Shown one piece after another: positions 1 to 64,000 of a DNA stretch of 64,000 nt. Source of the DNA: Gammaproteobacteria bacterium (GTDB lineage: Bacteria; Pseudomonadota; Gammaproteobacteria; Steroidobacterales; GCA-2729495); contig JASJBD010000004.1 of NCBI GenBank assembly GCA_030066665.1, positions 1 to 64,000 of the forward strand. The letters run 5' to 3'. Numbering within the stretch: position 1 is the first letter of the stretch; every line of letters begins with the position of its first letter. Made by a program: the position numbers and the translations under genes. The notes beneath the pieces are model-generated. The model was given only the letters and a program-made list of their open reading frames with translations, was not told the origin of the DNA and made no database searches.

Positions 1-2
1 AC

Positions 3-848
3 ATGGAGTTCTACTGCAATCACAATACCGCCAAGACGGGTGACACGTTCTTGCGGGTCGAGACATATGACTCCGACAAGCTGTCCCGGGTGGTGCTCGA
101 GGAATATGCGGTGCGTGATCAGATGCGCGGCTGCGTAATCATGGCGCTCCCGAAGCCCGACAACAATGTGCCAATCTTTTTCTTTCAGCTGGGCGGTAAA
201 GGTGATCGATCGATTGGCGTGCTCGATATCGCCAGCCTGACAGACAATATTGACTATTCGCCGCTAATGCCGGTGCACGAGAAATACAGCCGGCTCCTCG
301 GGCTTGGCCCCACGAAGGTCGACTGGCTAACAAAGTGCTGCTCACCGTACCTGTTGTCCTGCCAGTACGATCGCCTGGACTGCGACCTGTACATCGAGGC
401 CATGGAGGCGTATTTCGACGTGTGGGTCGAGCACTACCTGAAGCCTGGTGTGACGATCGACGATCCTGGCGAGATCGATCGGACCCGCAACGCGCTGTAC
501 AAGTTCAAATACGTTCTGCATCACTACGATCCGGCTTACGGCATTTTCGCCAAGTCCTGGGGCAAGCCGGTTGCCGACGCCTTTGTCTATCTGGAATGCC
601 ACGATGATCCTGGCTACCGACCGCCGCGGGACCTGCAGAACAAGCTCAAGATGTGGGACAACCGTGAGTTGGGCGTCATCTGGTCCGAAGATGCCCAGCG
701 CTTGGCGATGGCAGCGCCGGAGGCGAGTCAGCCCGATCTGAGAAGACGTCTGGAGCAGCAGGCAGCTGATGCCCGCCTCGGCATCATTACGCCGGATATC
801 TACCACCGCTTCGAAGGAAATGAGGAAACAGCCGTCCGGACGAGATGA
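3..848 (+). CDS. Hypothetical protein, possibly distantly related to ferredoxin-dependent bilin reductases (HY2/PcyA-type); 5' context cut by window
   Basis: 281-aa ORF from ATG at position 3; C-terminal pattern 'ALYKFKYVLHHYDPAYGIFAKSWGKPVADAFVY' recalls the FDBR C-terminus. Weak pattern match only. Confidence 0.4.
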   Translation: MEFYCNHNTAKTGDTFLRVETYDSDKLSRVVLEEYAVRDQMRGCVIMALPKPDNNVPIFFFQLGGKGDRSIGVLDIASLTDNIDYSPLMPVHEKYSRLLGLGPTKVDWLTKCCSPYLLSCQYDRLDCDLYIEAMEAYFDVWVEHYLKPGVTIDDPGEIDRTRNALYKFKYVLHHYDPAYGIFAKSWGKPVADAFVYLECHDDPGYRPPRDLQNKLKMWDNRELGVIWSEDAQRLAMAAPEASQPDLRRRLEQQAADARLGIITPDIYHRFEGNEETAVRTR

Positions 849-927
849 GAAATTGCGACGGATATAACAAATTGTTTTTAGGAGTTTTTATTCTGAGATC
901 AACATCGCAGTTTTGACGGGAGTCGAG

Positions 928-960
928 TCTATACGTATAAGTCAGTATACAAATGTACAC
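928..960. promoter_or_regulatory. Conserved regulatory block, copy 1: TCTATACGTATAAGTCAGTATACAAATGTACAC
   Basis: Contains near-palindrome GTATACA-AA-TGTACAC (945-960) and palindrome TATACGTATA (930-939); same arrangement at 2739-2771 and 4749-4781. Confidence 0.7.
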
Positions 961-1019
961 TTTGGAGCTATAGGATAATGTTGTTCGGTGGCACAGGCGC
1001 TGCCGACAAGGAGAGCACC

Positions 1020-1661
1020 ATGGCTGAGGGTAAATCGAAAAAACCGGCCAAACAGAAGGCACAGGCGAAAGCCGTTGCAAAGCCGCGACCAGAGGCGAAA
1101 AAAGAAGCCGCCGTAAAATCAGAAGCGGTTGCGAAGTCGCGAGCAGAAATGAAGCAGGCTGTTACCGAGTTGACGCAATCAGTCACTGAGGTGAAAGGGT
1201 TCTTCCAATCGCCATACCGTTGGACCATGCAAACGGGCGAGAAGCTCAGCATGGTAACGCTTGATATCCCCTGGGTCGTCCTGCAGGAAATCGGTCTGTC
1301 GGAAGAGCGGGCATCGGCGGCGAAGGATTTCAACCACAGATTCGTCAGAGGTCTCTACGGAGGTGTGGACAAAGTTGCCACCAAGATGGGCAGTGCGCTT
1401 TCGTATCCCTTCCGGGCGATCGGTTCGGCAGTAAGCAAGGCAGGTTCCGGGAAGGCGGAGAAGAAACCGGCCGCGAAGCCAAAGGAGAAAGTAGCTAAGG
1501 CCGAGAAGAAAGTGGCTAAGGCAGAGGAGAAGGTAGCTGCGAAATCAACCAAGGCTGCGAAGTCAAAAAAGGCCACAGTCGAAAAAAAAGCGACCGAAAA
1601 AAAAGCGAAGGTTGAAAAGGTAGCGGCCGAGGTAAAAGAAAAAATGGATGAGGCCGCATAG
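1020..1661 (+). CDS. Phasin-like protein with Lys/Ala-rich histone H1-like C-terminal tail (PhaF-like architecture)
   Basis: ATG at 1020 preceded by AAGGAGAG; core 'GFFQSPYRWTMQTGEKLSMVTLDIPWVVLQEIGLSEERASAAKDFNHRFVRGLYGGVDKV' aligns with three neighbours; basic N- and C-terminal tails. Confidence 0.65.
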   Translation: MAEGKSKKPAKQKAQAKAVAKPRPEAKKEAAVKSEAVAKSRAEMKQAVTELTQSVTEVKGFFQSPYRWTMQTGEKLSMVTLDIPWVVLQEIGLSEERASAAKDFNHRFVRGLYGGVDKVATKMGSALSYPFRAIGSAVSKAGSGKAEKKPAAKPKEKVAKAEKKVAKAEEKVAAKSTKAAKSKKATVEKKATEKKAKVEKVAAEVKEKMDEAA

Positions 1662-1689
1662 CTTAGACGGCACCAGCCTCCAAAGATCA

Positions 1690-1718
1690 GGGCAAACTTA
1701 GTGTTTGCCCTTTTTTTT
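1690..1718. terminator. Rho-independent terminator GGGCAAAC-TTAGT-GTTTGCCC-T8, overlapping the 3' end of the convergent minus-strand gene
   Basis: 8-bp stem followed by T8, located between convergent ORFs. Confidence 0.8.
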
Positions 1719-2066
1719 CCGCTTCGATTTCTTGCCTTCGGCAGATTTCTTTGGCCCAGCGCCGGAATTTGTGGGCGGCGGACTGCTTTGATCTTCGATC
1801 AAATCGCGCAGCTCGCCGGCCTGCTTGACGGCCAAATCGCTGAATTCATCGAATGAGGAACAAACGCTGCCGTAAACGCGGTCAAGTATCCTGCGGTGAG
1901 ATGCCTTTAGAGCGCTGGCCTTCTCCTCCGGATAGCCGAACTCCCGGGCAATATCGACTGGTACTTCCACCATGGTCTGATGCACGTTGCTCACGGCATC
2001 CATCCCATTCTTAAAAGCGCTTTGGGCAAAGTCCCTGAATCGGGAGATTCTTTTTGTTTTACTCAT
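1698..2066 (-). CDS. Phasin-like paralog with Lys-rich C-terminus
   Basis: 'AFKNGMDAVSNVHQTMVEVPVDIAREFGYPEEKASALKASHRRILDRVYGSVCSSFDEF' aligns with paralogs; directly downstream of the TetR gene. Confidence 0.65.
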   Translation of the reverse strand: MSKTKRISRFRDFAQSAFKNGMDAVSNVHQTMVEVPVDIAREFGYPEEKASALKASHRRILDRVYGSVCSSFDEFSDLAVKQAGELRDLIEDQSSPPPTNSGAGPKKSAEGKKSKRKKKGKH

Positions 2067-2091
2067 TTGTCAGGCTGTAGCTTTGATAGCG

Positions 2092-2715
2092 TCAAACTGT
2101 GTCACTGTGTTGCCAGTATTGCGCACCGGCCATAATCAATTCGATTTCCCGCTTGGTTCGCTCCTTGTGTTCCTGCAACAGAGCGGGCTTGTCTGGCGGT
2201 ATTGCAAGCAGCGTGGTCGTATCTTCGAGTAGCGTTGACACAATGAGACCCGCAGCGACATCTCGGTCGGCCGCCTTCAGGTCCGGCAGTACCAGCGACA
2301 GGTCGCTGGCGATCCGACTCCGCACGAACCCTAATTCATTCCGAATGGCATCCTGCAATGCTTGAGTACCACCCGTTCGCGACTGGTTCATGAATTGCAC
2401 GACGTTGGCATTTTCGAGTACGTATTGGTGATAGACGTCGAGGCTACGTCCTATGATCTCGTCCAGCGGCCGTTCTGAATCAAAGCTGCCGCGCATCAAT
2501 CGGCGCAGGTTCAGGCCGAGCTCATCGACCATGGCCAGCCCCAGTTCCTCCATATCACCGAAATGTCGATAGAAAGAGGTCGGGACGACGCCGGCATGCT
2601 TCGCCACTTCACGCAGACTGATGGATGCAAAGTTGGCACCGTAGCCCACGATTGACAGCACGGCGTCCATCAGCGCATTCCTGGTGCGAGCTTTTTTTTC
2701 GGCCCGGGACGGCAT
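2092..2715 (-). CDS. TetR-family transcriptional regulator, FabR-like
   Basis: 'FASISLREVAKHAGVVPTSFYRHFGDMEELGLAMVDELGLNLRRLMR' closely resembles the FabR HTH region. Confidence 0.8.
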   Translation of the reverse strand: MPSRAEKKARTRNALMDAVLSIVGYGANFASISLREVAKHAGVVPTSFYRHFGDMEELGLAMVDELGLNLRRLMRGSFDSERPLDEIIGRSLDVYHQYVLENANVVQFMNQSRTGGTQALQDAIRNELGFVRSRIASDLSLVLPDLKAADRDVAAGLIVSTLLEDTTTLLAIPPDKPALLQEHKERTKREIELIMAGAQYWQHSDTV

Positions 2716-2738
2716 CGATCACCAGATTCCTGTTAGTC

Positions 2739-2771
2739 TTTATAGGTATTTGTCAGTATACAACCGTTCAC
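2739..2771. promoter_or_regulatory. Conserved regulatory block, copy 2: TTTATAGGTATTTGTCAGTATACAACCGTTCAC
   Basis: Lies in the divergent promoter between the TetR gene and the phasin-like gene at 2825; core GTATACAA-CC-GTTCAC at 2756-2771. Confidence 0.65.
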
Positions 2772-2824
2772 TATCACCTGATATATACGTAACCCAGTTT
2801 TGAACCACCGACAGGGGAAAAATT

Positions 2825-3085
2825 ATGAGCGACAAGAAACAGGAATCAGGCGGGGGCGGGACCCATCTTCTCGGGGTAGCTTTCAGGGCCGGCCTGGGTG
2901 CCTGCGAGAAAATGCAGCGGACCGCGATTGAGATCCCGCTGGACATCCTCGCCAAAGCTGGTTTCGATGAGGAAAAAGTCACGAGTATCCGTGAGCAGGC
3001 TGGCCAGAAAATCCACGAGATGTATGAATTGATCGACTCGGCTGCGACCAAGACCGGTCTCGTCGACGATAAGTCGAAAGAATAG
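2825..3085 (+). CDS. Phasin-like paralog (86 aa)
   Basis: 'AFRAGLGACEKMQRTAIEIPLDILAKAGFDEEKVTSIREQAGQKIHEMYELIDSA'. Confidence 0.65.
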   Translation: MSDKKQESGGGGTHLLGVAFRAGLGACEKMQRTAIEIPLDILAKAGFDEEKVTSIREQAGQKIHEMYELIDSAATKTGLVDDKSKE

Positions 3086-3112
3086 TTTCGCGCGGAGCAA
3101 ACCGACCGCAAT

Positions 3113-3148
3113 AAAAAAGCGCGCCCCTCAGGGCGCGCCTTTTTTTTC
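3113..3148. terminator. Bidirectional Rho-independent terminator
   Basis: AAAAAA-GCGCGCCC-CTCA-GGGCGCGC-CTTTTTTTT between convergent genes. Confidence 0.85.
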
Positions 3149-3167
3149 CAAACTGTGTTTTGTCTTG

Positions 3168-4529
3168 CTACGGGATCTGCTCCGGCACGCCGGGCGGCAT
3201 GCCCGTCGGTACGCCCAGCAGACGCCGTCGCAGCCACAGATAGTTTTCATACTTCTTGAAGATCGACAGCTTGTAATCGCAGCCCGGCGGGAAAATGTTC
3301 CCTTCCAGGTAGACCGGTCCTTCATTAGTGAAAATCACGTCCCAGCTGATTTCCACGTCGCCGTACATCTTGTTGTGCATTGCGATGCAGGCTTCGATAA
3401 CGTCGTTCATCTCCGGTACCGGAATGCCGGTGTATTTGCCGTCGCTGTGCGGGCGGATCGGCTGGCCGATCGTGCTGTCCTCGTAGTTCATCAGGTACGT
3501 ATCGAGATCGAAGTACGCGGTTGAATTCGAACCTTCCGGCGCAGGCAGGAACACGGCTGCCATCAGTTCGGCGTTGCCGTCGGCGTTCAATGTCATGATG
3601 CGGAAGCTACTGACCGGGAACGGCTCGCGCGTGCGATGCAATTTCTCGATCACGCCATTGTCATAGATCTTCAGGATGAATTCCTTCAGCTCGTCCTTCG
3701 TATAGGTGGTGGCCTCATCGGGTTGTTTCTCCGGGTCCTCGCAGATATAGACCTGGTTCTCTGCATCCCAGGTCATGGTGCGCAGGAATACCCCGGCACC
3801 ACCATGGGTCGGTTTGATGACAATGTCATCTTCCGGCAACTCGCCACGAACATGACCATGAACGATGACCGCGTATTCCTTTGTCGCGTGATGCCCTTCA
3901 GGCAGGTGGTTTTCGAAAACCTCGTGCCAGAAAATCTTGGATGAATGCTTCAGCGCGCGACTGGGATGCAGGCCGGCCTTGTGTTGCAGATAAGCATGCA
4001 AGGTAAACATGGTCATCAGCATCACGTTGTAGTTGGCCCAGCCCATGAAGCTGAACGGCTGGAACAGGGGCGGGATTTCGATCTTCTTCACATGTTGCAG
4101 ATAGGGTGGTGCGATAGCGACGGCCAGCAACGAGAAGATTGGTGCAAACAGCATCAGGATCGGTGTCAATACGACGATCAGCGGCAGCCATGCCCGACCG
4201 TGCGACTCATCCGAAATTCGATAAATCAGGCTCTGGAAGAAATGTTTCAGACCCAGGAAGCTCTTGACCGGATGCAGGAACATCAGCGAGTAGAACGCCC
4301 GCCAGCAATTGAAGGTATCGCTCCAGTAGCCCTGGTACTGCCAGTTGGCCGCATCGGGCTGACCGAGGCGCGCAAAATAATCGGGCCAGATCGGTGTCCG
4401 TGAGATGCCTGCGCCTTTTTCGGCGCCAGGTCCGCTGCCGGTCTTGGTCAGATCGACAGGCTCGATTGTCGCGTCGGCCGTGGCTTCGGCTTTAGCCTGG
4501 CCAGCGCTCATTTCGACGGATGCACTCAT
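3168..4529 (-). CDS. ATP-grasp domain protein with N-terminal hydrophobic segments
   Basis: 'DDIVIKPTHGGAGVFLRTM' and 'ISWDVIFTNEGPVYLEGN' ATP-grasp-type motifs; hydrophobic stretch 'LPLIVVLTPILMLFAPIFSLLAVAIAP'; start at 4529 with upstream GGAGGAATCC. Confidence 0.6.
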   Translation of the reverse strand: MSASVEMSAGQAKAEATADATIEPVDLTKTGSGPGAEKGAGISRTPIWPDYFARLGQPDAANWQYQGYWSDTFNCWRAFYSLMFLHPVKSFLGLKHFFQSLIYRISDESHGRAWLPLIVVLTPILMLFAPIFSLLAVAIAPPYLQHVKKIEIPPLFQPFSFMGWANYNVMLMTMFTLHAYLQHKAGLHPSRALKHSSKIFWHEVFENHLPEGHHATKEYAVIVHGHVRGELPEDDIVIKPTHGGAGVFLRTMTWDAENQVYICEDPEKQPDEATTYTKDELKEFILKIYDNGVIEKLHRTREPFPVSSFRIMTLNADGNAELMAAVFLPAPEGSNSTAYFDLDTYLMNYEDSTIGQPIRPHSDGKYTGIPVPEMNDVIEACIAMHNKMYGDVEISWDVIFTNEGPVYLEGNIFPPGCDYKLSIFKKYENYLWLRRRLLGVPTGMPPGVPEQIP

Positions 4530-4748
4530 TGTTGGATTCCTCCTGGTCCTCCCCCGCGGAGGCCTCCTGGCGGGGAAGTTTCGGTTACACGGCGGTTGCC
4601 AAAAATCCGGAAAAACCGAGACGGTTACGCACGGCCCCAATGACAACACAATTGTACGGTTTCGCAGCCATTTCGATGGTCAATCTTAACACATTGATAA
4701 TATTGTATATATAGTCGAATCGCGGCTATTTCTTATGTCAAAATGGCG

Positions 4749-4781
4749 TCTATACGTATATGTCTGTATACAAGTGTGCAC
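4749..4781. promoter_or_regulatory. Conserved regulatory block, copy 3: TCTATACGTATATGTCTGTATACAAGTGTGCAC
   Basis: Between the ATP-grasp gene (-) and the phasin-like gene (+); core GTATACAA-GTGTGCAC at 4766-4781. Confidence 0.7.
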
Positions 4782-4828
4782 TAAAAATGCTATATGTAAT
4801 GCAGGCGTTGGCAAAGGAGGGCAGGACG

Positions 4829-5155
4829 ATGACCACCAGTGGAAACAACGTGAGTAAAGACAGGAACGATAGCGGTTTCGTAGGATTCCTGCGCGAGTCC
4901 TTCCAGGCCGGCATGAAAGGTGTTGAAGGCATTCATCGGACGATGGCGGAAATCCCGCTCGATATGCTGGAAGGCCTCGGAGTCTCTGAAGAGAAAACCG
5001 CCGGCGTGCGCGAGAAACATCGCGGGATGCTGCGCGGCCTGTATGGTTCGATCGATTCCATCGCTGGCCAGCTGGCCGATTCTGCGACGGATCAAGTCGA
5101 GCGAGTCAGCGAGGCAGTCAGCACGTCGGATTCCGACGCTGAGAAAGCCCGCTAA
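4829..5155 (+). CDS. Phasin-like paralog (108 aa)
   Basis: RBS AAAGGAGG before ATG 4829; 'SFQAGMKGVEGIHRTMAEIPLDMLEGLGVSEEKTAGVREKHRGMLRGLYGSIDSI'. Confidence 0.7.
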   Translation: MTTSGNNVSKDRNDSGFVGFLRESFQAGMKGVEGIHRTMAEIPLDMLEGLGVSEEKTAGVREKHRGMLRGLYGSIDSIAGQLADSATDQVERVSEAVSTSDSDAEKAR

Positions 5156-5298
5156 GTCAGTGTGAACAAACCGACAGAGGAGATCCTGCCAGCGGCAAAA
5201 GGTCGTTGGCAGGAGCGGGGTTGATGCGTCGGTAAGTCACAGGTAATTTCCACAGCACGACAGCCAGGACTGCCACGAGACAGGGGAAGGAGAAACGC

Positions 5299-5553
5299 AT
5301 GCCCGATTTCAAGTGGATTGAGAATGCCGAAGCCGTATACGAGAAAACGATCTCGGCGACGCCATTTCCATTTCGTCGCACGACGAAGGATGGTCTGGAC
5401 GAGCTCTTGATGGAGCAATTCGGCGAAAACACGGAAATCAGCGAAGCAGATCTTGTAGCCGTAATCAAAGAGCACACGCCGTCGCCGTTTCTCGGACGTG
5501 GGATGAAAGCCATCGCACCGCTGCTGTCAGACCCTTCGCTCGCCGAATACTGA
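5299..5553 (+). CDS. Small PCP_red-like domain protein (84 aa)
   Basis: 'WIENAEAVYEKTISATPFPFRRTTKDGLDELLMEQFGENTEISEADLVAVIKE' fits the short PCP_red pattern; RBS GGAAGGAG. Confidence 0.45.
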   Translation: MPDFKWIENAEAVYEKTISATPFPFRRTTKDGLDELLMEQFGENTEISEADLVAVIKEHTPSPFLGRGMKAIAPLLSDPSLAEY

Positions 5554-5581
5554 CGCCCCAGACGCTAACGGGATCCCTGTC

Positions 5582-5833
5582 ATGACAAACCCCTACTGGG
5601 TGATTGCCCAGTGTGGCATTCTGCTCGAGATTTTTGGCGCGCTCTATATTTTCGTGGCATCAATATCGGCGCATCGCCAGATTGAGAGAATCTTTCGCGG
5701 TCTGGATGGCTGGAAAGAAATTCCCAAGCTGGTGGCCACCATTCAGCACCAGACCCGGACCGACATTACTGGCTTCGCCCTGCTGGGCAGTGGACTGATC
5801 ATGCAATTCATCGGCGGCTTCGGCACGCTGTGA
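5582..5833 (+). CDS. Hypothetical small membrane protein (83 aa)
   Basis: Two hydrophobic segments; its stop overlaps the next GTG start. Confidence 0.5.
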   Translation: MTNPYWVIAQCGILLEIFGALYIFVASISAHRQIERIFRGLDGWKEIPKLVATIQHQTRTDITGFALLGSGLIMQFIGGFGTL

Positions 5834-7023
5834 GTGCTGGCGGCGACGGGCGCCTGCGCGGCATTCCCCGCGGTGTCTGGGCGCTTGGGCTGGTCAGCTT
5901 GTTCATGGACATCTCGTCGGAGATGGTCCATAGCCTGCTGCCGGTGTTCTTTGTTACCGTCATCGGGCTGAGCTATACCAGCGTCGGCCTGATCGAAGGT
6001 GTTGCGCAAGCGATTGCGCTGATCACCAAGATGTTCTCCGGTGCGCTTAGCGATGTGTTGCGGCGGCGTAAACCACTGGCGCTGCTGGGCTACGGCCTGG
6101 CCGCGCTGACCAAGCCGGTCTTCGCATTGGCGACCACGGCGCAAATTGCCGTATCGGCACGCTTCGTCGACCGGCTTGGCAAGGGCATTCGCGGCGCGCC
6201 ACGCGACGCGCTCATCGCTGACATCACGCCGGACGCCGTCCGCGGCGCCAGTTACGGCTTGCGCCAGTCGTTGGATTCGGTCGGTGCTTTCGTCGGGCCG
6301 CTGCTGGCGCTGGTGCTGATGGCACTGCTGGCGGACGACATTCGCGGCGTGTTCTGGTTTGCGTTGGCGCCGGCGCTTCTATCGGTGCTGATCCTGTGGT
6401 TTGGTGTCTCTGAGCCGGAGCACGACCCCGAAGATGATGCCGCAAGATCGCCACTGCAGATGCGCGAAATACGGCAGCTGGGCGCGTCCTACTGGGCCAC
6501 GGTGTTCATCGGGGCGATCCTGATGCTGGCCGGCTTCAGCGAAGCATTCCTCGTCTTGCGTGCCCAGCAGCTTGGCCTGTCATTGACGCTTGTGCCGCTG
6601 GTCTTCATCGTGATGAACGTCGTCTACGCCATGTCCGCGTATCCCGCCGGTGTGATGTCGGACCGGTGGGGACGCTCCGGCTTACTGGTTGCCGGGTTCA
6701 TCGTCCTGATTGTCGGCGATTTGGTGCTGGCAGCAGCCGATGACATCTGGCTCGTAATGCTGGGTGTCGTGCTGTGGGGGTTGTACATGGGCCTGACGCA
6801 GGGCGTCCTGGCAGCGCTGGTTGCCGATACCGCGCCGGCGCAACTGCGTGGGACCGCCTTCGGACTGTTCAACCTCGTCAGCGGGATCGCCTTTCTGTGT
6901 GCCAGCGTTATCGCGGGTTGGTTGTGGGATCAATACGGTCCATCCGCGCCGTTCATTGCGTCCGCTGTATTCGCCAGCGTCGCGCTCGCTGCATGGACGG
7001 TACGTAGTATCCGCAGTGTTTAG
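5830..7023 (+). CDS. MFS transporter
   Basis: 397 aa polytopic; GTG start; 'FVDRLGKGIRGAPRDALIADITP' MFS motif. Confidence 0.85.
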   Translation: MSAGGDGRLRGIPRGVWALGLVSLFMDISSEMVHSLLPVFFVTVIGLSYTSVGLIEGVAQAIALITKMFSGALSDVLRRRKPLALLGYGLAALTKPVFALATTAQIAVSARFVDRLGKGIRGAPRDALIADITPDAVRGASYGLRQSLDSVGAFVGPLLALVLMALLADDIRGVFWFALAPALLSVLILWFGVSEPEHDPEDDAARSPLQMREIRQLGASYWATVFIGAILMLAGFSEAFLVLRAQQLGLSLTLVPLVFIVMNVVYAMSAYPAGVMSDRWGRSGLLVAGFIVLIVGDLVLAAADDIWLVMLGVVLWGLYMGLTQGVLAALVADTAPAQLRGTAFGLFNLVSGIAFLCASVIAGWLWDQYGPSAPFIASAVFASVALAAWTVRSIRSV

Positions 7024-7067
7024 CGCATAGCGACACCCTAGACTCGTTGGCAGGAAGCGGACGAGCG

Positions 7068-8054
7068 ATGACAATCTTCCAGGATCTTCACGACGTGCTC
7101 CATGGCAAGGTGCGCGGCCACCCGGTCGGCATCAGCCTGTTTGTCGACGATATCCCGGAACGGTACCGCGCCAGGCGCGTCGATCCCTGCGCCATTGTGC
7201 GTCTCGCCATGGACGATGGTGAAATCGTTTATATCGATCGCGAGCATCATGATTGCACGGTCGGGGTGTTTACCGGCGGCATGCATGAAGGTACGGCAGA
7301 TATCCGCACCGGCGCCTACCTGTCCAAAAACATTCCGGCATATACCGACGAGGCGGCTGCCCGCACCAAGTCTGGCAAATTCGTGTTGCCGCCGGGTACG
7401 GTCAGGGCAATCGGGGCTGCGCCGCTGAATCGCATCCCGGACGGCGTCCGCGTCGACTGGATTGTGTGCGTGTGCATTCCACACTGGGTGCATTTCATTG
7501 GCGGTGCCCGCACGGTCATCGACGGCACACCGCCACATGGTGCAGCCGGCACGTCCTTCTGCAGCGAGCTGTTCGCGACTCCGTGGCACGAAGACAATGT
7601 AGTAATCACTCCGGCGGATATTGGCGGGCGAATGATGAATCGCATCAAGCCGGAGGAAATGTTCGTCATCGTGCCGATGAAATACACTCATACCCTGGTG
7701 AGTTTGCTTGCCGACCAGCCGGATGCGCGCGCGATGCTGGAAGCGACGCGCCCGCCGGATTCGCCCTACTGGGAAAAGCGCAAGCGCGCCGCGGAAAAGC
7801 AGCAGCGGCGTAAGCCAGAGACCGGTAGCGATGATGACGACAGATCGTTGGTTATTACCATGCCATGGCAGGAGGAGGCCAAGGCGCTGATTCGGCAGGC
7901 GCCGGCCGGCATGCTGGATATGGCGATCGGCTATGTCGAGGACTTTGCGCGCGAGAATGGCTACGAGGTCGTAACGGCTGAAGTGATTGCAGAGCAAATG
8001 AGATCGGTCGGGATGGATCCGGCCATGCTGAGCGGAGGCACCAATGCAAGTTGA
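7068..8054 (+). CDS. DUF169-like protein with C-terminal PCP_red-like domain
   Basis: N-terminal 'HPVGISLFVDDIPE...CAIVRLAMDDGEIVY' DUF169-like; C-terminal 'MPWQEEAKALIRQAPAGMLDMAIGYVEDFARENGYEVVTAEVIAEQM' PCP_red-like. Confidence 0.55.
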   Translation: MTIFQDLHDVLHGKVRGHPVGISLFVDDIPERYRARRVDPCAIVRLAMDDGEIVYIDREHHDCTVGVFTGGMHEGTADIRTGAYLSKNIPAYTDEAAARTKSGKFVLPPGTVRAIGAAPLNRIPDGVRVDWIVCVCIPHWVHFIGGARTVIDGTPPHGAAGTSFCSELFATPWHEDNVVITPADIGGRMMNRIKPEEMFVIVPMKYTHTLVSLLADQPDARAMLEATRPPDSPYWEKRKRAAEKQQRRKPETGSDDDDRSLVITMPWQEEAKALIRQAPAGMLDMAIGYVEDFARENGYEVVTAEVIAEQMRSVGMDPAMLSGGTNAS

Positions 8055-9060
8055 CCTGATTCTGCACCCGAACAGTCCGCCGGAAATGTTCGCGGAGCTG
8101 GCCGTGCTTGCGGAAAGTTACGGCGTGGGAGGCATCTGGACGTCGAACATGCACGATGGCCGCGATCCTTTCGTGAACTTCGTGGATGCGGCGCGGGCGA
8201 CCAGCAAGATCCGGTTCGGCCCGGTGGCGGTGTCGCCGTATGAACTGCATCCGCTGAAAATGGGCAACGCACTGCTGACTCTGAATGAAATCGCCGGGGG
8301 TCGCGCGGGCATCGGCGTGGCGGCCGGTGATGGCGGCACTGCCTACGCGATGGGGGAGGTCGCGGAACATCGGCTGACGGCCGTGCGCGAGTGCGTCGAG
8401 ATCATCAACGCGATGGCCACCGGCGAAATGGTGCAATACCACGGCAAGATGTACATGGTGCGCTGGTATCACGCATCCTGGGTGAGCCAGCCGAAGCCGT
8501 CGGTGTATGTCTGTGCCGGTGGTCCACAGATGCTCCGGTCCAGTGCCAAGTACGCCGAGGGGATCTTCCTCGGTGATCACTTGCCGGAGCACGTTGCGGA
8601 AGTGCGTGCCGCTATCAATCCCGAAATCGAGGAACACAACCCGCACAAGGATGAATTCAAACTATTGAACTTCTGGGCCTGGCACGTCAAGGAAGACCCT
8701 GAAGAAACGCTGGCCGAATCACGCATGTGGCTGGCCGCGCGGGTCACGCCGTGGCCGACCTACTACCATCGCGGCATTCTGCCGGACGAAGAGATGCAGG
8801 TGGTCTGGGACAACACCGACGCGTTGAATCGCGCGTTCTATGCGCAGGACCCGAATATTCCGGAAATTCCGCGCGATATCCTGGACAGACTGTGCAAGCG
8901 GTGTACCGCGGCGTCACCGCTCGATGAAATCGATCACGAGATCGATCGCCTGCGCGAATTCGAGGCGGCCGGTTTGACGAATATTTGCCTGCGGGTCTAC
9001 GCCCAACCCGAGGAAACGATCCGGGTCATCGGCGAGCGCGTCATCCCCGCGCTCCGCTGA
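8044..9060 (+). CDS. LLM-class (luciferase-like, Mer/F420-type) oxidoreductase
   Basis: 'IRFGPVAVSPYELHPLKMGNALLTLNEIAGGRAGIGVAAGDGG'; overlaps upstream CDS by 11 bp. Confidence 0.85.
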   Translation: MQVDLILHPNSPPEMFAELAVLAESYGVGGIWTSNMHDGRDPFVNFVDAARATSKIRFGPVAVSPYELHPLKMGNALLTLNEIAGGRAGIGVAAGDGGTAYAMGEVAEHRLTAVRECVEIINAMATGEMVQYHGKMYMVRWYHASWVSQPKPSVYVCAGGPQMLRSSAKYAEGIFLGDHLPEHVAEVRAAINPEIEEHNPHKDEFKLLNFWAWHVKEDPEETLAESRMWLAARVTPWPTYYHRGILPDEEMQVVWDNTDALNRAFYAQDPNIPEIPRDILDRLCKRCTAASPLDEIDHEIDRLREFEAAGLTNICLRVYAQPEETIRVIGERVIPALR

Positions 9061-9063
9061 CGG

Positions 9064-9387
9064 CTAGCCGCCGAACACCTCGAGGCGCGTGAAGAAAGTG
9101 TAGCCGCCTTCCACGGCCATCAGAAATACCAGTACGGCAATCGCGATTGGCGGCAACAGTATTGCGGTAATCAGGGCCATGCGCTCCCAGCGCATGTGCA
9201 TGAAGATTGCGACGATAAAAGCCGCTTTCAGCCACATGAAGACCACGATCAGGAACCAGCGCAGTTCTCCCTGCAGCTGCATGTAGTCGACCATGTACGA
9301 GCCGGCGCTGAACACAAAGAGCAGCAGCCAGACCTTGAGGTACAGCCCAATCGGATGTTGTTGGCCCTCGGCCGCGACTTCGCTCAT
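9064..9387 (-). CDS. Cytochrome c oxidase subunit IV-like protein
   Basis: Short TM protein 'FLIVVFMWLKAAFIVAIFMHMRWER' at the end of the oxidase operon. Confidence 0.8.
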   Translation of the reverse strand: MSEVAAEGQQHPIGLYLKVWLLLFVFSAGSYMVDYMQLQGELRWFLIVVFMWLKAAFIVAIFMHMRWERMALITAILLPPIAIAVLVFLMAVEGGYTFFTRLEVFGG

Positions 9388-9397
9388 AACTGTCCCC

Positions 9398-10072
9398 TCA
9401 CCACAGATAGAAGAATGCGAAAATGAAAACCCAGACCAGGTCGACGAAGTGCCAGTAGAGCCCGGCGACCTCCACGGTTTCGTACGTACCCTTGCGGTCA
9501 TAGAAACCTGACCAGACGCGCCAGGCCGTCACTAACAGGTAGATCACTCCAGCAGACACGTGCAGGCCGTGGAAGCCGGTGATCATGAAAAAGCTCGATC
9601 CGAATTGCGGTGCGCCCATCGGGTTGCCCCAGGGGCGCACGCCTTCCTCGATCAGCTTGGTCCATTCGAAGGCCTGCATGCCGACGAAGGTCGCGCCAAA
9701 GAATGCCGTGATGAGCAACATCGCCGCCGTCTTCGCACGGTCCTTGCGATAGCCGAAATTCACCGCCATCGCCATCGTGCCGCTGCTGGTGATCAGGATG
9801 AAGGTCATGATGGCGATCAGAATCAGCGGGATACTCTGGCCAAACAATGTCAGCGCAAAGACCTCGCTGGCATTCGGCCAAACCTCGGTCGTCGAGACCC
9901 GCACGGTCATGTAGGACGTCAGGAAAACACTGAAAATGAATGTGTCGCTAAGGAGGAAGATCCACATCATGGCTTTCCCCCACGGCACCTGGAAGGTCTG
10001 TTTGTCGTTGGCCCAGTCCTGGACTACACCTTCCATTCCTCTGGGCATGTCTGCTGCAGCATCAGTCGCCAT
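9398..10072 (-). CDS. ctaE: Cytochrome c oxidase subunit III
   Basis: 'GFHGLHVSAGVIYLLVTAWRVWSGFY...VEVAGLYWHFVDLVWVFIF'. Confidence 0.9.
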   Translation of the reverse strand: MATDAAADMPRGMEGVVQDWANDKQTFQVPWGKAMMWIFLLSDTFIFSVFLTSYMTVRVSTTEVWPNASEVFALTLFGQSIPLILIAIMTFILITSSGTMAMAVNFGYRKDRAKTAAMLLITAFFGATFVGMQAFEWTKLIEEGVRPWGNPMGAPQFGSSFFMITGFHGLHVSAGVIYLLVTAWRVWSGFYDRKGTYETVEVAGLYWHFVDLVWVFIFAFFYLW

Positions 10073-10085
10073 TTACAAATCCTTC

Positions 10086-10721
10086 TCAAGTCACCAGGAG
10101 CAATCCCAGCAGCACCAGCCAGATCAGCAGCAGGTAATGCCAGTAGGTCGTGCACAACTCGACACTCAAGCGCAGTTCGCGCGCCTGGTCGGCGTCATCC
10201 TGGCCGAAGCCACGCAGCACTCGCACCGAGTTGCGCGCCCAGACATAAAGCCCGCCGACCAGGTGCAGGCCGTGGGCACCGGTCAACAAAAAGAAAAACG
10301 CGTTCGCGGGGTTAACCTGGATCACCTGGCCTGTCGCGGTCATTTGCTGCCAGCCGATCACCTGGCCGACGAGGAAGGCGGCGGTCAATAACCCGGCGGC
10401 GACGAAACCCCTCTTCAGGCCCGCCAGGTTACCGCCGTCTGCCGCAGCCTTCGCGTACTGCATGGCGAGACTGGCACCGATCAGCAGCAGCGTGTTCAGC
10501 CCCAGGATCGACGGCAGGGCCGTGATCGGTTGCCAGTCCGGCAGTGCCTCGCGCTGATGCTGCGCCATGACGAACAGGAAGAACAGGCTGCTGACGACAC
10601 CGAGAAAAACGAATAGCGCCGTCCGCTTGGTATTGGCCGCGATCACGTACGGATCGGGCAATTCCTCGAGCTGCCCCGTCGTCGTCCAGGGCTTCTCGGT
10701 CAGTTTACGGAGCAGACTCAA
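10086..10721 (-). CDS. Second heme-copper oxidase subunit III-like protein
   Basis: 'GAHGLHLVGGLYVWARNSVRV...SVELCTTYWHYLLLIWLVLL'; overlaps subunit I stop. Confidence 0.85.
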   Translation of the reverse strand: MSLLRKLTEKPWTTTGQLEELPDPYVIAANTKRTALFVFLGVVSSLFFLFVMAQHQREALPDWQPITALPSILGLNTLLLIGASLAMQYAKAAADGGNLAGLKRGFVAAGLLTAAFLVGQVIGWQQMTATGQVIQVNPANAFFFLLTGAHGLHLVGGLYVWARNSVRVLRGFGQDDADQARELRLSVELCTTYWHYLLLIWLVLLGLLLVT

Positions 10722-12484
10722 TGGGCCTTACCGTGGTCACGGCCGGCCGGATGCAGCGCGTCCGGCGGCGTATTCTGCGGAATGAAGTCTTCGGGCGCGC
10801 CCGGTACGTTGTAGTCATAGGCCCAGCGGTAGACAACCGGCAGGTCCGGTCCCCAGTTGCCGTGTTTGGGCGGCGTGTCCGGCGTCTGCCATTCCAGGCT
10901 GTTCGCTTTCCACGGGTTCGGGTCGGCTTTCTCGCCACGGAAGATGCTCCAGGCTATGTTCACGAGAAACACGAGCTGCACGACGCCGACCAGAATCGCC
11001 GAGTAGGTGATGCCGATATTCATCGCCTGTGCCGATTCGGGGACGAAGTCCGTCGTGCCCATGGAGTAGTAGCGCCGCGGCACACCGAGGATGCCCAGGT
11101 AATGCATCGGCAGGTAAATCGAATAGGCACCGAGGAAGGTCAGCCAGAAATGGATCTTGCCCAGTGTCTGGTTGAACATGCGGCCGGTCATCTTTGGGAA
11201 CCAGTGATAGATCGCCGCGAACACCACCATGATCGGTGAAATGCCCATAACCATATGGAAGTGGCCGACGACGAAATAGGTGTCCGATAGCGGCAGATCG
11301 ACGACCACGTTACCCAGGAACAGGCCGGTAAGGCCACCATGAATGAAGGTGAACAGGAAACCGATCGAGAACAGCATTGGCACCGTGAGGTGAATATCAC
11401 CGCGCCAGAGCGTCAGCACCCAGTTGTAGACCTTGATAGCCGTCGGTACCGCGATGATCAGCGTGGTGGTCGCGAAGAAGAACCCGAAGTACGGATTCAT
11501 GCCGCTGACGTACATATGGTGCGCCCAGACGATGAAGCTCAAGCCCCCGATCACGACAATGGCCCAGACCATTTGCCGGTAGCCGAAGATGTTCTTGCGG
11601 GCATGGGTGCTGATCAGGTCCGACACGATCCCGAAGGCGGGCAGGGCCACGATGTAGACCTCCGGATGCCCGAAGAACCAGAACAAATGCTGGAACAGGA
11701 TCGGGCTCCCGCCATCGAACGCGGTCTGCTCGCCACGATCCAGGATGGCCGGCATGAAGAAGCTGGTGCCGAGCAGGCTATCGAAGACCATCATCACGGC
11801 GCTGACGAACAACGCCGGGAAGGCCAGCAGGCCGAGCACGGTCGCGACGAAGATGCCCCAAACCGACAACGGCATACGCATCAGCGTCATGCCGCGACAC
11901 CGGGCCTGCAACACGGTCGTGACGTAGTTCAGGCCGCCCATCGTGAAGGCAACGATGAACACAGCCAGCGACGCCAGCATCAGCATGATGCCCCAGCCCG
12001 CGCCAGGCGTGCCGTCGGTAATCGCCTGCGGTGGATACAGGGTCCAGCCGGCGCCGGTCGGTCCGCCCGGTACGAAGAAGCTCGCCAGCAGGATGATGAC
12101 AGACAGCAGGTAGACCCAGTAGCTGAGCATGTTCATGAACGGGAACACCATGTCCCGGGAACCACACATCAGCGGAATCAGGTAATTGCCGAAACCACCG
12201 AGCAATAGCGCCGTCAGCAGGTAGATCACCATGATCATGCCGTGCATGGTTATGAACTGGTAATACTCGATCGGCGCGATGAACGAGAACACGTCCGGGA
12301 ATGCCAGTTGCAGGCGCATCATGCCTGACAGCACCAGCGCGACCAGGCCGACGAAGATTGCCGTCAGTGAATACTGGATCGCGATGACCTTGTGGTCCTG
12401 GCTCCAGATGTACTTGGTGATGAAAGTCTGCGGATCATGCAGATGCTGTTCATGATCGCGGTCGGCAATTGCTACATAGGCCAT
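10718..12484 (-). CDS. ctaD: Cytochrome c oxidase subunit I
   Basis: 'FWFFGHPEVYIVALPAFGIVSDLIST' and 'VVGHFHMVMG' haem-copper motifs. Confidence 0.97.
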   Translation of the reverse strand: MAYVAIADRDHEQHLHDPQTFITKYIWSQDHKVIAIQYSLTAIFVGLVALVLSGMMRLQLAFPDVFSFIAPIEYYQFITMHGMIMVIYLLTALLLGGFGNYLIPLMCGSRDMVFPFMNMLSYWVYLLSVIILLASFFVPGGPTGAGWTLYPPQAITDGTPGAGWGIMLMLASLAVFIVAFTMGGLNYVTTVLQARCRGMTLMRMPLSVWGIFVATVLGLLAFPALFVSAVMMVFDSLLGTSFFMPAILDRGEQTAFDGGSPILFQHLFWFFGHPEVYIVALPAFGIVSDLISTHARKNIFGYRQMVWAIVVIGGLSFIVWAHHMYVSGMNPYFGFFFATTTLIIAVPTAIKVYNWVLTLWRGDIHLTVPMLFSIGFLFTFIHGGLTGLFLGNVVVDLPLSDTYFVVGHFHMVMGISPIMVVFAAIYHWFPKMTGRMFNQTLGKIHFWLTFLGAYSIYLPMHYLGILGVPRRYYSMGTTDFVPESAQAMNIGITYSAILVGVVQLVFLVNIAWSIFRGEKADPNPWKANSLEWQTPDTPPKHGNWGPDLPVVYRWAYDYNVPGAPEDFIPQNTPPDALHPAGRDHGKAH

Positions 12485-12522
12485 CAGTGCTGCCTCTCAG
12501 CTGGGTTTCCTGCCAGTCGGGC

Positions 12523-13911
12523 TCATTGCGCCTGGCTGACACGTGCCGGTGAATTCACCGGGAAAGTATTGATATAGGCGACCAGGTCGTTAATGACCGC
12601 TTCGTTGGAGAGTCGCTTTGCCATCTGTGCCATTTGCGCGCCATAGAAATCGCCGGGCTCGGCGCCGCGCACCCCGTCGCGGAAATGCGCCAGCAATACC
12701 GCGAGGTACCAGTCGCTCATGCCGGCCAGCCGCGGGGCGTTGAGTGCCCAGATGCCTTGACCGGACTCGCCATGACAAACGGCACAGGTCTCGTAGGTTC
12801 GCGCGCCGCGATCCGCATCACCGGTAACGGTGACCGGAGCCGGTTCATCCGGCAGCGTTTCGATATAGGCGATCACATTCGCAATGGCCTGGTCGTCGAC
12901 TAGTGTGCCGGCCATGGCCGCCATCTGCTGCCCGTAGATATCGTCAGGGTGCACGCCGCGCAGCTTGTTCTTGTAATTACGAATCTGCCGCGCCATGTAC
13001 CAGCCTTCCTGACCCGCCAGTTTCGGTGCGTTGAGTTCCTTGCGGCCCTCGCCGGCAAAGCCGTGGCACGCGGCGCAGGCCTGGTACAGGCCCTGACCGA
13101 TGTCCCGGTTGCCGGCCGCGCGCGCCGCCGTCTCGGCATAGGTCGGATGCGCATTCAGCCAGGCTTCGAATTCCGGCCGTTCCACGACGGTGACTTTGCC
13201 GCGCATCGCGTGATGCGCAATGCCGCAGAGCTCTTCGCAGAGCACATCGAAGCTGCCGAGTCGCGTTGGCTCGAACCACATGAAGGTCACCATGCCCGGT
13301 ACCAGGTCCATCTTCACGCGGAACTGCGGCACCGTGAAGTTATGCAGCACGTCCTTGGACCGCAGGTTCAGGCGGATTGGCTGGTTCAACGGCAAATAGA
13401 CTTCAGGATTCGATACCAGGATGTCGTCCTGGCCGTTCGGGTCGTCCGGGTTCATGCCGAACGGATTGTCCGGCGTGATCAGGCTCGCATTCACCGTGCC
13501 CATCACGCCATCCTCGCCCGGGAAGCGATAGCTCCAGTGCCATTGCTGGCCAACGGCCTCGACGATCGCGGAGTTATCGGGCGGGCGGACGAATTGGCCC
13601 CAGACGAACAAGCCCGGCGCGAGCATTGCCGCAACGCCGATCGCGGTGATGACGGTCAGCCAGATTTCGAGTTTCTTGTTCTCGGGCTCGTATTCGGCTT
13701 TCTGGCCCTTCTTGTGGCGGTACTTGTAAATCGAGTACGCCATGAAAAGGTTGACCAGGATGAACACGATGCCGGTCACCCAGAAGGTGATATCCACCGT
13801 GGCGTCGATCATGCCCCAGTTCGAGGCGAGTTCAGTGAAATACCAGGGGCTGGCGAAGTGGAAGATAACAGAACCAATGACCAATAAGACCACTACGATT
13901 GCTATCGCCAT
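12523..13911 (-). CDS. ctaC: Cytochrome c oxidase subunit II with two fused cytochrome c domains
   Basis: CuA motif 'CEELCGIAHHAM'; haem motifs 'CAACHG' and 'CAVCHG'. Confidence 0.95.
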   Translation of the reverse strand: MAIAIVVVLLVIGSVIFHFASPWYFTELASNWGMIDATVDITFWVTGIVFILVNLFMAYSIYKYRHKKGQKAEYEPENKKLEIWLTVITAIGVAAMLAPGLFVWGQFVRPPDNSAIVEAVGQQWHWSYRFPGEDGVMGTVNASLITPDNPFGMNPDDPNGQDDILVSNPEVYLPLNQPIRLNLRSKDVLHNFTVPQFRVKMDLVPGMVTFMWFEPTRLGSFDVLCEELCGIAHHAMRGKVTVVERPEFEAWLNAHPTYAETAARAAGNRDIGQGLYQACAACHGFAGEGRKELNAPKLAGQEGWYMARQIRNYKNKLRGVHPDDIYGQQMAAMAGTLVDDQAIANVIAYIETLPDEPAPVTVTGDADRGARTYETCAVCHGESGQGIWALNAPRLAGMSDWYLAVLLAHFRDGVRGAEPGDFYGAQMAQMAKRLSNEAVINDLVAYINTFPVNSPARVSQAQ

Positions 13912-13963
13912 AAACCAGTCCCTCTGAAGGTGCGACCTTCGAGAATTTCTTTAAAAGGTTAGC

Positions 13964-14563
13964 TCACGAGTTGATCAATCCCTGATCTTGCTGTCGGCTC
14001 GCCTCCTGGCGCTGCTCTTCTCTCTGCCGTCGTCTGCGGCGTACGACCCCAAATGGGTTAACGAATTGCCGGTCGGTCGCGACATGCTGCGCTTCCGGGT
14101 GCTTCTGGCGCATCATGTCCTTGACGGTTTCGCCCATGCCCTTGCGGGCATAGATCAATATGAGATATTTGCCCGCTTCGATATCGTCATGAAAGCGGTT
14201 CAGTTTTTGATTCTCGGTGGCTACTCCGTAGAGTCCGCCCTCCCAGGCGCCAAACAGCGTCGAGACGAGTACGACGATCAGGTAGACCCACCAAGGCAGC
14301 TCGCGCTGGAAGGGATCGAAATACGCCATCATGGCAGCGCCGATCACACCGACGATGAAACCGATGTTGGCGCCGATCAGGCCGCCCCGGACGACATCCA
14401 GGGTCTCAATGTAGTTGCTGGACTGAATTTGCTCGCGTTTGAGCCCTGCCTCGTCCTTGGTGACTACGTGCACCATCCATTCGCCGATCCCCAGCTCCTG
14501 CAAATCGTCCGAAATGCTGTGAGTGCTATCGAGTGTTGGCGTGACGTAGTAGAAGCACTTCAT
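13964..14563 (-). CDS. Hypothetical membrane protein
   Basis: 'VRGGLIGANIGFIVGVIGAAMMAYF...WWVYLIVVLVSTLFGAWEGGLYG'; start 14563 (MKCFYYV). Confidence 0.6.
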   Translation of the reverse strand: MKCFYYVTPTLDSTHSISDDLQELGIGEWMVHVVTKDEAGLKREQIQSSNYIETLDVVRGGLIGANIGFIVGVIGAAMMAYFDPFQRELPWWVYLIVVLVSTLFGAWEGGLYGVATENQKLNRFHDDIEAGKYLILIYARKGMGETVKDMMRQKHPEAQHVATDRQFVNPFGVVRRRRRQREEQRQEASRQQDQGLINS

Positions 14564-14771
14564 CCAGTTTCCCCCGCCCTCCCTACAGGGCGCCCTATGC
14601 AAAAAATACTAGCATAACTATCAGGGATTCCCGAACCGGCCGTGCTATGTTGAATTGGGGCCGCGGCCACGCGGAAACGCCCGGCCGGCTTCGGTTTTCA
14701 CTCACGATCGCCCCAGTCCATTTGTGTAGCATTGGCCGGGTCGCCAAGCTGACCCCCGGGAGGCAAGAAAC

Positions 14772-15638
14772 GTGCTCGTGCTGACCGCAGTTGGCGCCCT
14801 TGGCGGCCTCACGCTGCTGCTCGCCACTGGCCTGGTGCTCGCCAATCGGCGCTTGTACGTCGAGGAAGACGAGCGCTTCGACGTGGTCGAGGACATGCTG
14901 CCGCTCTCGAATTGTGGGGCCTGCGGTTATCCGGGCTGCCGGGCCTTTGCCGAGGCGCTGGTGACCGGCGAGTCCCAGCCCGGCAAATGTACGGTCAGCA
15001 CTGATCTGGCGCGGGAAGCAATCGCCGGCTATCTCGGGGTGGATGTCGGCGCCGAGGAGCGCCAGGTGGTGCGGCTGGCCTGCGCTGGCGGCAGCAATGT
15101 GGCCAGGAACCATGCGCACTACTCGGGTCACCAGTCCTGCCAGTCTGCGGCACTGGTTGCGGGCGGCGGCAAGGGTTGTTTCTGGGGTTGCCTGGGGCTG
15201 GGTGACTGCGAGCGGGTCTGCGAGTTCGACGCCATAAATATGAGTCGCGACTCTCTGCCGGTGGTCGATGAGGAGCTGTGCACCGCCTGCGGCGATTGCA
15301 TCGAGATTTGCCCGAAGGATTTGTTCAGTCTGCATCCGGTCAGCCACCGTCTGTGGGTACCCTGCAGCAATAAAGAGGCCGGTGACGAATTACTCGCTGA
15401 CTGCGAAGTGGCCTGTACCGCGTGTGAACGCTGCGTCATGGATGCCCCGCCCGGGCTGATCACAATGCGCGATAATTTGCCGGTGGTGAATTACGAAGGT
15501 CCGCATGCGACGACCAAGCCGATAGAGCGTTGCCCGACCGGGGCGATCATCTGGATTGAGCCGGATGGCCGCGTCGTCAAGGGCGACGCGGCGGTCCGCG
15601 TGCTACGTCATGCGCCGCTGCCCGATGCGCCCACGTGA
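14772..15638 (+). CDS. rnfB: RnfB-like iron-sulfur subunit
   Basis: 'NCGACGYPGCRAFAEAL' Fe-S motif plus 4Fe-4S motif 'CTACGDCIEICP' and a further Cys-rich segment. Confidence 0.9.
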   Translation: MLVLTAVGALGGLTLLLATGLVLANRRLYVEEDERFDVVEDMLPLSNCGACGYPGCRAFAEALVTGESQPGKCTVSTDLAREAIAGYLGVDVGAEERQVVRLACAGGSNVARNHAHYSGHQSCQSAALVAGGGKGCFWGCLGLGDCERVCEFDAINMSRDSLPVVDEELCTACGDCIEICPKDLFSLHPVSHRLWVPCSNKEAGDELLADCEVACTACERCVMDAPPGLITMRDNLPVVNYEGPHATTKPIERCPTGAIIWIEPDGRVVKGDAAVRVLRHAPLPDAPT

Positions 15639-15686
15639 CCGATCGGCAGCGCCGACGAGAGAATTTGAATAATCAGAGAAGTATCG

Positions 15687-18600
15687 ATGAGCAAGACCGA
15701 AAAATCGGTGAAGTACCCCGGGACTCGCGCGGCGATGGACGGCAACACGGCTGTAATCATGTGCGAGCGCGAAGCCAGCGACGCGGCCGGCGCCTATCCG
15801 ATCACACCGTCGACGCAAATGGGGGAGTACTGGGCGGAAGCTGCAGCGGCCGGGCATGTGAACGTTTCCGGACGCCCGCTGATTTTCATCGAACCGGAGG
15901 GCGAGCATGCGGCAGCCGCAGTGACCGCCGGCATGTCCATGACCGGACTGCGCGCGGCGAATTTTTCGTCGGGGCAGGGTATTGCCTACATGCACGAGTC
16001 GCTTTACGCGGCGGCCGGCAAACGACTGACCTACGTGCTGAATATCGGCGCCCGCGCCATTACCAAGGCCACGCTGAACGTGCATGCCGGCCATGACGAC
16101 TATCATTGCATCGACGACACCGGCTTCTTCCAGCTCTTTGCGACGAACGCCCAGAGCGCGGCCGATCTGAACATCATCGCGCACCGCATTGCGGAACTCG
16201 CGTTGACGCCTGGCGCAATCGCGCAAGACGGTTTCCTGACTACTCACCTGATCGAATCGCTGCTGGTGCCGGAACGTGCCTTGATCGAGGAGTACCTGGG
16301 TCGGCCGGACGACATCATCGACACACCCACGCCCGCGCAACGCATCATCTACGGCGATACGCGCCGGCGCGTCCCGGAATTGTGGGATGTGGACAATCCG
16401 GTCATGGCCGGGCTGGTGCAGAACCAGGATGCCTACATGCAGAGCGTCGCCGCGCAGCGACCGTTTTTCTATGACCATCTGCAACCGCTCGCGGATCAGG
16501 CCTTTGCCGAATTCGCGGAATTGACCGGCAGATCGTATTCGCGGGTCACGACATATCGCGCCGACGACGCCGACTATCTGATTCTCGGTCAGGGCAGCCT
16601 GATCCCCAGTGCCGAGGTGGTTGTCGACTACCTGCGTGAGTCACGCAAACTGAAGGTCGGCGTGGTGGGTGTCACAATGTTTCGGCCATTTCCGGCGGAT
16701 CAGCTTTCGCAGGTGCTGGCGGGCCGCAAAGGCGTGGTCGTGCTGGAGCGCCTGGATCAGCCGTTGGCCGGTGATTTGCCGCTGATGCGAGAAATCCGGG
16801 CGACTGTCAGCAAGTGCCTGGAAAATGGCCGCGACCGCAAGGAGACCCCGTATCCGGAGCTGGCCAGCTATGGCGACGCAGCCGATGCGCCGCCGCTGTA
16901 CTCGGGGTCTTTCGGGATGGGCAGCCGCGATTTGCAGCCTGAGGGCCTGATCGGCGCGGTCGAGAACATGTTGCCGGATGGCAAGCGTCGCAAGTTCTTT
17001 TACCTGTCGGTCGACTTCCTGCGCGAAAAACCGTTCACACCCAAGCAGGAGATTTATCAGCAGACGGTCGAGGATGCGTATCCGCACGTCCGCGAACTGG
17101 CTGTGCATGGCAGTGAGAATCCGAACCTCATGCCCAAAGACAGCATCACGGTGCGGTTCCACTCGGTCGGTGGCTGGGGCGCGATCACGACTGGCAAGAA
17201 CCTGGCGATGACGCTGTTTGATCTGCTTGGCTATCACATCAAGGCCAATCCGAAATACGGTTCCGAGAAGAAAGGCCAGCCCACCACGTTCTACCTGTCC
17301 GCTGCGCCGGAGCCCATCAAGGTCAACTGCGAGTACTTCTACGTCGACGTGGTGCTGTCGCCGGATCCCAACGTGTTTCATCACACGAATGCGCTCGCCG
17401 GGCTCCAGGAGGGTGGTGTCTTCATCATTCAGAGCGATCTCAAGAAACCGGAGGATGTCTGGGCAACAATTCCGATCAACTTCCAACAGCTGATCGTCGA
17501 AAAGGACATCCGAATATTTTTCCTGGATGCATTTCGCATTGCGCGCGAGGAAGCAACTGACCCCGACCTGCAGCTACGCATGCAGGGTGTCGCTTTCCAG
17601 GGTGCGTTCTTCGCCGCGTCGCCGGTGATGGAGAAATGCGGTCTGGACGAGCCGGCTTTGCTTGAGGCGATCCGGGACCAACTCGAGCATAAATTCGGCG
17701 CGAAGGGCGCCCGCGTGGTGGCAGACAACATGCGCGTGGTGCGGCGCGGTTTCGACGAGGTGCAGGAAATCGTCGATAAACCGTTCACGCTCCAGACCCG
17801 GCAGCTGCCGGAGCTGCCGCCGGAGCCGCCGGTGCCGATCATGCTCAAGCGGCAGCCGCAGAGCCAGGCACCGGCTACTGACATCCATCGATTCTGGGAG
17901 CAGACCGGCAACTTCTATGCGCGCGGCATGGGCAACGACAACCTGACCGACCCGTTCATCGGTCTCGGCGTGATGCCGGCCGTCACGTCGCTGTTCCGGG
18001 ACATGACGGGCATTCGTTTCGAACACCCGGAGTGGATCGCAGAGAACTGCACGGCCTGTGGTGATTGCTACACGGTCTGTCCGGACACGGCGATTCCCGG
18101 GTTGGTCAACGATCTGGGCCAGGTGATGGACACGGTCGTCAAACGTGTCAGGAAACAGGGCGAACCGCTCGAGCATCTACCGCGCGCCGTGCGCCAAATG
18201 GAGGGTCATTTGCGCCGGGCGATGAACGAGACCGAGGAGGGTGCCTCCGTGCAGGCCCTCATGACGGCGGCGATCGACAAGACTATCGGTGACAGCGACC
18301 TGGATGCCGACGGGCGGGCGGCCCTGAAACACGAGTTCGAGTTATTCACTGAAGAACTGGACGGCTTCCAGTTTTCGCTGACCCGGCCCTACTTCACGTT
18401 ACCCGAGAAGAAAGCGCCCGGCAGTGGCGGCTTGCTGTCGATCACTGTGGACCCGTATACCTGCAAAGGCTGCATGGAGTGCGTGGCGGTGTGCGACGAC
18501 GACGCGCTGCGGCCCATGACGCAGACGCCGGACAGCATCAAGCAGCTGCGCAAGCAATGGGAGTTCTGGCTGGATCTGCCCAACACGCCACGCAAATTTA

Positions 18601-20615
18601 TCCGGATCGACGATCTCGAGGAGCGTATCGGCGCGCTGGAAACGCTGTTGCTCGACAAGGACAACTACCTGTCCTTCGCCAGCGGCGACGGTGCGTGTCT
18701 CGGCTGTTCGGAAAAGACCGTCATTCACCTGTTCGTGGCAACCGTCGAAGCATTGATGCAGCCGCGCATCGCCGAGCACGTCCGGCAGCTTGAGGATCTG
18801 ATCGCGCGACTGAAGACGAAGGTGCAGGCGAAGCTGGTCGGTGAGATCGATCTGGACGAACCGGCGGAGATGGCCCGACTGGTGGAAGGCCTGGGCGACC
18901 GGGACCTGACGCTCGCTGCCATCGCGGACCAGATCGAGCACGACAAAGGCGGGCAGCCGATCGATCCGGAGTGGCTCAAGCATGTCACCGGCCTGATTGG
19001 CAGGCTTGAAGACCTGCGCAAGCGCTACACCGTGGGCACGGTCGGTCGTGGCCGCGCGCGCATGGGCGTGTTGAATGCGACCGGCTGCAGTTCAGTCTGG
19101 GGCAGTACCTATCCGTTCAATCCTTACCCGTTCCCGTGGGCGAATCACCTGTTCCAGGATTCGCCCTCGCTCGCCATGGGCGTGTTCGAAGGGCACATGG
19201 CCAAGATGGCAGCAGGTTTCAAGGCCATTCGCATGGCCGAACTGGAACTCACGGATGAATACCGGCCGTCCGAGCACGACGAGTTCTTCACGTACTTCAA
19301 CTGGCAGCAGTTCAGCGAAGAGGAGTTCAAGCTCTGTCCACCGGTGGTCGCGGTCGGCGGCGACGGCGCCATGTACGACATCGGCTTCCAGAACCTGTCG
19401 CGCCTGATGATGTCGGGCATGCCGATCAAAGTCGTGGTTCTCGATACCCAGGTGTATTCGAATACCGGTGGCCAGGCCTGCACGTCGGGTTTCTTCGGCC
19501 AGGTTTCCGACATGGCGCAATTCGGCAAAGCAATCCAGGGCAAACGCGAAGCGCGCAAGGAGATCGGCCTGATCGGCATGGCGCACCGCACGACTTACGT
19601 CCTGCAAAGCACGATCGCCTACGCCAGCCACATGATCGAAGGCTTCATCGAGGGTCTGCTCACGCGCCGGCCCGCACTTTTCAACCTGTACACCTCCTGT
19701 CAGCCGGAACACGGCATCGGCGATGACATGGGCGAGCAACAGGCGAGGCTGGTCGTCGAGTCGCGGGCCTATCCGCTATTCAAGTACGACCCGGACCTGG
19801 GCACGACGCCGGCCGAATGCCTCGACGTGTCCGGCAACCCGGATCCGGATGCCGCCTGGCCCACGTATTCACTGACCTACCTCGAAGGCAACCGCGAAAA
19901 GCAGCTGCAGCTGCCGATGACGTTCGCTGATTTCGCCATTACCGAAGTCCGTTTCCGCAAGCATTTCCGGATGGCACCACACGATACCTGGAACGAGCAG
20001 ATGATCCCGCTGCACGAATTCCTCGAACTCAGCGATGCCGATCGCGAGGGCCGCTATCCCTACATCTGGACGGTCGATCGCAAGAATCATTTGAGTCGCT
20101 TGCTGGTTGACGAAGCCATGGTGCGCTCCTGCGAGGACCGGCGGGATTTCTGGCAGACGCTGCGGTCGCTGGCCGGGGTGGATCGCAAGGAACCTCCGCT
20201 GGCGGAGATCGAACAGCGCGTCCGCCAGGAGGTAATCGGCAAGATTGCGGCGGGCCTGGCGCAGTTTGCGGACGGTGACGTCGCGGCGTTGGCAACCGAC
20301 GCCGTGGTTCCCGCCGTCGCGCCGGATGCAGCCACGGCCGAGGCTGCACCCGCGGCGGCCGGCGACTACATGGCGCCGTGGATCGATACCGAGGACTGCA
20401 CGGCCTGCGACGAGTGCACTCGGCTGAACTCCGCCATCTTCGAATACAACGAAAACAAGAAGGCCTTCATCAAGGATCCGGACGGCGGTCCGTACAGCGA
20501 TCTCGTCAAGGCTGCCGAGAAATGTACGGCTCAGGTAATTCACCCGGGTCTGCCGAGGGATCGTTCCGCCGCCGACATCGACAAGTGGATCGCCCGCGGC
20601 AGCAAGTACAACTAG
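15687..20615 (+). CDS. Giant pyruvate:ferredoxin (2-oxoacid:acceptor) oxidoreductase, 1642 aa
   Basis: 'DAAGAYPITPSTQMGEYWAEAA', 4Fe-4S motifs, TPP region 'GDGAMYDIGFQNLSRLMMSGMPIKVVVLDTQVYSNTGGQ'. Confidence 0.95.
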   Translation: MSKTEKSVKYPGTRAAMDGNTAVIMCEREASDAAGAYPITPSTQMGEYWAEAAAAGHVNVSGRPLIFIEPEGEHAAAAVTAGMSMTGLRAANFSSGQGIAYMHESLYAAAGKRLTYVLNIGARAITKATLNVHAGHDDYHCIDDTGFFQLFATNAQSAADLNIIAHRIAELALTPGAIAQDGFLTTHLIESLLVPERALIEEYLGRPDDIIDTPTPAQRIIYGDTRRRVPELWDVDNPVMAGLVQNQDAYMQSVAAQRPFFYDHLQPLADQAFAEFAELTGRSYSRVTTYRADDADYLILGQGSLIPSAEVVVDYLRESRKLKVGVVGVTMFRPFPADQLSQVLAGRKGVVVLERLDQPLAGDLPLMREIRATVSKCLENGRDRKETPYPELASYGDAADAPPLYSGSFGMGSRDLQPEGLIGAVENMLPDGKRRKFFYLSVDFLREKPFTPKQEIYQQTVEDAYPHVRELAVHGSENPNLMPKDSITVRFHSVGGWGAITTGKNLAMTLFDLLGYHIKANPKYGSEKKGQPTTFYLSAAPEPIKVNCEYFYVDVVLSPDPNVFHHTNALAGLQEGGVFIIQSDLKKPEDVWATIPINFQQLIVEKDIRIFFLDAFRIAREEATDPDLQLRMQGVAFQGAFFAASPVMEKCGLDEPALLEAIRDQLEHKFGAKGARVVADNMRVVRRGFDEVQEIVDKPFTLQTRQLPELPPEPPVPIMLKRQPQSQAPATDIHRFWEQTGNFYARGMGNDNLTDPFIGLGVMPAVTSLFRDMTGIRFEHPEWIAENCTACGDCYTVCPDTAIPGLVNDLGQVMDTVVKRVRKQGEPLEHLPRAVRQMEGHLRRAMNETEEGASVQALMTAAIDKTIGDSDLDADGRAALKHEFELFTEELDGFQFSLTRPYFTLPEKKAPGSGGLLSITVDPYTCKGCMECVAVCDDDALRPMTQTPDSIKQLRKQWEFWLDLPNTPRKFIRIDDLEERIGALETLLLDKDNYLSFASGDGACLGCSEKTVIHLFVATVEALMQPRIAEHVRQLEDLIARLKTKVQAKLVGEIDLDEPAEMARLVEGLGDRDLTLAAIADQIEHDKGGQPIDPEWLKHVTGLIGRLEDLRKRYTVGTVGRGRARMGVLNATGCSSVWGSTYPFNPYPFPWANHLFQDSPSLAMGVFEGHMAKMAAGFKAIRMAELELTDEYRPSEHDEFFTYFNWQQFSEEEFKLCPPVVAVGGDGAMYDIGFQNLSRLMMSGMPIKVVVLDTQVYSNTGGQACTSGFFGQVSDMAQFGKAIQGKREARKEIGLIGMAHRTTYVLQSTIAYASHMIEGFIEGLLTRRPALFNLYTSCQPEHGIGDDMGEQQARLVVESRAYPLFKYDPDLGTTPAECLDVSGNPDPDAAWPTYSLTYLEGNREKQLQLPMTFADFAITEVRFRKHFRMAPHDTWNEQMIPLHEFLELSDADREGRYPYIWTVDRKNHLSRLLVDEAMVRSCEDRRDFWQTLRSLAGVDRKEPPLAEIEQRVRQEVIGKIAAGLAQFADGDVAALATDAVVPAVAPDAATAEAAPAAAGDYMAPWIDTEDCTACDECTRLNSAIFEYNENKKAFIKDPDGGPYSDLVKAAEKCTAQVIHPGLPRDRSAADIDKWIARGSKYN

Positions 20616-20649
20616 TCGATCAAGTGGTCGACCGAGCCGGCGAGCGACG

Positions 20650-21987
20650 ATGCTGAGTCTGCTGCGACGCTATCCCAGCTTCACGCACGGTGTGCATTTG
20701 CCGGATGCGAAGGACGATACCTGCCAGGAGGCTATCCGGCAGTTTCCGTTCGCGCCCGTGCTCGTGGTGCCTCTGTCGCAGCATGCCGGCAAGCCTTCGG
20801 TGCCGACCGTGCGGGAAGGCGAGGAGGTGAGTCGCGGGCAATGCATTGCCGCGGCCGATGGCTTCGTGTCAGTGCCGCAACACGCGCCGGTGACCGGCAC
20901 TGTGCGGCGCATTGGCCTGGCGCCGAGTATTGCCGGTGCGATGACGCCCGCCATCTACCTGGAACCCTACCCGGGTTCATCCCAGGAGGTAGCCGAAGGC
21001 GAGCCCTGCAACATCGACCAGTCCACACCCGACGACATCGTCGCAGCGATCCAGGCGGCCGGGATTGTGGGGCTTGGCGGCGCTGCGTTTCCAACGCACG
21101 TGAAGCTGCGACCGCCCGACGGGAAGGTGATGGAAGTCCTGATGATCAACGGCGTGGAATGCGAACCCTATCTCACGACCGATCACCGCGTGATGCTGGA
21201 GCAAACGGATGACGTCCACACCGGTATTCGCTATTTGCTGAAAGCGACCGGCGCCACGCGCGCAATCATCGGCATCGAGGCGAACAAGCTGGACGCCGTC
21301 GATGCGCTGCGCGCGGCGATACCCGCTGATCTGCCAGTCAGCGTCGAGCCCGTGGCGGTCAAGTATCCGCAGGGCGCGGAGAAAATGTTGATCACCGCCC
21401 TGCTGGATCGGGAAGTGCCGTCCAGCGGATTGCCGCTGGATGTTGGTGTCGTGGTGGTCAACGTGGCGACGACCGCGGAAATCGGTCGTTTACTGCCGCA
21501 CGGCCGCGGCATTCAGGAGCGCGTGGTAACGATCTCCGGGCCGGCCGTCGGCCGCAAGGGCAATTACCGCATTCCGATTGGCACGCCGTTGCGGTTCGCG
21601 CTGGAGCAGGTGGACTTGAGTCCGGACGTCAGCCGGGTATTTCTGGGCGGGCCAATGATGGGCCAGGCACTGTCGAGCCTCGATATTCCGATCACCAAGG
21701 GAACGTCGGGTTTTGTCGCATTCACGTCGGCTGAAACTCGTGCAAGTCCGAGCGAGCAGCCGTGCATTCGCTGTGCCTACTGCGTCGATGCCTGCCCGAT
21801 ACATCTCAATCCGTCGCAGTTGGGGCTGCTGGCGATGAACGCCGAATACGACCGGATGGCCGACGAGTTCAATCTGATGGACTGCTTCGAGTGTGGCTCC
21901 TGCGCGTATGTGTGTCCGTCGCATATTCCGCTGGTGCAGCGTTTTCGCGTGGCCAAGGCGATTGTCAGAAAACGGCGGGCCGCCTGA
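20650..21987 (+). CDS. rnfC: RnfC-like subunit
   Basis: 'GIVGLGGAAFPTHVKL', 'CIRCAYCVDACP', 'CFECGSCAYVCPSHIPLVQRFR'. Confidence 0.93.
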   Translation: MLSLLRRYPSFTHGVHLPDAKDDTCQEAIRQFPFAPVLVVPLSQHAGKPSVPTVREGEEVSRGQCIAAADGFVSVPQHAPVTGTVRRIGLAPSIAGAMTPAIYLEPYPGSSQEVAEGEPCNIDQSTPDDIVAAIQAAGIVGLGGAAFPTHVKLRPPDGKVMEVLMINGVECEPYLTTDHRVMLEQTDDVHTGIRYLLKATGATRAIIGIEANKLDAVDALRAAIPADLPVSVEPVAVKYPQGAEKMLITALLDREVPSSGLPLDVGVVVVNVATTAEIGRLLPHGRGIQERVVTISGPAVGRKGNYRIPIGTPLRFALEQVDLSPDVSRVFLGGPMMGQALSSLDIPITKGTSGFVAFTSAETRASPSEQPCIRCAYCVDACPIHLNPSQLGLLAMNAEYDRMADEFNLMDCFECGSCAYVCPSHIPLVQRFRVAKAIVRKRRAA

Positions 21988-23009
21988 TGCCGGAACCAGG
22001 CAAGACACTCGATATCGACACGTCGCCGCATCTCAAAAGCGGCGCCAGTGTCGACATCATCATGCGCAATGTCGTAGTCGCGCTGCTGCCCATCTCCGTG
22101 TTCGCCATCTACCTGTTCGGGCTGGCAGCGCTGGTCACACTGATTGCGGCCACGCTCAGCTGTGTGCTGACTGAGCATCTGCTATGCCGTGCGAACGACA
22201 AGCCGTCGACCGTTGGCGACTGGTCCGTCGTGGTGACCGGCGTCATTTACGGTCTGACCCTGCCGCCGGGCCTGCCGGTCTGGATGGTTATTGTTGGCGG
22301 TGTAACCGGCGTGGGCCTGGGCAAGTTCCTGTTCGGCGGTCTCGGTTATAACGCCTTCAACCCGGCGCTGATCGGGCGGGCCTTCCTGCAGGCGGCCTTC
22401 CCGGTGGCCATGACATCCTGGTATGCCCCACTGGCGGCTGATCGTTTCGTGACCCTGCCGTCATCGACCTTGACGTTGCCGTTTGCGACGCCGGTTTACG
22501 ACGTGCTCACGGGACCGACGCCGCTGGCAGCGCTGAAGTTCGACGGGGACGTCACGGCGACGGGTGACCTGTTGCTCGGACTGACCAGCGGTTCGACGGG
22601 TGAAACCGGGGCCGTGCTGATTCTGGCCGGGGGCTTGTACCTGATCGCGCGAAACATGATGAACTGGCGCATCCCCGCCGCGATTCTGCTGACGGTTTTC
22701 GTGTTGAGTTGGATCTTTCACCGGATCGATCCGGGCAGCTACCCCGACCCCGTGTTCATGCTGTTTGCCGGTGGCCTGATGCTGGGCGCGGTCTTCATGG
22801 CGACCGACATGGTGGCGTCACCAATGACCGGGCTCGGCTGTGCGTTGTACGGCCTGCTGATCGGCGCGCTGGTCGTGGTCATCCGGCTTTGGGGTGGCAT
22901 GCCGGAAGGCGTGATGTACGCGATCTTGCTGGCGAACGCGTTCTCGCCGCACATCGACAACCTGATCCGTCCGCGGGTCTACGGCACGCAACGGCGGGAA
23001 TCACCGTGA
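21987..23009 (+). CDS. rnfD: RnfD-like subunit
   Basis: Start overlaps rnfC stop; 'LFGGLGYNAFNPALIGRAFLQ' and 'GSTGETGA' near the expected flavinylation motif. Confidence 0.92.
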   Translation: MPEPGKTLDIDTSPHLKSGASVDIIMRNVVVALLPISVFAIYLFGLAALVTLIAATLSCVLTEHLLCRANDKPSTVGDWSVVVTGVIYGLTLPPGLPVWMVIVGGVTGVGLGKFLFGGLGYNAFNPALIGRAFLQAAFPVAMTSWYAPLAADRFVTLPSSTLTLPFATPVYDVLTGPTPLAALKFDGDVTATGDLLLGLTSGSTGETGAVLILAGGLYLIARNMMNWRIPAAILLTVFVLSWIFHRIDPGSYPDPVFMLFAGGLMLGAVFMATDMVASPMTGLGCALYGLLIGALVVVIRLWGGMPEGVMYAILLANAFSPHIDNLIRPRVYGTQRRESP

Positions 23010-23692
23010 CCGAGACAACCCAGCCCGCGCGTCCGCCAGTGTGGCCGATGTATCGGTCACTGGTCGGGATTGGCGTATTGTGTGCGGTGCTGATCGTGCT
23101 GGTGTTCGATGGGACCCGCCCGATCATCGCGCGCAATCGCGCCGAAGCCCTCGAACGCGCCGTGTTTACCGTTTTGCCCGACGCCACGCGCCGCGTGACT
23201 TTCGCGTTGGTCGACGAGCGGCGGTTCGAACCCGTGACCAATGGTTCGGGTAGCCTGCTGCATGCCGGCTTCGATGCCGATGACCGGTTGGTCGGGGTGG
23301 CGGTAGAAGCCGGTGGCATGGGTTACGCCGACACCATCAGCCTGCTTTACGGGTACAGCCCGGCCGCAGAAACCATCGTCGGCATGCAGGTGCTGACCAG
23401 CAAGGAGACCCCGGGTCTGGGCGACAAGATCCAGACGGACGAAGACTTCCTGGCTAATTTCGCTGCGCTGGACGTAAAACTTGACGAGACCGGCACGACG
23501 CTGCGGCACCGGATCGAGACCGTCAAGCAGGGCACCAAGTCCGAGCCCTGGCAAATTGACGGCATCACCGGTGCCACCATTTCGTCGGAAGCCATCGGCG
23601 ACATTCTCGCCGCGAGCAGCGCTTACTGGGTGCCGTTGATCCGGCGCCGGCTCGAGGATCTCGAGACGGGGGGCATTGATGCCGCTCCCTGA
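23006..23692 (+). CDS. rnfG: RnfG-like subunit (FMN-binding)
   Basis: GTG start overlapping rnfD; 'DGITGATISSEAI' FMN attachment-type motif. Confidence 0.9.
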   Translation: MTETTQPARPPVWPMYRSLVGIGVLCAVLIVLVFDGTRPIIARNRAEALERAVFTVLPDATRRVTFALVDERRFEPVTNGSGSLLHAGFDADDRLVGVAVEAGGMGYADTISLLYGYSPAAETIVGMQVLTSKETPGLGDKIQTDEDFLANFAALDVKLDETGTTLRHRIETVKQGTKSEPWQIDGITGATISSEAIGDILAASSAYWVPLIRRRLEDLETGGIDAAP

Positions 23693-24329
23693 TCTGCCAC
23701 CAACCACGCCCACCGACGAGTTCGTCAAAGGCCTGTGGCGAGAGAACCCCGTGTTCGTGCAGGTGCTCGGCATGTGCCCGGTGCTGGCGGTCAGCAACTC
23801 CGCCGTTAACGCGCTGGCCATGGGGCTGGCCACGACTTTCGTGATGCTGATGTCGAACCTGCTGGTGTCGTCGTTACGAAACTTTATTCCCAAGCAGGTG
23901 CGGATCGCCTCCTACATTCTGATCATCGCGACGTTCGTGACTATCGTCGACTACGTCATCGCGGCTATCAGCCTCGAGTTATACAACGCGCTGGGCGCGT
24001 TCATTTCGCTGATCGTCGTGAACTGCCTGATTCTCGGCCGTGCCGAGGCCTTTGCGTCGAAGCACGGTATCGGTATGGCGGCGCTCGACGCGCTCGGCAT
24101 GGGCATCGGGTTCACAGTCGCGCTGCTCTGCCTCGGCGGGGTCCGCGAAATCCTTGGCAGCGGCTCGCTGTTTGGTGTGGCGTTGTTTCCGGAGGCCTTC
24201 CAGCCGTGGGTGGTGATGATCCTGCCCGGCGGCGGATTCTTTACGCTGGCCGGCTGGTTGCTGCTGATCAATTATCTGAAAGAACGCCGCGAGGCCGCGA
24301 GCGTCATGTTGCAGGAGACTCCGGAATGA
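23679..24329 (+). CDS. rnfE: RnfE-like subunit
   Basis: 'LWRENPVFVQVLGMCPVLAVSNSAVNALAMGLATTFV'. Confidence 0.93.
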   Translation: MPLPDLPPTTPTDEFVKGLWRENPVFVQVLGMCPVLAVSNSAVNALAMGLATTFVMLMSNLLVSSLRNFIPKQVRIASYILIIATFVTIVDYVIAAISLELYNALGAFISLIVVNCLILGRAEAFASKHGIGMAALDALGMGIGFTVALLCLGGVREILGSGSLFGVALFPEAFQPWVVMILPGGGFFTLAGWLLLINYLKERREAASVMLQETPE

Positions 24330-24907
24330 ACGGCGAATCGCTCTGGTCGATCTTCGTGAATGCGGCGCTCGTGAATAACTTCGTGTTGGCCTACTTCCTG
24401 GGGATCTGCCCGTTCCTGGGTGTCTCGGCCAAACTGGAAACCGCGGTCCGCATGGGCGGCGCGGTGATGTTCGTCATGCTGGTGAGTTCGGTTTGCGCCT
24501 ACGGAATCAACCTGGTCCTGCTCGCCATCGGCGCGCCGTTCCTGAAGCTCATCTCGTTCATCGTGGTCATCGCGTCCACGGTCCAGCTGGTGGAGATGTT
24601 CATCAAGAAGACCAGCCCGACGTTGTTTCGCGCGCTCGGCATATTCCTGCCGCTCATCACTACCAATTGCGCGATTCTCGGGCTCGCCCTGTTTCAGACG
24701 AACAAAGGCTACGACTTCGGCCAGGCGATCGTGTATGCACTGGGCGCCGGTGCGGGCTTCGCACTGGCGCTGATACTGATGGCCGGTGTGCGCGAGAAGC
24801 TGGAACTTGCCAGCATGCCCAATGCCGTGCAGGGCACGGCTGTCGCGTTGCTGGTGGCCGGCATCCTGTCGCTGGCGTTCATGGGTTTCGCGGGGCTGGG
24901 GGCGTGA
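24326..24907 (+). CDS. rnfA: RnfA-like subunit
   Basis: 'NNFVLAYFLGICPFLGVSAKLETAVRMGGAVMFVM'. Confidence 0.93.
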   Translation: MNGESLWSIFVNAALVNNFVLAYFLGICPFLGVSAKLETAVRMGGAVMFVMLVSSVCAYGINLVLLAIGAPFLKLISFIVVIASTVQLVEMFIKKTSPTLFRALGIFLPLITTNCAILGLALFQTNKGYDFGQAIVYALGAGAGFALALILMAGVREKLELASMPNAVQGTAVALLVAGILSLAFMGFAGLGA

Positions 24908-24909
24908 AC

Positions 24910-25116
24910 ATGCTCTTCGACTATCTGCCCGCGGTGCTGCTGCTGCCAATACTGTTGCTGGCCTGGGTCGGCGTGCAGCAAGCGTGGGGGCGAATGTTCC
25001 CGACGCCGGACGGCCACGGTGACACGCTCGCCGGGCGGGTGGACTGCGGCAATTGCAGCTGCCTCCAACCCTGCCGGCGAAAACAGGCTATAAATACAAC
25101 CAGGAGGAGATCCTGA
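24910..25116 (+). CDS. Small membrane protein with C-terminal Cys cluster (CGNCSCLQPC)
   Basis: 68-aa ORF starting 2 nt after rnfA stop; one N-terminal TM; 4 Cys in 10 residues. Confidence 0.55.
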   Translation: MLFDYLPAVLLLPILLLAWVGVQQAWGRMFPTPDGHGDTLAGRVDCGNCSCLQPCRRKQAINTTRRRS

Positions 25117-25118
25117 CG

Positions 25119-25979
25119 ATGAGGCTCGACGACTACGACAAGAGCAAACCCTTCGACGCAACGGTCATGTCGACCGTGCGGATTACGCCCGACGAGGCTG
25201 ATGCCGAGATTCGCGAAATCGTGCTCGAGATCAACCGGCACGATTTCGACTACAAGCCGGGCCAAAGTATCGGTGTACTGGTACCCGGGCCGCATGAATT
25301 CGGGCACGAGCACCATTTCCGTCTGTACACGGTTGCGGACACGCATTCGCGATCAATTGAAGGTCGGCCCTGGATTACGATCGCGGTACGACGGTGCGCC
25401 TATATCGATGAATTCAGTGGTGAACGGTACAAGGGCATTGCCTCCAACTTCCTCTGCGATCGCAAAGCCGGTGATCACATCGAAATTACCGGGCCTTACG
25501 GCTACGCCTTCGAGGTACCCCAGGACAAGAACGCCAACCTGATCCTGATTGGGGCTGGCACAGGCATCGCGCCTTTCCGGGCATTCGTGAAACACATCTA
25601 TCAGGACGTCGGCAACTGGCGGGGCAAGGTTCGGCTGTTTTACGGGGCGCATACGGGGCTCGAGCTTGTCTATATGAACGAGCATCGCGACGACTTCACC
25701 CAGTACTACGACGAGGACACCTTCCAGGCTTTCAAGGCGTTGTCGCCGCGCCCGCATTGGGCGGACCCGATTGCCTGGGACTATTGCCTGGAGAAGCGGT
25801 CGGAAGAGATCGTTGAGCTGCTCGGGAATCCCGCCACCTATGTTTACGTCGCGGGTCTTGAAGCCACGCGTGACCAGCTGGACGAGGTATTCGGCGACTT
25901 CATGGGCTCCAGTGAACGGTGGCAACGCCGCAAGGCCGAACTGGTGGCCGGCGGTCGCTGGACCGAGTTGCTGTACTGA
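25119..25979 (+). CDS. Ferredoxin--NADP+ reductase-type flavoprotein
   Basis: RBS AGGAGGAGA; FAD motif 'HHFRLYTVAD', NADP motif 'LILIGAGTGIAPFRAFV'. Confidence 0.88.
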   Translation: MRLDDYDKSKPFDATVMSTVRITPDEADAEIREIVLEINRHDFDYKPGQSIGVLVPGPHEFGHEHHFRLYTVADTHSRSIEGRPWITIAVRRCAYIDEFSGERYKGIASNFLCDRKAGDHIEITGPYGYAFEVPQDKNANLILIGAGTGIAPFRAFVKHIYQDVGNWRGKVRLFYGAHTGLELVYMNEHRDDFTQYYDEDTFQAFKALSPRPHWADPIAWDYCLEKRSEEIVELLGNPATYVYVAGLEATRDQLDEVFGDFMGSSERWQRRKAELVAGGRWTELLY

Positions 25980-26015
25980 GCGCCACTTGGGCGTCCGTCA
26001 CTCCCGGGCACCAAC

Positions 26016-26969
26016 ATGAGAGCAGCGGTGCTGAGCAGTTTCGGACCGGCGTCAGTGATGGAGATCGCCGAGATCGCCCGACCCACGGCCGGCGTCGGTC
26101 AGTTACTGGTCGAAGTCCACGCTGCGGGCGTGAACCCGATCGACTGGAAGATCCGCAACGGCTGGATGAGCGAGCGCTACGGTTGCGACTTTCCGATGAT
26201 CCTCGGTTTCGATGTATCCGGCGTGGTGGCGGAAACCGGGGCCGGCGTTGCGAACTTTCGGCGGGGTGACCTGGTATTTGCCCGCTCCGACGTGGGCGCT
26301 GGCGGTTGTTACGCGGAGTACGCGGTGCTGAATGCGTCCACCGTCGTGCGAAAGCCGGACGAACTGAACCATGAGGAGGCGGCCGCGATGCCCCTGGCGG
26401 CGCTGACCGCTTTGAATGGGCTGCGGGAACCGGGCCGGCTGCAGGCCGGGCAGCGCGTGCTGATCAACGGCGCGTCGGGCGGCGTGGGCATCTACGCGGT
26501 GCAGATTGCAAAGAACCTGGGTGCGCATGTCAGCGGAGTCTGTAGCGCTGGCAATGTGGACCTCGTGCGGGAGCTGGGCGCCGATGAGGTGATCGATTAC
26601 ACGTCACGGCAGCCGCTCCAGACGGATGGTTCCTGGGATCTCATTTATGACGCGGTGGGCTCGCTGTCTTGTGCGGAAGCCCGGGACAAGCTCGGGCCCG
26701 ACGGCGTGTACCTGACACTTGTGCCGGCGGACGGCATCGAATTCTTCTTTGCGGGACAGACCGAGCGCCAGCCGCGCGGTGGTTATTTCCTGGTCTGGTC
26801 GCCCACGGCGGCGGACCTCGAGACGCTGGCGGATTGGGTCCGCGCCAGCAATCTCCGTTCCGTCATTGACAGTGTCTATCCACTGGAAGAGATCAGGGCA
26901 GCTCACGAGCGCAGTCAGACCGAACGGTCACGCGGCAAGATCGTGCTGCGGATCAAGGCTGATGCCTGA
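26016..26969 (+). CDS. NADP-dependent quinone/alcohol oxidoreductase (MDR family)
   Basis: 'VLINGASGGVGIYAVQIAKNLGAHVSGVCS'. Confidence 0.88.
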   Translation: MRAAVLSSFGPASVMEIAEIARPTAGVGQLLVEVHAAGVNPIDWKIRNGWMSERYGCDFPMILGFDVSGVVAETGAGVANFRRGDLVFARSDVGAGGCYAEYAVLNASTVVRKPDELNHEEAAAMPLAALTALNGLREPGRLQAGQRVLINGASGGVGIYAVQIAKNLGAHVSGVCSAGNVDLVRELGADEVIDYTSRQPLQTDGSWDLIYDAVGSLSCAEARDKLGPDGVYLTLVPADGIEFFFAGQTERQPRGGYFLVWSPTAADLETLADWVRASNLRSVIDSVYPLEEIRAAHERSQTERSRGKIVLRIKADA

Positions 26970-28872
26970 CAACTGGGAAGACGATTACCGGCGGTCGCTC
27001 GCCGATCCGGAACAGTTCTGGACGGCTGCCGCCGGCGGCATCGATTGGCACGGTGCCTGGAACACGGTCCTGGATACGAGCGAGTCGCCGGTCGGTCGCT
27101 GGTTCACCGGCGCCACACTGAATACCTGTCACAACGCCGTCGACCGTCACGTCGTCGCGGGTCGTGGCGAACAACCCGCGCTGATTTACGACAGCGCCAT
27201 GACCGGCACGACGCGGATTCTCGACTTCGCCGGGCTGCAGAACGAAGTTGCACGCTTTGCCGGCGCGCTGGCGCGGTTCGGCGTCAGTCGGGGTGACCGG
27301 GTCATCATCTATATGCCGATGGTGCCGGAGGCGGCGATCGCGATGCTCGCCTGCGCGCGCCTTGGAGCTGTGCATTCTGTGGTGTTCGGAGGCTTTGCAG
27401 CGCGGGAACTCGCGACACGTATCGACGATGCGCAGCCAAAACTGATCCTGGCGGCGAGCTGCGGGCTGGAGCCGGGCCGGGTTGTCGAGTACAAGCCTTT
27501 GCTGGACGAAGCCATTGCGTTGGCTTCGCATCAGCCGGACGCTTGCATCATCCTGCAGCGCGAGCAACACCCCGCGAGTATGGGTCCGCGGGATCACGAC
27601 TGGCAGTCCGAAGCAAGCACGGCCGAACCGGCGGATTGTGTGCCCGTCGCGGCTACCGACCCGCTCTATATCCTGTATACGTCCGGCACCACCGGTCAGC
27701 CGAAGGGTATCGTTCGTGACAATGGTGGCCACGCCGTTGCGCTGCATTGGAGCATGCAGGCCATCTACGGTGTCGATGTCGGCGACGTCTTCTGGGCGGC
27801 ATCGGATGTCGGCTGGGTGGTCGGGCACTCCTACATCGTGTACGGGCCGCTATTGCGCGGCTGTGCCACCGTCATGTTTGAGGGCAAACCGGTTGGCACC
27901 CCGGATGCGGGCACTTTCTGGCGGGTGATTGCCGAGCACGGCGTCAAGGCGATGTTTACCGCGCCAACCGCGTTTCGCGCGATTCGGCGCGAGGATTCAG
28001 CAGGCGCGTTGTTGAAGGACTATGACCTCGCGCATTTCGATACGCTTTTCCTGGCGGGTGAACGCTGCGATCCGGAAACCCTGCAATGGGCGCGCGAACA
28101 GCTGCAGGTTCCGGTGATCGATCACTGGTGGCAGACCGAAACGGGCTGGGCCATCGCGGCAAACCCGGTTGGTCTGGGCCGGTTCGAGATTCGCCCGGGT
28201 TCGGCGGGCAAACCAATGCCCGGCTGGGACGTGCGGTTCCTGGATGATGGCGGGCAACCGGTGTCCGACGGCGAAACCGGCGCGATTGCATGTCGTCTGC
28301 CGCTGCCACCCGGCGCGCTCCCGACCCTGTGGAACGCGCCGGAGCGTTTTCGGCAGTCATACCTGGAACGATTCCCCGGTTACTACCAGACTGGTGATGC
28401 GGGGTATTGCGATACGGACGGCTATGTCTACGTGATGAGCCGGACGGATGATGTGATCAATGTGGCCGGGCACCGGTTGTCCACGGGCGCCATCGAAGAG
28501 GTGCTCGCCGCGCATCCCGATGTGGCGGAATGTGCCGTCACCGGTATTCGCGACGGCGTGAAAGGCCAGGTACCGCTGGGCTTTCTGTGCCTGAAGGCCG
28601 ACAGCAGGCGACCGCATGCCGACGTGTCGGCCGAGGCTGTCGACCTGGTGCGGGAGCGCATCGGTCCGGTCGCGGCCTTCAAGCAGGCGCTGGTCGTCAA
28701 GCGACTGCCAAAGACCCGATCCGGCAAAGTCCTGCGGGGCACGATGCGTCGGATGGCCGACGGTGAACCTTATACGACTCCGGCAACGATCGACGATCCG
28801 GCGATCCTGGACGAAATTGCTGCGGCCCTCGCGACGATCAATCTGCCGGCAGGTATCATGCGCCCAGGTTAA
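26962..28872 (+). CDS. prpE: Propionyl-CoA synthetase-like acyl-CoA ligase
   Basis: 'YILYTSGTTGQPKGIVRDNGGH', 'WWQTETGWAI', 'LPKTRSGKVLRGTMR'. Confidence 0.85.
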   Translation: MPDNWEDDYRRSLADPEQFWTAAAGGIDWHGAWNTVLDTSESPVGRWFTGATLNTCHNAVDRHVVAGRGEQPALIYDSAMTGTTRILDFAGLQNEVARFAGALARFGVSRGDRVIIYMPMVPEAAIAMLACARLGAVHSVVFGGFAARELATRIDDAQPKLILAASCGLEPGRVVEYKPLLDEAIALASHQPDACIILQREQHPASMGPRDHDWQSEASTAEPADCVPVAATDPLYILYTSGTTGQPKGIVRDNGGHAVALHWSMQAIYGVDVGDVFWAASDVGWVVGHSYIVYGPLLRGCATVMFEGKPVGTPDAGTFWRVIAEHGVKAMFTAPTAFRAIRREDSAGALLKDYDLAHFDTLFLAGERCDPETLQWAREQLQVPVIDHWWQTETGWAIAANPVGLGRFEIRPGSAGKPMPGWDVRFLDDGGQPVSDGETGAIACRLPLPPGALPTLWNAPERFRQSYLERFPGYYQTGDAGYCDTDGYVYVMSRTDDVINVAGHRLSTGAIEEVLAAHPDVAECAVTGIRDGVKGQVPLGFLCLKADSRRPHADVSAEAVDLVRERIGPVAAFKQALVVKRLPKTRSGKVLRGTMRRMADGEPYTTPATIDDPAILDEIAAALATINLPAGIMRPG

Positions 28873-28884
28873 TTGGGGTTGATC

Positions 28885-29652
28885 ATGCGAACGAGCCATT
28901 TACTCGCCGCGGTATTGGTGGCAGCCAGCATTACTTTGGCGTCATCGCCGGCCAGCGCCGGTTGGCTGGAGGACCTGTTTGGCTTTGGCAAGAAAAAGGA
29001 GAGTGCGCCGGCCGAATCGGCGGAAAGTGCGCCGGGCGCGTCCCTGACCACCAGCCAGATTGCCGCGGGACTGAAAGAGGCGCTCGAAGTCGGCACCGGG
29101 CGTGTCGTGACAAATCTCGGTCAGGTCGATGGTTTCAATGCCGATCCGCTGATCCGCATTCCCTTGCCTGCTGAACTCGATACGGTGCGGGATGCGCTGG
29201 GCAAGATCGGCATGTCCGGCATGCTGGATGATCTGGAGACGAGTCTGAACCGCGCTGCCGAGACGGCAACGCCGCAAGCGAAAGCATTGTTCGTGGATGC
29301 GATTCGTAATCTGACCATCGACGATGTGATGGCGATCTACAAAGGTCCCGATGACGCCGCGACCCAATACCTGCGCGGGCAGATGTCGGACCCGCTGGGC
29401 GCTGCCATGCGACCGATTGTGTCTGACAGCCTGGACCAGGTTGGTGCGGCGCAGCTCTATGAAGACAGCGTGGGGCGCTACAACGCGCTGCCGTTCGTGC
29501 CCGAGGTCGACGCTGACCTCGACGGCTACGTGGTCGACATGGCGCTGGACGGTATCTTCCTGTACCTGGCAAAGGAGGAGGCGGCAATTCGCGAGGATCC
29601 GGTCGCGCGCACGACCGACCTGTTGAAACAGGTCTTTGGCGCGGCGTTCTAA
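28885..29652 (+). CDS. DUF4197-like secreted protein
   Basis: Signal peptide; 'LTTSQIAAGLKEALEVGTGRVVTNLG' and repeated helical pattern. Confidence 0.75.
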   Translation: MRTSHLLAAVLVAASITLASSPASAGWLEDLFGFGKKKESAPAESAESAPGASLTTSQIAAGLKEALEVGTGRVVTNLGQVDGFNADPLIRIPLPAELDTVRDALGKIGMSGMLDDLETSLNRAAETATPQAKALFVDAIRNLTIDDVMAIYKGPDDAATQYLRGQMSDPLGAAMRPIVSDSLDQVGAAQLYEDSVGRYNALPFVPEVDADLDGYVVDMALDGIFLYLAKEEAAIREDPVARTTDLLKQVFGAAF

Positions 29653-30794
29653 CTCGCCGCCTGTAATTTTCCGCGGCCCGTGCCGTGCAGGAGCGGTACG
29701 GTCTTGTGCACCCAGTTCTTCGGATCGCTTTTGTGACCCGGGCAGGGAATCACGCGAATATGGGTATCTTCCAGCTCGCTCAGGGCTGCGGTGTCGATAC
29801 CGCCGTGCTTTTGGCCGTAGTCGAGCGTCATCTGGCGGACTTGCACCAAAGTGCGGTCCGTGTCGACCAAAAGTTCTTCCGTCGTTGATGCGGCCTGACG
29901 TGGCCGGGTGGTTTGCAGCACCGCGTAGTCCTCGTCCATGACGGTGTCGCGCGTCATGTTCACCATCATCTCGTGTTCCTCGGCCGTCGCGCCGCGCACG
30001 GTGCTGCCATCGAGCGACGTCGTTTCGCCTTTCGGCATCAGGATCACCATGTGAATCTGCGTATTCCGCGCGTCGATCGGCGTGACATAGGCAGTAACAA
30101 TCTGCGATGGATACTCCGGTTGATAATTCGTGTTGCGTGACACGCAGCTGATTACGTCGTATTCCATCATCAGGCCGGAGCTTTCGCCGAAATTGCCCTG
30201 CGCATCCCATGCCGCGTGCCACGCCCGCACGTACCGGTCAGTCAGCTCGTGATCAATGATAGTCACGCCTTTGGGTAACCACTTGGCGAATTCATGGATG
30301 TAATGCACGTGGCAGGGATCGTTGTAATTCTCGGCCATGCGCAGGTAATTGATGTCCTTGCGGCGGGTAATGACACCCTTGTGCCAGTCGCCGGAGTCCC
30401 ATTCCGGCATGATGTCCGGCACTGCCGGCCGTGCGTCTTCGCCGAGATCGCCCAGGAACACGAAAATCAGGCCGTATTTCTCTGCGACCGGGTAGGCGGG
30501 CACGCGGGCGCGCTTTGGCGGCTCCGTCGGTGTCTTCGTGCCGGCCGGGATCAACCTGCAGCGACCGTCGCCACTGAACTCCCAGCCGTGCTGGGGGCAC
30601 ATGATGCCGCCATTCTTGCACTCGCCGACCGACAGCGAAGCGCCGCGATGGACACACAGATCACTCAGGCAATGAATGCGGGCATCGGCATCGCGAAACA
30701 GCACGAAATCGCAACCGAGCATCGTGACCCGTTCAGGATCGTCACCGAGCTCGGCGGCGACGCCCGCCACATACCAATTGTTGATCAACAGCAT
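29649..30794 (-). CDS. Rieske-type aromatic ring-hydroxylating oxygenase
   Basis: 'CVHRGASLSVGECKNGGIMCPQHGW' Rieske motif CxH...CxxH. Confidence 0.85.
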   Translation of the reverse strand: MLLINNWYVAGVAAELGDDPERVTMLGCDFVLFRDADARIHCLSDLCVHRGASLSVGECKNGGIMCPQHGWEFSGDGRCRLIPAGTKTPTEPPKRARVPAYPVAEKYGLIFVFLGDLGEDARPAVPDIMPEWDSGDWHKGVITRRKDINYLRMAENYNDPCHVHYIHEFAKWLPKGVTIIDHELTDRYVRAWHAAWDAQGNFGESSGLMMEYDVISCVSRNTNYQPEYPSQIVTAYVTPIDARNTQIHMVILMPKGETTSLDGSTVRGATAEEHEMMVNMTRDTVMDEDYAVLQTTRPRQAASTTEELLVDTDRTLVQVRQMTLDYGQKHGGIDTAALSELEDTHIRVIPCPGHKSDPKNWVHKTVPLLHGTGRGKLQAAS

Positions 30795-30822
30795 CGCGCA
30801 ATTATACGGCGGCGGTGAATCG

Positions 30823-32121
30823 CTAACTAGCGAGCCACTGGCATAGCCGTGCCATGCCGTTCATGACCGGCTGGCAATACTGCTCGAGAAACTCCGCGTC
30901 CGCCTCGGCGTTCAGGGCCCGCAGGGCCACGTCGCCATCGAAATCGACCAGTGCAATGCGTGCGCTGGGCTGCGCCGCCGGGAAACCAAACTCGTCTCCC
31001 GGCAGAATTGCGACGCCGGTTTCCGTGAGAATGAGTTCGCAGAATTCGGCGGCGGTACAGTTTCCGCCAAGGCGTCGGTAGGCCGGCGTGTCGGTGAAAT
31101 CCGGAAAGATGTAGAAGCCACCCTGCGGCTCGCAGACGCGGACGCCAGCTTCCCGCAATGCTCTGCAGGCCCGTTTCATCAGCGCGCCAAGTATGGTTCG
31201 GGATCCCGCCAGGTATTGCGTCATTGCCGGCTCGTCACCGAAGCCCCGAATAGCCGCGTGCTGGATCGGCGCTGCGACCGACGAGTAGGTTTCACTGGCG
31301 ACCGCAACCATCGCGTCACGTAGCTGCTCGCGACCGGGTGGCAGTATGAAAGCACCGAGTCGCCAGCCACCGGCGCCGCACCATTTGCTCAATCCGTTGC
31401 TGATAATCGCGCCTTCCGGGTAGAACCGCGCGATGGAAACGTGGTCGCCTGAATAATTGACGCCGCCGTAAATCTCGTCAGACAACACCAGAATATCGAA
31501 CTGGCGGGCGACGGCCGCGAGTTCTGCCAACTGATCAGCGTCATAGGTAACGCCGGTCGGATTACTGGGGTAGTTCAGGATCAACAAGCGTGGCCGATCG
31601 GGATTCTCGCGGCAGGCATCTGCCAGCTGCGCCGGCGTGAGGCGCATATTGGAGTCATAGCTCGTTGGCAGCCAGGTGACCTGGCGCTGGAACAGTCCCG
31701 CTTGCGGGGCATAGGACACCCAGCTCGGGGCCGGGATCAGGACCTGTGCTTCACGCACGAGCTGCAGGATGAACATGAGCTCCTTGCTGCCAGGCGCGAC
31801 AACAACTTGCCTCGCATCGACCTGGATGCCTTCGTGACGCGTTACATACGCGGCGATGGCCTGGCGCAACTCGGGCAGGCCGGCGGTCGGCAAATACTCT
31901 TTGCGATCGGCGAAGCGCCGCAGGTCTGCCACCATTGCGGGCGGCACCGGGAAAGGTGACTGGCCCAGGCCGAATGAGAAGATCTGCCGGCCCTGAGCCC
32001 GCAGCTCCGCGCAGCGTTCATTGATCGCGAGCGTTGAAGAATGGCCCAGGTTCCGGACCAGCGGATTGAGCTGGCGTGCCGCATTCGCCTGCGCCAACTC
32101 GATATTGCGGACTGCACACAT
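30823..32121 (-). CDS. Pyridoxal-phosphate aminotransferase class I/II
   Basis: 'LILNYPSNPTGVTYDADQLAEL', 'SNGLSKWCGAGGWRLG'; ORF could start upstream at 32205. Confidence 0.85.
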   Translation of the reverse strand: MCAVRNIELAQANAARQLNPLVRNLGHSSTLAINERCAELRAQGRQIFSFGLGQSPFPVPPAMVADLRRFADRKEYLPTAGLPELRQAIAAYVTRHEGIQVDARQVVVAPGSKELMFILQLVREAQVLIPAPSWVSYAPQAGLFQRQVTWLPTSYDSNMRLTPAQLADACRENPDRPRLLILNYPSNPTGVTYDADQLAELAAVARQFDILVLSDEIYGGVNYSGDHVSIARFYPEGAIISNGLSKWCGAGGWRLGAFILPPGREQLRDAMVAVASETYSSVAAPIQHAAIRGFGDEPAMTQYLAGSRTILGALMKRACRALREAGVRVCEPQGGFYIFPDFTDTPAYRRLGGNCTAAEFCELILTETGVAILPGDEFGFPAAQPSARIALVDFDGDVALRALNAEADAEFLEQYCQPVMNGMARLCQWLAS

Positions 32122-32239
32122 TGCAACTGACCGTCGGCCTGCCGTGTCCTCATCCCTGCGGACATTTTCCGGGCCGCGAGGTTCCCGAGAAGCGGGACCG
32201 GTCATCCGGATACCCGAATGACCGGTCCGTCGTCAAGAC

Positions 32240-34837
32240 CTACAGACCGTGCATGAAGCTCCAGTTCAACGACGCGTAGTAGTAGCCGCCGTTGAAGCCA
32301 AACGGCGTGGTGCGGCGGTTGTACGGGAAAATGCCGTTGAAGCTCGTTTCCGGCCGCTGTGTGTCCGGTTTCTGGTCAAAGACATTATCGATGCCGACTG
32401 TCAGTCGCAGATTGTCCGTGAAGCTCCAGCCGGCGCGGACGTCGACCAGCCACTTACCGGCAAAAGTCTGGTCCAGGCAGGTCTGGGTTGCTTCGCAGCT
32501 AACGCCGGACGATTCTGTCGATGTCACTTCGCCAAACCAGTTGGCGCGGGCCAGGAAGCTGAACGGGCCGCGGTCATACGTGCCCGTCAACACGAAGTGC
32601 TCCTGCGGCTGTGCCTCCTCCGTGTAGATCACTTCCTGTCGGCTGAACAGCGTGTTCTCGGCACCGGGCGAATTGACGAGTGTCTGCGGAATGCGGATTT
32701 CCTTCACGTCGACCTGGTTGAAGTTCAGCGCCGCGGTCAGATTGAATGCCCCACCGGCATACTCGAAACTGTAGTTTGTGATGATGTCGAGACCATAGGT
32801 TTCGGTATCGATGGCGTTCGTGAAGAACTGCGCTTGACTTACATTGAGAGGTGTCAGGATCGCTGTAATTGGGCAATTACTGGTTTGCGGATTCGGATCA
32901 CCGTCGCACGGATTGCCGTCGTTGCCAATCGACTCAGGTGAGAAGCGTCCGGACAACACGACGCGATCTTCGACCTCTATGTAGTAGCCGTCAACGGTCA
33001 GCGAGAAAGCGTCGGTCGGCTGCCACGTGAAGCCGAGGCTCACGTTAGTCGATTCCTCCTCCTTCAGCGCCGGCACCCCAAATCCGTTTCGAACTGCGTC
33101 GCTATCATTTCTGAGTGTCGCGACCTCTTGCGGAACGGGCGGTGAGCCTACGAATTGCGTGCTGATGTTATTAAAGAACTGCTGTTGTAGCGACGGCGCG
33201 CGGAAACCCGAACTGACGGCACCGCGGATTGCGACAGATTCCACCACGAACCAGCGGGCCGATAGCTTGCCGTTGATGGTGTCGCCGAAGTCGTCGTAGT
33301 CCTCGTAGCGTAAGGCCGCGCCAACTAGGAACCTGTCGTTCACATCAGTTTCAACGTCCGCGTACAGGGCGTACGCATCGCGATCCGTATCCACTGCATT
33401 TTCAGGGCGAAAGCCAGGGAATACCTGGATACCGGCCGCGCCCGGTCCGCCGTATTGGTTCAGTTCGGTTGCTGGTGGGGAGGTCGTCGGTCCCGCATAG
33501 GATGGATAGTCACCCGCGTCAATCTTATAGCCGTCGCGTCGGAACTCGAAGCCGAAGGCCGTACTCATGCCATCCGCGACATCCCACTCGCCGGCGACAT
33601 CGACATTGAACACCACCAGGTCCGACGTCAGCGTGCCGGCATTGGCGCTGGTCGGGCTGGCCGATGGCCCGAGCGCAACGTTGTTCGAGTTCGAAATGAA
33701 GAACTCGAATTCGTTTTCGCCCCAGACCACGCTGGCATCGTAGATCCAATTGTTGCCAATGTCGCCTTTCAGGCCGAGCCCGGCTGAGCCATCGATGACC
33801 TCTGTGTTGATCAGCGGCAGGAAGCCTTCCGGGTGAATCGATGGGATGCTGCGCGCATCGTAGTTACGACGATAAAAACCGCCGGACTGCCCTTCGCGTT
33901 TCGCATAACCACCGAAGGTGTAGATCTCGGACGTACCGAATACCGGGAGCCCGGCATTCCAGGAGAAATAATAGTTCTCGGAATCCGGGTCGCCGTAACG
34001 ATGATTACGCCGGTTAAAGGTGGCTTCACGTGGATCCGGCGTGCCAGTGGACAACTGTGGCGAGCCAAGTACCTGTTCCTGGAAGTTGAACTGCTGCCGC
34101 GGGTCCCGGCCGGAATGATTGGTTGCCTCGCGATCGCGGTATTCACCAGTCAGGTTGATGAAGCCGTCGTCACCGATCGGGAACCCGGCATTGGCACTGA
34201 TTACCGCCTGGTCGCCGTCACCGTTGTACGTTGAACCAAGCTGGAGATAGGTATCGATGGCTTCGGTCTGATCCTTCAGGATCACGTTGATCACGCCGGC
34301 AATGGCGTCCGAACCATATTGCGCCGCTGCCCCGTCGCGCAGCACCTCGATGCGCGCGATGGAACTCGGCGGAATCGCGTTCAGATCGACTCCAGCGGTG
34401 CCGCGGCCGATGGAACCATTTACATGCATCAGTGCTGTCGCATGGCGACGTTTGCCGTTCAAAAGCACCAGCGTCTGGTCCGGTTGCATGCCACGCAGCG
34501 TCGCCGGGCGCACAATGTCGGTACCGTCACTGATCGTCGACGTCGAGAAATTGAACGATGGTGCTGTGTACTGGAGCATGCGCGCGGTTTCGGTCTGGCC
34601 GAAAGCGCGCAGGTCCGCTTCGTTCAGGACATCGATCGGCACCGCCGATTCGACCGCCGTGCGTTCCTTCGCGGCGCGACTGCCGAGGGTGACGATTTCC
34701 TCGATCGGGCCTTCGTCCTGGGCGACCGCGCCGGTGAAGCCCAGACACAGGCTCGCGGAAAGTATCAGACAGAAGAATTGTCGGGTGCGGCGCGCGTTTT
34801 CCCCCTGGGCGCCGGCCGAAGTGGTTTCTACAGGCAT
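32240..34837 (-). CDS. TonB-dependent receptor
   Basis: Signal peptide, plug motif 'RIEVLRDGAAAQYGSDAIAGVINVILK', C-terminal beta-barrel ending '...LNWSFMHGL'. Confidence 0.93.
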   Translation of the reverse strand: MPVETTSAGAQGENARRTRQFFCLILSASLCLGFTGAVAQDEGPIEEIVTLGSRAAKERTAVESAVPIDVLNEADLRAFGQTETARMLQYTAPSFNFSTSTISDGTDIVRPATLRGMQPDQTLVLLNGKRRHATALMHVNGSIGRGTAGVDLNAIPPSSIARIEVLRDGAAAQYGSDAIAGVINVILKDQTEAIDTYLQLGSTYNGDGDQAVISANAGFPIGDDGFINLTGEYRDREATNHSGRDPRQQFNFQEQVLGSPQLSTGTPDPREATFNRRNHRYGDPDSENYYFSWNAGLPVFGTSEIYTFGGYAKREGQSGGFYRRNYDARSIPSIHPEGFLPLINTEVIDGSAGLGLKGDIGNNWIYDASVVWGENEFEFFISNSNNVALGPSASPTSANAGTLTSDLVVFNVDVAGEWDVADGMSTAFGFEFRRDGYKIDAGDYPSYAGPTTSPPATELNQYGGPGAAGIQVFPGFRPENAVDTDRDAYALYADVETDVNDRFLVGAALRYEDYDDFGDTINGKLSARWFVVESVAIRGAVSSGFRAPSLQQQFFNNISTQFVGSPPVPQEVATLRNDSDAVRNGFGVPALKEEESTNVSLGFTWQPTDAFSLTVDGYYIEVEDRVVLSGRFSPESIGNDGNPCDGDPNPQTSNCPITAILTPLNVSQAQFFTNAIDTETYGLDIITNYSFEYAGGAFNLTAALNFNQVDVKEIRIPQTLVNSPGAENTLFSRQEVIYTEEAQPQEHFVLTGTYDRGPFSFLARANWFGEVTSTESSGVSCEATQTCLDQTFAGKWLVDVRAGWSFTDNLRLTVGIDNVFDQKPDTQRPETSFNGIFPYNRRTTPFGFNGGYYYASLNWSFMHGL

Positions 34838-34985
34838 GACAAGCCCCCTTGTTGCTTAGAAGCAACAGCCGGCGGGCCCGCCAACCGAACCCCCCGTCCG
34901 ATTGCGTGTCGCCGAGCATACACCTTTTGTTAAGTGGCCGCGACAGATGCTCCCGTCGGTCAGAGCAATCGCGGCTGCGGCGCAG

Positions 34986-36794
34986 TTATTGGCTGCGGTT
35001 GGCTACGTAGCTGCCGGGCGCGTTTTCGATGACGTCGAGTTCGCCGTCACCCGGCACGCGGGCCGGCACCATTTTGCCGGAGTGCTCGCTCAGCCAGGCG
35101 TCCCAATCCGGCCACCAGGAGCCGGGATGTTCATCGGCGCCATCGAGCCACGCGTCAAGATCCCTCGGCTGTGCTTCGTTGATCCAGAACTGGTATTTCT
35201 GTTTCGCTGGCGGGTTGATCACGCCGGCGGTATGGCCAGAGCCCGACAGCATGAAGCGCACCGGGCCCGCGAAGTGTTGCATCGCCTTGAATACCGACGG
35301 GTAGGGCGCAATGTGGTCTTCCTTGGATGCCTGCAGATAGATCGGAATCTCGACTTTGCGCAGATCCACCGGCGTGCCATCCAGTTTCAGCGCGTTCGGC
35401 TTCACGAGATTGTTATTCATGTACATCTCGCGCAGGTAGTACAGGTGACAGGCACGCGGCATTCGTGTGGAGTCGGCGTTCCAGAAGAGCAAGTCAAATG
35501 GCATCGGGTCGCGCCCGAGCAGGTAATTGTTTACATAGAAGGACCAGATCAGGTCATTTGAGCGCAGCATGTTGAACGTCTGGAACATGTATTTGCTGTC
35601 CAGGTAGCCCTTGTCGGCGCTCAGGCGTTCCACATTTTCCACTTGCTTGTCATCGACAAAAATTTGCAGGTCACCAGGTTCGGAAAAATCGACCTGCGCG
35701 GTAAAAAACGTCGCGGCACGGATGCTCTTGTCCTGTCGGGCAGCCATCACCGCCAGCGTTGCTGCCAGCAGCGTTCCGCCAATGCAGTAGCCGATCGCCG
35801 TCATGCTCTTGACACCCGTGGCTTTCTTCACGGCGTCGACTGCCGTCAGAATGCCCTCGGTCATGTAGGCCTCAAATGGTTTTTCGGCAAGGTCGCTATC
35901 CGGATTGACCCAGGACATGACGAACACCGTGTAGCCGCGTTCCACCGCCCACTTGATGAAGGAGTTTTTCGGCGCGAGGTCCAGGATGTAGTACTTGTTG
36001 ATCCACGGCGGCACGATCAGCAGCGGGCGCTTATGCACCTGCTCCGTGACGGCCTCGTACTGGATCAATTGGAACAGATCGTTCTGGAACACGACCTTGC
36101 CAGGCGTGGTCGCGATATTCTCGCCGAGCACGAACGCTTCCGGATCCGTCATCGAGATCTCGAGTGAGCCGCCACCTTTTTCGACATCGCGCTTGAAATT
36201 CTCCAGACCGCGCAACAGGTTCGCGCCATTGGTCTTCAGCGTCTCTTCTGCGACTTCCGGGTTGGTCCAGATGAAGTTGGTCGGCGAAAATGCGTCGGCA
36301 AACTGCTGCGTGAAGAATCGCACCTTGCGCGCGGTGTCTTCGTCCAGGTCCTCGGCGCCGGCCATCATGTCGACCAGCCAGCGACTGGTAATCAGGTAGG
36401 ATTGCTTGATCAGGTCGAACAGTGGATTGGTTTGCCAGGCTTCGTGGCGGAAGCGCCGGTCGCCTTTACCGGGCTTCGCCACCGGTTCGGCCTCACTGCT
36501 ACCCAGCAGGCCGGCGCTGGCCTGCTGCCAGAGCTGCATATGGTCTTGCCACAGGCGCATGTTGGCCTGCATCACGCGCGCCGGGTCCGTCCACAGTTTT
36601 TGCCCGGCCTTCGCGAAGGCTTCTCCGAGATTGAAGGGATCCGCCGAATCGGCGCCGGGCGGCTGTCCCAGCTTGCCGAACAGCGCCTGGCTTTCCAGCG
36701 CAAATTTCATGAGTTCGTTGGACAACCGCGCGTAATCGTCGGGTCCGAACCCCGGCGGCATTTGCGTGAAGGCGTCGTGAGGATTCGTGCTCAT
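34986..36794 (-). CDS. phaC: Class I poly(R)-hydroxyalkanoate synthase
   Basis: 'AIGYCIGGTLLAATLA' lipase-like box, 'PWINKYYILDLAPKNSFIKWAVERGYTVFVMSWVNP'. Confidence 0.97.
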   Translation of the reverse strand: MSTNPHDAFTQMPPGFGPDDYARLSNELMKFALESQALFGKLGQPPGADSADPFNLGEAFAKAGQKLWTDPARVMQANMRLWQDHMQLWQQASAGLLGSSEAEPVAKPGKGDRRFRHEAWQTNPLFDLIKQSYLITSRWLVDMMAGAEDLDEDTARKVRFFTQQFADAFSPTNFIWTNPEVAEETLKTNGANLLRGLENFKRDVEKGGGSLEISMTDPEAFVLGENIATTPGKVVFQNDLFQLIQYEAVTEQVHKRPLLIVPPWINKYYILDLAPKNSFIKWAVERGYTVFVMSWVNPDSDLAEKPFEAYMTEGILTAVDAVKKATGVKSMTAIGYCIGGTLLAATLAVMAARQDKSIRAATFFTAQVDFSEPGDLQIFVDDKQVENVERLSADKGYLDSKYMFQTFNMLRSNDLIWSFYVNNYLLGRDPMPFDLLFWNADSTRMPRACHLYYLREMYMNNNLVKPNALKLDGTPVDLRKVEIPIYLQASKEDHIAPYPSVFKAMQHFAGPVRFMLSGSGHTAGVINPPAKQKYQFWINEAQPRDLDAWLDGADEHPGSWWPDWDAWLSEHSGKMVPARVPGDGELDVIENAPGSYVANRSQ

Positions 36795-37249
36795 TAGTCG
36801 TTCTTGCGCTGCGGTTTCATCGCGTCCAGAAACGCTTTCTGCATTTGTTGCCACAGTTCCATGTTCTGTTTCGCCAGATCTGGCATCGACGCACCGGGCG
36901 TCATCGACATGGCTTGCTGGAACTGGTCCTGCATGGCTTTCTGCTGGCGCAGGAACGCGGTCATGCTCTGTTCCAGGTATTGACCCATGAAGCCCTGCAT
37001 CGGGTTGCCGTAGAAGCGAATAATGTGTTTCAGCATTGCCGTGCTCAGCACCGGCTGACCGCCCTGTTCCTGGTCGGCAATAATCTGCAAAAGGATGTTG
37101 CGGGTGATGTCCTCGCCGGTGGCGTCATCGGTGACCACGACGTCCTCGCCGGACGCGACCAGCTCCCGGACACCCTCCAGCGTCACATGGCGGCTCGCCT
37201 CGGCGTCATACAGGCGGCGATTGGCGTATTTCTTGATGACTCTTGGCAT
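36794..37249 (-). CDS. phaR: Polyhydroxyalkanoate synthesis repressor
   Basis: 'VIKKYANRRLYDAEASRHVTLEGVRELV'; TAATG overlap with phaC. Confidence 0.95.
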   Translation of the reverse strand: MPRVIKKYANRRLYDAEASRHVTLEGVRELVASGEDVVVTDDATGEDITRNILLQIIADQEQGGQPVLSTAMLKHIIRFYGNPMQGFMGQYLEQSMTAFLRQQKAMQDQFQQAMSMTPGASMPDLAKQNMELWQQMQKAFLDAMKPQRKND

Positions 37250-37289
37250 ACGGACTTCCCACTATGGAACCACCGCATTCTAGCGGACG

Positions 37290-37324
37290 AAAAAAAGGGC
37301 GGCGATGCGCTGCATCACCGCCCT
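37290..37324 (-). terminator. Rho-independent terminator/attenuator downstream of phaP
   Basis: Minus strand AGGGCGGTGATG-loop-CATCGCCGCCC-T7. Confidence 0.85.
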
Positions 37325-37357
37325 CGAGTCCGGCATTGCCGGTGTCAAATGCGCTGC

Positions 37358-37696
37358 TCAGGCAGCTTTCTTGACCTCGGCGGCGACAACGTCAGTGGTC
37401 TGAGCCTGTGCGGCGCGGGCCAGGTCGGCGAAGCCGAGGAAACGCTCGACCATTTTGGCGCCGAAGTTACGCGTGACCTCAACTTCCTTGTTGACGTATT
37501 CGTTCACGTTCTCGACCTCGGTGGGCAGCTTGGCCTGCTGCACGGCAAAATCCACGAAATCGCCGGCCACGGCGTAGCTCTGACGGGCGAATTTCTCGAA
37601 GATGTCCACGCCGTTGGCGTAGAAATCCGCGACGGGCCTGAGATTCTGGACCTGGAAGTCGAAGAATTGCTTGATCTGGTCATTCTGGTCGCTCAT
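37358..37696 (-). CDS. phaP: Phasin family protein
   Basis: 112 aa, 'FFDFQVQNLRPVADFYANGVDIFEKFARQSYAVAGDFVDFAVQQAKLP'. Confidence 0.85.
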   Translation of the reverse strand: MSDQNDQIKQFFDFQVQNLRPVADFYANGVDIFEKFARQSYAVAGDFVDFAVQQAKLPTEVENVNEYVNKEVEVTRNFGAKMVERFLGFADLARAAQAQTTDVVAAEVKKAA

Positions 37697-37911
37697 GGCG
37701 GGGTCTCCAAATTAGGGGTTGCGATCCTTGTGCACTGCATACTACAGGGAAAAGTTGTGCGTCGCAAGAGGAACTGAAGCGGAGCCATAAAGACTCTAAG
37801 GAATTGTTTTAAATGATAAGATTCTATGGAAATGCGGCGTCTTAAAAGCGACGCAGCATGTATTGCGTCGCACAGGTGCCGGATTCGCGGGGCGATCTTG
37901 GGAATGCCTGA

Positions 37912-39207
37912 TCAGGGGGCTCGAGCGCGGAGCTCTTGCACCGCACTGATGGATCGCTCCGGGTAATCCTCTGGGAAATACCAGACTTCGTAGCCGTCAT
38001 CGGTCTCGTAACGGGCCAGGCCGCGCTCGGCGGGCGGCGCCTGGCTCAGCATCTGGATGATGATGTCCGTGCTCACGCGCGGGTTGCTGTACCAGTAATC
38101 GTGGGCCGAAAACGCCGCATAGGGTGCAACGGCGGTGCCGACCTCGATGACATCAAAATTCTCCGTCCGGCTGGCTTCGATCAGCCAGCGAGATTCCTCC
38201 GCGGTCAGTTCATCGGTATCCGGTCGTCCGGCGCGCGATACGCCGGCCACAAATGCCGAGAAGCCCAGCGCGGAGTCGTCCATGTTCACCGTCAGACTGA
38301 CCCGGCCCACGATGTCTTTGTAGCTCTGTAACTGCTGGACGAAGCGCTGGAAATCCACATCGGCGGCGGCGAAGTAAACCTCGCCGATTCGCAGACGAGC
38401 CTTGAGTTCGGCCGGGTCTTCGTCGCGGTTGTTGTTGCGCAGCTCCTCGAGCGCGCTGGTCACGACTTTTGCACCGAGGCTGTAGGCCATCAGGTTGATG
38501 TACCGCGCGTTGGAACGGGTTGCCGTGAGTTCAATCAGCTGGGCCAGCAACGGCGCAGCCGCCATGGCGTTTCTGACATCCGCACCGTACCGCAGGATGT
38601 TCTCCATGGACGGCCAGACGAAAGCCAGCACGACTGTGTGCCGGCCGGAAAAATGCCGGTACTGCGCGGCTTGTGCCGTCGAGCGATAGAAGTTGTTGTT
38701 GGCACCGTGGACGAAGATCAATAAATCCGGATCCTCGTGTTCGGCGAGCAGCTCGTTCAGGGCCGTAAACAGTTCTTCGACCTTGGCGGCTCCCACGTCC
38801 GCCTTCATTTCGGGTGACAACTCGAAGTACTCGGTAACCTGGTGGAGGCGCAGCGGCACGTCCTCCGGTCGTTCCTCGATCGTGGAGATCGCGTCCAGAT
38901 CTTCCCAGCGCGCATCCGGGTCATCGCCGACGAATATGCGGGTAATGCCAAGACGCAAGCTATCGTCGAACTGCCGCGAGTAACCATTTCTGTCCAGGTC
39001 ATTGGCGGGCAACCGGTTTGTCGCATAGGCAACCGGAATCGTCAGATTGCGTTCCCATTCCGGGGTCGATTCGAAGGGACTGACCTCGCCGGTCCGAAAC
39101 GCTGCGGGTGTTGGCATCAGGTACAGGGTGCTCTGGCAGGCGCCCAGCAGGCACGCCGCCAGCAGGCTGGCGAGCACGCGGAATGACTGTCGGTGCACGA
39201 GTTTCAT
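37912..39207 (-). CDS. DUF900-type alpha/beta hydrolase lipoprotein
   Basis: Lipobox 'LLGAC'; 'LLIFVHGANNNFYRS', 'NLMAYSLGAKVV'. Confidence 0.8.
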   Translation of the reverse strand: MKLVHRQSFRVLASLLAACLLGACQSTLYLMPTPAAFRTGEVSPFESTPEWERNLTIPVAYATNRLPANDLDRNGYSRQFDDSLRLGITRIFVGDDPDARWEDLDAISTIEERPEDVPLRLHQVTEYFELSPEMKADVGAAKVEELFTALNELLAEHEDPDLLIFVHGANNNFYRSTAQAAQYRHFSGRHTVVLAFVWPSMENILRYGADVRNAMAAAPLLAQLIELTATRSNARYINLMAYSLGAKVVTSALEELRNNNRDEDPAELKARLRIGEVYFAAADVDFQRFVQQLQSYKDIVGRVSLTVNMDDSALGFSAFVAGVSRAGRPDTDELTAEESRWLIEASRTENFDVIEVGTAVAPYAAFSAHDYWYSNPRVSTDIIIQMLSQAPPAERGLARYETDDGYEVWYFPEDYPERSISAVQELRARAP

Positions 39208-39290
39208 GGCGCACGCAGTGTATCGGAACCGGGGCGACCGATTAAGGTACTTGTGCCGACGTTATCGGGCTTTGTTGACGCTATGGTCTA

Positions 39291-40496
39291 ATGCGGCCAG
39301 TTCATGATGCCCGGTCACTATCGATGCTCCGCCACCGACTCGACGCCTGCCTGAACATCCGGGACTTGCGTGATCGCGCGCGAGCGGCCTTGCCATCACC
39401 GGTGCTGGGCTACCTCGAATCGGGCGCCGATGACGAGTACAGCCTGGATCGCAATCTGGGCGCGTATCGAGACTACGAGTTGTTGCCGCGATTCCTCGTT
39501 GACGTCAGTCATATCGATACCCGTACGACAGTCCTGGGGGTCGACGTGGAGTTGCCGGTGCTGCTATCACCAACCGGTATGTCCCGTTTGTTCCATCCCG
39601 CGGCGGAGCTTGCTGCCGCGCGGGCTGCGACAGCGTCTGGCACCTTATATACGTTATCGACGCTGGCGACCGAGACGATTGAGTCGGTTGCAGCGGTTGC
39701 CGCCGGCCCGAAAATGTTCCAGATCTATGTGCTCAAGGACGAGGGTCTGAATCGCGAATTCATTCAGCGCAGTCGGGAGGCGGGCTACCGGGCGCTCTGT
39801 CTCACTGTGGACGTACCGATCGGTGGCAACCGGGAAACCGATCTGCGCACCGGTATGGCCGCAGGCACGCCATTTCCATGGAGCAGCCGGCTGAGTTTCG
39901 TCACGCATCCCCGCTGGTCACTGTCCCGGCTGACCGGGCCGGCATTTGCACTAGCCAATATCGGGCACCGGACCCTAGGCGAGAGAGCCGGTCTCAACGA
40001 ACAAATGGAATATGTATTCAGCCAGTTCGTGCCGACGGTGACCTGGGATGACGCCGCGAGCATTGCTCGCGAGTGGGGTGGCCCGTTTGCGGTCAAGGGC
40101 ATCATGTCGGCGGCCGATGCGCGCCGGGCCGCCGACATTGGCGCGACTGCCGTGATCGTATCGAATCACGGCGGCCGACAGCTCGACACCGTGCCGGCCA
40201 CCGTCGACTGCCTGGCGCCGATTGTCGATGCCGTCGGCGATCGTCTCGAAGTCATCCTGGATGGCGGCATCCGACGGGGTACGGACGTTCTTAAGGCCAT
40301 GGCCATGGGGGCCCGGGCCTGCATGATCGGCCGCCCTTACCTGTATGGCCTGGCCACAGCCGGTGAGGCGGGCGTCACGCACGCGCTGGACATCTTCCGC
40401 GCCGAAATCCAGCGCGACCTGGCCTTGCTGGGATGTCCGCGGCTCACCGATGTCGATCACAGCTTCGTGCGCCGCGCGCGGCGCGGTAATACCTGA
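39291..40496 (+). CDS. FMN-dependent alpha-hydroxy-acid dehydrogenase
   Basis: 'VIVSNHGGRQLDTVPATVDCL', 'DGGIRRGTDVLKAMAMGARACMIGRPYLYGLA'. Confidence 0.92.
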   Translation: MRPVHDARSLSMLRHRLDACLNIRDLRDRARAALPSPVLGYLESGADDEYSLDRNLGAYRDYELLPRFLVDVSHIDTRTTVLGVDVELPVLLSPTGMSRLFHPAAELAAARAATASGTLYTLSTLATETIESVAAVAAGPKMFQIYVLKDEGLNREFIQRSREAGYRALCLTVDVPIGGNRETDLRTGMAAGTPFPWSSRLSFVTHPRWSLSRLTGPAFALANIGHRTLGERAGLNEQMEYVFSQFVPTVTWDDAASIAREWGGPFAVKGIMSAADARRAADIGATAVIVSNHGGRQLDTVPATVDCLAPIVDAVGDRLEVILDGGIRRGTDVLKAMAMGARACMIGRPYLYGLATAGEAGVTHALDIFRAEIQRDLALLGCPRLTDVDHSFVRRARRGNT

Positions 40497-40515
40497 GTCG
40501 CGCGCGAGGCTGTGT

Positions 40516-41523
40516 TCAAACCGCCGGCACGAGGTGCTCGCCGATATTGCGGATTGCCTGTTCCGGATTGCTGTAGACGCAAAGTGCTATTTCAGTCAGG
40601 CCGGCGGCACTGAAATCGCGCATGCGCTCGACTTCCCGGTCGATGTCACGGGTAGCCGACGCCGATGTGCCGCGATCGACGATTTTGTCCAGAACATTCT
40701 CCGGAACACCAGCGATCTCGCCCGACTTCGCCTGGTAGGCCTTCAGGAACGAGCTGATATTGGCATTGACGATTGCGGCTTCATCCGGATTCACCACGTC
40801 GCCGATGTAGTCAGGATAAATCGTGCCGCGCACGGCCAGAAACTGCCGGGCTTCGCGATGGGCTGCCTCGCGACTTTCCTGTACATGCCATGCCCAGAAG
40901 TTGTTCAGGGGAAAGTTCGTCGGTTCACGCCCGTGTTCCGTGAGCACCGGGTCGATAATGTTGCGGGCCCAGCGAACTCGCGCCGCGGTGAAGTCACTGA
41001 CCATGATGCCCGCGGCATAGGCAGCCGCGGCATGCAGCATCTGCGGCCCGTTGGCGCCGACGTAAATCATGGGTCGGTTGACGCTCACCCAGCTCGTGTC
41101 CATCCAGCCGACTTTATACATCTCGCCCCGGTAGCTGCCGGGCTTGCCGGCGGCTGCCTGGTTCAGGACCTCCACGCATTCCCGCACGGCGCGGACCATG
41201 CGCCGGGGTTTGCAGCCCAGGTTTTCGGCAGTGCCACCGCCACCGCCGACCACGATCTGCGCCCGACCGTGTGCAATCTCGTTGAGGCTCAGCAGCGAGT
41301 GCGCCATTTTCTGTGGATGCAATTCGAAAGGACTCACGGCGATTGGTCCCATCCGGATTTCCCGGGTTTGCATCGCCAGGGGCACAAAATTTACGAAAGC
41401 GTCCCGTGTATTGATGTTATTCGCGATCCAGACGCCGCCGAGGCCATATTCTTCGGCCATCCGGCCGAGCCGCAGCATGTCGTCGGCCGACAGGTCCGAA
41501 TAGAGAATGACGTCAAAGCGCAC
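40516..41523 (-). CDS. LLM-class oxidoreductase, paralog 2
   Basis: 'IRMGPIAVSPFELHPQKMAHSLLSLNEIAHGRAQIVVGGGG'. Confidence 0.87.
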   Translation of the reverse strand: MRFDVILYSDLSADDMLRLGRMAEEYGLGGVWIANNINTRDAFVNFVPLAMQTREIRMGPIAVSPFELHPQKMAHSLLSLNEIAHGRAQIVVGGGGGTAENLGCKPRRMVRAVRECVEVLNQAAAGKPGSYRGEMYKVGWMDTSWVSVNRPMIYVGANGPQMLHAAAAYAAGIMVSDFTAARVRWARNIIDPVLTEHGREPTNFPLNNFWAWHVQESREAAHREARQFLAVRGTIYPDYIGDVVNPDEAAIVNANISSFLKAYQAKSGEIAGVPENVLDKIVDRGTSASATRDIDREVERMRDFSAAGLTEIALCVYSNPEQAIRNIGEHLVPAV

Positions 41524-41537
41524 GCGCCACGCTCCGA

Positions 41538-42545
41538 TTACAGGGCCGGCGCGACCCGTTCGCCGATGAGCCGAATGGCGGCGGCCGGATCGTCGTGTAC
41601 GCGCAAGGCGATTTCCGTGAGACCGGCATCAGCGAATTGTCGCAAAGTGTCGATCGCCGGCTCGAGCTGGTCCAGGCCGCCCACGAAGGAAATGTTCTCG
41701 ATCATCTTGCTTACCAGATCGGGTGGCACGTTCTCGATTACGTCCGTGCCGCGCAGGAAGGCGTTCAGGAAGTCCTGTTCGTGATCTCGCATCACCTTGA
41801 GTTCATCTGCGTCCAGGAAGGGTGCGAAATATTGCTCACCCAACCAGCCGCGCAGCATCAGTTCCCGGCGCGCTTCGGCCCACGAGGCCTCGGCGTCCTC
41901 CTTGATGTGCCACGCCCAGAAATTACTGATGCGAAACTCGTCCGGCGAGCGGCCGGCTGCGATCAAGTCGGCATGGGTTGCCGCGACGAAGTCCCGCATT
42001 AACGGCACGACGAAGTCACTGGTGATCAGCCCGTCGGCCAATTCCGCCGACAGGCGGCGACTCTGGGGGTGATTTGAACCGTAGTAGATCAGTGGCGGTG
42101 CATCCGTATACCACCTGGGCTGGTAGCCATAGACTTTGTACAGCTCGCCGGTGTAGTTCAGCATCGTGTCGGGCGAGGCGGCCTTGAGTATCTCCAGGCA
42201 CTCGCGCGTGTGCCGGATCATGCGTTCGCGTTCACCGCCAATGCTCTGCAGCACGGCACCGCCGCCGCCTACCATGATCATGGCGCGGCCCCGGCTGAGC
42301 TCGTTCAGGCTGAACAGCAGGTTGGCCATTTTCAGCGGATGTAATTCGGCAGCGCTCACAGCCATCGGGCCCAGGCGAATACTGCGCGAGCGCTCGGCGA
42401 GCAATGCCAGGGTCATAAAGGGGTCGCGCGACCAGCCGTAGTTGCTGGCCCAGACGCCACGCAAGCCATAATTTTCTGCCAGCAGGCCCAGTTCGCAGGC
42501 CTCCTGCGGCGATGCAAACTCATTCAGGATGATGTCGATTTCCAA
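41538..42545 (-). CDS. LLM-class oxidoreductase, paralog 3
   Basis: 'IRLGPMAVSAAELHPLKMANLLFSLNELSRGRAMIMVGGGG'. Confidence 0.87.
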   Translation of the reverse strand: MEIDIILNEFASPQEACELGLLAENYGLRGVWASNYGWSRDPFMTLALLAERSRSIRLGPMAVSAAELHPLKMANLLFSLNELSRGRAMIMVGGGGAVLQSIGGERERMIRHTRECLEILKAASPDTMLNYTGELYKVYGYQPRWYTDAPPLIYYGSNHPQSRRLSAELADGLITSDFVVPLMRDFVAATHADLIAAGRSPDEFRISNFWAWHIKEDAEASWAEARRELMLRGWLGEQYFAPFLDADELKVMRDHEQDFLNAFLRGTDVIENVPPDLVSKMIENISFVGGLDQLEPAIDTLRQFADAGLTEIALRVHDDPAAAIRLIGERVAPAL

Positions 42546-42650
42546 CGGTTTTTCCTGATGCGACGCAGAGGCGAATCCGGTATCTTCGATGCGCTCGGTG
42601 GCTTCACCAAGAGCGATTCGTGATCAAGCCTGTTTCGGAGGATACTGAAC

Positions 42651-43106
42651 ATCGCCAATAAATCAGAGTGGGTATTAACCGCAAACGCAGCGGAGTGCCG
42701 AATATTTTCGCATGACAAGAAATTTGCGCCGCTGACCAGGATTCGGAGCCTGCAGTGGCCCGGCGGTCGAACGCCGGCCCGCGACCTGAATGCCGATCGG
42801 CCCGGGCGGTCGTTCGATAGCGGCGGGCAGGGACGCCACGCTATGGAGCCGCGAGGAGATGTGCACGACGAGGAGGCGGCCAGGTTTACTCGCGAGATCG
42901 CCACGGTCCTGGCAGACGCCGAGCGCGCGGGTGCCTTCAGTCACATCATCATCATTGCAGCGCCAAGATTACTCGGCCAGTTGCGTGACGCGCTGCCCGA
43001 CGCGGTGAAGCGCTGCGTGACGACTGAGATTGCCAAAGACCTCACTGCCTACGATGCCGCGCAGCTCACGGATTGGCTGCGCAAGGAGCTGTGGGAGAAA
43101 GGCTAG
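42651..43106 (+). CDS. Host-attachment-type protein; reading frame extends upstream of the first ATG (42843) to 42624 with no canonical start
   Basis: In-frame upstream translation IANKSEWVLTANAAECRIFSHDKKFAPLTRIRSLQWPGGRTPARDLNADRPGRSFDSGGQGRHAMEPR fits the family N-terminus; GGAGG at 42637-42641. Confidence 0.6.
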   Translation: MANKSEWVLTANAAECRIFSHDKKFAPLTRIRSLQWPGGRTPARDLNADRPGRSFDSGGQGRHAMEPRGDVHDEEAARFTREIATVLADAERAGAFSHIIIIAAPRLLGQLRDALPDAVKRCVTTEIAKDLTAYDAAQLTDWLRKELWEKG

Positions 43107-43142
43107 GCCGGCGGGGGCCACCAACAACAAGGGAGATTCAGA

Positions 43143-44303
43143 ATGCCGCGATTCGTGCTGTCAATCGTTACGCTGTCGCTGTTGGTCGTGCTGGTCAGTG
43201 CCTGCGGTCCCGACGGCGGTGGCGGAAACGCGACCGAATCCGCGAGACCAACCGACGCCGCTGCGCCGCCCGTGCCGCAACTGGTCCGCCCGGATGGCAG
43301 TTATCCCACGAAGCCGCTCGAGAAAGACACCGTGGTCGTCAAGGTCATCCAGAATGGTGTGACCAATCTGCAGGAAGCAGAAACGATTGAGGTGGGCCTG
43401 GAGCGCAATCTCAATCATATGAGCAGCTTCGCCAGGCAGGCCTGCAGCGAGGGCGCCAAGCCTGACTTCCTGCTGTTCAACGAATTTCCGTTGACCGGCT
43501 ACTCGACCGGCACGCGGCAAGAAAAGCTGCAGTTCACGATCCAGGTGCCGGGCCCGGAAACGGAACGCCTTGGCGAGATCGCCCGTGAATGCGATACCTA
43601 CATTATTTTTGGCAGCTACGCCCAGGATGACGAATGGCCGGGCCATATCCTGAGCATCAATGTCGTTATCGGGCGCGATGGTCAGGTGGCAGAGAAGTAC
43701 TGGAAGACCCGCAATATCAAGCGACTCACGCCGGGCGCCGAGATTCCGACGACGACGATCGAGAGCGTCCGCGACAAGTATCGCGCGCGCTACGGGATCG
43801 AGGAAGAGTTCCCGGTGTTACAGACCGAGTACGGCAACATCGCGGTTAGTACCGTGCAGCTCGATCCGTTCGTATTCGCGGCATTCGCGATGCGGGGTGT
43901 GGAAATCATGTTCCGCACCTCGACACTGTTCTCGCCCATCGACGTCAGGATGACGGCCTGGTACCACAATTTCTATTCGGCCATGTCGAACATCACCTTT
44001 CCGCCCGACAGCGAAGCGGCGCCGTTTGGTGGCGGGTCGCTGATTGTCAGCCCGCGCGGCGAGGTGCTGGCCGAGGATCCCAGCAACAACGAGAGCATCA
44101 TCGCCGCCGAAATCCCGATAGCGGAGTTTCGTCAGAACCGGCGGATCCCGCGGTATCCACTCGAAGTCGTCGCGCCCGTGTTCGAGCAATACCAGCAGGA
44201 AGTGCCCCTGAATCATATGGACATCCCACCGGAGGAAATGCCGCGGACGCGTGAGGAAATGAGCGACTGGCTGGACACCAATAGTCGCTGGCTGAATCCG
44301 TAG
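43143..44303 (+). CDS. Nitrilase/carbon-nitrogen hydrolase family lipoprotein
   Basis: Lipobox 'LVSAC'; 'LLFNEFPLTGYSTG', 'GRDGQVAEKYWKTRNIKRLTPG'. Confidence 0.8.
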   Translation: MPRFVLSIVTLSLLVVLVSACGPDGGGGNATESARPTDAAAPPVPQLVRPDGSYPTKPLEKDTVVVKVIQNGVTNLQEAETIEVGLERNLNHMSSFARQACSEGAKPDFLLFNEFPLTGYSTGTRQEKLQFTIQVPGPETERLGEIARECDTYIIFGSYAQDDEWPGHILSINVVIGRDGQVAEKYWKTRNIKRLTPGAEIPTTTIESVRDKYRARYGIEEEFPVLQTEYGNIAVSTVQLDPFVFAAFAMRGVEIMFRTSTLFSPIDVRMTAWYHNFYSAMSNITFPPDSEAAPFGGGSLIVSPRGEVLAEDPSNNESIIAAEIPIAEFRQNRRIPRYPLEVVAPVFEQYQQEVPLNHMDIPPEEMPRTREEMSDWLDTNSRWLNP

Positions 44304-44339
44304 ACCCGGACGCCGATCTACGGTGACGACAGCGAGAGA

Positions 44340-44801
44340 TCAGAAGATACCAGCCTCCAGTCCCGCAGCCAGCGTCATGCCCAGCTCCCGGCAGTCGTCC
44401 AGCCAGGATTCCTGAAACCTGCCGACCATCAGCAGCGGCTCGGCGACGGGCTTGAGTTCGAGGCCGGTGACAATCCGCTGGACGCTACTGAGCGTCCCGG
44501 TGCCGTCATTGCCAGCCTTGACGAACAGCGCATACGGTCGCGCGTTGACCTTGTCGAGGCAGGGATAGTAGCTGCGCTCGAAAAAGTCTTTCAGTGCGCC
44601 ACTCATGTAGCCGAAGTTCTCCGTGGTGCCGAATATGACGCCGTCGCACCACAGCAGATCGTCCGGCCCTGATGCCAGCGCATGACCCGCCCTGACGGTA
44701 ACGTGGTCGATTTCCGGCGATTGCGCGCCGTCGATCACTGCGTCAGCGAGTCGCTGCATATTCGGCGACGGCGCGTGGTAGACGATCAGCAGATTGGCCA
44801 T
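44340..44801 (-). CDS. Flavodoxin/NADPH-dependent FMN reductase-like protein
   Basis: 'LLIVYHAPSPNMQRLADAVIDGA', 'GVIFGTTENFGYMSGALKDFFERSYYP'. Confidence 0.8.
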   Translation of the reverse strand: MANLLIVYHAPSPNMQRLADAVIDGAQSPEIDHVTVRAGHALASGPDDLLWCDGVIFGTTENFGYMSGALKDFFERSYYPCLDKVNARPYALFVKAGNDGTGTLSSVQRIVTGLELKPVAEPLLMVGRFQESWLDDCRELGMTLAAGLEAGIF

Positions 44802-44820
44802 GGGTCAGCCGGCGGGGACC

Positions 44821-45579
44821 TCAGACGGCCTGGCGCCGCTGATGAAAGATGGCTTTGCTGTACTTCAGATACGTGTAGACCATTGACAGATAGCAGGCCG
44901 TGAAACCGGCAAAGCCGTCGAGAAAGCCGCCACGGACGAGGTACATGCGGAGGAAAGCCCACGCGGCATGGGTAAACGGGGTGACCAGGCTGACCCGCTT
45001 GCCGCTGGCGATGATTTCCCGTGCGGCGGTATCCGTGTACTTGTCGATGACCTGCATGTGCTGCGACAGGTTGTCGTAGGAGTAGTGCAGGATATCGCCC
45101 GGCAGGTCCTTCACGATCAGGTCATCGATCATGATCCTGTCATGCGGACTGACGCCACCGTGTCGCGTCTTCTGCCGGTTGAACAGTCGCACCGTGCGAT
45201 CGGGATACCAGGTGTGGTTCAGCCATCGATACACATAAAAAGTCTTGCGCGACATTCTGTAGACACAGGTATCGTCGAGCTGTTCCTTGAGGTTCCGGAG
45301 AGCGGTCGTCAGCTGCGAATCGAGCCGCTCGTCACAATCGACGTTGAGAATCCAGTCATGCGTGGCCTTGCTGGCCGCAAGGTTTTTCTGGTCAATAAAG
45401 CCGAGCCATTCCTGTTCGTAGATCTTGTCGGTGTATCGCCGCGCAATGTCGAGCGTGGCATCGGTGCTCAGCGAATCGACGACGACGATTTCATCGACCA
45501 CGGGCTGCAGGCTCGCGAGACAGTCCTCGATTTTGTCTTCCTCATTGAAGCAAACGATGGTGGCGCTGATTTTCGGCAT
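44821..45579 (-). CDS. Glycosyltransferase family 2 (WaaE-like)
   Basis: 'ISATIVCFNEEDKIEDCLASLQPVVDEIVVVDSLSTDATLDIA'. Confidence 0.88.
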   Translation of the reverse strand: MPKISATIVCFNEEDKIEDCLASLQPVVDEIVVVDSLSTDATLDIARRYTDKIYEQEWLGFIDQKNLAASKATHDWILNVDCDERLDSQLTTALRNLKEQLDDTCVYRMSRKTFYVYRWLNHTWYPDRTVRLFNRQKTRHGGVSPHDRIMIDDLIVKDLPGDILHYSYDNLSQHMQVIDKYTDTAAREIIASGKRVSLVTPFTHAAWAFLRMYLVRGGFLDGFAGFTACYLSMVYTYLKYSKAIFHQRRQAV

Positions 45580-45583
45580 GCAG

Positions 45584-46033
45584 CTAGTCGGCCAGGTCGC
45601 GGGCAGCGAACAGCATGGTGCCGTGGTCATGGTCGCCGCGCCAGTGCAGCGTAAGCCGGCCCGCGCGGAATGAGTAGCGACGCACCTGCCGCAGGGCTGT
45701 CTGAAAGCGCCGTTCGATCGCATCATCGATGCCGTTCCCGGTTACATCGCCTGTCACTCGAAACCCGGATGCGAGGCTGATTGCCGGTCGCGCCGCGCCA
45801 CCTGCGACGTACGGCTGACCTTCCCAGCGGCCGTTGCTGAGTGTGACCGGCGCCGCGCTGATACCTTGGTACGTGGCGTTTTCCAGCTCGTTCATTGAGG
45901 GCGCGTGGCCCGAGCTTGCAGGCGTAGTGTCTTCCGTAGTGCGAGCTGGCGGTGGGCTATCAGGGCTCGGCGGCTGGCAGGCGACGACGACCGCTGCCAT
46001 ACCCAATAGTCCCAGTTCGGGTAGTCGTTTCAT
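45584..46033 (-). CDS. Hypothetical lipoprotein
   Basis: N-terminal 'MKRLPELGLLGMAAVVVAC' lipobox. Confidence 0.6.
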   Translation of the reverse strand: MKRLPELGLLGMAAVVVACQPPSPDSPPPARTTEDTTPASSGHAPSMNELENATYQGISAAPVTLSNGRWEGQPYVAGGAARPAISLASGFRVTGDVTGNGIDDAIERRFQTALRQVRRYSFRAGRLTLHWRGDHDHGTMLFAARDLAD

Positions 46034-47601
46034 ACCCTGTCGAACGAACCGATGCGCCGCAGTAATTGCGGATAATCAACCGGGCTATCAGTGTCGACCC
46101 GGATGGCGTGGGGTTCTTCCGCGGGGTCCAGGGCGCGCCATGTTGCCAATTGTTTTTCCAGCACTGCCAGACCGGCATCCGAGACTCCCTTGCCGCGCCC
46201 AGTAATTCGCCGACGCAACGTCTCCGGTGGCGCATGGGTTTCCACGATGCAGTAGGGCAACGCGCGCGTGCGCGCCAGTTGCCGAAACGGGGTGCGCTGG
46301 TCGGCGTCGAGACTGGCAGCGTCGATGACCACGGTGAAGCCAGCATCCAGTACCAGCTTCGCCAACTCCAGCAGGTGCGCATAAGTCTTTGCGGTAGCTG
46401 CGGCGTCATAGATGCCTTCGCCCGGCAAGGCTGCGGCCGACTGCCTGGCGTCAAGGCCGTGCAGTCGCTTGCGCTCGACGTCGGAGCGAATTCGGATCGC
46501 GCCCAGATTCACGGCCAGGTCCAGGCTGACGCTGCTTTTGCCGGACGCGGACAAGCCACGCATGAGCACCACGCGTGGCTGGGCAAGCTCCGTATATTGG
46601 CGGGCGAGTTCCAGGTACTGGACGCATTCCTGCTCGGCGGCGTGTTTTTCACCCGCCGCTATGCCTGGCTGCGTGACCCGAATTGCGTCGACTTTGGCGC
46701 GCACAATGGCGCGGTAGGCGAGGTAGAAGGGCAGCGGTGCGAGGCCCGCGTAGTCGCCCGTATGTTCCAGGTAGCGGTTCAGAAAGCGCGCCGCCAGATC
46801 GGGACGACTGCGTGCCTCTAAATCCATCACCAGGAATGCAATATCGCTGATCACATCGATCCAGCGGAGTTCAGCATTGAACTCGATGCAATCAAAGGCG
46901 AGCGGACGGTCATCGACCCAGGCGAGATTGCGCAGGTGCAGGTCGCCATGACATTCGCGTACGCAGCCGGAGGCCTTGCGGCGGTCGAAACAGTCTCGCA
47001 AGTCCGCGAAGCTGTCCTGGCTCCAGTTTTCCAGCGCATCGAGTCGGGCGCGGTTCGCCGGCTTGTGAATACACTCCCGCAGCGCGACGAAATTCTCCGC
47101 CACGGCCGCATACACTGCGGCAGCGGTGCCGTAGTCAGAACCAGTCGCCGCGCTTTCGATACGGCTGTGGAAATCGGCGATCAGTTCAGCGAACGCGTCG
47201 ATGTGCTCCGCTTGTAACGCGTCCTGTTCCAGCACCCGGTCCAGCTGGGCGGACTGCGGAAACTGGCGCATTTTCACTGCAAATTCAATGGGTTGAGCGC
47301 TATTCCAGCAAGGTTCCGCCGGGCTGCCGCCGATGCCGACCACGTCGAGATAGGTGTCCGGTGCGAGGCGCTGGTTGAGCCGCAATTCGTCGTGACAGGC
47401 GAGCTGCCGCTTTTCCAGCGAGGAGAAGTCGAGGAACCCGAGATCGACTGGTTTCTTGATTTTATAAGCGAAATCCCCGGTCAAAATGATCCAGGAGATA
47501 TGCGTTTGAACGACGTCGAGCGAGCGAACCGGGTGATCGTACAGCTGCGGGTCGAGCAGACCTGCGATCAGGGGAGGGAGCGAGTCATCCGCCGGGGTCA
47601 A
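46030..47601 (-). CDS. Bifunctional aminoglycoside-phosphotransferase-like / P-loop kinase fusion
   Basis: 'CHGDLHLRNLAWVDDRPLAFDCIEFN' and 'VLMRGLSASGKSSVSLDLA'. Confidence 0.82.
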   Translation of the reverse strand: MTPADDSLPPLIAGLLDPQLYDHPVRSLDVVQTHISWIILTGDFAYKIKKPVDLGFLDFSSLEKRQLACHDELRLNQRLAPDTYLDVVGIGGSPAEPCWNSAQPIEFAVKMRQFPQSAQLDRVLEQDALQAEHIDAFAELIADFHSRIESAATGSDYGTAAAVYAAVAENFVALRECIHKPANRARLDALENWSQDSFADLRDCFDRRKASGCVRECHGDLHLRNLAWVDDRPLAFDCIEFNAELRWIDVISDIAFLVMDLEARSRPDLAARFLNRYLEHTGDYAGLAPLPFYLAYRAIVRAKVDAIRVTQPGIAAGEKHAAEQECVQYLELARQYTELAQPRVVLMRGLSASGKSSVSLDLAVNLGAIRIRSDVERKRLHGLDARQSAAALPGEGIYDAAATAKTYAHLLELAKLVLDAGFTVVIDAASLDADQRTPFRQLARTRALPYCIVETHAPPETLRRRITGRGKGVSDAGLAVLEKQLATWRALDPAEEPHAIRVDTDSPVDYPQLLRRIGSFDRV

Positions 47602-48296
47602 TGCATGTGCTGCAGGTAAATCTGCTCCAGATCGGCATGTGAGACTTCATCTGTGCTCAGCTCCTGGACCAGTTGGCCTTCCCGCATGATGCCAATGCGC
47701 GTGCCGGTTTCCTTGGCACGAAACAGATCGTGGGTTGCCATTAGAATCGCGGCGCCGTCGGACTTCAGCCGCAATAGCAGTTCGGAGAACTCGTTGCTGG
47801 CCTTCGGGTCGAGTCCGGAGGTGGGCTCGTCGAGCAGCAATGCCTTGGCCTGCTTGGCCAGCGCAATCGCGACGCCGACCTTTTGCCGCATACCTTTTGA
47901 AAAAGTCTTCACACGGCGGTCTACTGCATCGCCTTGCAAGCCGACCCGCCCGAAAAAACCATGATACTCAGCGTCCGCATAGTCATGACCACCCAGCCGC
48001 GCGAAATAACGCAGGTTTTCCAGCGCGCTGAGATTGCTGTAGAGCATGACCTGTTCGGGAATGTACGCAAGGTATCGCTTGGAATCGAGCGGCGCTTCGC
48101 TGACATCCAGGCCATTCACAATGGCCCGACCATCGCTGGGGGTGATGAAATTGAGGAACAGGTTGATCGTCGTCGTCTTGCCGGCCCCGTTGGCGCCCAG
48201 CAGGCAGTAGATGTCGCCGCTATCCACGGTCATGTTCAGGCCTTTCAGAGCCTGCTGGTCGCCGTAACTCTTGCTCAGTTCAATCGCCTGCAGCAC
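47598..48296 (-). CDS. ABC transporter ATP-binding protein
   Basis: Walker A 'GANGAGKTT', signature 'FSKGMRQKVGVAIALA', Walker B 'ALLLDEPTSGLDP'. Confidence 0.93.
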   Translation of the reverse strand: MLQAIELSKSYGDQQALKGLNMTVDSGDIYCLLGANGAGKTTTINLFLNFITPSDGRAIVNGLDVSEAPLDSKRYLAYIPEQVMLYSNLSALENLRYFARLGGHDYADAEYHGFFGRVGLQGDAVDRRVKTFSKGMRQKVGVAIALAKQAKALLLDEPTSGLDPKASNEFSELLLRLKSDGAAILMATHDLFRAKETGTRIGIMREGQLVQELSTDEVSHADLEQIYLQHMH

Positions 48297-48300
48297 TGGC

Positions 48301-49734
48301 TTAGCTCCTGGTAACGCTGGGGGCTAATTTCTTGTCATCGGACGCGCGGCGCTCGGCAGCGATATCCAGCCCTGGGGCTACAATTCTAATGACGATTGCG
48401 ACGATTAACAGCACTCCCTGGTACGCGCCTGCGAGGACGAAGGGTGCCCACGGTCCCCAGGCATCGAATACGCGACCGCCGACGACCGTGAATATGAGAA
48501 TCCCGAGCGCCCCGAACATTTGCGCCGTGGCAATGACGCTGCCGCGTTCCTTCACGGGCGCTTCCTGACCGATCAGTGCCATCGACGACTTCGTCATGAA
48601 TCCCGATCCCAAGGTGAGGATGACCAGGTAGGGCAGCATGGAGAACTCCAGCGGCGAGCTCATGATGCGCATCGACAGATAACCCGCCGTGGCGAATACC
48701 AGGGCCACGATGGTTGCCGTCATCCGGTTGACCTGGTCGATGAACCAGCCGAACAACGGCGCGGACGCGAGGCTGACGATGTACATGATTGCGATCATGG
48801 TGCCGAAGCGTGCCATGGCCTGGCCGGGATTGAGGCCCAGCTGATCGCCGGCCTGTATGGCCCAGAGCGCGAGAAAGAGCCCCTTGATGACGACGTCCGA
48901 ACGTGCCGCGAAGGCGCCTGCGTACGCAATGCTTATCCGCGGATTGCGCATGGCGCGCAGCCCGCTGGTCAAGAGCTCCCCGGTGGGCGGCCGCTGCCGC
49001 GCCTTTACCGGCGTACCTGCCTTCAGGGCTGTCAGGACGACGACAACGGTAATCGCGCAGATGCCCGCCATGGTCAGGAACATCACCTTGCCGCCGGTGA
49101 CGGGGTCAACGCCCCGCTCACCGAGCGCGGCCGGGATGCTGCCAATGATTCGGGCCACGAAGATTGTGCCCAGCACATTACACATCGACGTAAAACCAAT
49201 GAATTTGCCGCGCGACCGTTCCTGCGGATAGTCGTTGACGAGCGTCGCCAGGATACCGGCCGTAGCCGCCACGCCGACCGCGTAAATAATCCGGAAGACC
49301 AGCAGATGGGTGACGGATGTCGCAAACGGATACAGTCCCCATCCCAGACCGAGCATGAACAGGCCGAAGGCGATGATTGGTCGCCGGCCGATCCGGTCCG
49401 CGAGAATGCCGAAAGGTACGAACAGCGCCAGGGTGATGATTTCCGTCCAGAAAGCCAGGTCACCGGAGATCGTGCCCTGTGTGCGCCGCGGTATGTCCAG
49501 GTGCTCGGTCAGGATATAGCCCTGCAATAGCGACATACCGGTAAGGCAGGCGATCGTTACGAAGGAGGCGTACAGTTTTGCGACTGCATTGCCGGTGCTG
49601 ATCCCCGGCGCCAGTTGCACCGGGCCGAGGCGGGCGGTCTCAGGGCTTGTTGTGCTTGGCTGCGTCAACGATTTCCGTGTCTTGGTGGCCCCTCGTTCAG
49701 GGTGCACCGATTTCTTGCGACAGCTTCTTGTCAA
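48301..49734 (-). CDS. MFS transporter
   Basis: 477 aa polytopic; 'FGILADRIGRRPIIAFGL'. Confidence 0.88.
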   Translation of the reverse strand: MTRSCRKKSVHPERGATKTRKSLTQPSTTSPETARLGPVQLAPGISTGNAVAKLYASFVTIACLTGMSLLQGYILTEHLDIPRRTQGTISGDLAFWTEIITLALFVPFGILADRIGRRPIIAFGLFMLGLGWGLYPFATSVTHLLVFRIIYAVGVAATAGILATLVNDYPQERSRGKFIGFTSMCNVLGTIFVARIIGSIPAALGERGVDPVTGGKVMFLTMAGICAITVVVVLTALKAGTPVKARQRPPTGELLTSGLRAMRNPRISIAYAGAFAARSDVVIKGLFLALWAIQAGDQLGLNPGQAMARFGTMIAIMYIVSLASAPLFGWFIDQVNRMTATIVALVFATAGYLSMRIMSSPLEFSMLPYLVILTLGSGFMTKSSMALIGQEAPVKERGSVIATAQMFGALGILIFTVVGGRVFDAWGPWAPFVLAGAYQGVLLIVAIVIRIVAPGLDIAAERRASDDKKLAPSVTRS

Positions 49735-50701
49735 CTTCGGCGAGAAACTCCGCGTGGGCCTGCAGGCTCTCGCTGACCCGCATCGCAGCTTCGATGGCGC
49801 GGCGTCCGTCCTCGCCCGACACGAGCGGTGTGCTGTGATCGCGCACGGCCGTCACGAACGCCGCAATTTCGCGCTCCAGCGTATCGCCTTCGCTGTAGTT
49901 TTCGTCCTGCATGTCGACCCCGGGTAGTCCCAGCAGGCCGGGTTTACCGGTAGTCGATACCGTGCGCAGGCTCCGCTTTTCGAGATCCACCATCACGTAT
50001 TTGTTGTGCTCGAAGATGCGCATGGTGCGTTCGGATTTCAGGCTGATCCGGCTGGCCACGATATTGGCGATGCAGGCGTTTGCAAACTTCAGTCGCACGC
50101 TGGCGATATCTGCGGAATCGGAGAACACTGGCGCGCCGGCGGCATCCACCGACACGATGTCCTCCTTGAGCAGCGCGAGTATCAGGTCCAAATCATGAAT
50201 CATCAGGTCGAGGATGACACTGACGTCCATGCTGCGTCCCTTGAAGGGTGCGATGCGCACCGATTCGATGAAAAGCGGGCGTTGAATGTGCCGTTGCAGT
50301 GCTTCGACGACGCCGGAAAATCTCTCGAGGTGACCAACCTGCAGAATCCGATCGTGCCTTTTTGCGATAGAGACCATTTCCTCGGCGCTGGCCAGGTCCG
50401 GTGTCATTGGCTTCTCGACAAGCACGTCGATATCGTTTTCCAGCAGTTCCCGGGTAATGTCGAAATGGAATTGCGTCGGGGCGACGACGCTGACCGCGTC
50501 TACTGAACCGAAGAGTTCGCGATAGTCGGCGACGGCACGCGCGCCGTGCTGCCGGGCAACTTCACTGGCCCGCGCCGTGTCTGCATCGGCAATCGCGACC
50601 AGCTCGGCACCGGGTAGATTCGCAATTTTTTCCGCATGAAAGCGGCCGAAATGTCCGGCGCCGATAACGGCCATGCGAACCGGTGACTGCATCGTCAGCA
50701 T
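49697..50701 (-). CDS. Gfo/Idh/MocA family oxidoreductase
   Basis: 'VRMAVIGAGHFGRFHAEKIANLPGAELVAIAD', 'VEKPMTPDLASAEEMV'. Confidence 0.9.
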   Translation of the reverse strand: MLTMQSPVRMAVIGAGHFGRFHAEKIANLPGAELVAIADADTARASEVARQHGARAVADYRELFGSVDAVSVVAPTQFHFDITRELLENDIDVLVEKPMTPDLASAEEMVSIAKRHDRILQVGHLERFSGVVEALQRHIQRPLFIESVRIAPFKGRSMDVSVILDLMIHDLDLILALLKEDIVSVDAAGAPVFSDSADIASVRLKFANACIANIVASRISLKSERTMRIFEHNKYVMVDLEKRSLRTVSTTGKPGLLGLPGVDMQDENYSEGDTLEREIAAFVTAVRDHSTPLVSGEDGRRAIEAAMRVSESLQAHAEFLAEVDKKLSQEIGAP

Positions 50702-50731
50702 GGTAATGCCGCAGCCAAACTGCCGCAATCG

Positions 50732-52153
50732 TCAGGTCGCGAGGATCTCCAGCGCGGCATGTTCGCCCGACTCCATTGCCGCTTCCATGCCAATCTCCAG
50801 CCGCCGCAGATGTTCGCCGGCAAAGAACAGGCGTTCGTGCGATTCGAACATTGCCGGGACAAAGCGAGACACTGTTCCGGGTGCAAAATCATGCCGGCAG
50901 CCGCCAATGAGTTCCTGCTGACGCCACGAATGATTCATGACAGGGCGCAGTTTGCCGCGCAGAACGGGCCGCTGTTGCTCCAGGTCCCTGATCACGAAGT
51001 TGGCGCGCTCTTCCGGTGCCAGCCGGTCCAGCGCGTCGGACTTGCGGCCGACGATCACAGCGGTGATCAGATCGCTGTCGATTCGCTGTCGATACAGATT
51101 GACCGGGCCGTCGGACCAAAGTGAGGCTGCAAAGCCATCCTGTTCCCAGTACTCGCCGGCGTCGTGACGCAAAAACACCTGGCTCGTATTGGCCCAGCGC
51201 ATACGAGTGACAGCCTCGGCCTGCGCACCGCGCAATGCCGGCTCGATGGCGATTCGCCGCAGTGACGGAAACGGCGCAGTCGCGATCACGAAGTCCGACT
51301 CGTAGGTCGAACCATCGGCGCAGCGGGTCACTGCCCGCGCACTGGTCAAATCGACCGCTGTCACGCGACGATTCATCAGCACGTGATCGTCCAGCAGGTC
51401 TATCATGCCGGTTATCAGTTTCGACGTGCCGCCCACGACTCGATCCACACCGCCGCTAGCCTGACTACCGGCCATACGGCGCGATATGTCCATCCGCAAA
51501 CCGTCCTGCAGGCTTGGCAGTATCGAAGTGGCGCCGGCGTCTGCCGTGAGCAGGCCTTCATTGATCAGGCGCAAGGCTTCATCCGAGGCGCCAATCGAGC
51601 GCAGCCAGTCGCGCACCGACACATCCAGCGCACGAGCGTCCGGCTCGAGCCAGTCGTCCGGTCGGGCCAGCGGATTACGACGCGTGACAAAGCTCTGCAA
51701 CAGCGCGGGCGGCGGCACCGTGCGTTCATCACCGACGGTCCGGTTGAACTCCGAGACCGGCCAGTCCTCAATCGATATCAGTTGACCCCGCACCGCGAGC
51801 GCAAACGGTGCCACGGGATCGCCCCGCGGCTCCAGGGTCAGCTTCAGCCGGCGGGCAACATCGCGAACACGCGCATACAACGGGCCGATCTCTGTGGCGC
51901 CGAGTTCGGGTGCTTCCGGCATGTCGCCTGATGTGTGGACACGCCCACCGGCACGCGAGCTGCCTTCCAACACCGTGACACGCAAGCCGGCGTCGGTCAG
52001 GAGTAGAGCGGCATACAGGCCGGACAGGCCCGCGCCGATGATCACCACATCCGACCGGTTCGCCGCATACAGGCGCGGCACCAGGGCGGCGCCAAAGCTC
52101 GCGGCCAGGCCGGCGATGACACGACGACGGTGATACAGATGACTCGTTGACAT
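50732..52153 (-). CDS. FAD-dependent amine oxidase-family protein, Tat-type signal
   Basis: 'HRRRVIAGLAASFGAALVPRLY', 'DVVIIGAGLSGLYAALLLTDAGLRVTVLEGSSRAGGR'. Confidence 0.88.
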   Translation of the reverse strand: MSTSHLYHRRRVIAGLAASFGAALVPRLYAANRSDVVIIGAGLSGLYAALLLTDAGLRVTVLEGSSRAGGRVHTSGDMPEAPELGATEIGPLYARVRDVARRLKLTLEPRGDPVAPFALAVRGQLISIEDWPVSEFNRTVGDERTVPPPALLQSFVTRRNPLARPDDWLEPDARALDVSVRDWLRSIGASDEALRLINEGLLTADAGATSILPSLQDGLRMDISRRMAGSQASGGVDRVVGGTSKLITGMIDLLDDHVLMNRRVTAVDLTSARAVTRCADGSTYESDFVIATAPFPSLRRIAIEPALRGAQAEAVTRMRWANTSQVFLRHDAGEYWEQDGFAASLWSDGPVNLYRQRIDSDLITAVIVGRKSDALDRLAPEERANFVIRDLEQQRPVLRGKLRPVMNHSWRQQELIGGCRHDFAPGTVSRFVPAMFESHERLFFAGEHLRRLEIGMEAAMESGEHAALEILAT

Positions 52154-52270
52154 GTCCTCGTGCAATGACAGGGAATGGTCACGACGTTGCCGGACGCAGC
52201 TGACGTGGTCAAGGGCTCTGATAGACTGCGGCGCCGCAGAATCATGCTGACCACGGCTGGAGTTTTCCGT

Positions 52271-53164
52271 ATGGGCTTTTTCGATCTGTTCCGCCGTCAC
52301 CCGAACACGATCAATGAGCGCCTCGTCGAGAGCCCGATGCGGGACAACTGGTACCAGGCCAGCGCCTACTGGCCATCACCGTTCGCGCTGATTACTACGG
52401 TCAGTGACGACGGGCAGACGAATATCGGGCCCTATCAACTGACGTTCCCGTTCGAAGTCATCACCGGCCGTTCGTTCATTGTCTGTAGCCGGCAAAACTC
52501 CAATACCGATCGGCACATAAAGCGTGCCAAGGTCTGTGCGCTCAATTACGTGGAGTTCGACAAATCCAGGATCAAGAAGATCGTCCGCCTCGGCTACCCT
52601 GGTCAAACGACCGCGGAAAAGATGGTCGACAACCCCTACACGCTGATCGATAGCCCGACACCGGACCGCAAGTTCGATGGCAAGCGTTTCCCGCACATCA
52701 TCAAGGAGGCCTTCCAGGTGTTCGAATGTGTCTGGGATGAATCCCAGCCCATTCGTGACGACGGCAAAACGCCCGAGTATTTCGTGCTGCGAATTGAACG
52801 CATTCTGATGAAGGAGACCTGGGCGCAGAATCTTGCCGACGGCGTTAAACGTCTGCCGAAAGTGCCGCTGGCCTACGGCTTCAGAGACGCGTCAAAGTTC
52901 TGGTTTGCGGCCCACAAGAAGCCCTTCTGGTTGCCGATTCCAACCGACAAAGGCCCCCAGGAGGAGGCGATCCTGTACGAAGCCAATCGGCTGGATCCTG
53001 ACAATGTGCAATTCACGCGGGATGCCTGCAAGAAACTCACCGGTATCCCGAAACCATTCGTCAAGACTGCCTTGAAGGGAATCATCAAGCGCGCGAAAGA
53101 GGACGGCATTAGCCTGGTCGACGTCGACTATATCGACAAGCTCAATGCGGAGCGCGACGGCTGA
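52271..53164 (+). CDS. Flavin reductase-like (FMN-binding split barrel) protein
   Basis: 'SAYWPSPFALITTVSDDGQTNIGPYQLTFPF'. Confidence 0.7.
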   Translation: MGFFDLFRRHPNTINERLVESPMRDNWYQASAYWPSPFALITTVSDDGQTNIGPYQLTFPFEVITGRSFIVCSRQNSNTDRHIKRAKVCALNYVEFDKSRIKKIVRLGYPGQTTAEKMVDNPYTLIDSPTPDRKFDGKRFPHIIKEAFQVFECVWDESQPIRDDGKTPEYFVLRIERILMKETWAQNLADGVKRLPKVPLAYGFRDASKFWFAAHKKPFWLPIPTDKGPQEEAILYEANRLDPDNVQFTRDACKKLTGIPKPFVKTALKGIIKRAKEDGISLVDVDYIDKLNAERDG

Positions 53165-53759
53165 CTCGTACCTGCTCGCCTGACGCTGCCTGATAGAGGC
53201 GCGGTGGAATCAACTCTTGCCAGACCTGGTCCGGGTCACTGGCGAATACCTGCTCCTCGGTGGCCGGACGAATATGCCAGTCACCGCGCGCGAGTTCATT
53301 CTCCAATTGACCGGGTGCCCAGCCGGCATAGCCGACATAAAGCCGCAGAAAAGCCGGGTCCGACGACGAATCCGTCAGCAGGGCTTCCTCGAGCGAGGCG
53401 AGATGAACACCCTGGAGTATCTCCACGGCAGGTTGCGGCGGGTTGTTCATGCGCAGCAGCGTATGCATCGTGCCGGTTTCGACCGGCCCACCGAGATACA
53501 GGTTGCCGCGGTATTCGGCCAGGCCCTCGACGCGCGGCAGCGCGTCGCTGGGCTTCACATCCATTGGTTTATTGATGATCAGGCCGAGCGCGCCCGAATC
53601 GCCGTAAAACAGCAACAGGATGACGGTCTCGGAGAAAGTCGGACTGCGTAGATCACGGGATGCGACCAGGAACTGGCCCCTGGCGAGCACCTGTTCAGCT
53701 GCGTAGCTGTTAGTGACACACGTGCCCGCAAGCAAAATCAGTAAGACCGCGTTCCGCAT
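53142..53759 (-). CDS. YqgE/AlgH family protein
   Basis: 'GQFLVASRDLRSPTFSETVILLLFYGDSGALGLIINKP'. Confidence 0.88.
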   Translation of the reverse strand: MRNAVLLILLAGTCVTNSYAAEQVLARGQFLVASRDLRSPTFSETVILLLFYGDSGALGLIINKPMDVKPSDALPRVEGLAEYRGNLYLGGPVETGTMHTLLRMNNPPQPAVEILQGVHLASLEEALLTDSSSDPAFLRLYVGYAGWAPGQLENELARGDWHIRPATEEQVFASDPDQVWQELIPPRLYQAASGEQVRVSRRAPH

Positions 53760-53808
53760 TGCCGGCTGATTATACGCGCCGCCACGGCCGGCTCGGGTTC
53801 GGTGGTGT

Positions 53809-54381
53809 TTACCAGAGGGTGATTTTCCAGCCGCCGGTTTTGTCCTCGCCTTTCTGCCGGCGCTCCCGGATCCGGTGATGCAACAGGGCCCGCTGGTCAG
53901 CCAGCCAGTCTTCCTTGGAAATGTCCGTGGGCAATCCCTGGTTTTCGCGACGTTGCCGCTCCGCCGCCCGGAACCCGCAGAAGCTCTGATAGGCGGACAA
54001 TTCGGGCTCGAAATCGCGCAGCGTCAGTTCGATCATGATGGCGTCATCGAGATACCCGAGCACGGGCACGCGGTCCGGGATAACGTCGACCGGCTCGCGG
54101 AAATAGTACAGCGCGCTGTGGATGCGCGTGGTTTCGTCCTCCTCGAGACCCCACTCGGTGTCGGCGAGCATGTCCGCGAGCTGTTCCAGTTGCTGAATGC
54201 GCACCGCAATAAAGTCCGGTAAGTCATCCGCATCTTGCGCGCGCCGCAATTTCTCCCGCACCTCTATTGCTATCTTCTCGTGATTGACTTTTTGCGGCAC
54301 GCGGCTTTTGACCTGCCGGGCCATGGCTGCAAATCGCGCCAGGTCATGCTCGTCAAGTTCGATCGATATTTGCAGTGACAT
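53809..54381 (-). CDS. YkvA/DUF1232-like protein
   Basis: 'ALYYFREPVDVIPDRVPVLGYLDDAIMIEL'. Confidence 0.75.
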   Translation of the reverse strand: MSLQISIELDEHDLARFAAMARQVKSRVPQKVNHEKIAIEVREKLRRAQDADDLPDFIAVRIQQLEQLADMLADTEWGLEEDETTRIHSALYYFREPVDVIPDRVPVLGYLDDAIMIELTLRDFEPELSAYQSFCGFRAAERQRRENQGLPTDISKEDWLADQRALLHHRIRERRQKGEDKTGGWKITLW

Positions 54382-54400
54382 GCTTCCTCCCGTGGCGGTG

Positions 54401-55264
54401 TCAGCCGCCATCCTGCAGAAATGGAAAGCCGTGTTTCATGCTCAGCTCGGCTTTGGTCAGTTCCTTCCCGATGTACGCGGCATGATCGAGCTTGGATATC
54501 CAGCCATTGCGCACCAGGGTCAGGTAGATGCTGCGGGCATCCGTGCCTTCGATGACCCGTAACAGTTTTTCCTTGTAGGAATAGTGTTCGACCAGGATCG
54601 CGCCAGCTTTGATGTTGATGACGAAATAGCCTGTCTTGTCGAGCTTAATTCGCTGCGGATCTTCGCCCGTGGCAATCACGTGATCGACAGTCTCGGCCTC
54701 GACCATGCCGGCCGGCGGTGCGAATTTCACTGCTACAGGGTCGGGCGCCCGGGCCGCGAGTTCGCGGATCTTGTCATGGATCTTGGCGACATTGGTGCAG
54801 CCAACCATCAGGACGGGCTCGATCTGGCGGCGAAAAGCTTCAACCTCCGTCGTCTTGGTATTGGGCAATACCGGTCGCATACCCGGCGACCCTGAAATAC
54901 GATTGTTCTCGTCGATGCCGTTTTCGAACAGCGCCACCATGGTCGCACCCGTGAGATGTTTCGGCGGCTCATTGCCGACACACAGGAGGAACCGGATAGC
55001 GTTATTGGAAATCACGTTTTTGATGATTTTCTCGATGCCGATGTTCTCGGTCTCCACCTTGCCTGTAATGCACAGACCTGCCGGCGGATCCGCCGCGATT
55101 GCCGGGGCCAGATCGACACTGCCAAGGGTGCATACCGCGACCGGTGCCTCCGGGTCGGACACAAAATACGTACCCGGCACGTACGGCCAGTTCGGCATTT
55201 TTGCATGGGTACTGGCAAACGTACGGCTCAGAAAAAAGCCGAAGTCTTCCATGATGGGTGGCAT
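54401..55264 (-). CDS. MtrA-like (tetrahydromethanopterin S-methyltransferase subunit A-type) protein with DUF4346-like C-terminus
   Basis: 'WPYVPGTYFVSDPEAPVAVCTLGS', 'GKVETENIGIEKIIKNVISNNAIRFLLCVGNEPPKHLTGATMVALFENGIDENNRISGSPGMRPVLPN' follows the MtrA soluble-domain pattern. Confidence 0.78.
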   Translation of the reverse strand: MPPIMEDFGFFLSRTFASTHAKMPNWPYVPGTYFVSDPEAPVAVCTLGSVDLAPAIAADPPAGLCITGKVETENIGIEKIIKNVISNNAIRFLLCVGNEPPKHLTGATMVALFENGIDENNRISGSPGMRPVLPNTKTTEVEAFRRQIEPVLMVGCTNVAKIHDKIRELAARAPDPVAVKFAPPAGMVEAETVDHVIATGEDPQRIKLDKTGYFVINIKAGAILVEHYSYKEKLLRVIEGTDARSIYLTLVRNGWISKLDHAAYIGKELTKAELSMKHGFPFLQDGG

Positions 55265-55379
55265 GGCCCATAATGCTCCGTCGGCCCAGTGCTCGCGGGA
55301 ATAGGTGTTTTCCGTGGCTCCGGGCGGCCAGGGCCGGTATCATGCGAATAAGTCTTTGAAAACAGGCATCCTGTCGATT

Positions 55380-56048
55380 ATGCACGTGGAACTCACCACG
55401 CTGATCCAGAGCTTTGAAAACCGCACCGAGTCGCTGACCGGCCGGACCGTTGCGCTCGTCGCGGCCATCATTGCCGACCCCGTCTTGCATGCGCGCTTCA
55501 TGAACACGCTGTCGATGCTGGAGCATATGGGCAGCTACAAGATCCTCGAGACGCAGCGCGGCGCAGCCATCGATCAGCAGACGCTGAAACATGTCACGGA
55601 AGAAGCCCGGCACGCGTGGTTTTTCAAACGCCAGGCCGAGCGCCTGGCCGGTCGTGCGCTCGATTACGCACCTGCCGAACTCGTCGCACCGGCATCGGCA
55701 TGGCTGTACTTCCAGAAAGTGGAAGCCAGCGTCTGTCGCGCGCTCGGCGCTGATGCCGGCTCGCCGGCAATCTACCTGTTGACTTCGATGATCGTGGAAT
55801 TTCGCGCGATCTGGTTCTACCGGCTATATCAAACGGCGCTGGACGACGCGGGTTTTGCGTTGTCCCTGAAAAAGCTCACCGGTGAAGAGGAAGTCCACCT
55901 GCGCGACATGGCGGCGCGCTTGACCGATACCGCGACGCCCTCTCAGGTTTGCCTGCCGAGTTTGCTGGATGCCGAGCAGGCACTGTACGGGCGTCTGCTG
56001 GCAGGATTCGAACGCCACTGTCGGCGGCCCGCTTCCATCGCCGCCTGA
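55380..56048 (+). CDS. Ferritin-like diiron protein, hypothetical
   Basis: Helical protein with 'EEARHAWFF' and 'GEEEVHLRDM' ExxH motifs. Confidence 0.6.
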   Translation: MHVELTTLIQSFENRTESLTGRTVALVAAIIADPVLHARFMNTLSMLEHMGSYKILETQRGAAIDQQTLKHVTEEARHAWFFKRQAERLAGRALDYAPAELVAPASAWLYFQKVEASVCRALGADAGSPAIYLLTSMIVEFRAIWFYRLYQTALDDAGFALSLKKLTGEEEVHLRDMAARLTDTATPSQVCLPSLLDAEQALYGRLLAGFERHCRRPASIAA

Positions 56049-56055
56049 CGGCGGT

Positions 56056-56685
56056 CTATTGCGGTCTGGCGGTCAACTGCTCGCGCCGCAGGCGTCGGTC
56101 GATCGCCTCGGTCACGTCGACGAGCAAATCAAATTCCGAGTCCTTGTCGCGCGTCGTCGTATCAATCGTCAACAGCAACCTGCCGGCGCGCGTCTCGAAC
56201 ACATCGGTAGTCAGACGCACAGTGGTCGACAGCAGCACGTAGCCCGGTTCTTCGTATTCCTTGTAGTCGTAGCGAAAGAAGTCGATGACCGGGTTTTCAG
56301 TCTTGCGTTGCGTTTTTGCTCCCGTGTAGCCCTGTACTTCGGATGCCTTGACATCTTCGCGCACGAGGCGAGTCACTAGCACCAGGTCGGCGCCGGATTC
56401 TTCGACCACCGGAAGGATTGTTTCACGGCTGAGGTCGGTGGTGGGATCCATCAGGCTCGTGCTGGCCCAGGCCATCATGCCGCTGCGTCGCAGGGTATCC
56501 GCCATCACCGTTTCCCAGCGGTCACGCCGATTGCGGCTGTTGCTAAGCCCGATGATCAGTATCCTCGAGTGGGGTTGGTCCCATTGCTGGCCATACCGTG
56601 TGACGTCTACCGTGGTCGACTGGCTGCAGCCTTGCGCGAATGCGGCAAACGTTAGCAATAGCAGAATCCGAACGGGAGCGGGCAT
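56056..56685 (-). CDS. Hypothetical lipoprotein
   Basis: Lipobox 'AFAQGC'. Confidence 0.6.
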   Translation of the reverse strand: MPAPVRILLLLTFAAFAQGCSQSTTVDVTRYGQQWDQPHSRILIIGLSNSRNRRDRWETVMADTLRRSGMMAWASTSLMDPTTDLSRETILPVVEESGADLVLVTRLVREDVKASEVQGYTGAKTQRKTENPVIDFFRYDYKEYEEPGYVLLSTTVRLTTDVFETRAGRLLLTIDTTTRDKDSEFDLLVDVTEAIDRRLRREQLTARPQ

Positions 56686-56811
56686 CAGGAATTAATCGGG
56701 GTGACGAAAACGGGCGCGATTATTTCACCCGAATTGCAAACCGAGCAAGGCGCGGCTTTGCCTGGCGCAACTTTGCTTGCTGATTGCCGGGCCACCGCAT
56801 ACCCTTCACAG

Positions 56812-56924
56812 GGGTCCGCGCTGGTCCCCCCGCGGCGGCTACCCGTGAACCCCGTCAGGCCCGGAAGGGAGCAGCGGTAGCGGCGACGCCGGGCGCCGGG
56901 GTGTGGCTGGCGCGGATCCTTTTT
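56812..56924 (+). ncRNA. ffs: Signal recognition particle (4.5S) RNA
   Basis: Core 'GTCAGGCCCGGAAGGGAGCAGC'; 5' GGTCCGCGC pairs with 3' GCGCGGATCC followed by T-run. Confidence 0.93.
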
Positions 56925-56953
56925 CGAAGAATGACTCCAAGTTCCAAACTGCA

Positions 56954-58579
56954 ATGAGCTATCTGGTCCTGGCCCGCAAGTGGCGCCCCAAGAACTTCGC
57001 CGAAGTCGTCGGCCAGGAGCACGTGGTGCGCGCACTCGAAAACGCCCTCGACGGTGACCGCGTGCATCATGCCTACCTGTTTGCGGGTACGCGCGGCGTC
57101 GGCAAGACCACCATTGCGCGGATTCTCGCCAAGGCGCTCAATTGCCTCGAGGGCGTCTCGGCTCAGCCCTGCGGTCAATGCGAAGCCTGCACCGCGTTGG
57201 ATGAGGGTCGCTTTGTCGATCTGATCGAAGTCGACGCGGCGTCCCGGACGGGTGTGGACGATACCCGGGAGTTGCTGGAAAACGTGCAGTACACACCGAC
57301 CGTCGGTCGCTACAAAGTCTATTTGATCGACGAAGTGCACATGTTGTCGCGGCAATCCTTCAATGCGCTTTTGAAGACTCTCGAAGAACCGCCGCCGCAC
57401 GTGAAGTTCCTGTTTGCCACCACCGACCCCCAGAGACTGCCCGTCACGGTGCTGTCGCGCTGCCTGCAGTTCAATCTCAAGCGTCTGCCCACCGGCCTGA
57501 TCGCCGAGCGTATGCAGCTGATCTGTGACGCGGAGGATGTCACCGTGGAGCCCGGTGCAATCAGTCGGCTTGCCCGGGCGGCTGCCGGAAGTGTCCGGGA
57601 TGGCTTGAGCCTGCTCGATCAGGCGCTGGCGTATGGTGACAACCGACTGGCCGAGACCGAAGTTACCGCGATGCTTGGCACGATGGATCGGCATCGCGTG
57701 CTGGGACTGATCGATGCGATCGCGACGGGGGAGGGGTCGGCGCTGTTGCGGCAAATCGACGAGCTGGATCAGGATGTGCCGGATTACGAACGGGTGCTGG
57801 ACGATCTGGCAACCGCTCTGCAACGCGTTGCCGTGATTCAGCTGGCAGGTCGGGACGCGGTCGAGGAGGAAGAGGAACTCGACCGGCTGGCCGGCCTGGC
57901 TGACGCGCTGGATCCCGCGATCGTGCAACTGTATTACCAGGTTGCGATCACCAGCCGCCGCGATCTCAGCCTCGCGCCGGAGCCGCGCCTCGGATTTGAA
58001 ATGGCGCTGCTGCGGATGCTGGCGTTCCGACCGGACGATGGGTCCGGCACCGTGCCTATCGACGCGTACCGGGGTGGCACCGCGCCGATTCGCGGGCGAA
58101 AGCCGCGGTCGGCGTCAGCCGAAAACCGGCACGTTGTGCCGGACAAGTCGTTGCCGGGCGAGCCGGTTTCGACGCGCGCCGACCTGTCCGACTGGCCCGC
58201 TTTCGTGTCCGGTCTTCAATTGAGTGGGGCTGCGCGTCAGCTGGCCGAGAACTGTGCCCTCGAAGCTGCATCCGATAATGCCCTGCAGCTGCGCGTTGAA
58301 GCACGCAATTCTCACCTCGTTACACCGAAGCTGGTAGAGCGGCTGACCGAAGCTTTGCGCGACCGACTCGGCAGTGCCCTGGCGGTCCGGATCGACAAGG
58401 TCGAGCAAGTTGGTGACACTGCGGCAGTGCGGGCCCGCGCCGAGGCTGACGCGCGTCACGAAGATGCGCGCACGGCAATCGAACAGGATCCGCAGGTCCA
58501 GCAACTCGTCGATATCTTCGACGGCCAAGTTATCAGCGAATCAGTGCGACCAAAAGACGATACACCCCCGGCCGATTGA
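56954..58579 (+). CDS. dnaX: DNA polymerase III gamma/tau subunit
   Basis: 'MSYLVLARKWRPKNFAEVVGQEHVVRAL', 'HAYLFAGTRGVGKTTIARILAKALNC'. Confidence 0.96.
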   Translation: MSYLVLARKWRPKNFAEVVGQEHVVRALENALDGDRVHHAYLFAGTRGVGKTTIARILAKALNCLEGVSAQPCGQCEACTALDEGRFVDLIEVDAASRTGVDDTRELLENVQYTPTVGRYKVYLIDEVHMLSRQSFNALLKTLEEPPPHVKFLFATTDPQRLPVTVLSRCLQFNLKRLPTGLIAERMQLICDAEDVTVEPGAISRLARAAAGSVRDGLSLLDQALAYGDNRLAETEVTAMLGTMDRHRVLGLIDAIATGEGSALLRQIDELDQDVPDYERVLDDLATALQRVAVIQLAGRDAVEEEEELDRLAGLADALDPAIVQLYYQVAITSRRDLSLAPEPRLGFEMALLRMLAFRPDDGSGTVPIDAYRGGTAPIRGRKPRSASAENRHVVPDKSLPGEPVSTRADLSDWPAFVSGLQLSGAARQLAENCALEAASDNALQLRVEARNSHLVTPKLVERLTEALRDRLGSALAVRIDKVEQVGDTAAVRARAEADARHEDARTAIEQDPQVQQLVDIFDGQVISESVRPKDDTPPAD

Positions 58580-58643
58580 GCCGGGTTCGACTCATCAACC
58601 GGTCTTCGCAGCGGTTGCGGGCCGTAAAGAGGGATAACGCCAG

Positions 58644-58967
58644 ATGAAAGCAGATCTCGGTCAGATCATGAAACAGGCTCAGAAAATGCAGGCCCAGATG
58701 CAGGAGGCCCAGGAACAACTTGCTGCGCTGGAAGTTCAGGGTGAGGCTGGTGGCGGCCTGGTGCGGCTCACCATGACCTGTCGGCATGAAGTGCGCAGCA
58801 TTACTATCGATGACTCATTGCTCGGCGAAGATCGCGATATGCTCGAAGACGTGCTTGTGGCTGCCTTCAACGATGCATTGCGCAAGGTCGAAAGCACGGT
58901 CCAGGAGAAGATGGCCGGCCTGACCGGTGGTCTCGGACTGCCGGGCGGTATGAAACTGCCGTTCTGA
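58644..58967 (+). CDS. YbaB/EbfC nucleoid-associated protein
   Basis: '[35 protein letters not shown]'. Confidence 0.95.
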
Positions 58968-58980
58968 GGAACAGGAGTCG

Positions 58981-59589
58981 ATGAGTTTCTCGCCACTGCT
59001 GCAGCAGTTGCTGGCGGCGCTGCGGTGCTTGCCGGGCGTTGGACCAAAATCTGCCCAACGCATGGCATTTCATCTGTTAACCAAGGACCCGGACGGCGCG
59101 CGCCAACTCGCCGGCACGCTGACCGCGGCGCTGGAGCGAGTCGGGCAATGCGCGCGTTGCCGGATGCTCGCGGAGGTGGAGCTGTGCCCCATCTGTGCCG
59201 ATCAGACTCGCGATGCGAGCCTGCTCTGCGTCGTCGAATCACCTTCCGACGTTGTCGCAGTCGAGGATTCCGGCGCTTATCGAGGCCGCTACTTCGTTCT
59301 CATGGGACGCCTGTCGCCGCTGGACGGCATCGGCCCGGACGAACTCGGCATCGATCTGCTGGAAGCACGCCTGGCGTCGGGCGAGGTGCGTGAGGTCGTA
59401 CTGGCCACCAGTGCGACCGTGGAGGGTGAGGCAACTGCCGCCTTCATAGCGGGCCTCGCCGCTGATCACAAACTGAGTGCAACGCGCATTGCTCACGGCG
59501 TGCCGATGGGTGGTGAGCTGGAATTCGTCGACAGCAACACGCTGTTTCGGGCGATTGCGGCACGCACGACGGTGGATTCCTCGACCTGA
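58981..59589 (+). CDS. recR: Recombination protein RecR
   Basis: '[24 protein letters not shown]', zinc motif CxxC...CxxC. Confidence 0.96.
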
Positions 59590-59592
59590 GCA

Positions 59593-60525
59593 TCACCCGG
59601 ACCACTGCTCCGCCGCGCTGCGCAGCAGGCGGCGGTAGCTCTCGTAACGCCGCGCCGTAATCCGCTCCGCCTGCACCGCAGCCTTGACGGCGCAGCCTGG
59701 TTCGCGGAGATGCCGGCAATCGGTAAATCGACAGTTATCCGCGGCGGCGAGGATCTCGGGAAATCCGACCTGGACGGCCACGCCAGCGCGAATGGCGGGA
59801 ATAAAATCCCGCACGCCGGGGCTGTCGATCAGGCGTCCGCCGCCGTCAATCCGGTGCATGATCGACGCAGTGGTGGTGTGTCGGCCCTCGTCGGTACTGC
59901 GCGACAGGGACGCGGTCGCAAGATCTGCCCCGGGTAGCAGCGCGTTGATCAGTGATGATTTGCCGACGCCGGATTGTCCGACCAGAATCGCCGTGTTGCC
60001 GGCGAGGGCAGCCCGCAACTCGGACAGGCCTTCTAGCGTCGTCGCCGAAGTTGGCAACACCCGATATCCCACGGCCCGGTAGTTGGCGAACTCGCCCACG
60101 ATTTCGGCCGGGGTCTTGAGATCCGATTTGTTCGCGACCAGCAGCGTCGCGGCGCCCATCGTCGCTGCGGCACAGAGATAGCGATCGATCACGAACCAGT
60201 CCGGTTTCGGGAGTCGCGCGACGACGACCACCACCAGGTCGATATTGGCGGCGAGTGTCTCGGTAGTTGCGCGCACCGTGTCGAGGCGCTGGAGGCTGTT
60301 TGACCTTGGTTCGATCGTAGTAACGGTGACGCGGTCATCGTGCTGCGATGATTCCCACTGCACCCGATCGCCGCAGACGACCTTGGTTCGCCGACCCTTG
60401 ACGACGTAGGCTTGCAGCCGGCCGTCGCTGAATTCGAGCTGACCCCGCTGGCCGTGTGCAGCGACGACGAGTGCTGCGTCAGGCGAGTTCATGAACCGGG
60501 ACAGCGTTTTTTGCTTGCCGATCAC
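59593..60525 (-). CDS. rsgA: Ribosome small subunit-dependent GTPase
   Basis: '[19 protein letters not shown]', '[10 protein letters not shown]', '[16 protein letters not shown]'. Confidence 0.95.
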
Positions 60526-60581
60526 CGAGCCGCGGCGACCGTTTGCTAGAATCGCACTCGCGCCGGGAGCCAGTAGCCAGG

Positions 60582-61145
60582 ATGAATTCGATGGACAGCA
60601 AGGCGGGTCGCCTGATCTGGATTGATCTCGAAATGACGGGTCTCGACACGCAGCGGGATTCTATCATCGAGATTGCGACGATCGTGACCGACGCGGATCT
60701 CAATACGATCGCCGAGGGACCCGTGCTGGCCCTTCACCAGCCCGATGAAGTGCTCGACGGCATGGATGATTGGAATACCAATCAGCACGGCAAATCGGGG
60801 CTCACCGAGCGGGTTCGCGCCAGCGCGGTTACGGCCGCGGAGGCCGAACAGGCGACCCTGGATTTCCTCGGCGGACTGGTCACGGCGGGCTCGTCCCCGA
60901 TGTGTGGCAACAGCGTGTGTCAGGATCGTCGCTTTCTGGCGCGCGAGATGCCGACACTCGAGGCTTTCTTTCATTACCGCAATCTCGATGTCAGTACGCT
61001 GAAGATCCTCGCCGGTCTGTGGGCGCCGACGGTGCTCGATGGTGTGAAAAAGAACACCGAACATCTCGCACTCGCCGATATTCGCGATTCGATCGCTGAA
61101 TTGCGCCACTACCGCGAGCATCTGCTGCAGTCCCGCGTGTCGTGA
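60582..61145 (+). CDS. orn: Oligoribonuclease
   Basis: '[30 protein letters not shown]'. Confidence 0.96.
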
Positions 61146-61209
61146 TTGGCTGACTGATTGGCCGGTTGGCTGCTTTGCTGATTGTGCTAGAGTCGCGGTC
61201 CTGGGGTTA

Positions 61210-61938
61210 GTGGGTGCAGGCGTGGTGCGGGTCAGGCCGGTGGATTTCTCCTGTTCAGTTGTCGCGAAGTGGCGCGCTTGCGCGCTGCTCGCCCTGCTGT
61301 TGCCGCTCCTGGCGGCTGCCCAGGATGCCGAGAATCGGTGGGTCACCGACAGTTTCGAAGTCACCATGCGCTCCGGCAAGAGCACCCGGCAGAGTATCGT
61401 GAGGATGTTGGCGAGTGGCACTCGCGTCGAGCTTCTCGAAGTCGACGCCGAGGCCGGGTATTCGCGGGTGCGTACTCGCGGCGGGGCCGAGGGCTGGGTG
61501 CTGAACCGTTACCTGCTGCGGTCGCCGCCGGCACGCGTGACGCTGCCCGATGTCGAACAGCGGCTGTCCGCCAGTGAGTCGAAGCGCCGCGAATTACAGC
61601 AGAGTAACCAGGCGCTGGAGCAGGAGACGAGGCAACTGAAACGACGCATCGCCGAGCTGGAGAGTTCCGGATCGGATCTGCAGACTCAGCTCAGCGACAT
61701 TCGCCGGCTGTCCTCGAACGCAATCGAAGTCGATGAGCAGAACAAACAGCTGCGGGACAGGCTCGGCGAGACCGAGCGCGCGCTGACAGATCTGCAGCTC
61801 GAGAACCAGCGCCTTGCCAGTCGCTCCAGCCGTGAATGGTTCGTCGTCGGCGCCGCCGTTGTGGTTTTCGGCGTGCTGCTCGGCCTGATCCTGCCGCGGA
61901 TTCGCTGGCGCAAGAAGTCCAGCTGGAGCGACTTCTAG
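61210..61938 (+). CDS. SH3-domain protein, TIGR04211/YgiM-like
   Basis: N-terminal signal, bacterial SH3, coiled coil, C-terminal TM then basic tail. Confidence 0.8.
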   Translation: MGAGVVRVRPVDFSCSVVAKWRACALLALLLPLLAAAQDAENRWVTDSFEVTMRSGKSTRQSIVRMLASGTRVELLEVDAEAGYSRVRTRGGAEGWVLNRYLLRSPPARVTLPDVEQRLSASESKRRELQQSNQALEQETRQLKRRIAELESSGSDLQTQLSDIRRLSSNAIEVDEQNKQLRDRLGETERALTDLQLENQRLASRSSREWFVVGAAVVVFGVLLGLILPRIRWRKKSSWSDF

Positions 61939-61951
61939 GGCCGCGCGCGAG

Positions 61952-64000
61952 TCAGGCGGCGGCGGCCTCCTCGCCGGCCAGGAACAGCCAGGTTTCCACA
62001 ACGCTGTCCGGATTGAGTGACACACTCTCGATGTTTTGCTCGAGTAACCACCGGGCGAGGTCGGGATGATCCGACGGGCCCTGGCCGCAGATGCCAATGT
62101 ACTTGCCTTGTTTGCGGCACGCATCGATGGCCATTTTCAACAGGGCGCGCACGGCATCGTCACGTTCGTCGAACAGATCCGCCACCAGTCCCGAGTCGCG
62201 ATCGAGTCCCAGTGTCAGTTGTGTCATGTCATTCGAGCCGATCGACATGCCGTCGAAGTACTCGAGATAATGATCTGCCAGCAACGCATTCGTGGGCAGT
62301 TCACACATCATGATCAGCTTGAGGTCATTCTGACCACGCTTCAGGCCATTGCTCGCCAACAGGTCTACGACGCCCCTGGCTTCATCAACCGTACGTACAA
62401 AGGGCACCATGACCTGGACGTTGGTCAGTCCCATGTCTTCACGCACTCGCCGCAGCGCCGCGCATTCCAGGTCGAAGCAGGGCCGGAAACTCTCTGCGAG
62501 ATAACGGGAGGCGCCCCGGAATCCCAGCATCGGATTTTCCTCGTGTGGTTCGTATTGCTCACCACCAAGGAGATTCGCGTATTCGTTCGATTTGAAGTCT
62601 GACAGGCGCACGATAACCGGGTTGGGTGCGAACGCTGCGGCAATACTGCCAATGCCTTCGGCCAGTTTCGCAATGAAGAATTCCACCGGATCGGCGTACC
62701 CGGCGATCTGTTCACGGATTTCTTCCTGCAAGTTCGGCCGGAGCTGGTCGAATTCGAGCAAGGCCCGCGGATGGACGCCGATCATACGGTTCACGATGAA
62801 TTCCAGCCGTGCGAGCCCGACGCCGTGATTCGGTATTTTGCAGAAATCGAAGGCGCGGTCCGGATTGCCGACATTCATCATGACCTTCAGTGGCAGATCC
62901 GGCAGTTCGTCGAGTTGGATTTCTGTCTCGTCGAATTCGAGCTGGCCGGCGTAAACGTAACCTTCGTCGCCCTCGGCGCAGGATACCGTGACGGGTTTAC
63001 CGTCCTGGATCCGGCTGGTCGCATCACCACAGCCCACGACGGCGGGTATGCCCAGCTCGCGCGCAATGATGGCGGCATGACAGGTCCGGCCACCGCGGTT
63101 CGTGACGATGGCCGACGCGCGTTTCATCACCGGTTCCCAGTCGGGATCGGTCATATCCGCAACCAGCACGTCGCCGGGTTGCACGCGATTCATCTCGCGG
63201 ACATCGGTGACGAGTCGGGCAGGTCCGGCGCCGATCCGTTGGCCGATACTGCGGCCCTGCACCAGAACTTCGGAACGTTTCTTCAGTTCAAAGCGCTGGA
63301 TGCTGCTGCCGGAGCGGCTCTGCACGGTCTCCGGGCGCGCCTGCAACAGATAGAGCTCGCCATCACCTCCGTCCTTGGCCCATTCGAGGTCCATCGGCCG
63401 ACCGTAGTGATCCTCGACGATCAACGCGTAGCGCGCCAGCGTTGCCACCTCGTCGTCGGTCAGAGAGAAACGATTGCTGTCGGCCGGGTCGACGTCGACC
63501 GTCATGACGGTCTTGCCGGGTGAATTCTCGTTGGCGTAGACCATTTTGATTGCTTTCGTGCCGAGCTTCTTGCGCAGGATCGGCAGCTTGCCAGCACGCA
63601 GCGCGGGCTTGTACACGTAGAACTCATCCGGGTTGACCGCGCCCTGAACGACGGTCTCACCGAGGCCCCAGGCAGCAGTAATAAACACCATGTCTCGGAA
63701 ACCGGACTCGGTATCCAGCGTGAACATCACGCCACTCGTGCCGATATCACTGCGCACCATGTGCTGGATCCCGGCAGACAACGCCACCTGGTCATGCGGA
63801 AAGCCCTGATGAACGCGGTACGCGATGGCGCGGTCCGTGTACAGCGAGGCGTAGACCCGATGAATTGCCTTGATCAGGTTGTCGAGCCCGCGAATGTTGA
63901 GAAACGTTTCCTGTTGCCCGGCGAAAGAAGCCTCCGGCAAATCTTCTGCCGTCGCCGACGAACGGACGGCGACGGCTGAATCGACGCCGTACTCGTCGGT
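61952..64000 (-). CDS. ppsA: Phosphoenolpyruvate synthase, partial (5' end beyond window)
   Basis: '[26 protein letters not shown]', '[18 protein letters not shown]'; frame stays open to window edge ([32 protein letters not shown]). Confidence 0.95.

Follow-up and report, generated by a model that had tools for sequence, protein, structure and literature searches.

An MtrA-DUF4346 protein from a gammaproteobacterium is a candidate soluble cobamide-binding methyl carrier

Introduction

MtrA is a vitamin-B12 protein of methane-making archaea, and Mtr is an eight-subunit membrane complex. The presence of an MtrA-like gene in a gammaproteobacterium raises the question of what such a protein does there and whether it could carry methyl groups in soluble form. 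We addressed this question with a computational analysis of a 64,000-nucleotide stretch of DNA (the window) and of the genome to which it belongs. Bacterial MtrA homologues were already mentioned in print in 2016 (PMC4915002), and the two-domain MtrA-DUF4346 architecture is already known as an NCBIfam model. In the literature that we searched, subscription papers aside, we found no description of MtrA-DUF4346 proteins, their subfamilies or their link to riboswitches, and no mention of DUF4346 or its Pfam model PF14251.

Results

The window encodes a two-domain protein of the MtrA family

A preliminary description of the window had proposed a protein with an MtrA-like soluble N-terminal domain and a DUF4346-like C-terminus. 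Profile searches agreed with both assignments (Table 1): the protein scored 144.8 bits against PF04208 (MtrA; cut-off 25) and 70.4 bits against PF14251 (PterinBD-DUF4346; cut-off 29.6). A crystallized MtrA was also matched by phmmer (E 3e-32). All NCBIfam MtrA models scored below cut-off, which counts against a methyl carrier. TIGR01111 gave 135.2 bits (equivalog cut-off 249), and NF002128, a 390-aa 'MtrA' model that has the MtrA + DUF4346 architecture in common with the window protein, gave 287.5 bits across aa 25-286 (cut-off 568). As the preliminary description had stated, the C-terminal membrane anchor of MtrA is absent; the C-terminus consists of DUF4346, which is alpha/beta in our models. 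Conserved residues in this domain include Asp209, Glu226-His227, His261-Ala-Ala-Tyr and Glu268 in the alignment.

Table 1. Features at and around the MtrA-DUF4346 gene (window coordinates)
Feature	Position	Strand	Basis
DUF1232 gene, overlapping the 3' end of the MtrA-DUF4346 gene by 11 nt	53809..54411	minus	ORF + Pfam
CDS, 287-aa MtrA-DUF4346 protein (type I)	54401..55264	minus	ORF + Pfam + pS/pN
PterinBD-DUF4346 domain, aa 208-285	54410..54643	minus	PF14251, E 2.2e-19
MtrA domain, aa 23-177	54734..55198	minus	PF04208, E 2.6e-42
His103 codon CAT (read 54958-54956), counterpart of cobalt-ligating His84	54956..54958	minus	Alignment
Thr72-Glu73-Asn74, counterpart of MtrA Thr53-Glu54-Asn55	55043..55051	minus	Alignment
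Divergent neighbour, 247 aa	55305..56048	plus	Weak AurF match, E 0.1, below cut-off
Bacterial small SRP RNA	56819..56909		RF00169, 56.8 bits

Purifying selection acts on this gene. Set against five homologues, it gave pS values near saturation (0.69-0.83), compared with a pN of 0.14-0.29. Because motifs are kept across 11 aligned proteins and pS is near saturation while pN is low, the open reading frame is not a chance one. The flanks look bacterial, with dnaX, ybaB and recR recognized by eye and an SRP RNA found with Rfam. These flanks, together with orthologues in other gamma- and alphaproteobacterial genomes, make archaeal contamination unlikely. The SRP RNA lies directly upstream of the dnaX-like gene. 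In profile searches, the host genome contained a single PF04208 gene and a single PF14251 gene.

Cobalamin-contact residues are conserved in a predicted MtrA fold

We built an AlphaFold2 model from 11 type I sequences, type I being the subfamily of the window protein. The mean pLDDT of the full-length model was 64.8, with residues 1-36 and 177-207 below 50, which counts against the carrier reading. MtrA structures were the sole Foldseek matches at E <0.001 (E 7e-13, TMt 0.77-0.82). Comparison of the model with MtrA, a check that the preliminary description had suggested, recovered the Rossmann fold (cobalamin-bound 5laa, E 8e-13, TMt 0.82, at an overall pLDDT of 64.8). The cytoplasmic MtrA homologue from Methanothermus fervidus (5laa) and the soluble domain of Methanocaldococcus jannaschii MtrA (5l8x) share the domain and predicted fold of the window protein, at ~37-42% identity.

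In MtrA, His84 ligates cobalt, Glu54 hydrogen-bonds His84, and Thr53, Asn55, Asn64 and Tyr18 surround the cofactor (Wagner et al., PMC4915002). All six residues of 5laa and 5l8x have counterparts in the window protein: His103, Glu73, Thr72, Asn74, Asn83 and Tyr33, respectively. His103 had been placed at the cobamide-ligating position in the preliminary description, and its alignment with His84 agrees. These six residues are identical in 11/11 type I proteins, as are Gly76 and Pro131. The conservation of these contacts makes corrinoid binding plausible, as initially suggested. The conserved GAIPF meander segment of MtrA reads GMRPV in the window protein, where Gly128 and Pro131 are retained and the remainder is changed. 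The Arg130 change alone would leave the His-Glu linkage unbroken, because Ile111 reaches Glu54 through its main-chain N.

MetH-type cobalamin domains share the His lower ligand, its acidic partner and a Rossmann-type domain with the window protein, but their binding site differs (PMC4915002). The DxHxxG fingerprint of the MetH-type B12-binding domain reads PKHLTG here, with Pro101 in place of Asp.

No MtrH or MCH match was found in a host that encodes MetH

The preliminary description had noted no mtrB-H genes, and we likewise noticed none within the 64-kb window. Searches of the host genome (87% complete) extended this result: neither MtrH (PF02007) nor MCH, the H4MPT cyclohydrolase marker (PF02289), had a match, whereas the control methanogens (two for MtrH) were positive. 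An H4MPT-dependent role in an Mtr complex was rejected on these grounds for this 87%-complete genome. Given that MtrH and MCH were not found in the host genome and that the NCBIfam MtrA cut-offs were failed, we conclude that the protein belongs to the MtrA domain family and is not a subunit of the methanogen Mtr complex. CH3-H4MPT is an unlikely donor, since the host has no MtrH or MCH match; methyl-THF is, by inference, a plausible one.

These features set the window protein apart from MtrA as represented by 5laa and 5l8x, in that its host is a bacterium without MtrH or MCH matches and DUF4346 stands where MtrA has an anchor or nothing. Asgard MtrA-like and MtrAH fusion proteins likewise occur outside methanogenesis and without a full Mtr complex (PMC11291895). 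Unlike the window protein, the Asgard proteins are archaeal, occur with or fused to MtrH, and are proposed to perform CH3-H4MPT chemistry (PMC11291895).

The host encodes MetH and so has another cobalamin enzyme. Replacement of MetH by the window protein was ruled out, as MetH is present. A second pterin-binding methyltransferase was also sought, and MetH was the sole Pterin_bind match in the host. FolP was missing too, so the lone match may reflect the incomplete assembly.

The host genome also contains a MesD-like core methionine synthase (L036:6430-7488, contig G000:C168; 432 bits to 3RPD). MesX is reported to be necessary for MesD. We obtained no MesX match (PF08908) in the host or in 35 relatives, in a search that matched no control genome either and does not establish absence. 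The window protein might then act as methyl donor for MesD, much as MtrA is predicted to feed MesA in methanogens (Price et al., PMC7857596). We consider this very improbable despite a host MesD-like protein with no MesX match in that control-negative search. A co-occurrence test of MesD as partner was negative, with most members of the family having MesD without MtrA. In addition, one assembly with a type I gene (G016, 80% complete) is without MesD, and published MesD is cobalamin-independent.

Type I genes have no conserved partner

The DUF1232 and MtrA-DUF4346 genes overlap and are possibly co-transcribed; their adjacency is not kept at other type I loci. The divergent 247-aa protein carries ferritin-like Glu/His motifs and is not conserved near homologues. 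No partner gene was conserved beside type I genes across lineages, and no cobalamin riboswitch was found at the type I, II or III loci searched. The first result, and the second for type I, count against the carrier reading.

Some gammaproteobacteria, including Thioalkalivibrio, have DsrE, FCSD/SQR-like, TusA, CbtA or nitrile-hydratase-family genes ~10 kb or nearer to the type I gene. At four loci (L009, L011, L012 and L033), the type I gene lies in a cobalt/sulfur neighbourhood, with genes for nitrile-hydratase-family subunits, CbtA (cobalt transport), DsrE, SQR-like proteins or TusA close by, and a DUF3050-TetR set adjoins it in both L009 and L011. These neighbourhoods in Thioalkalivibrio-like and other gammaproteobacteria would fit an aerobic methylated-sulfur route, in which a methyl group passes from dimethylsulfide or a related compound to tetrahydrofolate. 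Aerobes have been proposed to possess a cobalamin-dependent DMS methyltransferase, but such an enzyme has never been identified (PMC6548844). We nevertheless judge this route quite improbable for the window protein, because no sulfur genes were recognized around its gene and the association is limited to a few related lineages.

The lack of a methyltransferase partner beside type I genes, set against cobalamin-contact residues that are kept, also raises the idea that the protein binds a cobamide without being catalytic. It would then store, chaperone or sense B12 and pass the cobamide on, for example to MetH, the sole pterin-binding methyltransferase found in the host. The stand-alone DUF4346 genes under cobalamin riboswitches in cyanobacterial plasmids (see below) favor this idea as well. 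However, the His-Glu linkage, by which methyltransferases and mutases tune their cobalt, shows full conservation and would be needless for a mere store. We regard a non-catalytic role as somewhat unlikely.

Bacterial MtrA proteins are sparse and form at least three subfamilies

The distribution of PF04208 is sparse, which counts against the carrier reading. Counting types I, II and III together, PF04208 was present beyond the host in 4/59 relatives (type I in three of them, type II alone in G038), in 6/368 sampled genomes of the class (type I in two) and in 1/398 sampled genomes of the phylum. A contig scan with narrow peptide patterns identified 10 loci in Gamma- and Alphaproteobacteria and one KSB1 MAG. 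The KSB1 occurrence is on a single 6-kb contig and may be mis-binned.

An alignment of 19 proteins, from which we typed the subfamilies, contained at least three bacterial subfamilies. Type III proteins have the MtrA + DUF4346 architecture of the window protein and keep the His. They differ from it in their Cys-rich N-terminal region and metal-resistance neighbourhood, both of which the window protein lacks. Type III clusters contain ArsR plus, variously, a P-type ATPase, SMR, DsbD with thioredoxin, an RND-like pump or a MerC-family gene. In Planococcus plasmids, type III lies beside ArsR and a heavy-metal P-type ATPase. We recorded five type III loci (L028:2354-3544, L029:9568-10695, L031:9193-10413, L032:7883-9013 and L054:7350-8729); the MerC-family gene overlaps the type III gene in L028. 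It is possible that type III proteins use corrinoid chemistry in metal handling.

The cobalt-ligating His and the TENIGIEK motif have both disappeared from type II proteins, which retain DUF4346 (L034:9531-10574, L035:1905-2807). A permease gene, cation-chloride cotransporter-like by eye, directly follows the type II gene. Since type II keeps DUF4346 without these residues, DUF4346 would have a function independent of corrinoid, which counts against the carrier reading. Type II also provides an apparent precedent for a relic or repurposed protein, in which corrinoid binding is lost and function resides in DUF4346. For the window protein this is scarcely credible, because all cobalamin contacts are invariant in type I and under purifying selection.

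In a phylogenetic tree, a branch with 100/99 support separated type I from type III and archaeal MtrA, which grouped together, and type II was on long branches. This tree is unrooted, with long branches, few rows and only three archaeal sequences, and gives neither a root nor a direction of transfer.

DUF4346 is associated with cobalamin riboswitches in cyanobacterial plasmids

The C-terminus of the window protein matched the end of TIGR00284 (dihydropteroate-synthase-like; E 5e-15, below cut-off). In the Nostoc edaphicum plasmid pNe_5, a cobalamin riboswitch lies upstream of the gene order DUF1636-metE-DUF4346 (L056:1580-5327). A Calothrix NIES-4105 plasmid has one cobalamin riboswitch before a stand-alone DUF4346 gene (L079:5651-6384) and another before a DUF1636-sized gene and metE. 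These arrangements tie DUF4346 to B12/methionine physiology in the Nostoc and Calothrix plasmids, whatever its ligand. The TIGR00284 match, the DUF1636-metE neighbours in Nostoc and the cobalamin riboswitches together link DUF4346 to C1/B12 chemistry.

Pterin binding by DUF4346 is suggested only by its family name. Modeled alone, the domain reached a pLDDT of 84.6 with no PDB match at E <=0.001, which counts against the carrier reading. Sugar-kinase and similar fragments were weak matches and were set aside as its fold.

Discussion

We favor, with moderate confidence, the reading that the window protein is a soluble methyl carrier of the MtrA type that binds a cobamide, with DUF4346 on the C1/pterin side. 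We infer cobamide binding, methyl transfer and the role of DUF4346 from domain identity, the predicted fold, contact-residue conservation, the lack of MtrH and MCH matches and purifying selection. In the proposed mechanism, a base-off cobamide would sit in the N-terminal Rossmann domain, where His103 would be its lower ligand with Glu73 behind it, and the bound cobamide would alternate between the Co(I) and CH3-Co(III) states. DUF4346 takes the place of the membrane anchor of methanogen MtrA. Its most likely role is on the C1 side, where it would bind or position a methyl-pterin (probably methyl-THF) or the partner methyltransferase that holds one. The protein would act outside an Mtr complex and without H4MPT, and the final methyl acceptor is probably a thiol.

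A bolder version of this model is that MtrA-DUF4346 proteins are self-contained bacterial corrinoid methyltransferases in which DUF4346 replaces the pterin-binding TIM barrel found in MetH and MtrH. We consider this version unlikely. If it is true, bacteria without H4MPT would gain a second, unrecognized B12-dependent route of methyl transfer.

A soluble bacterial version of MtrA offers a small system for the MtrA mode of cobalamin binding outside the eight-subunit membrane complex. If the protein is a methyl carrier, bacteria with no detected H4MPT pathway would have an additional B12-dependent step. Concrete leads on an unstudied domain come from the DUF4346 genes linked to riboswitches and from the subfamily in metal-resistance clusters.
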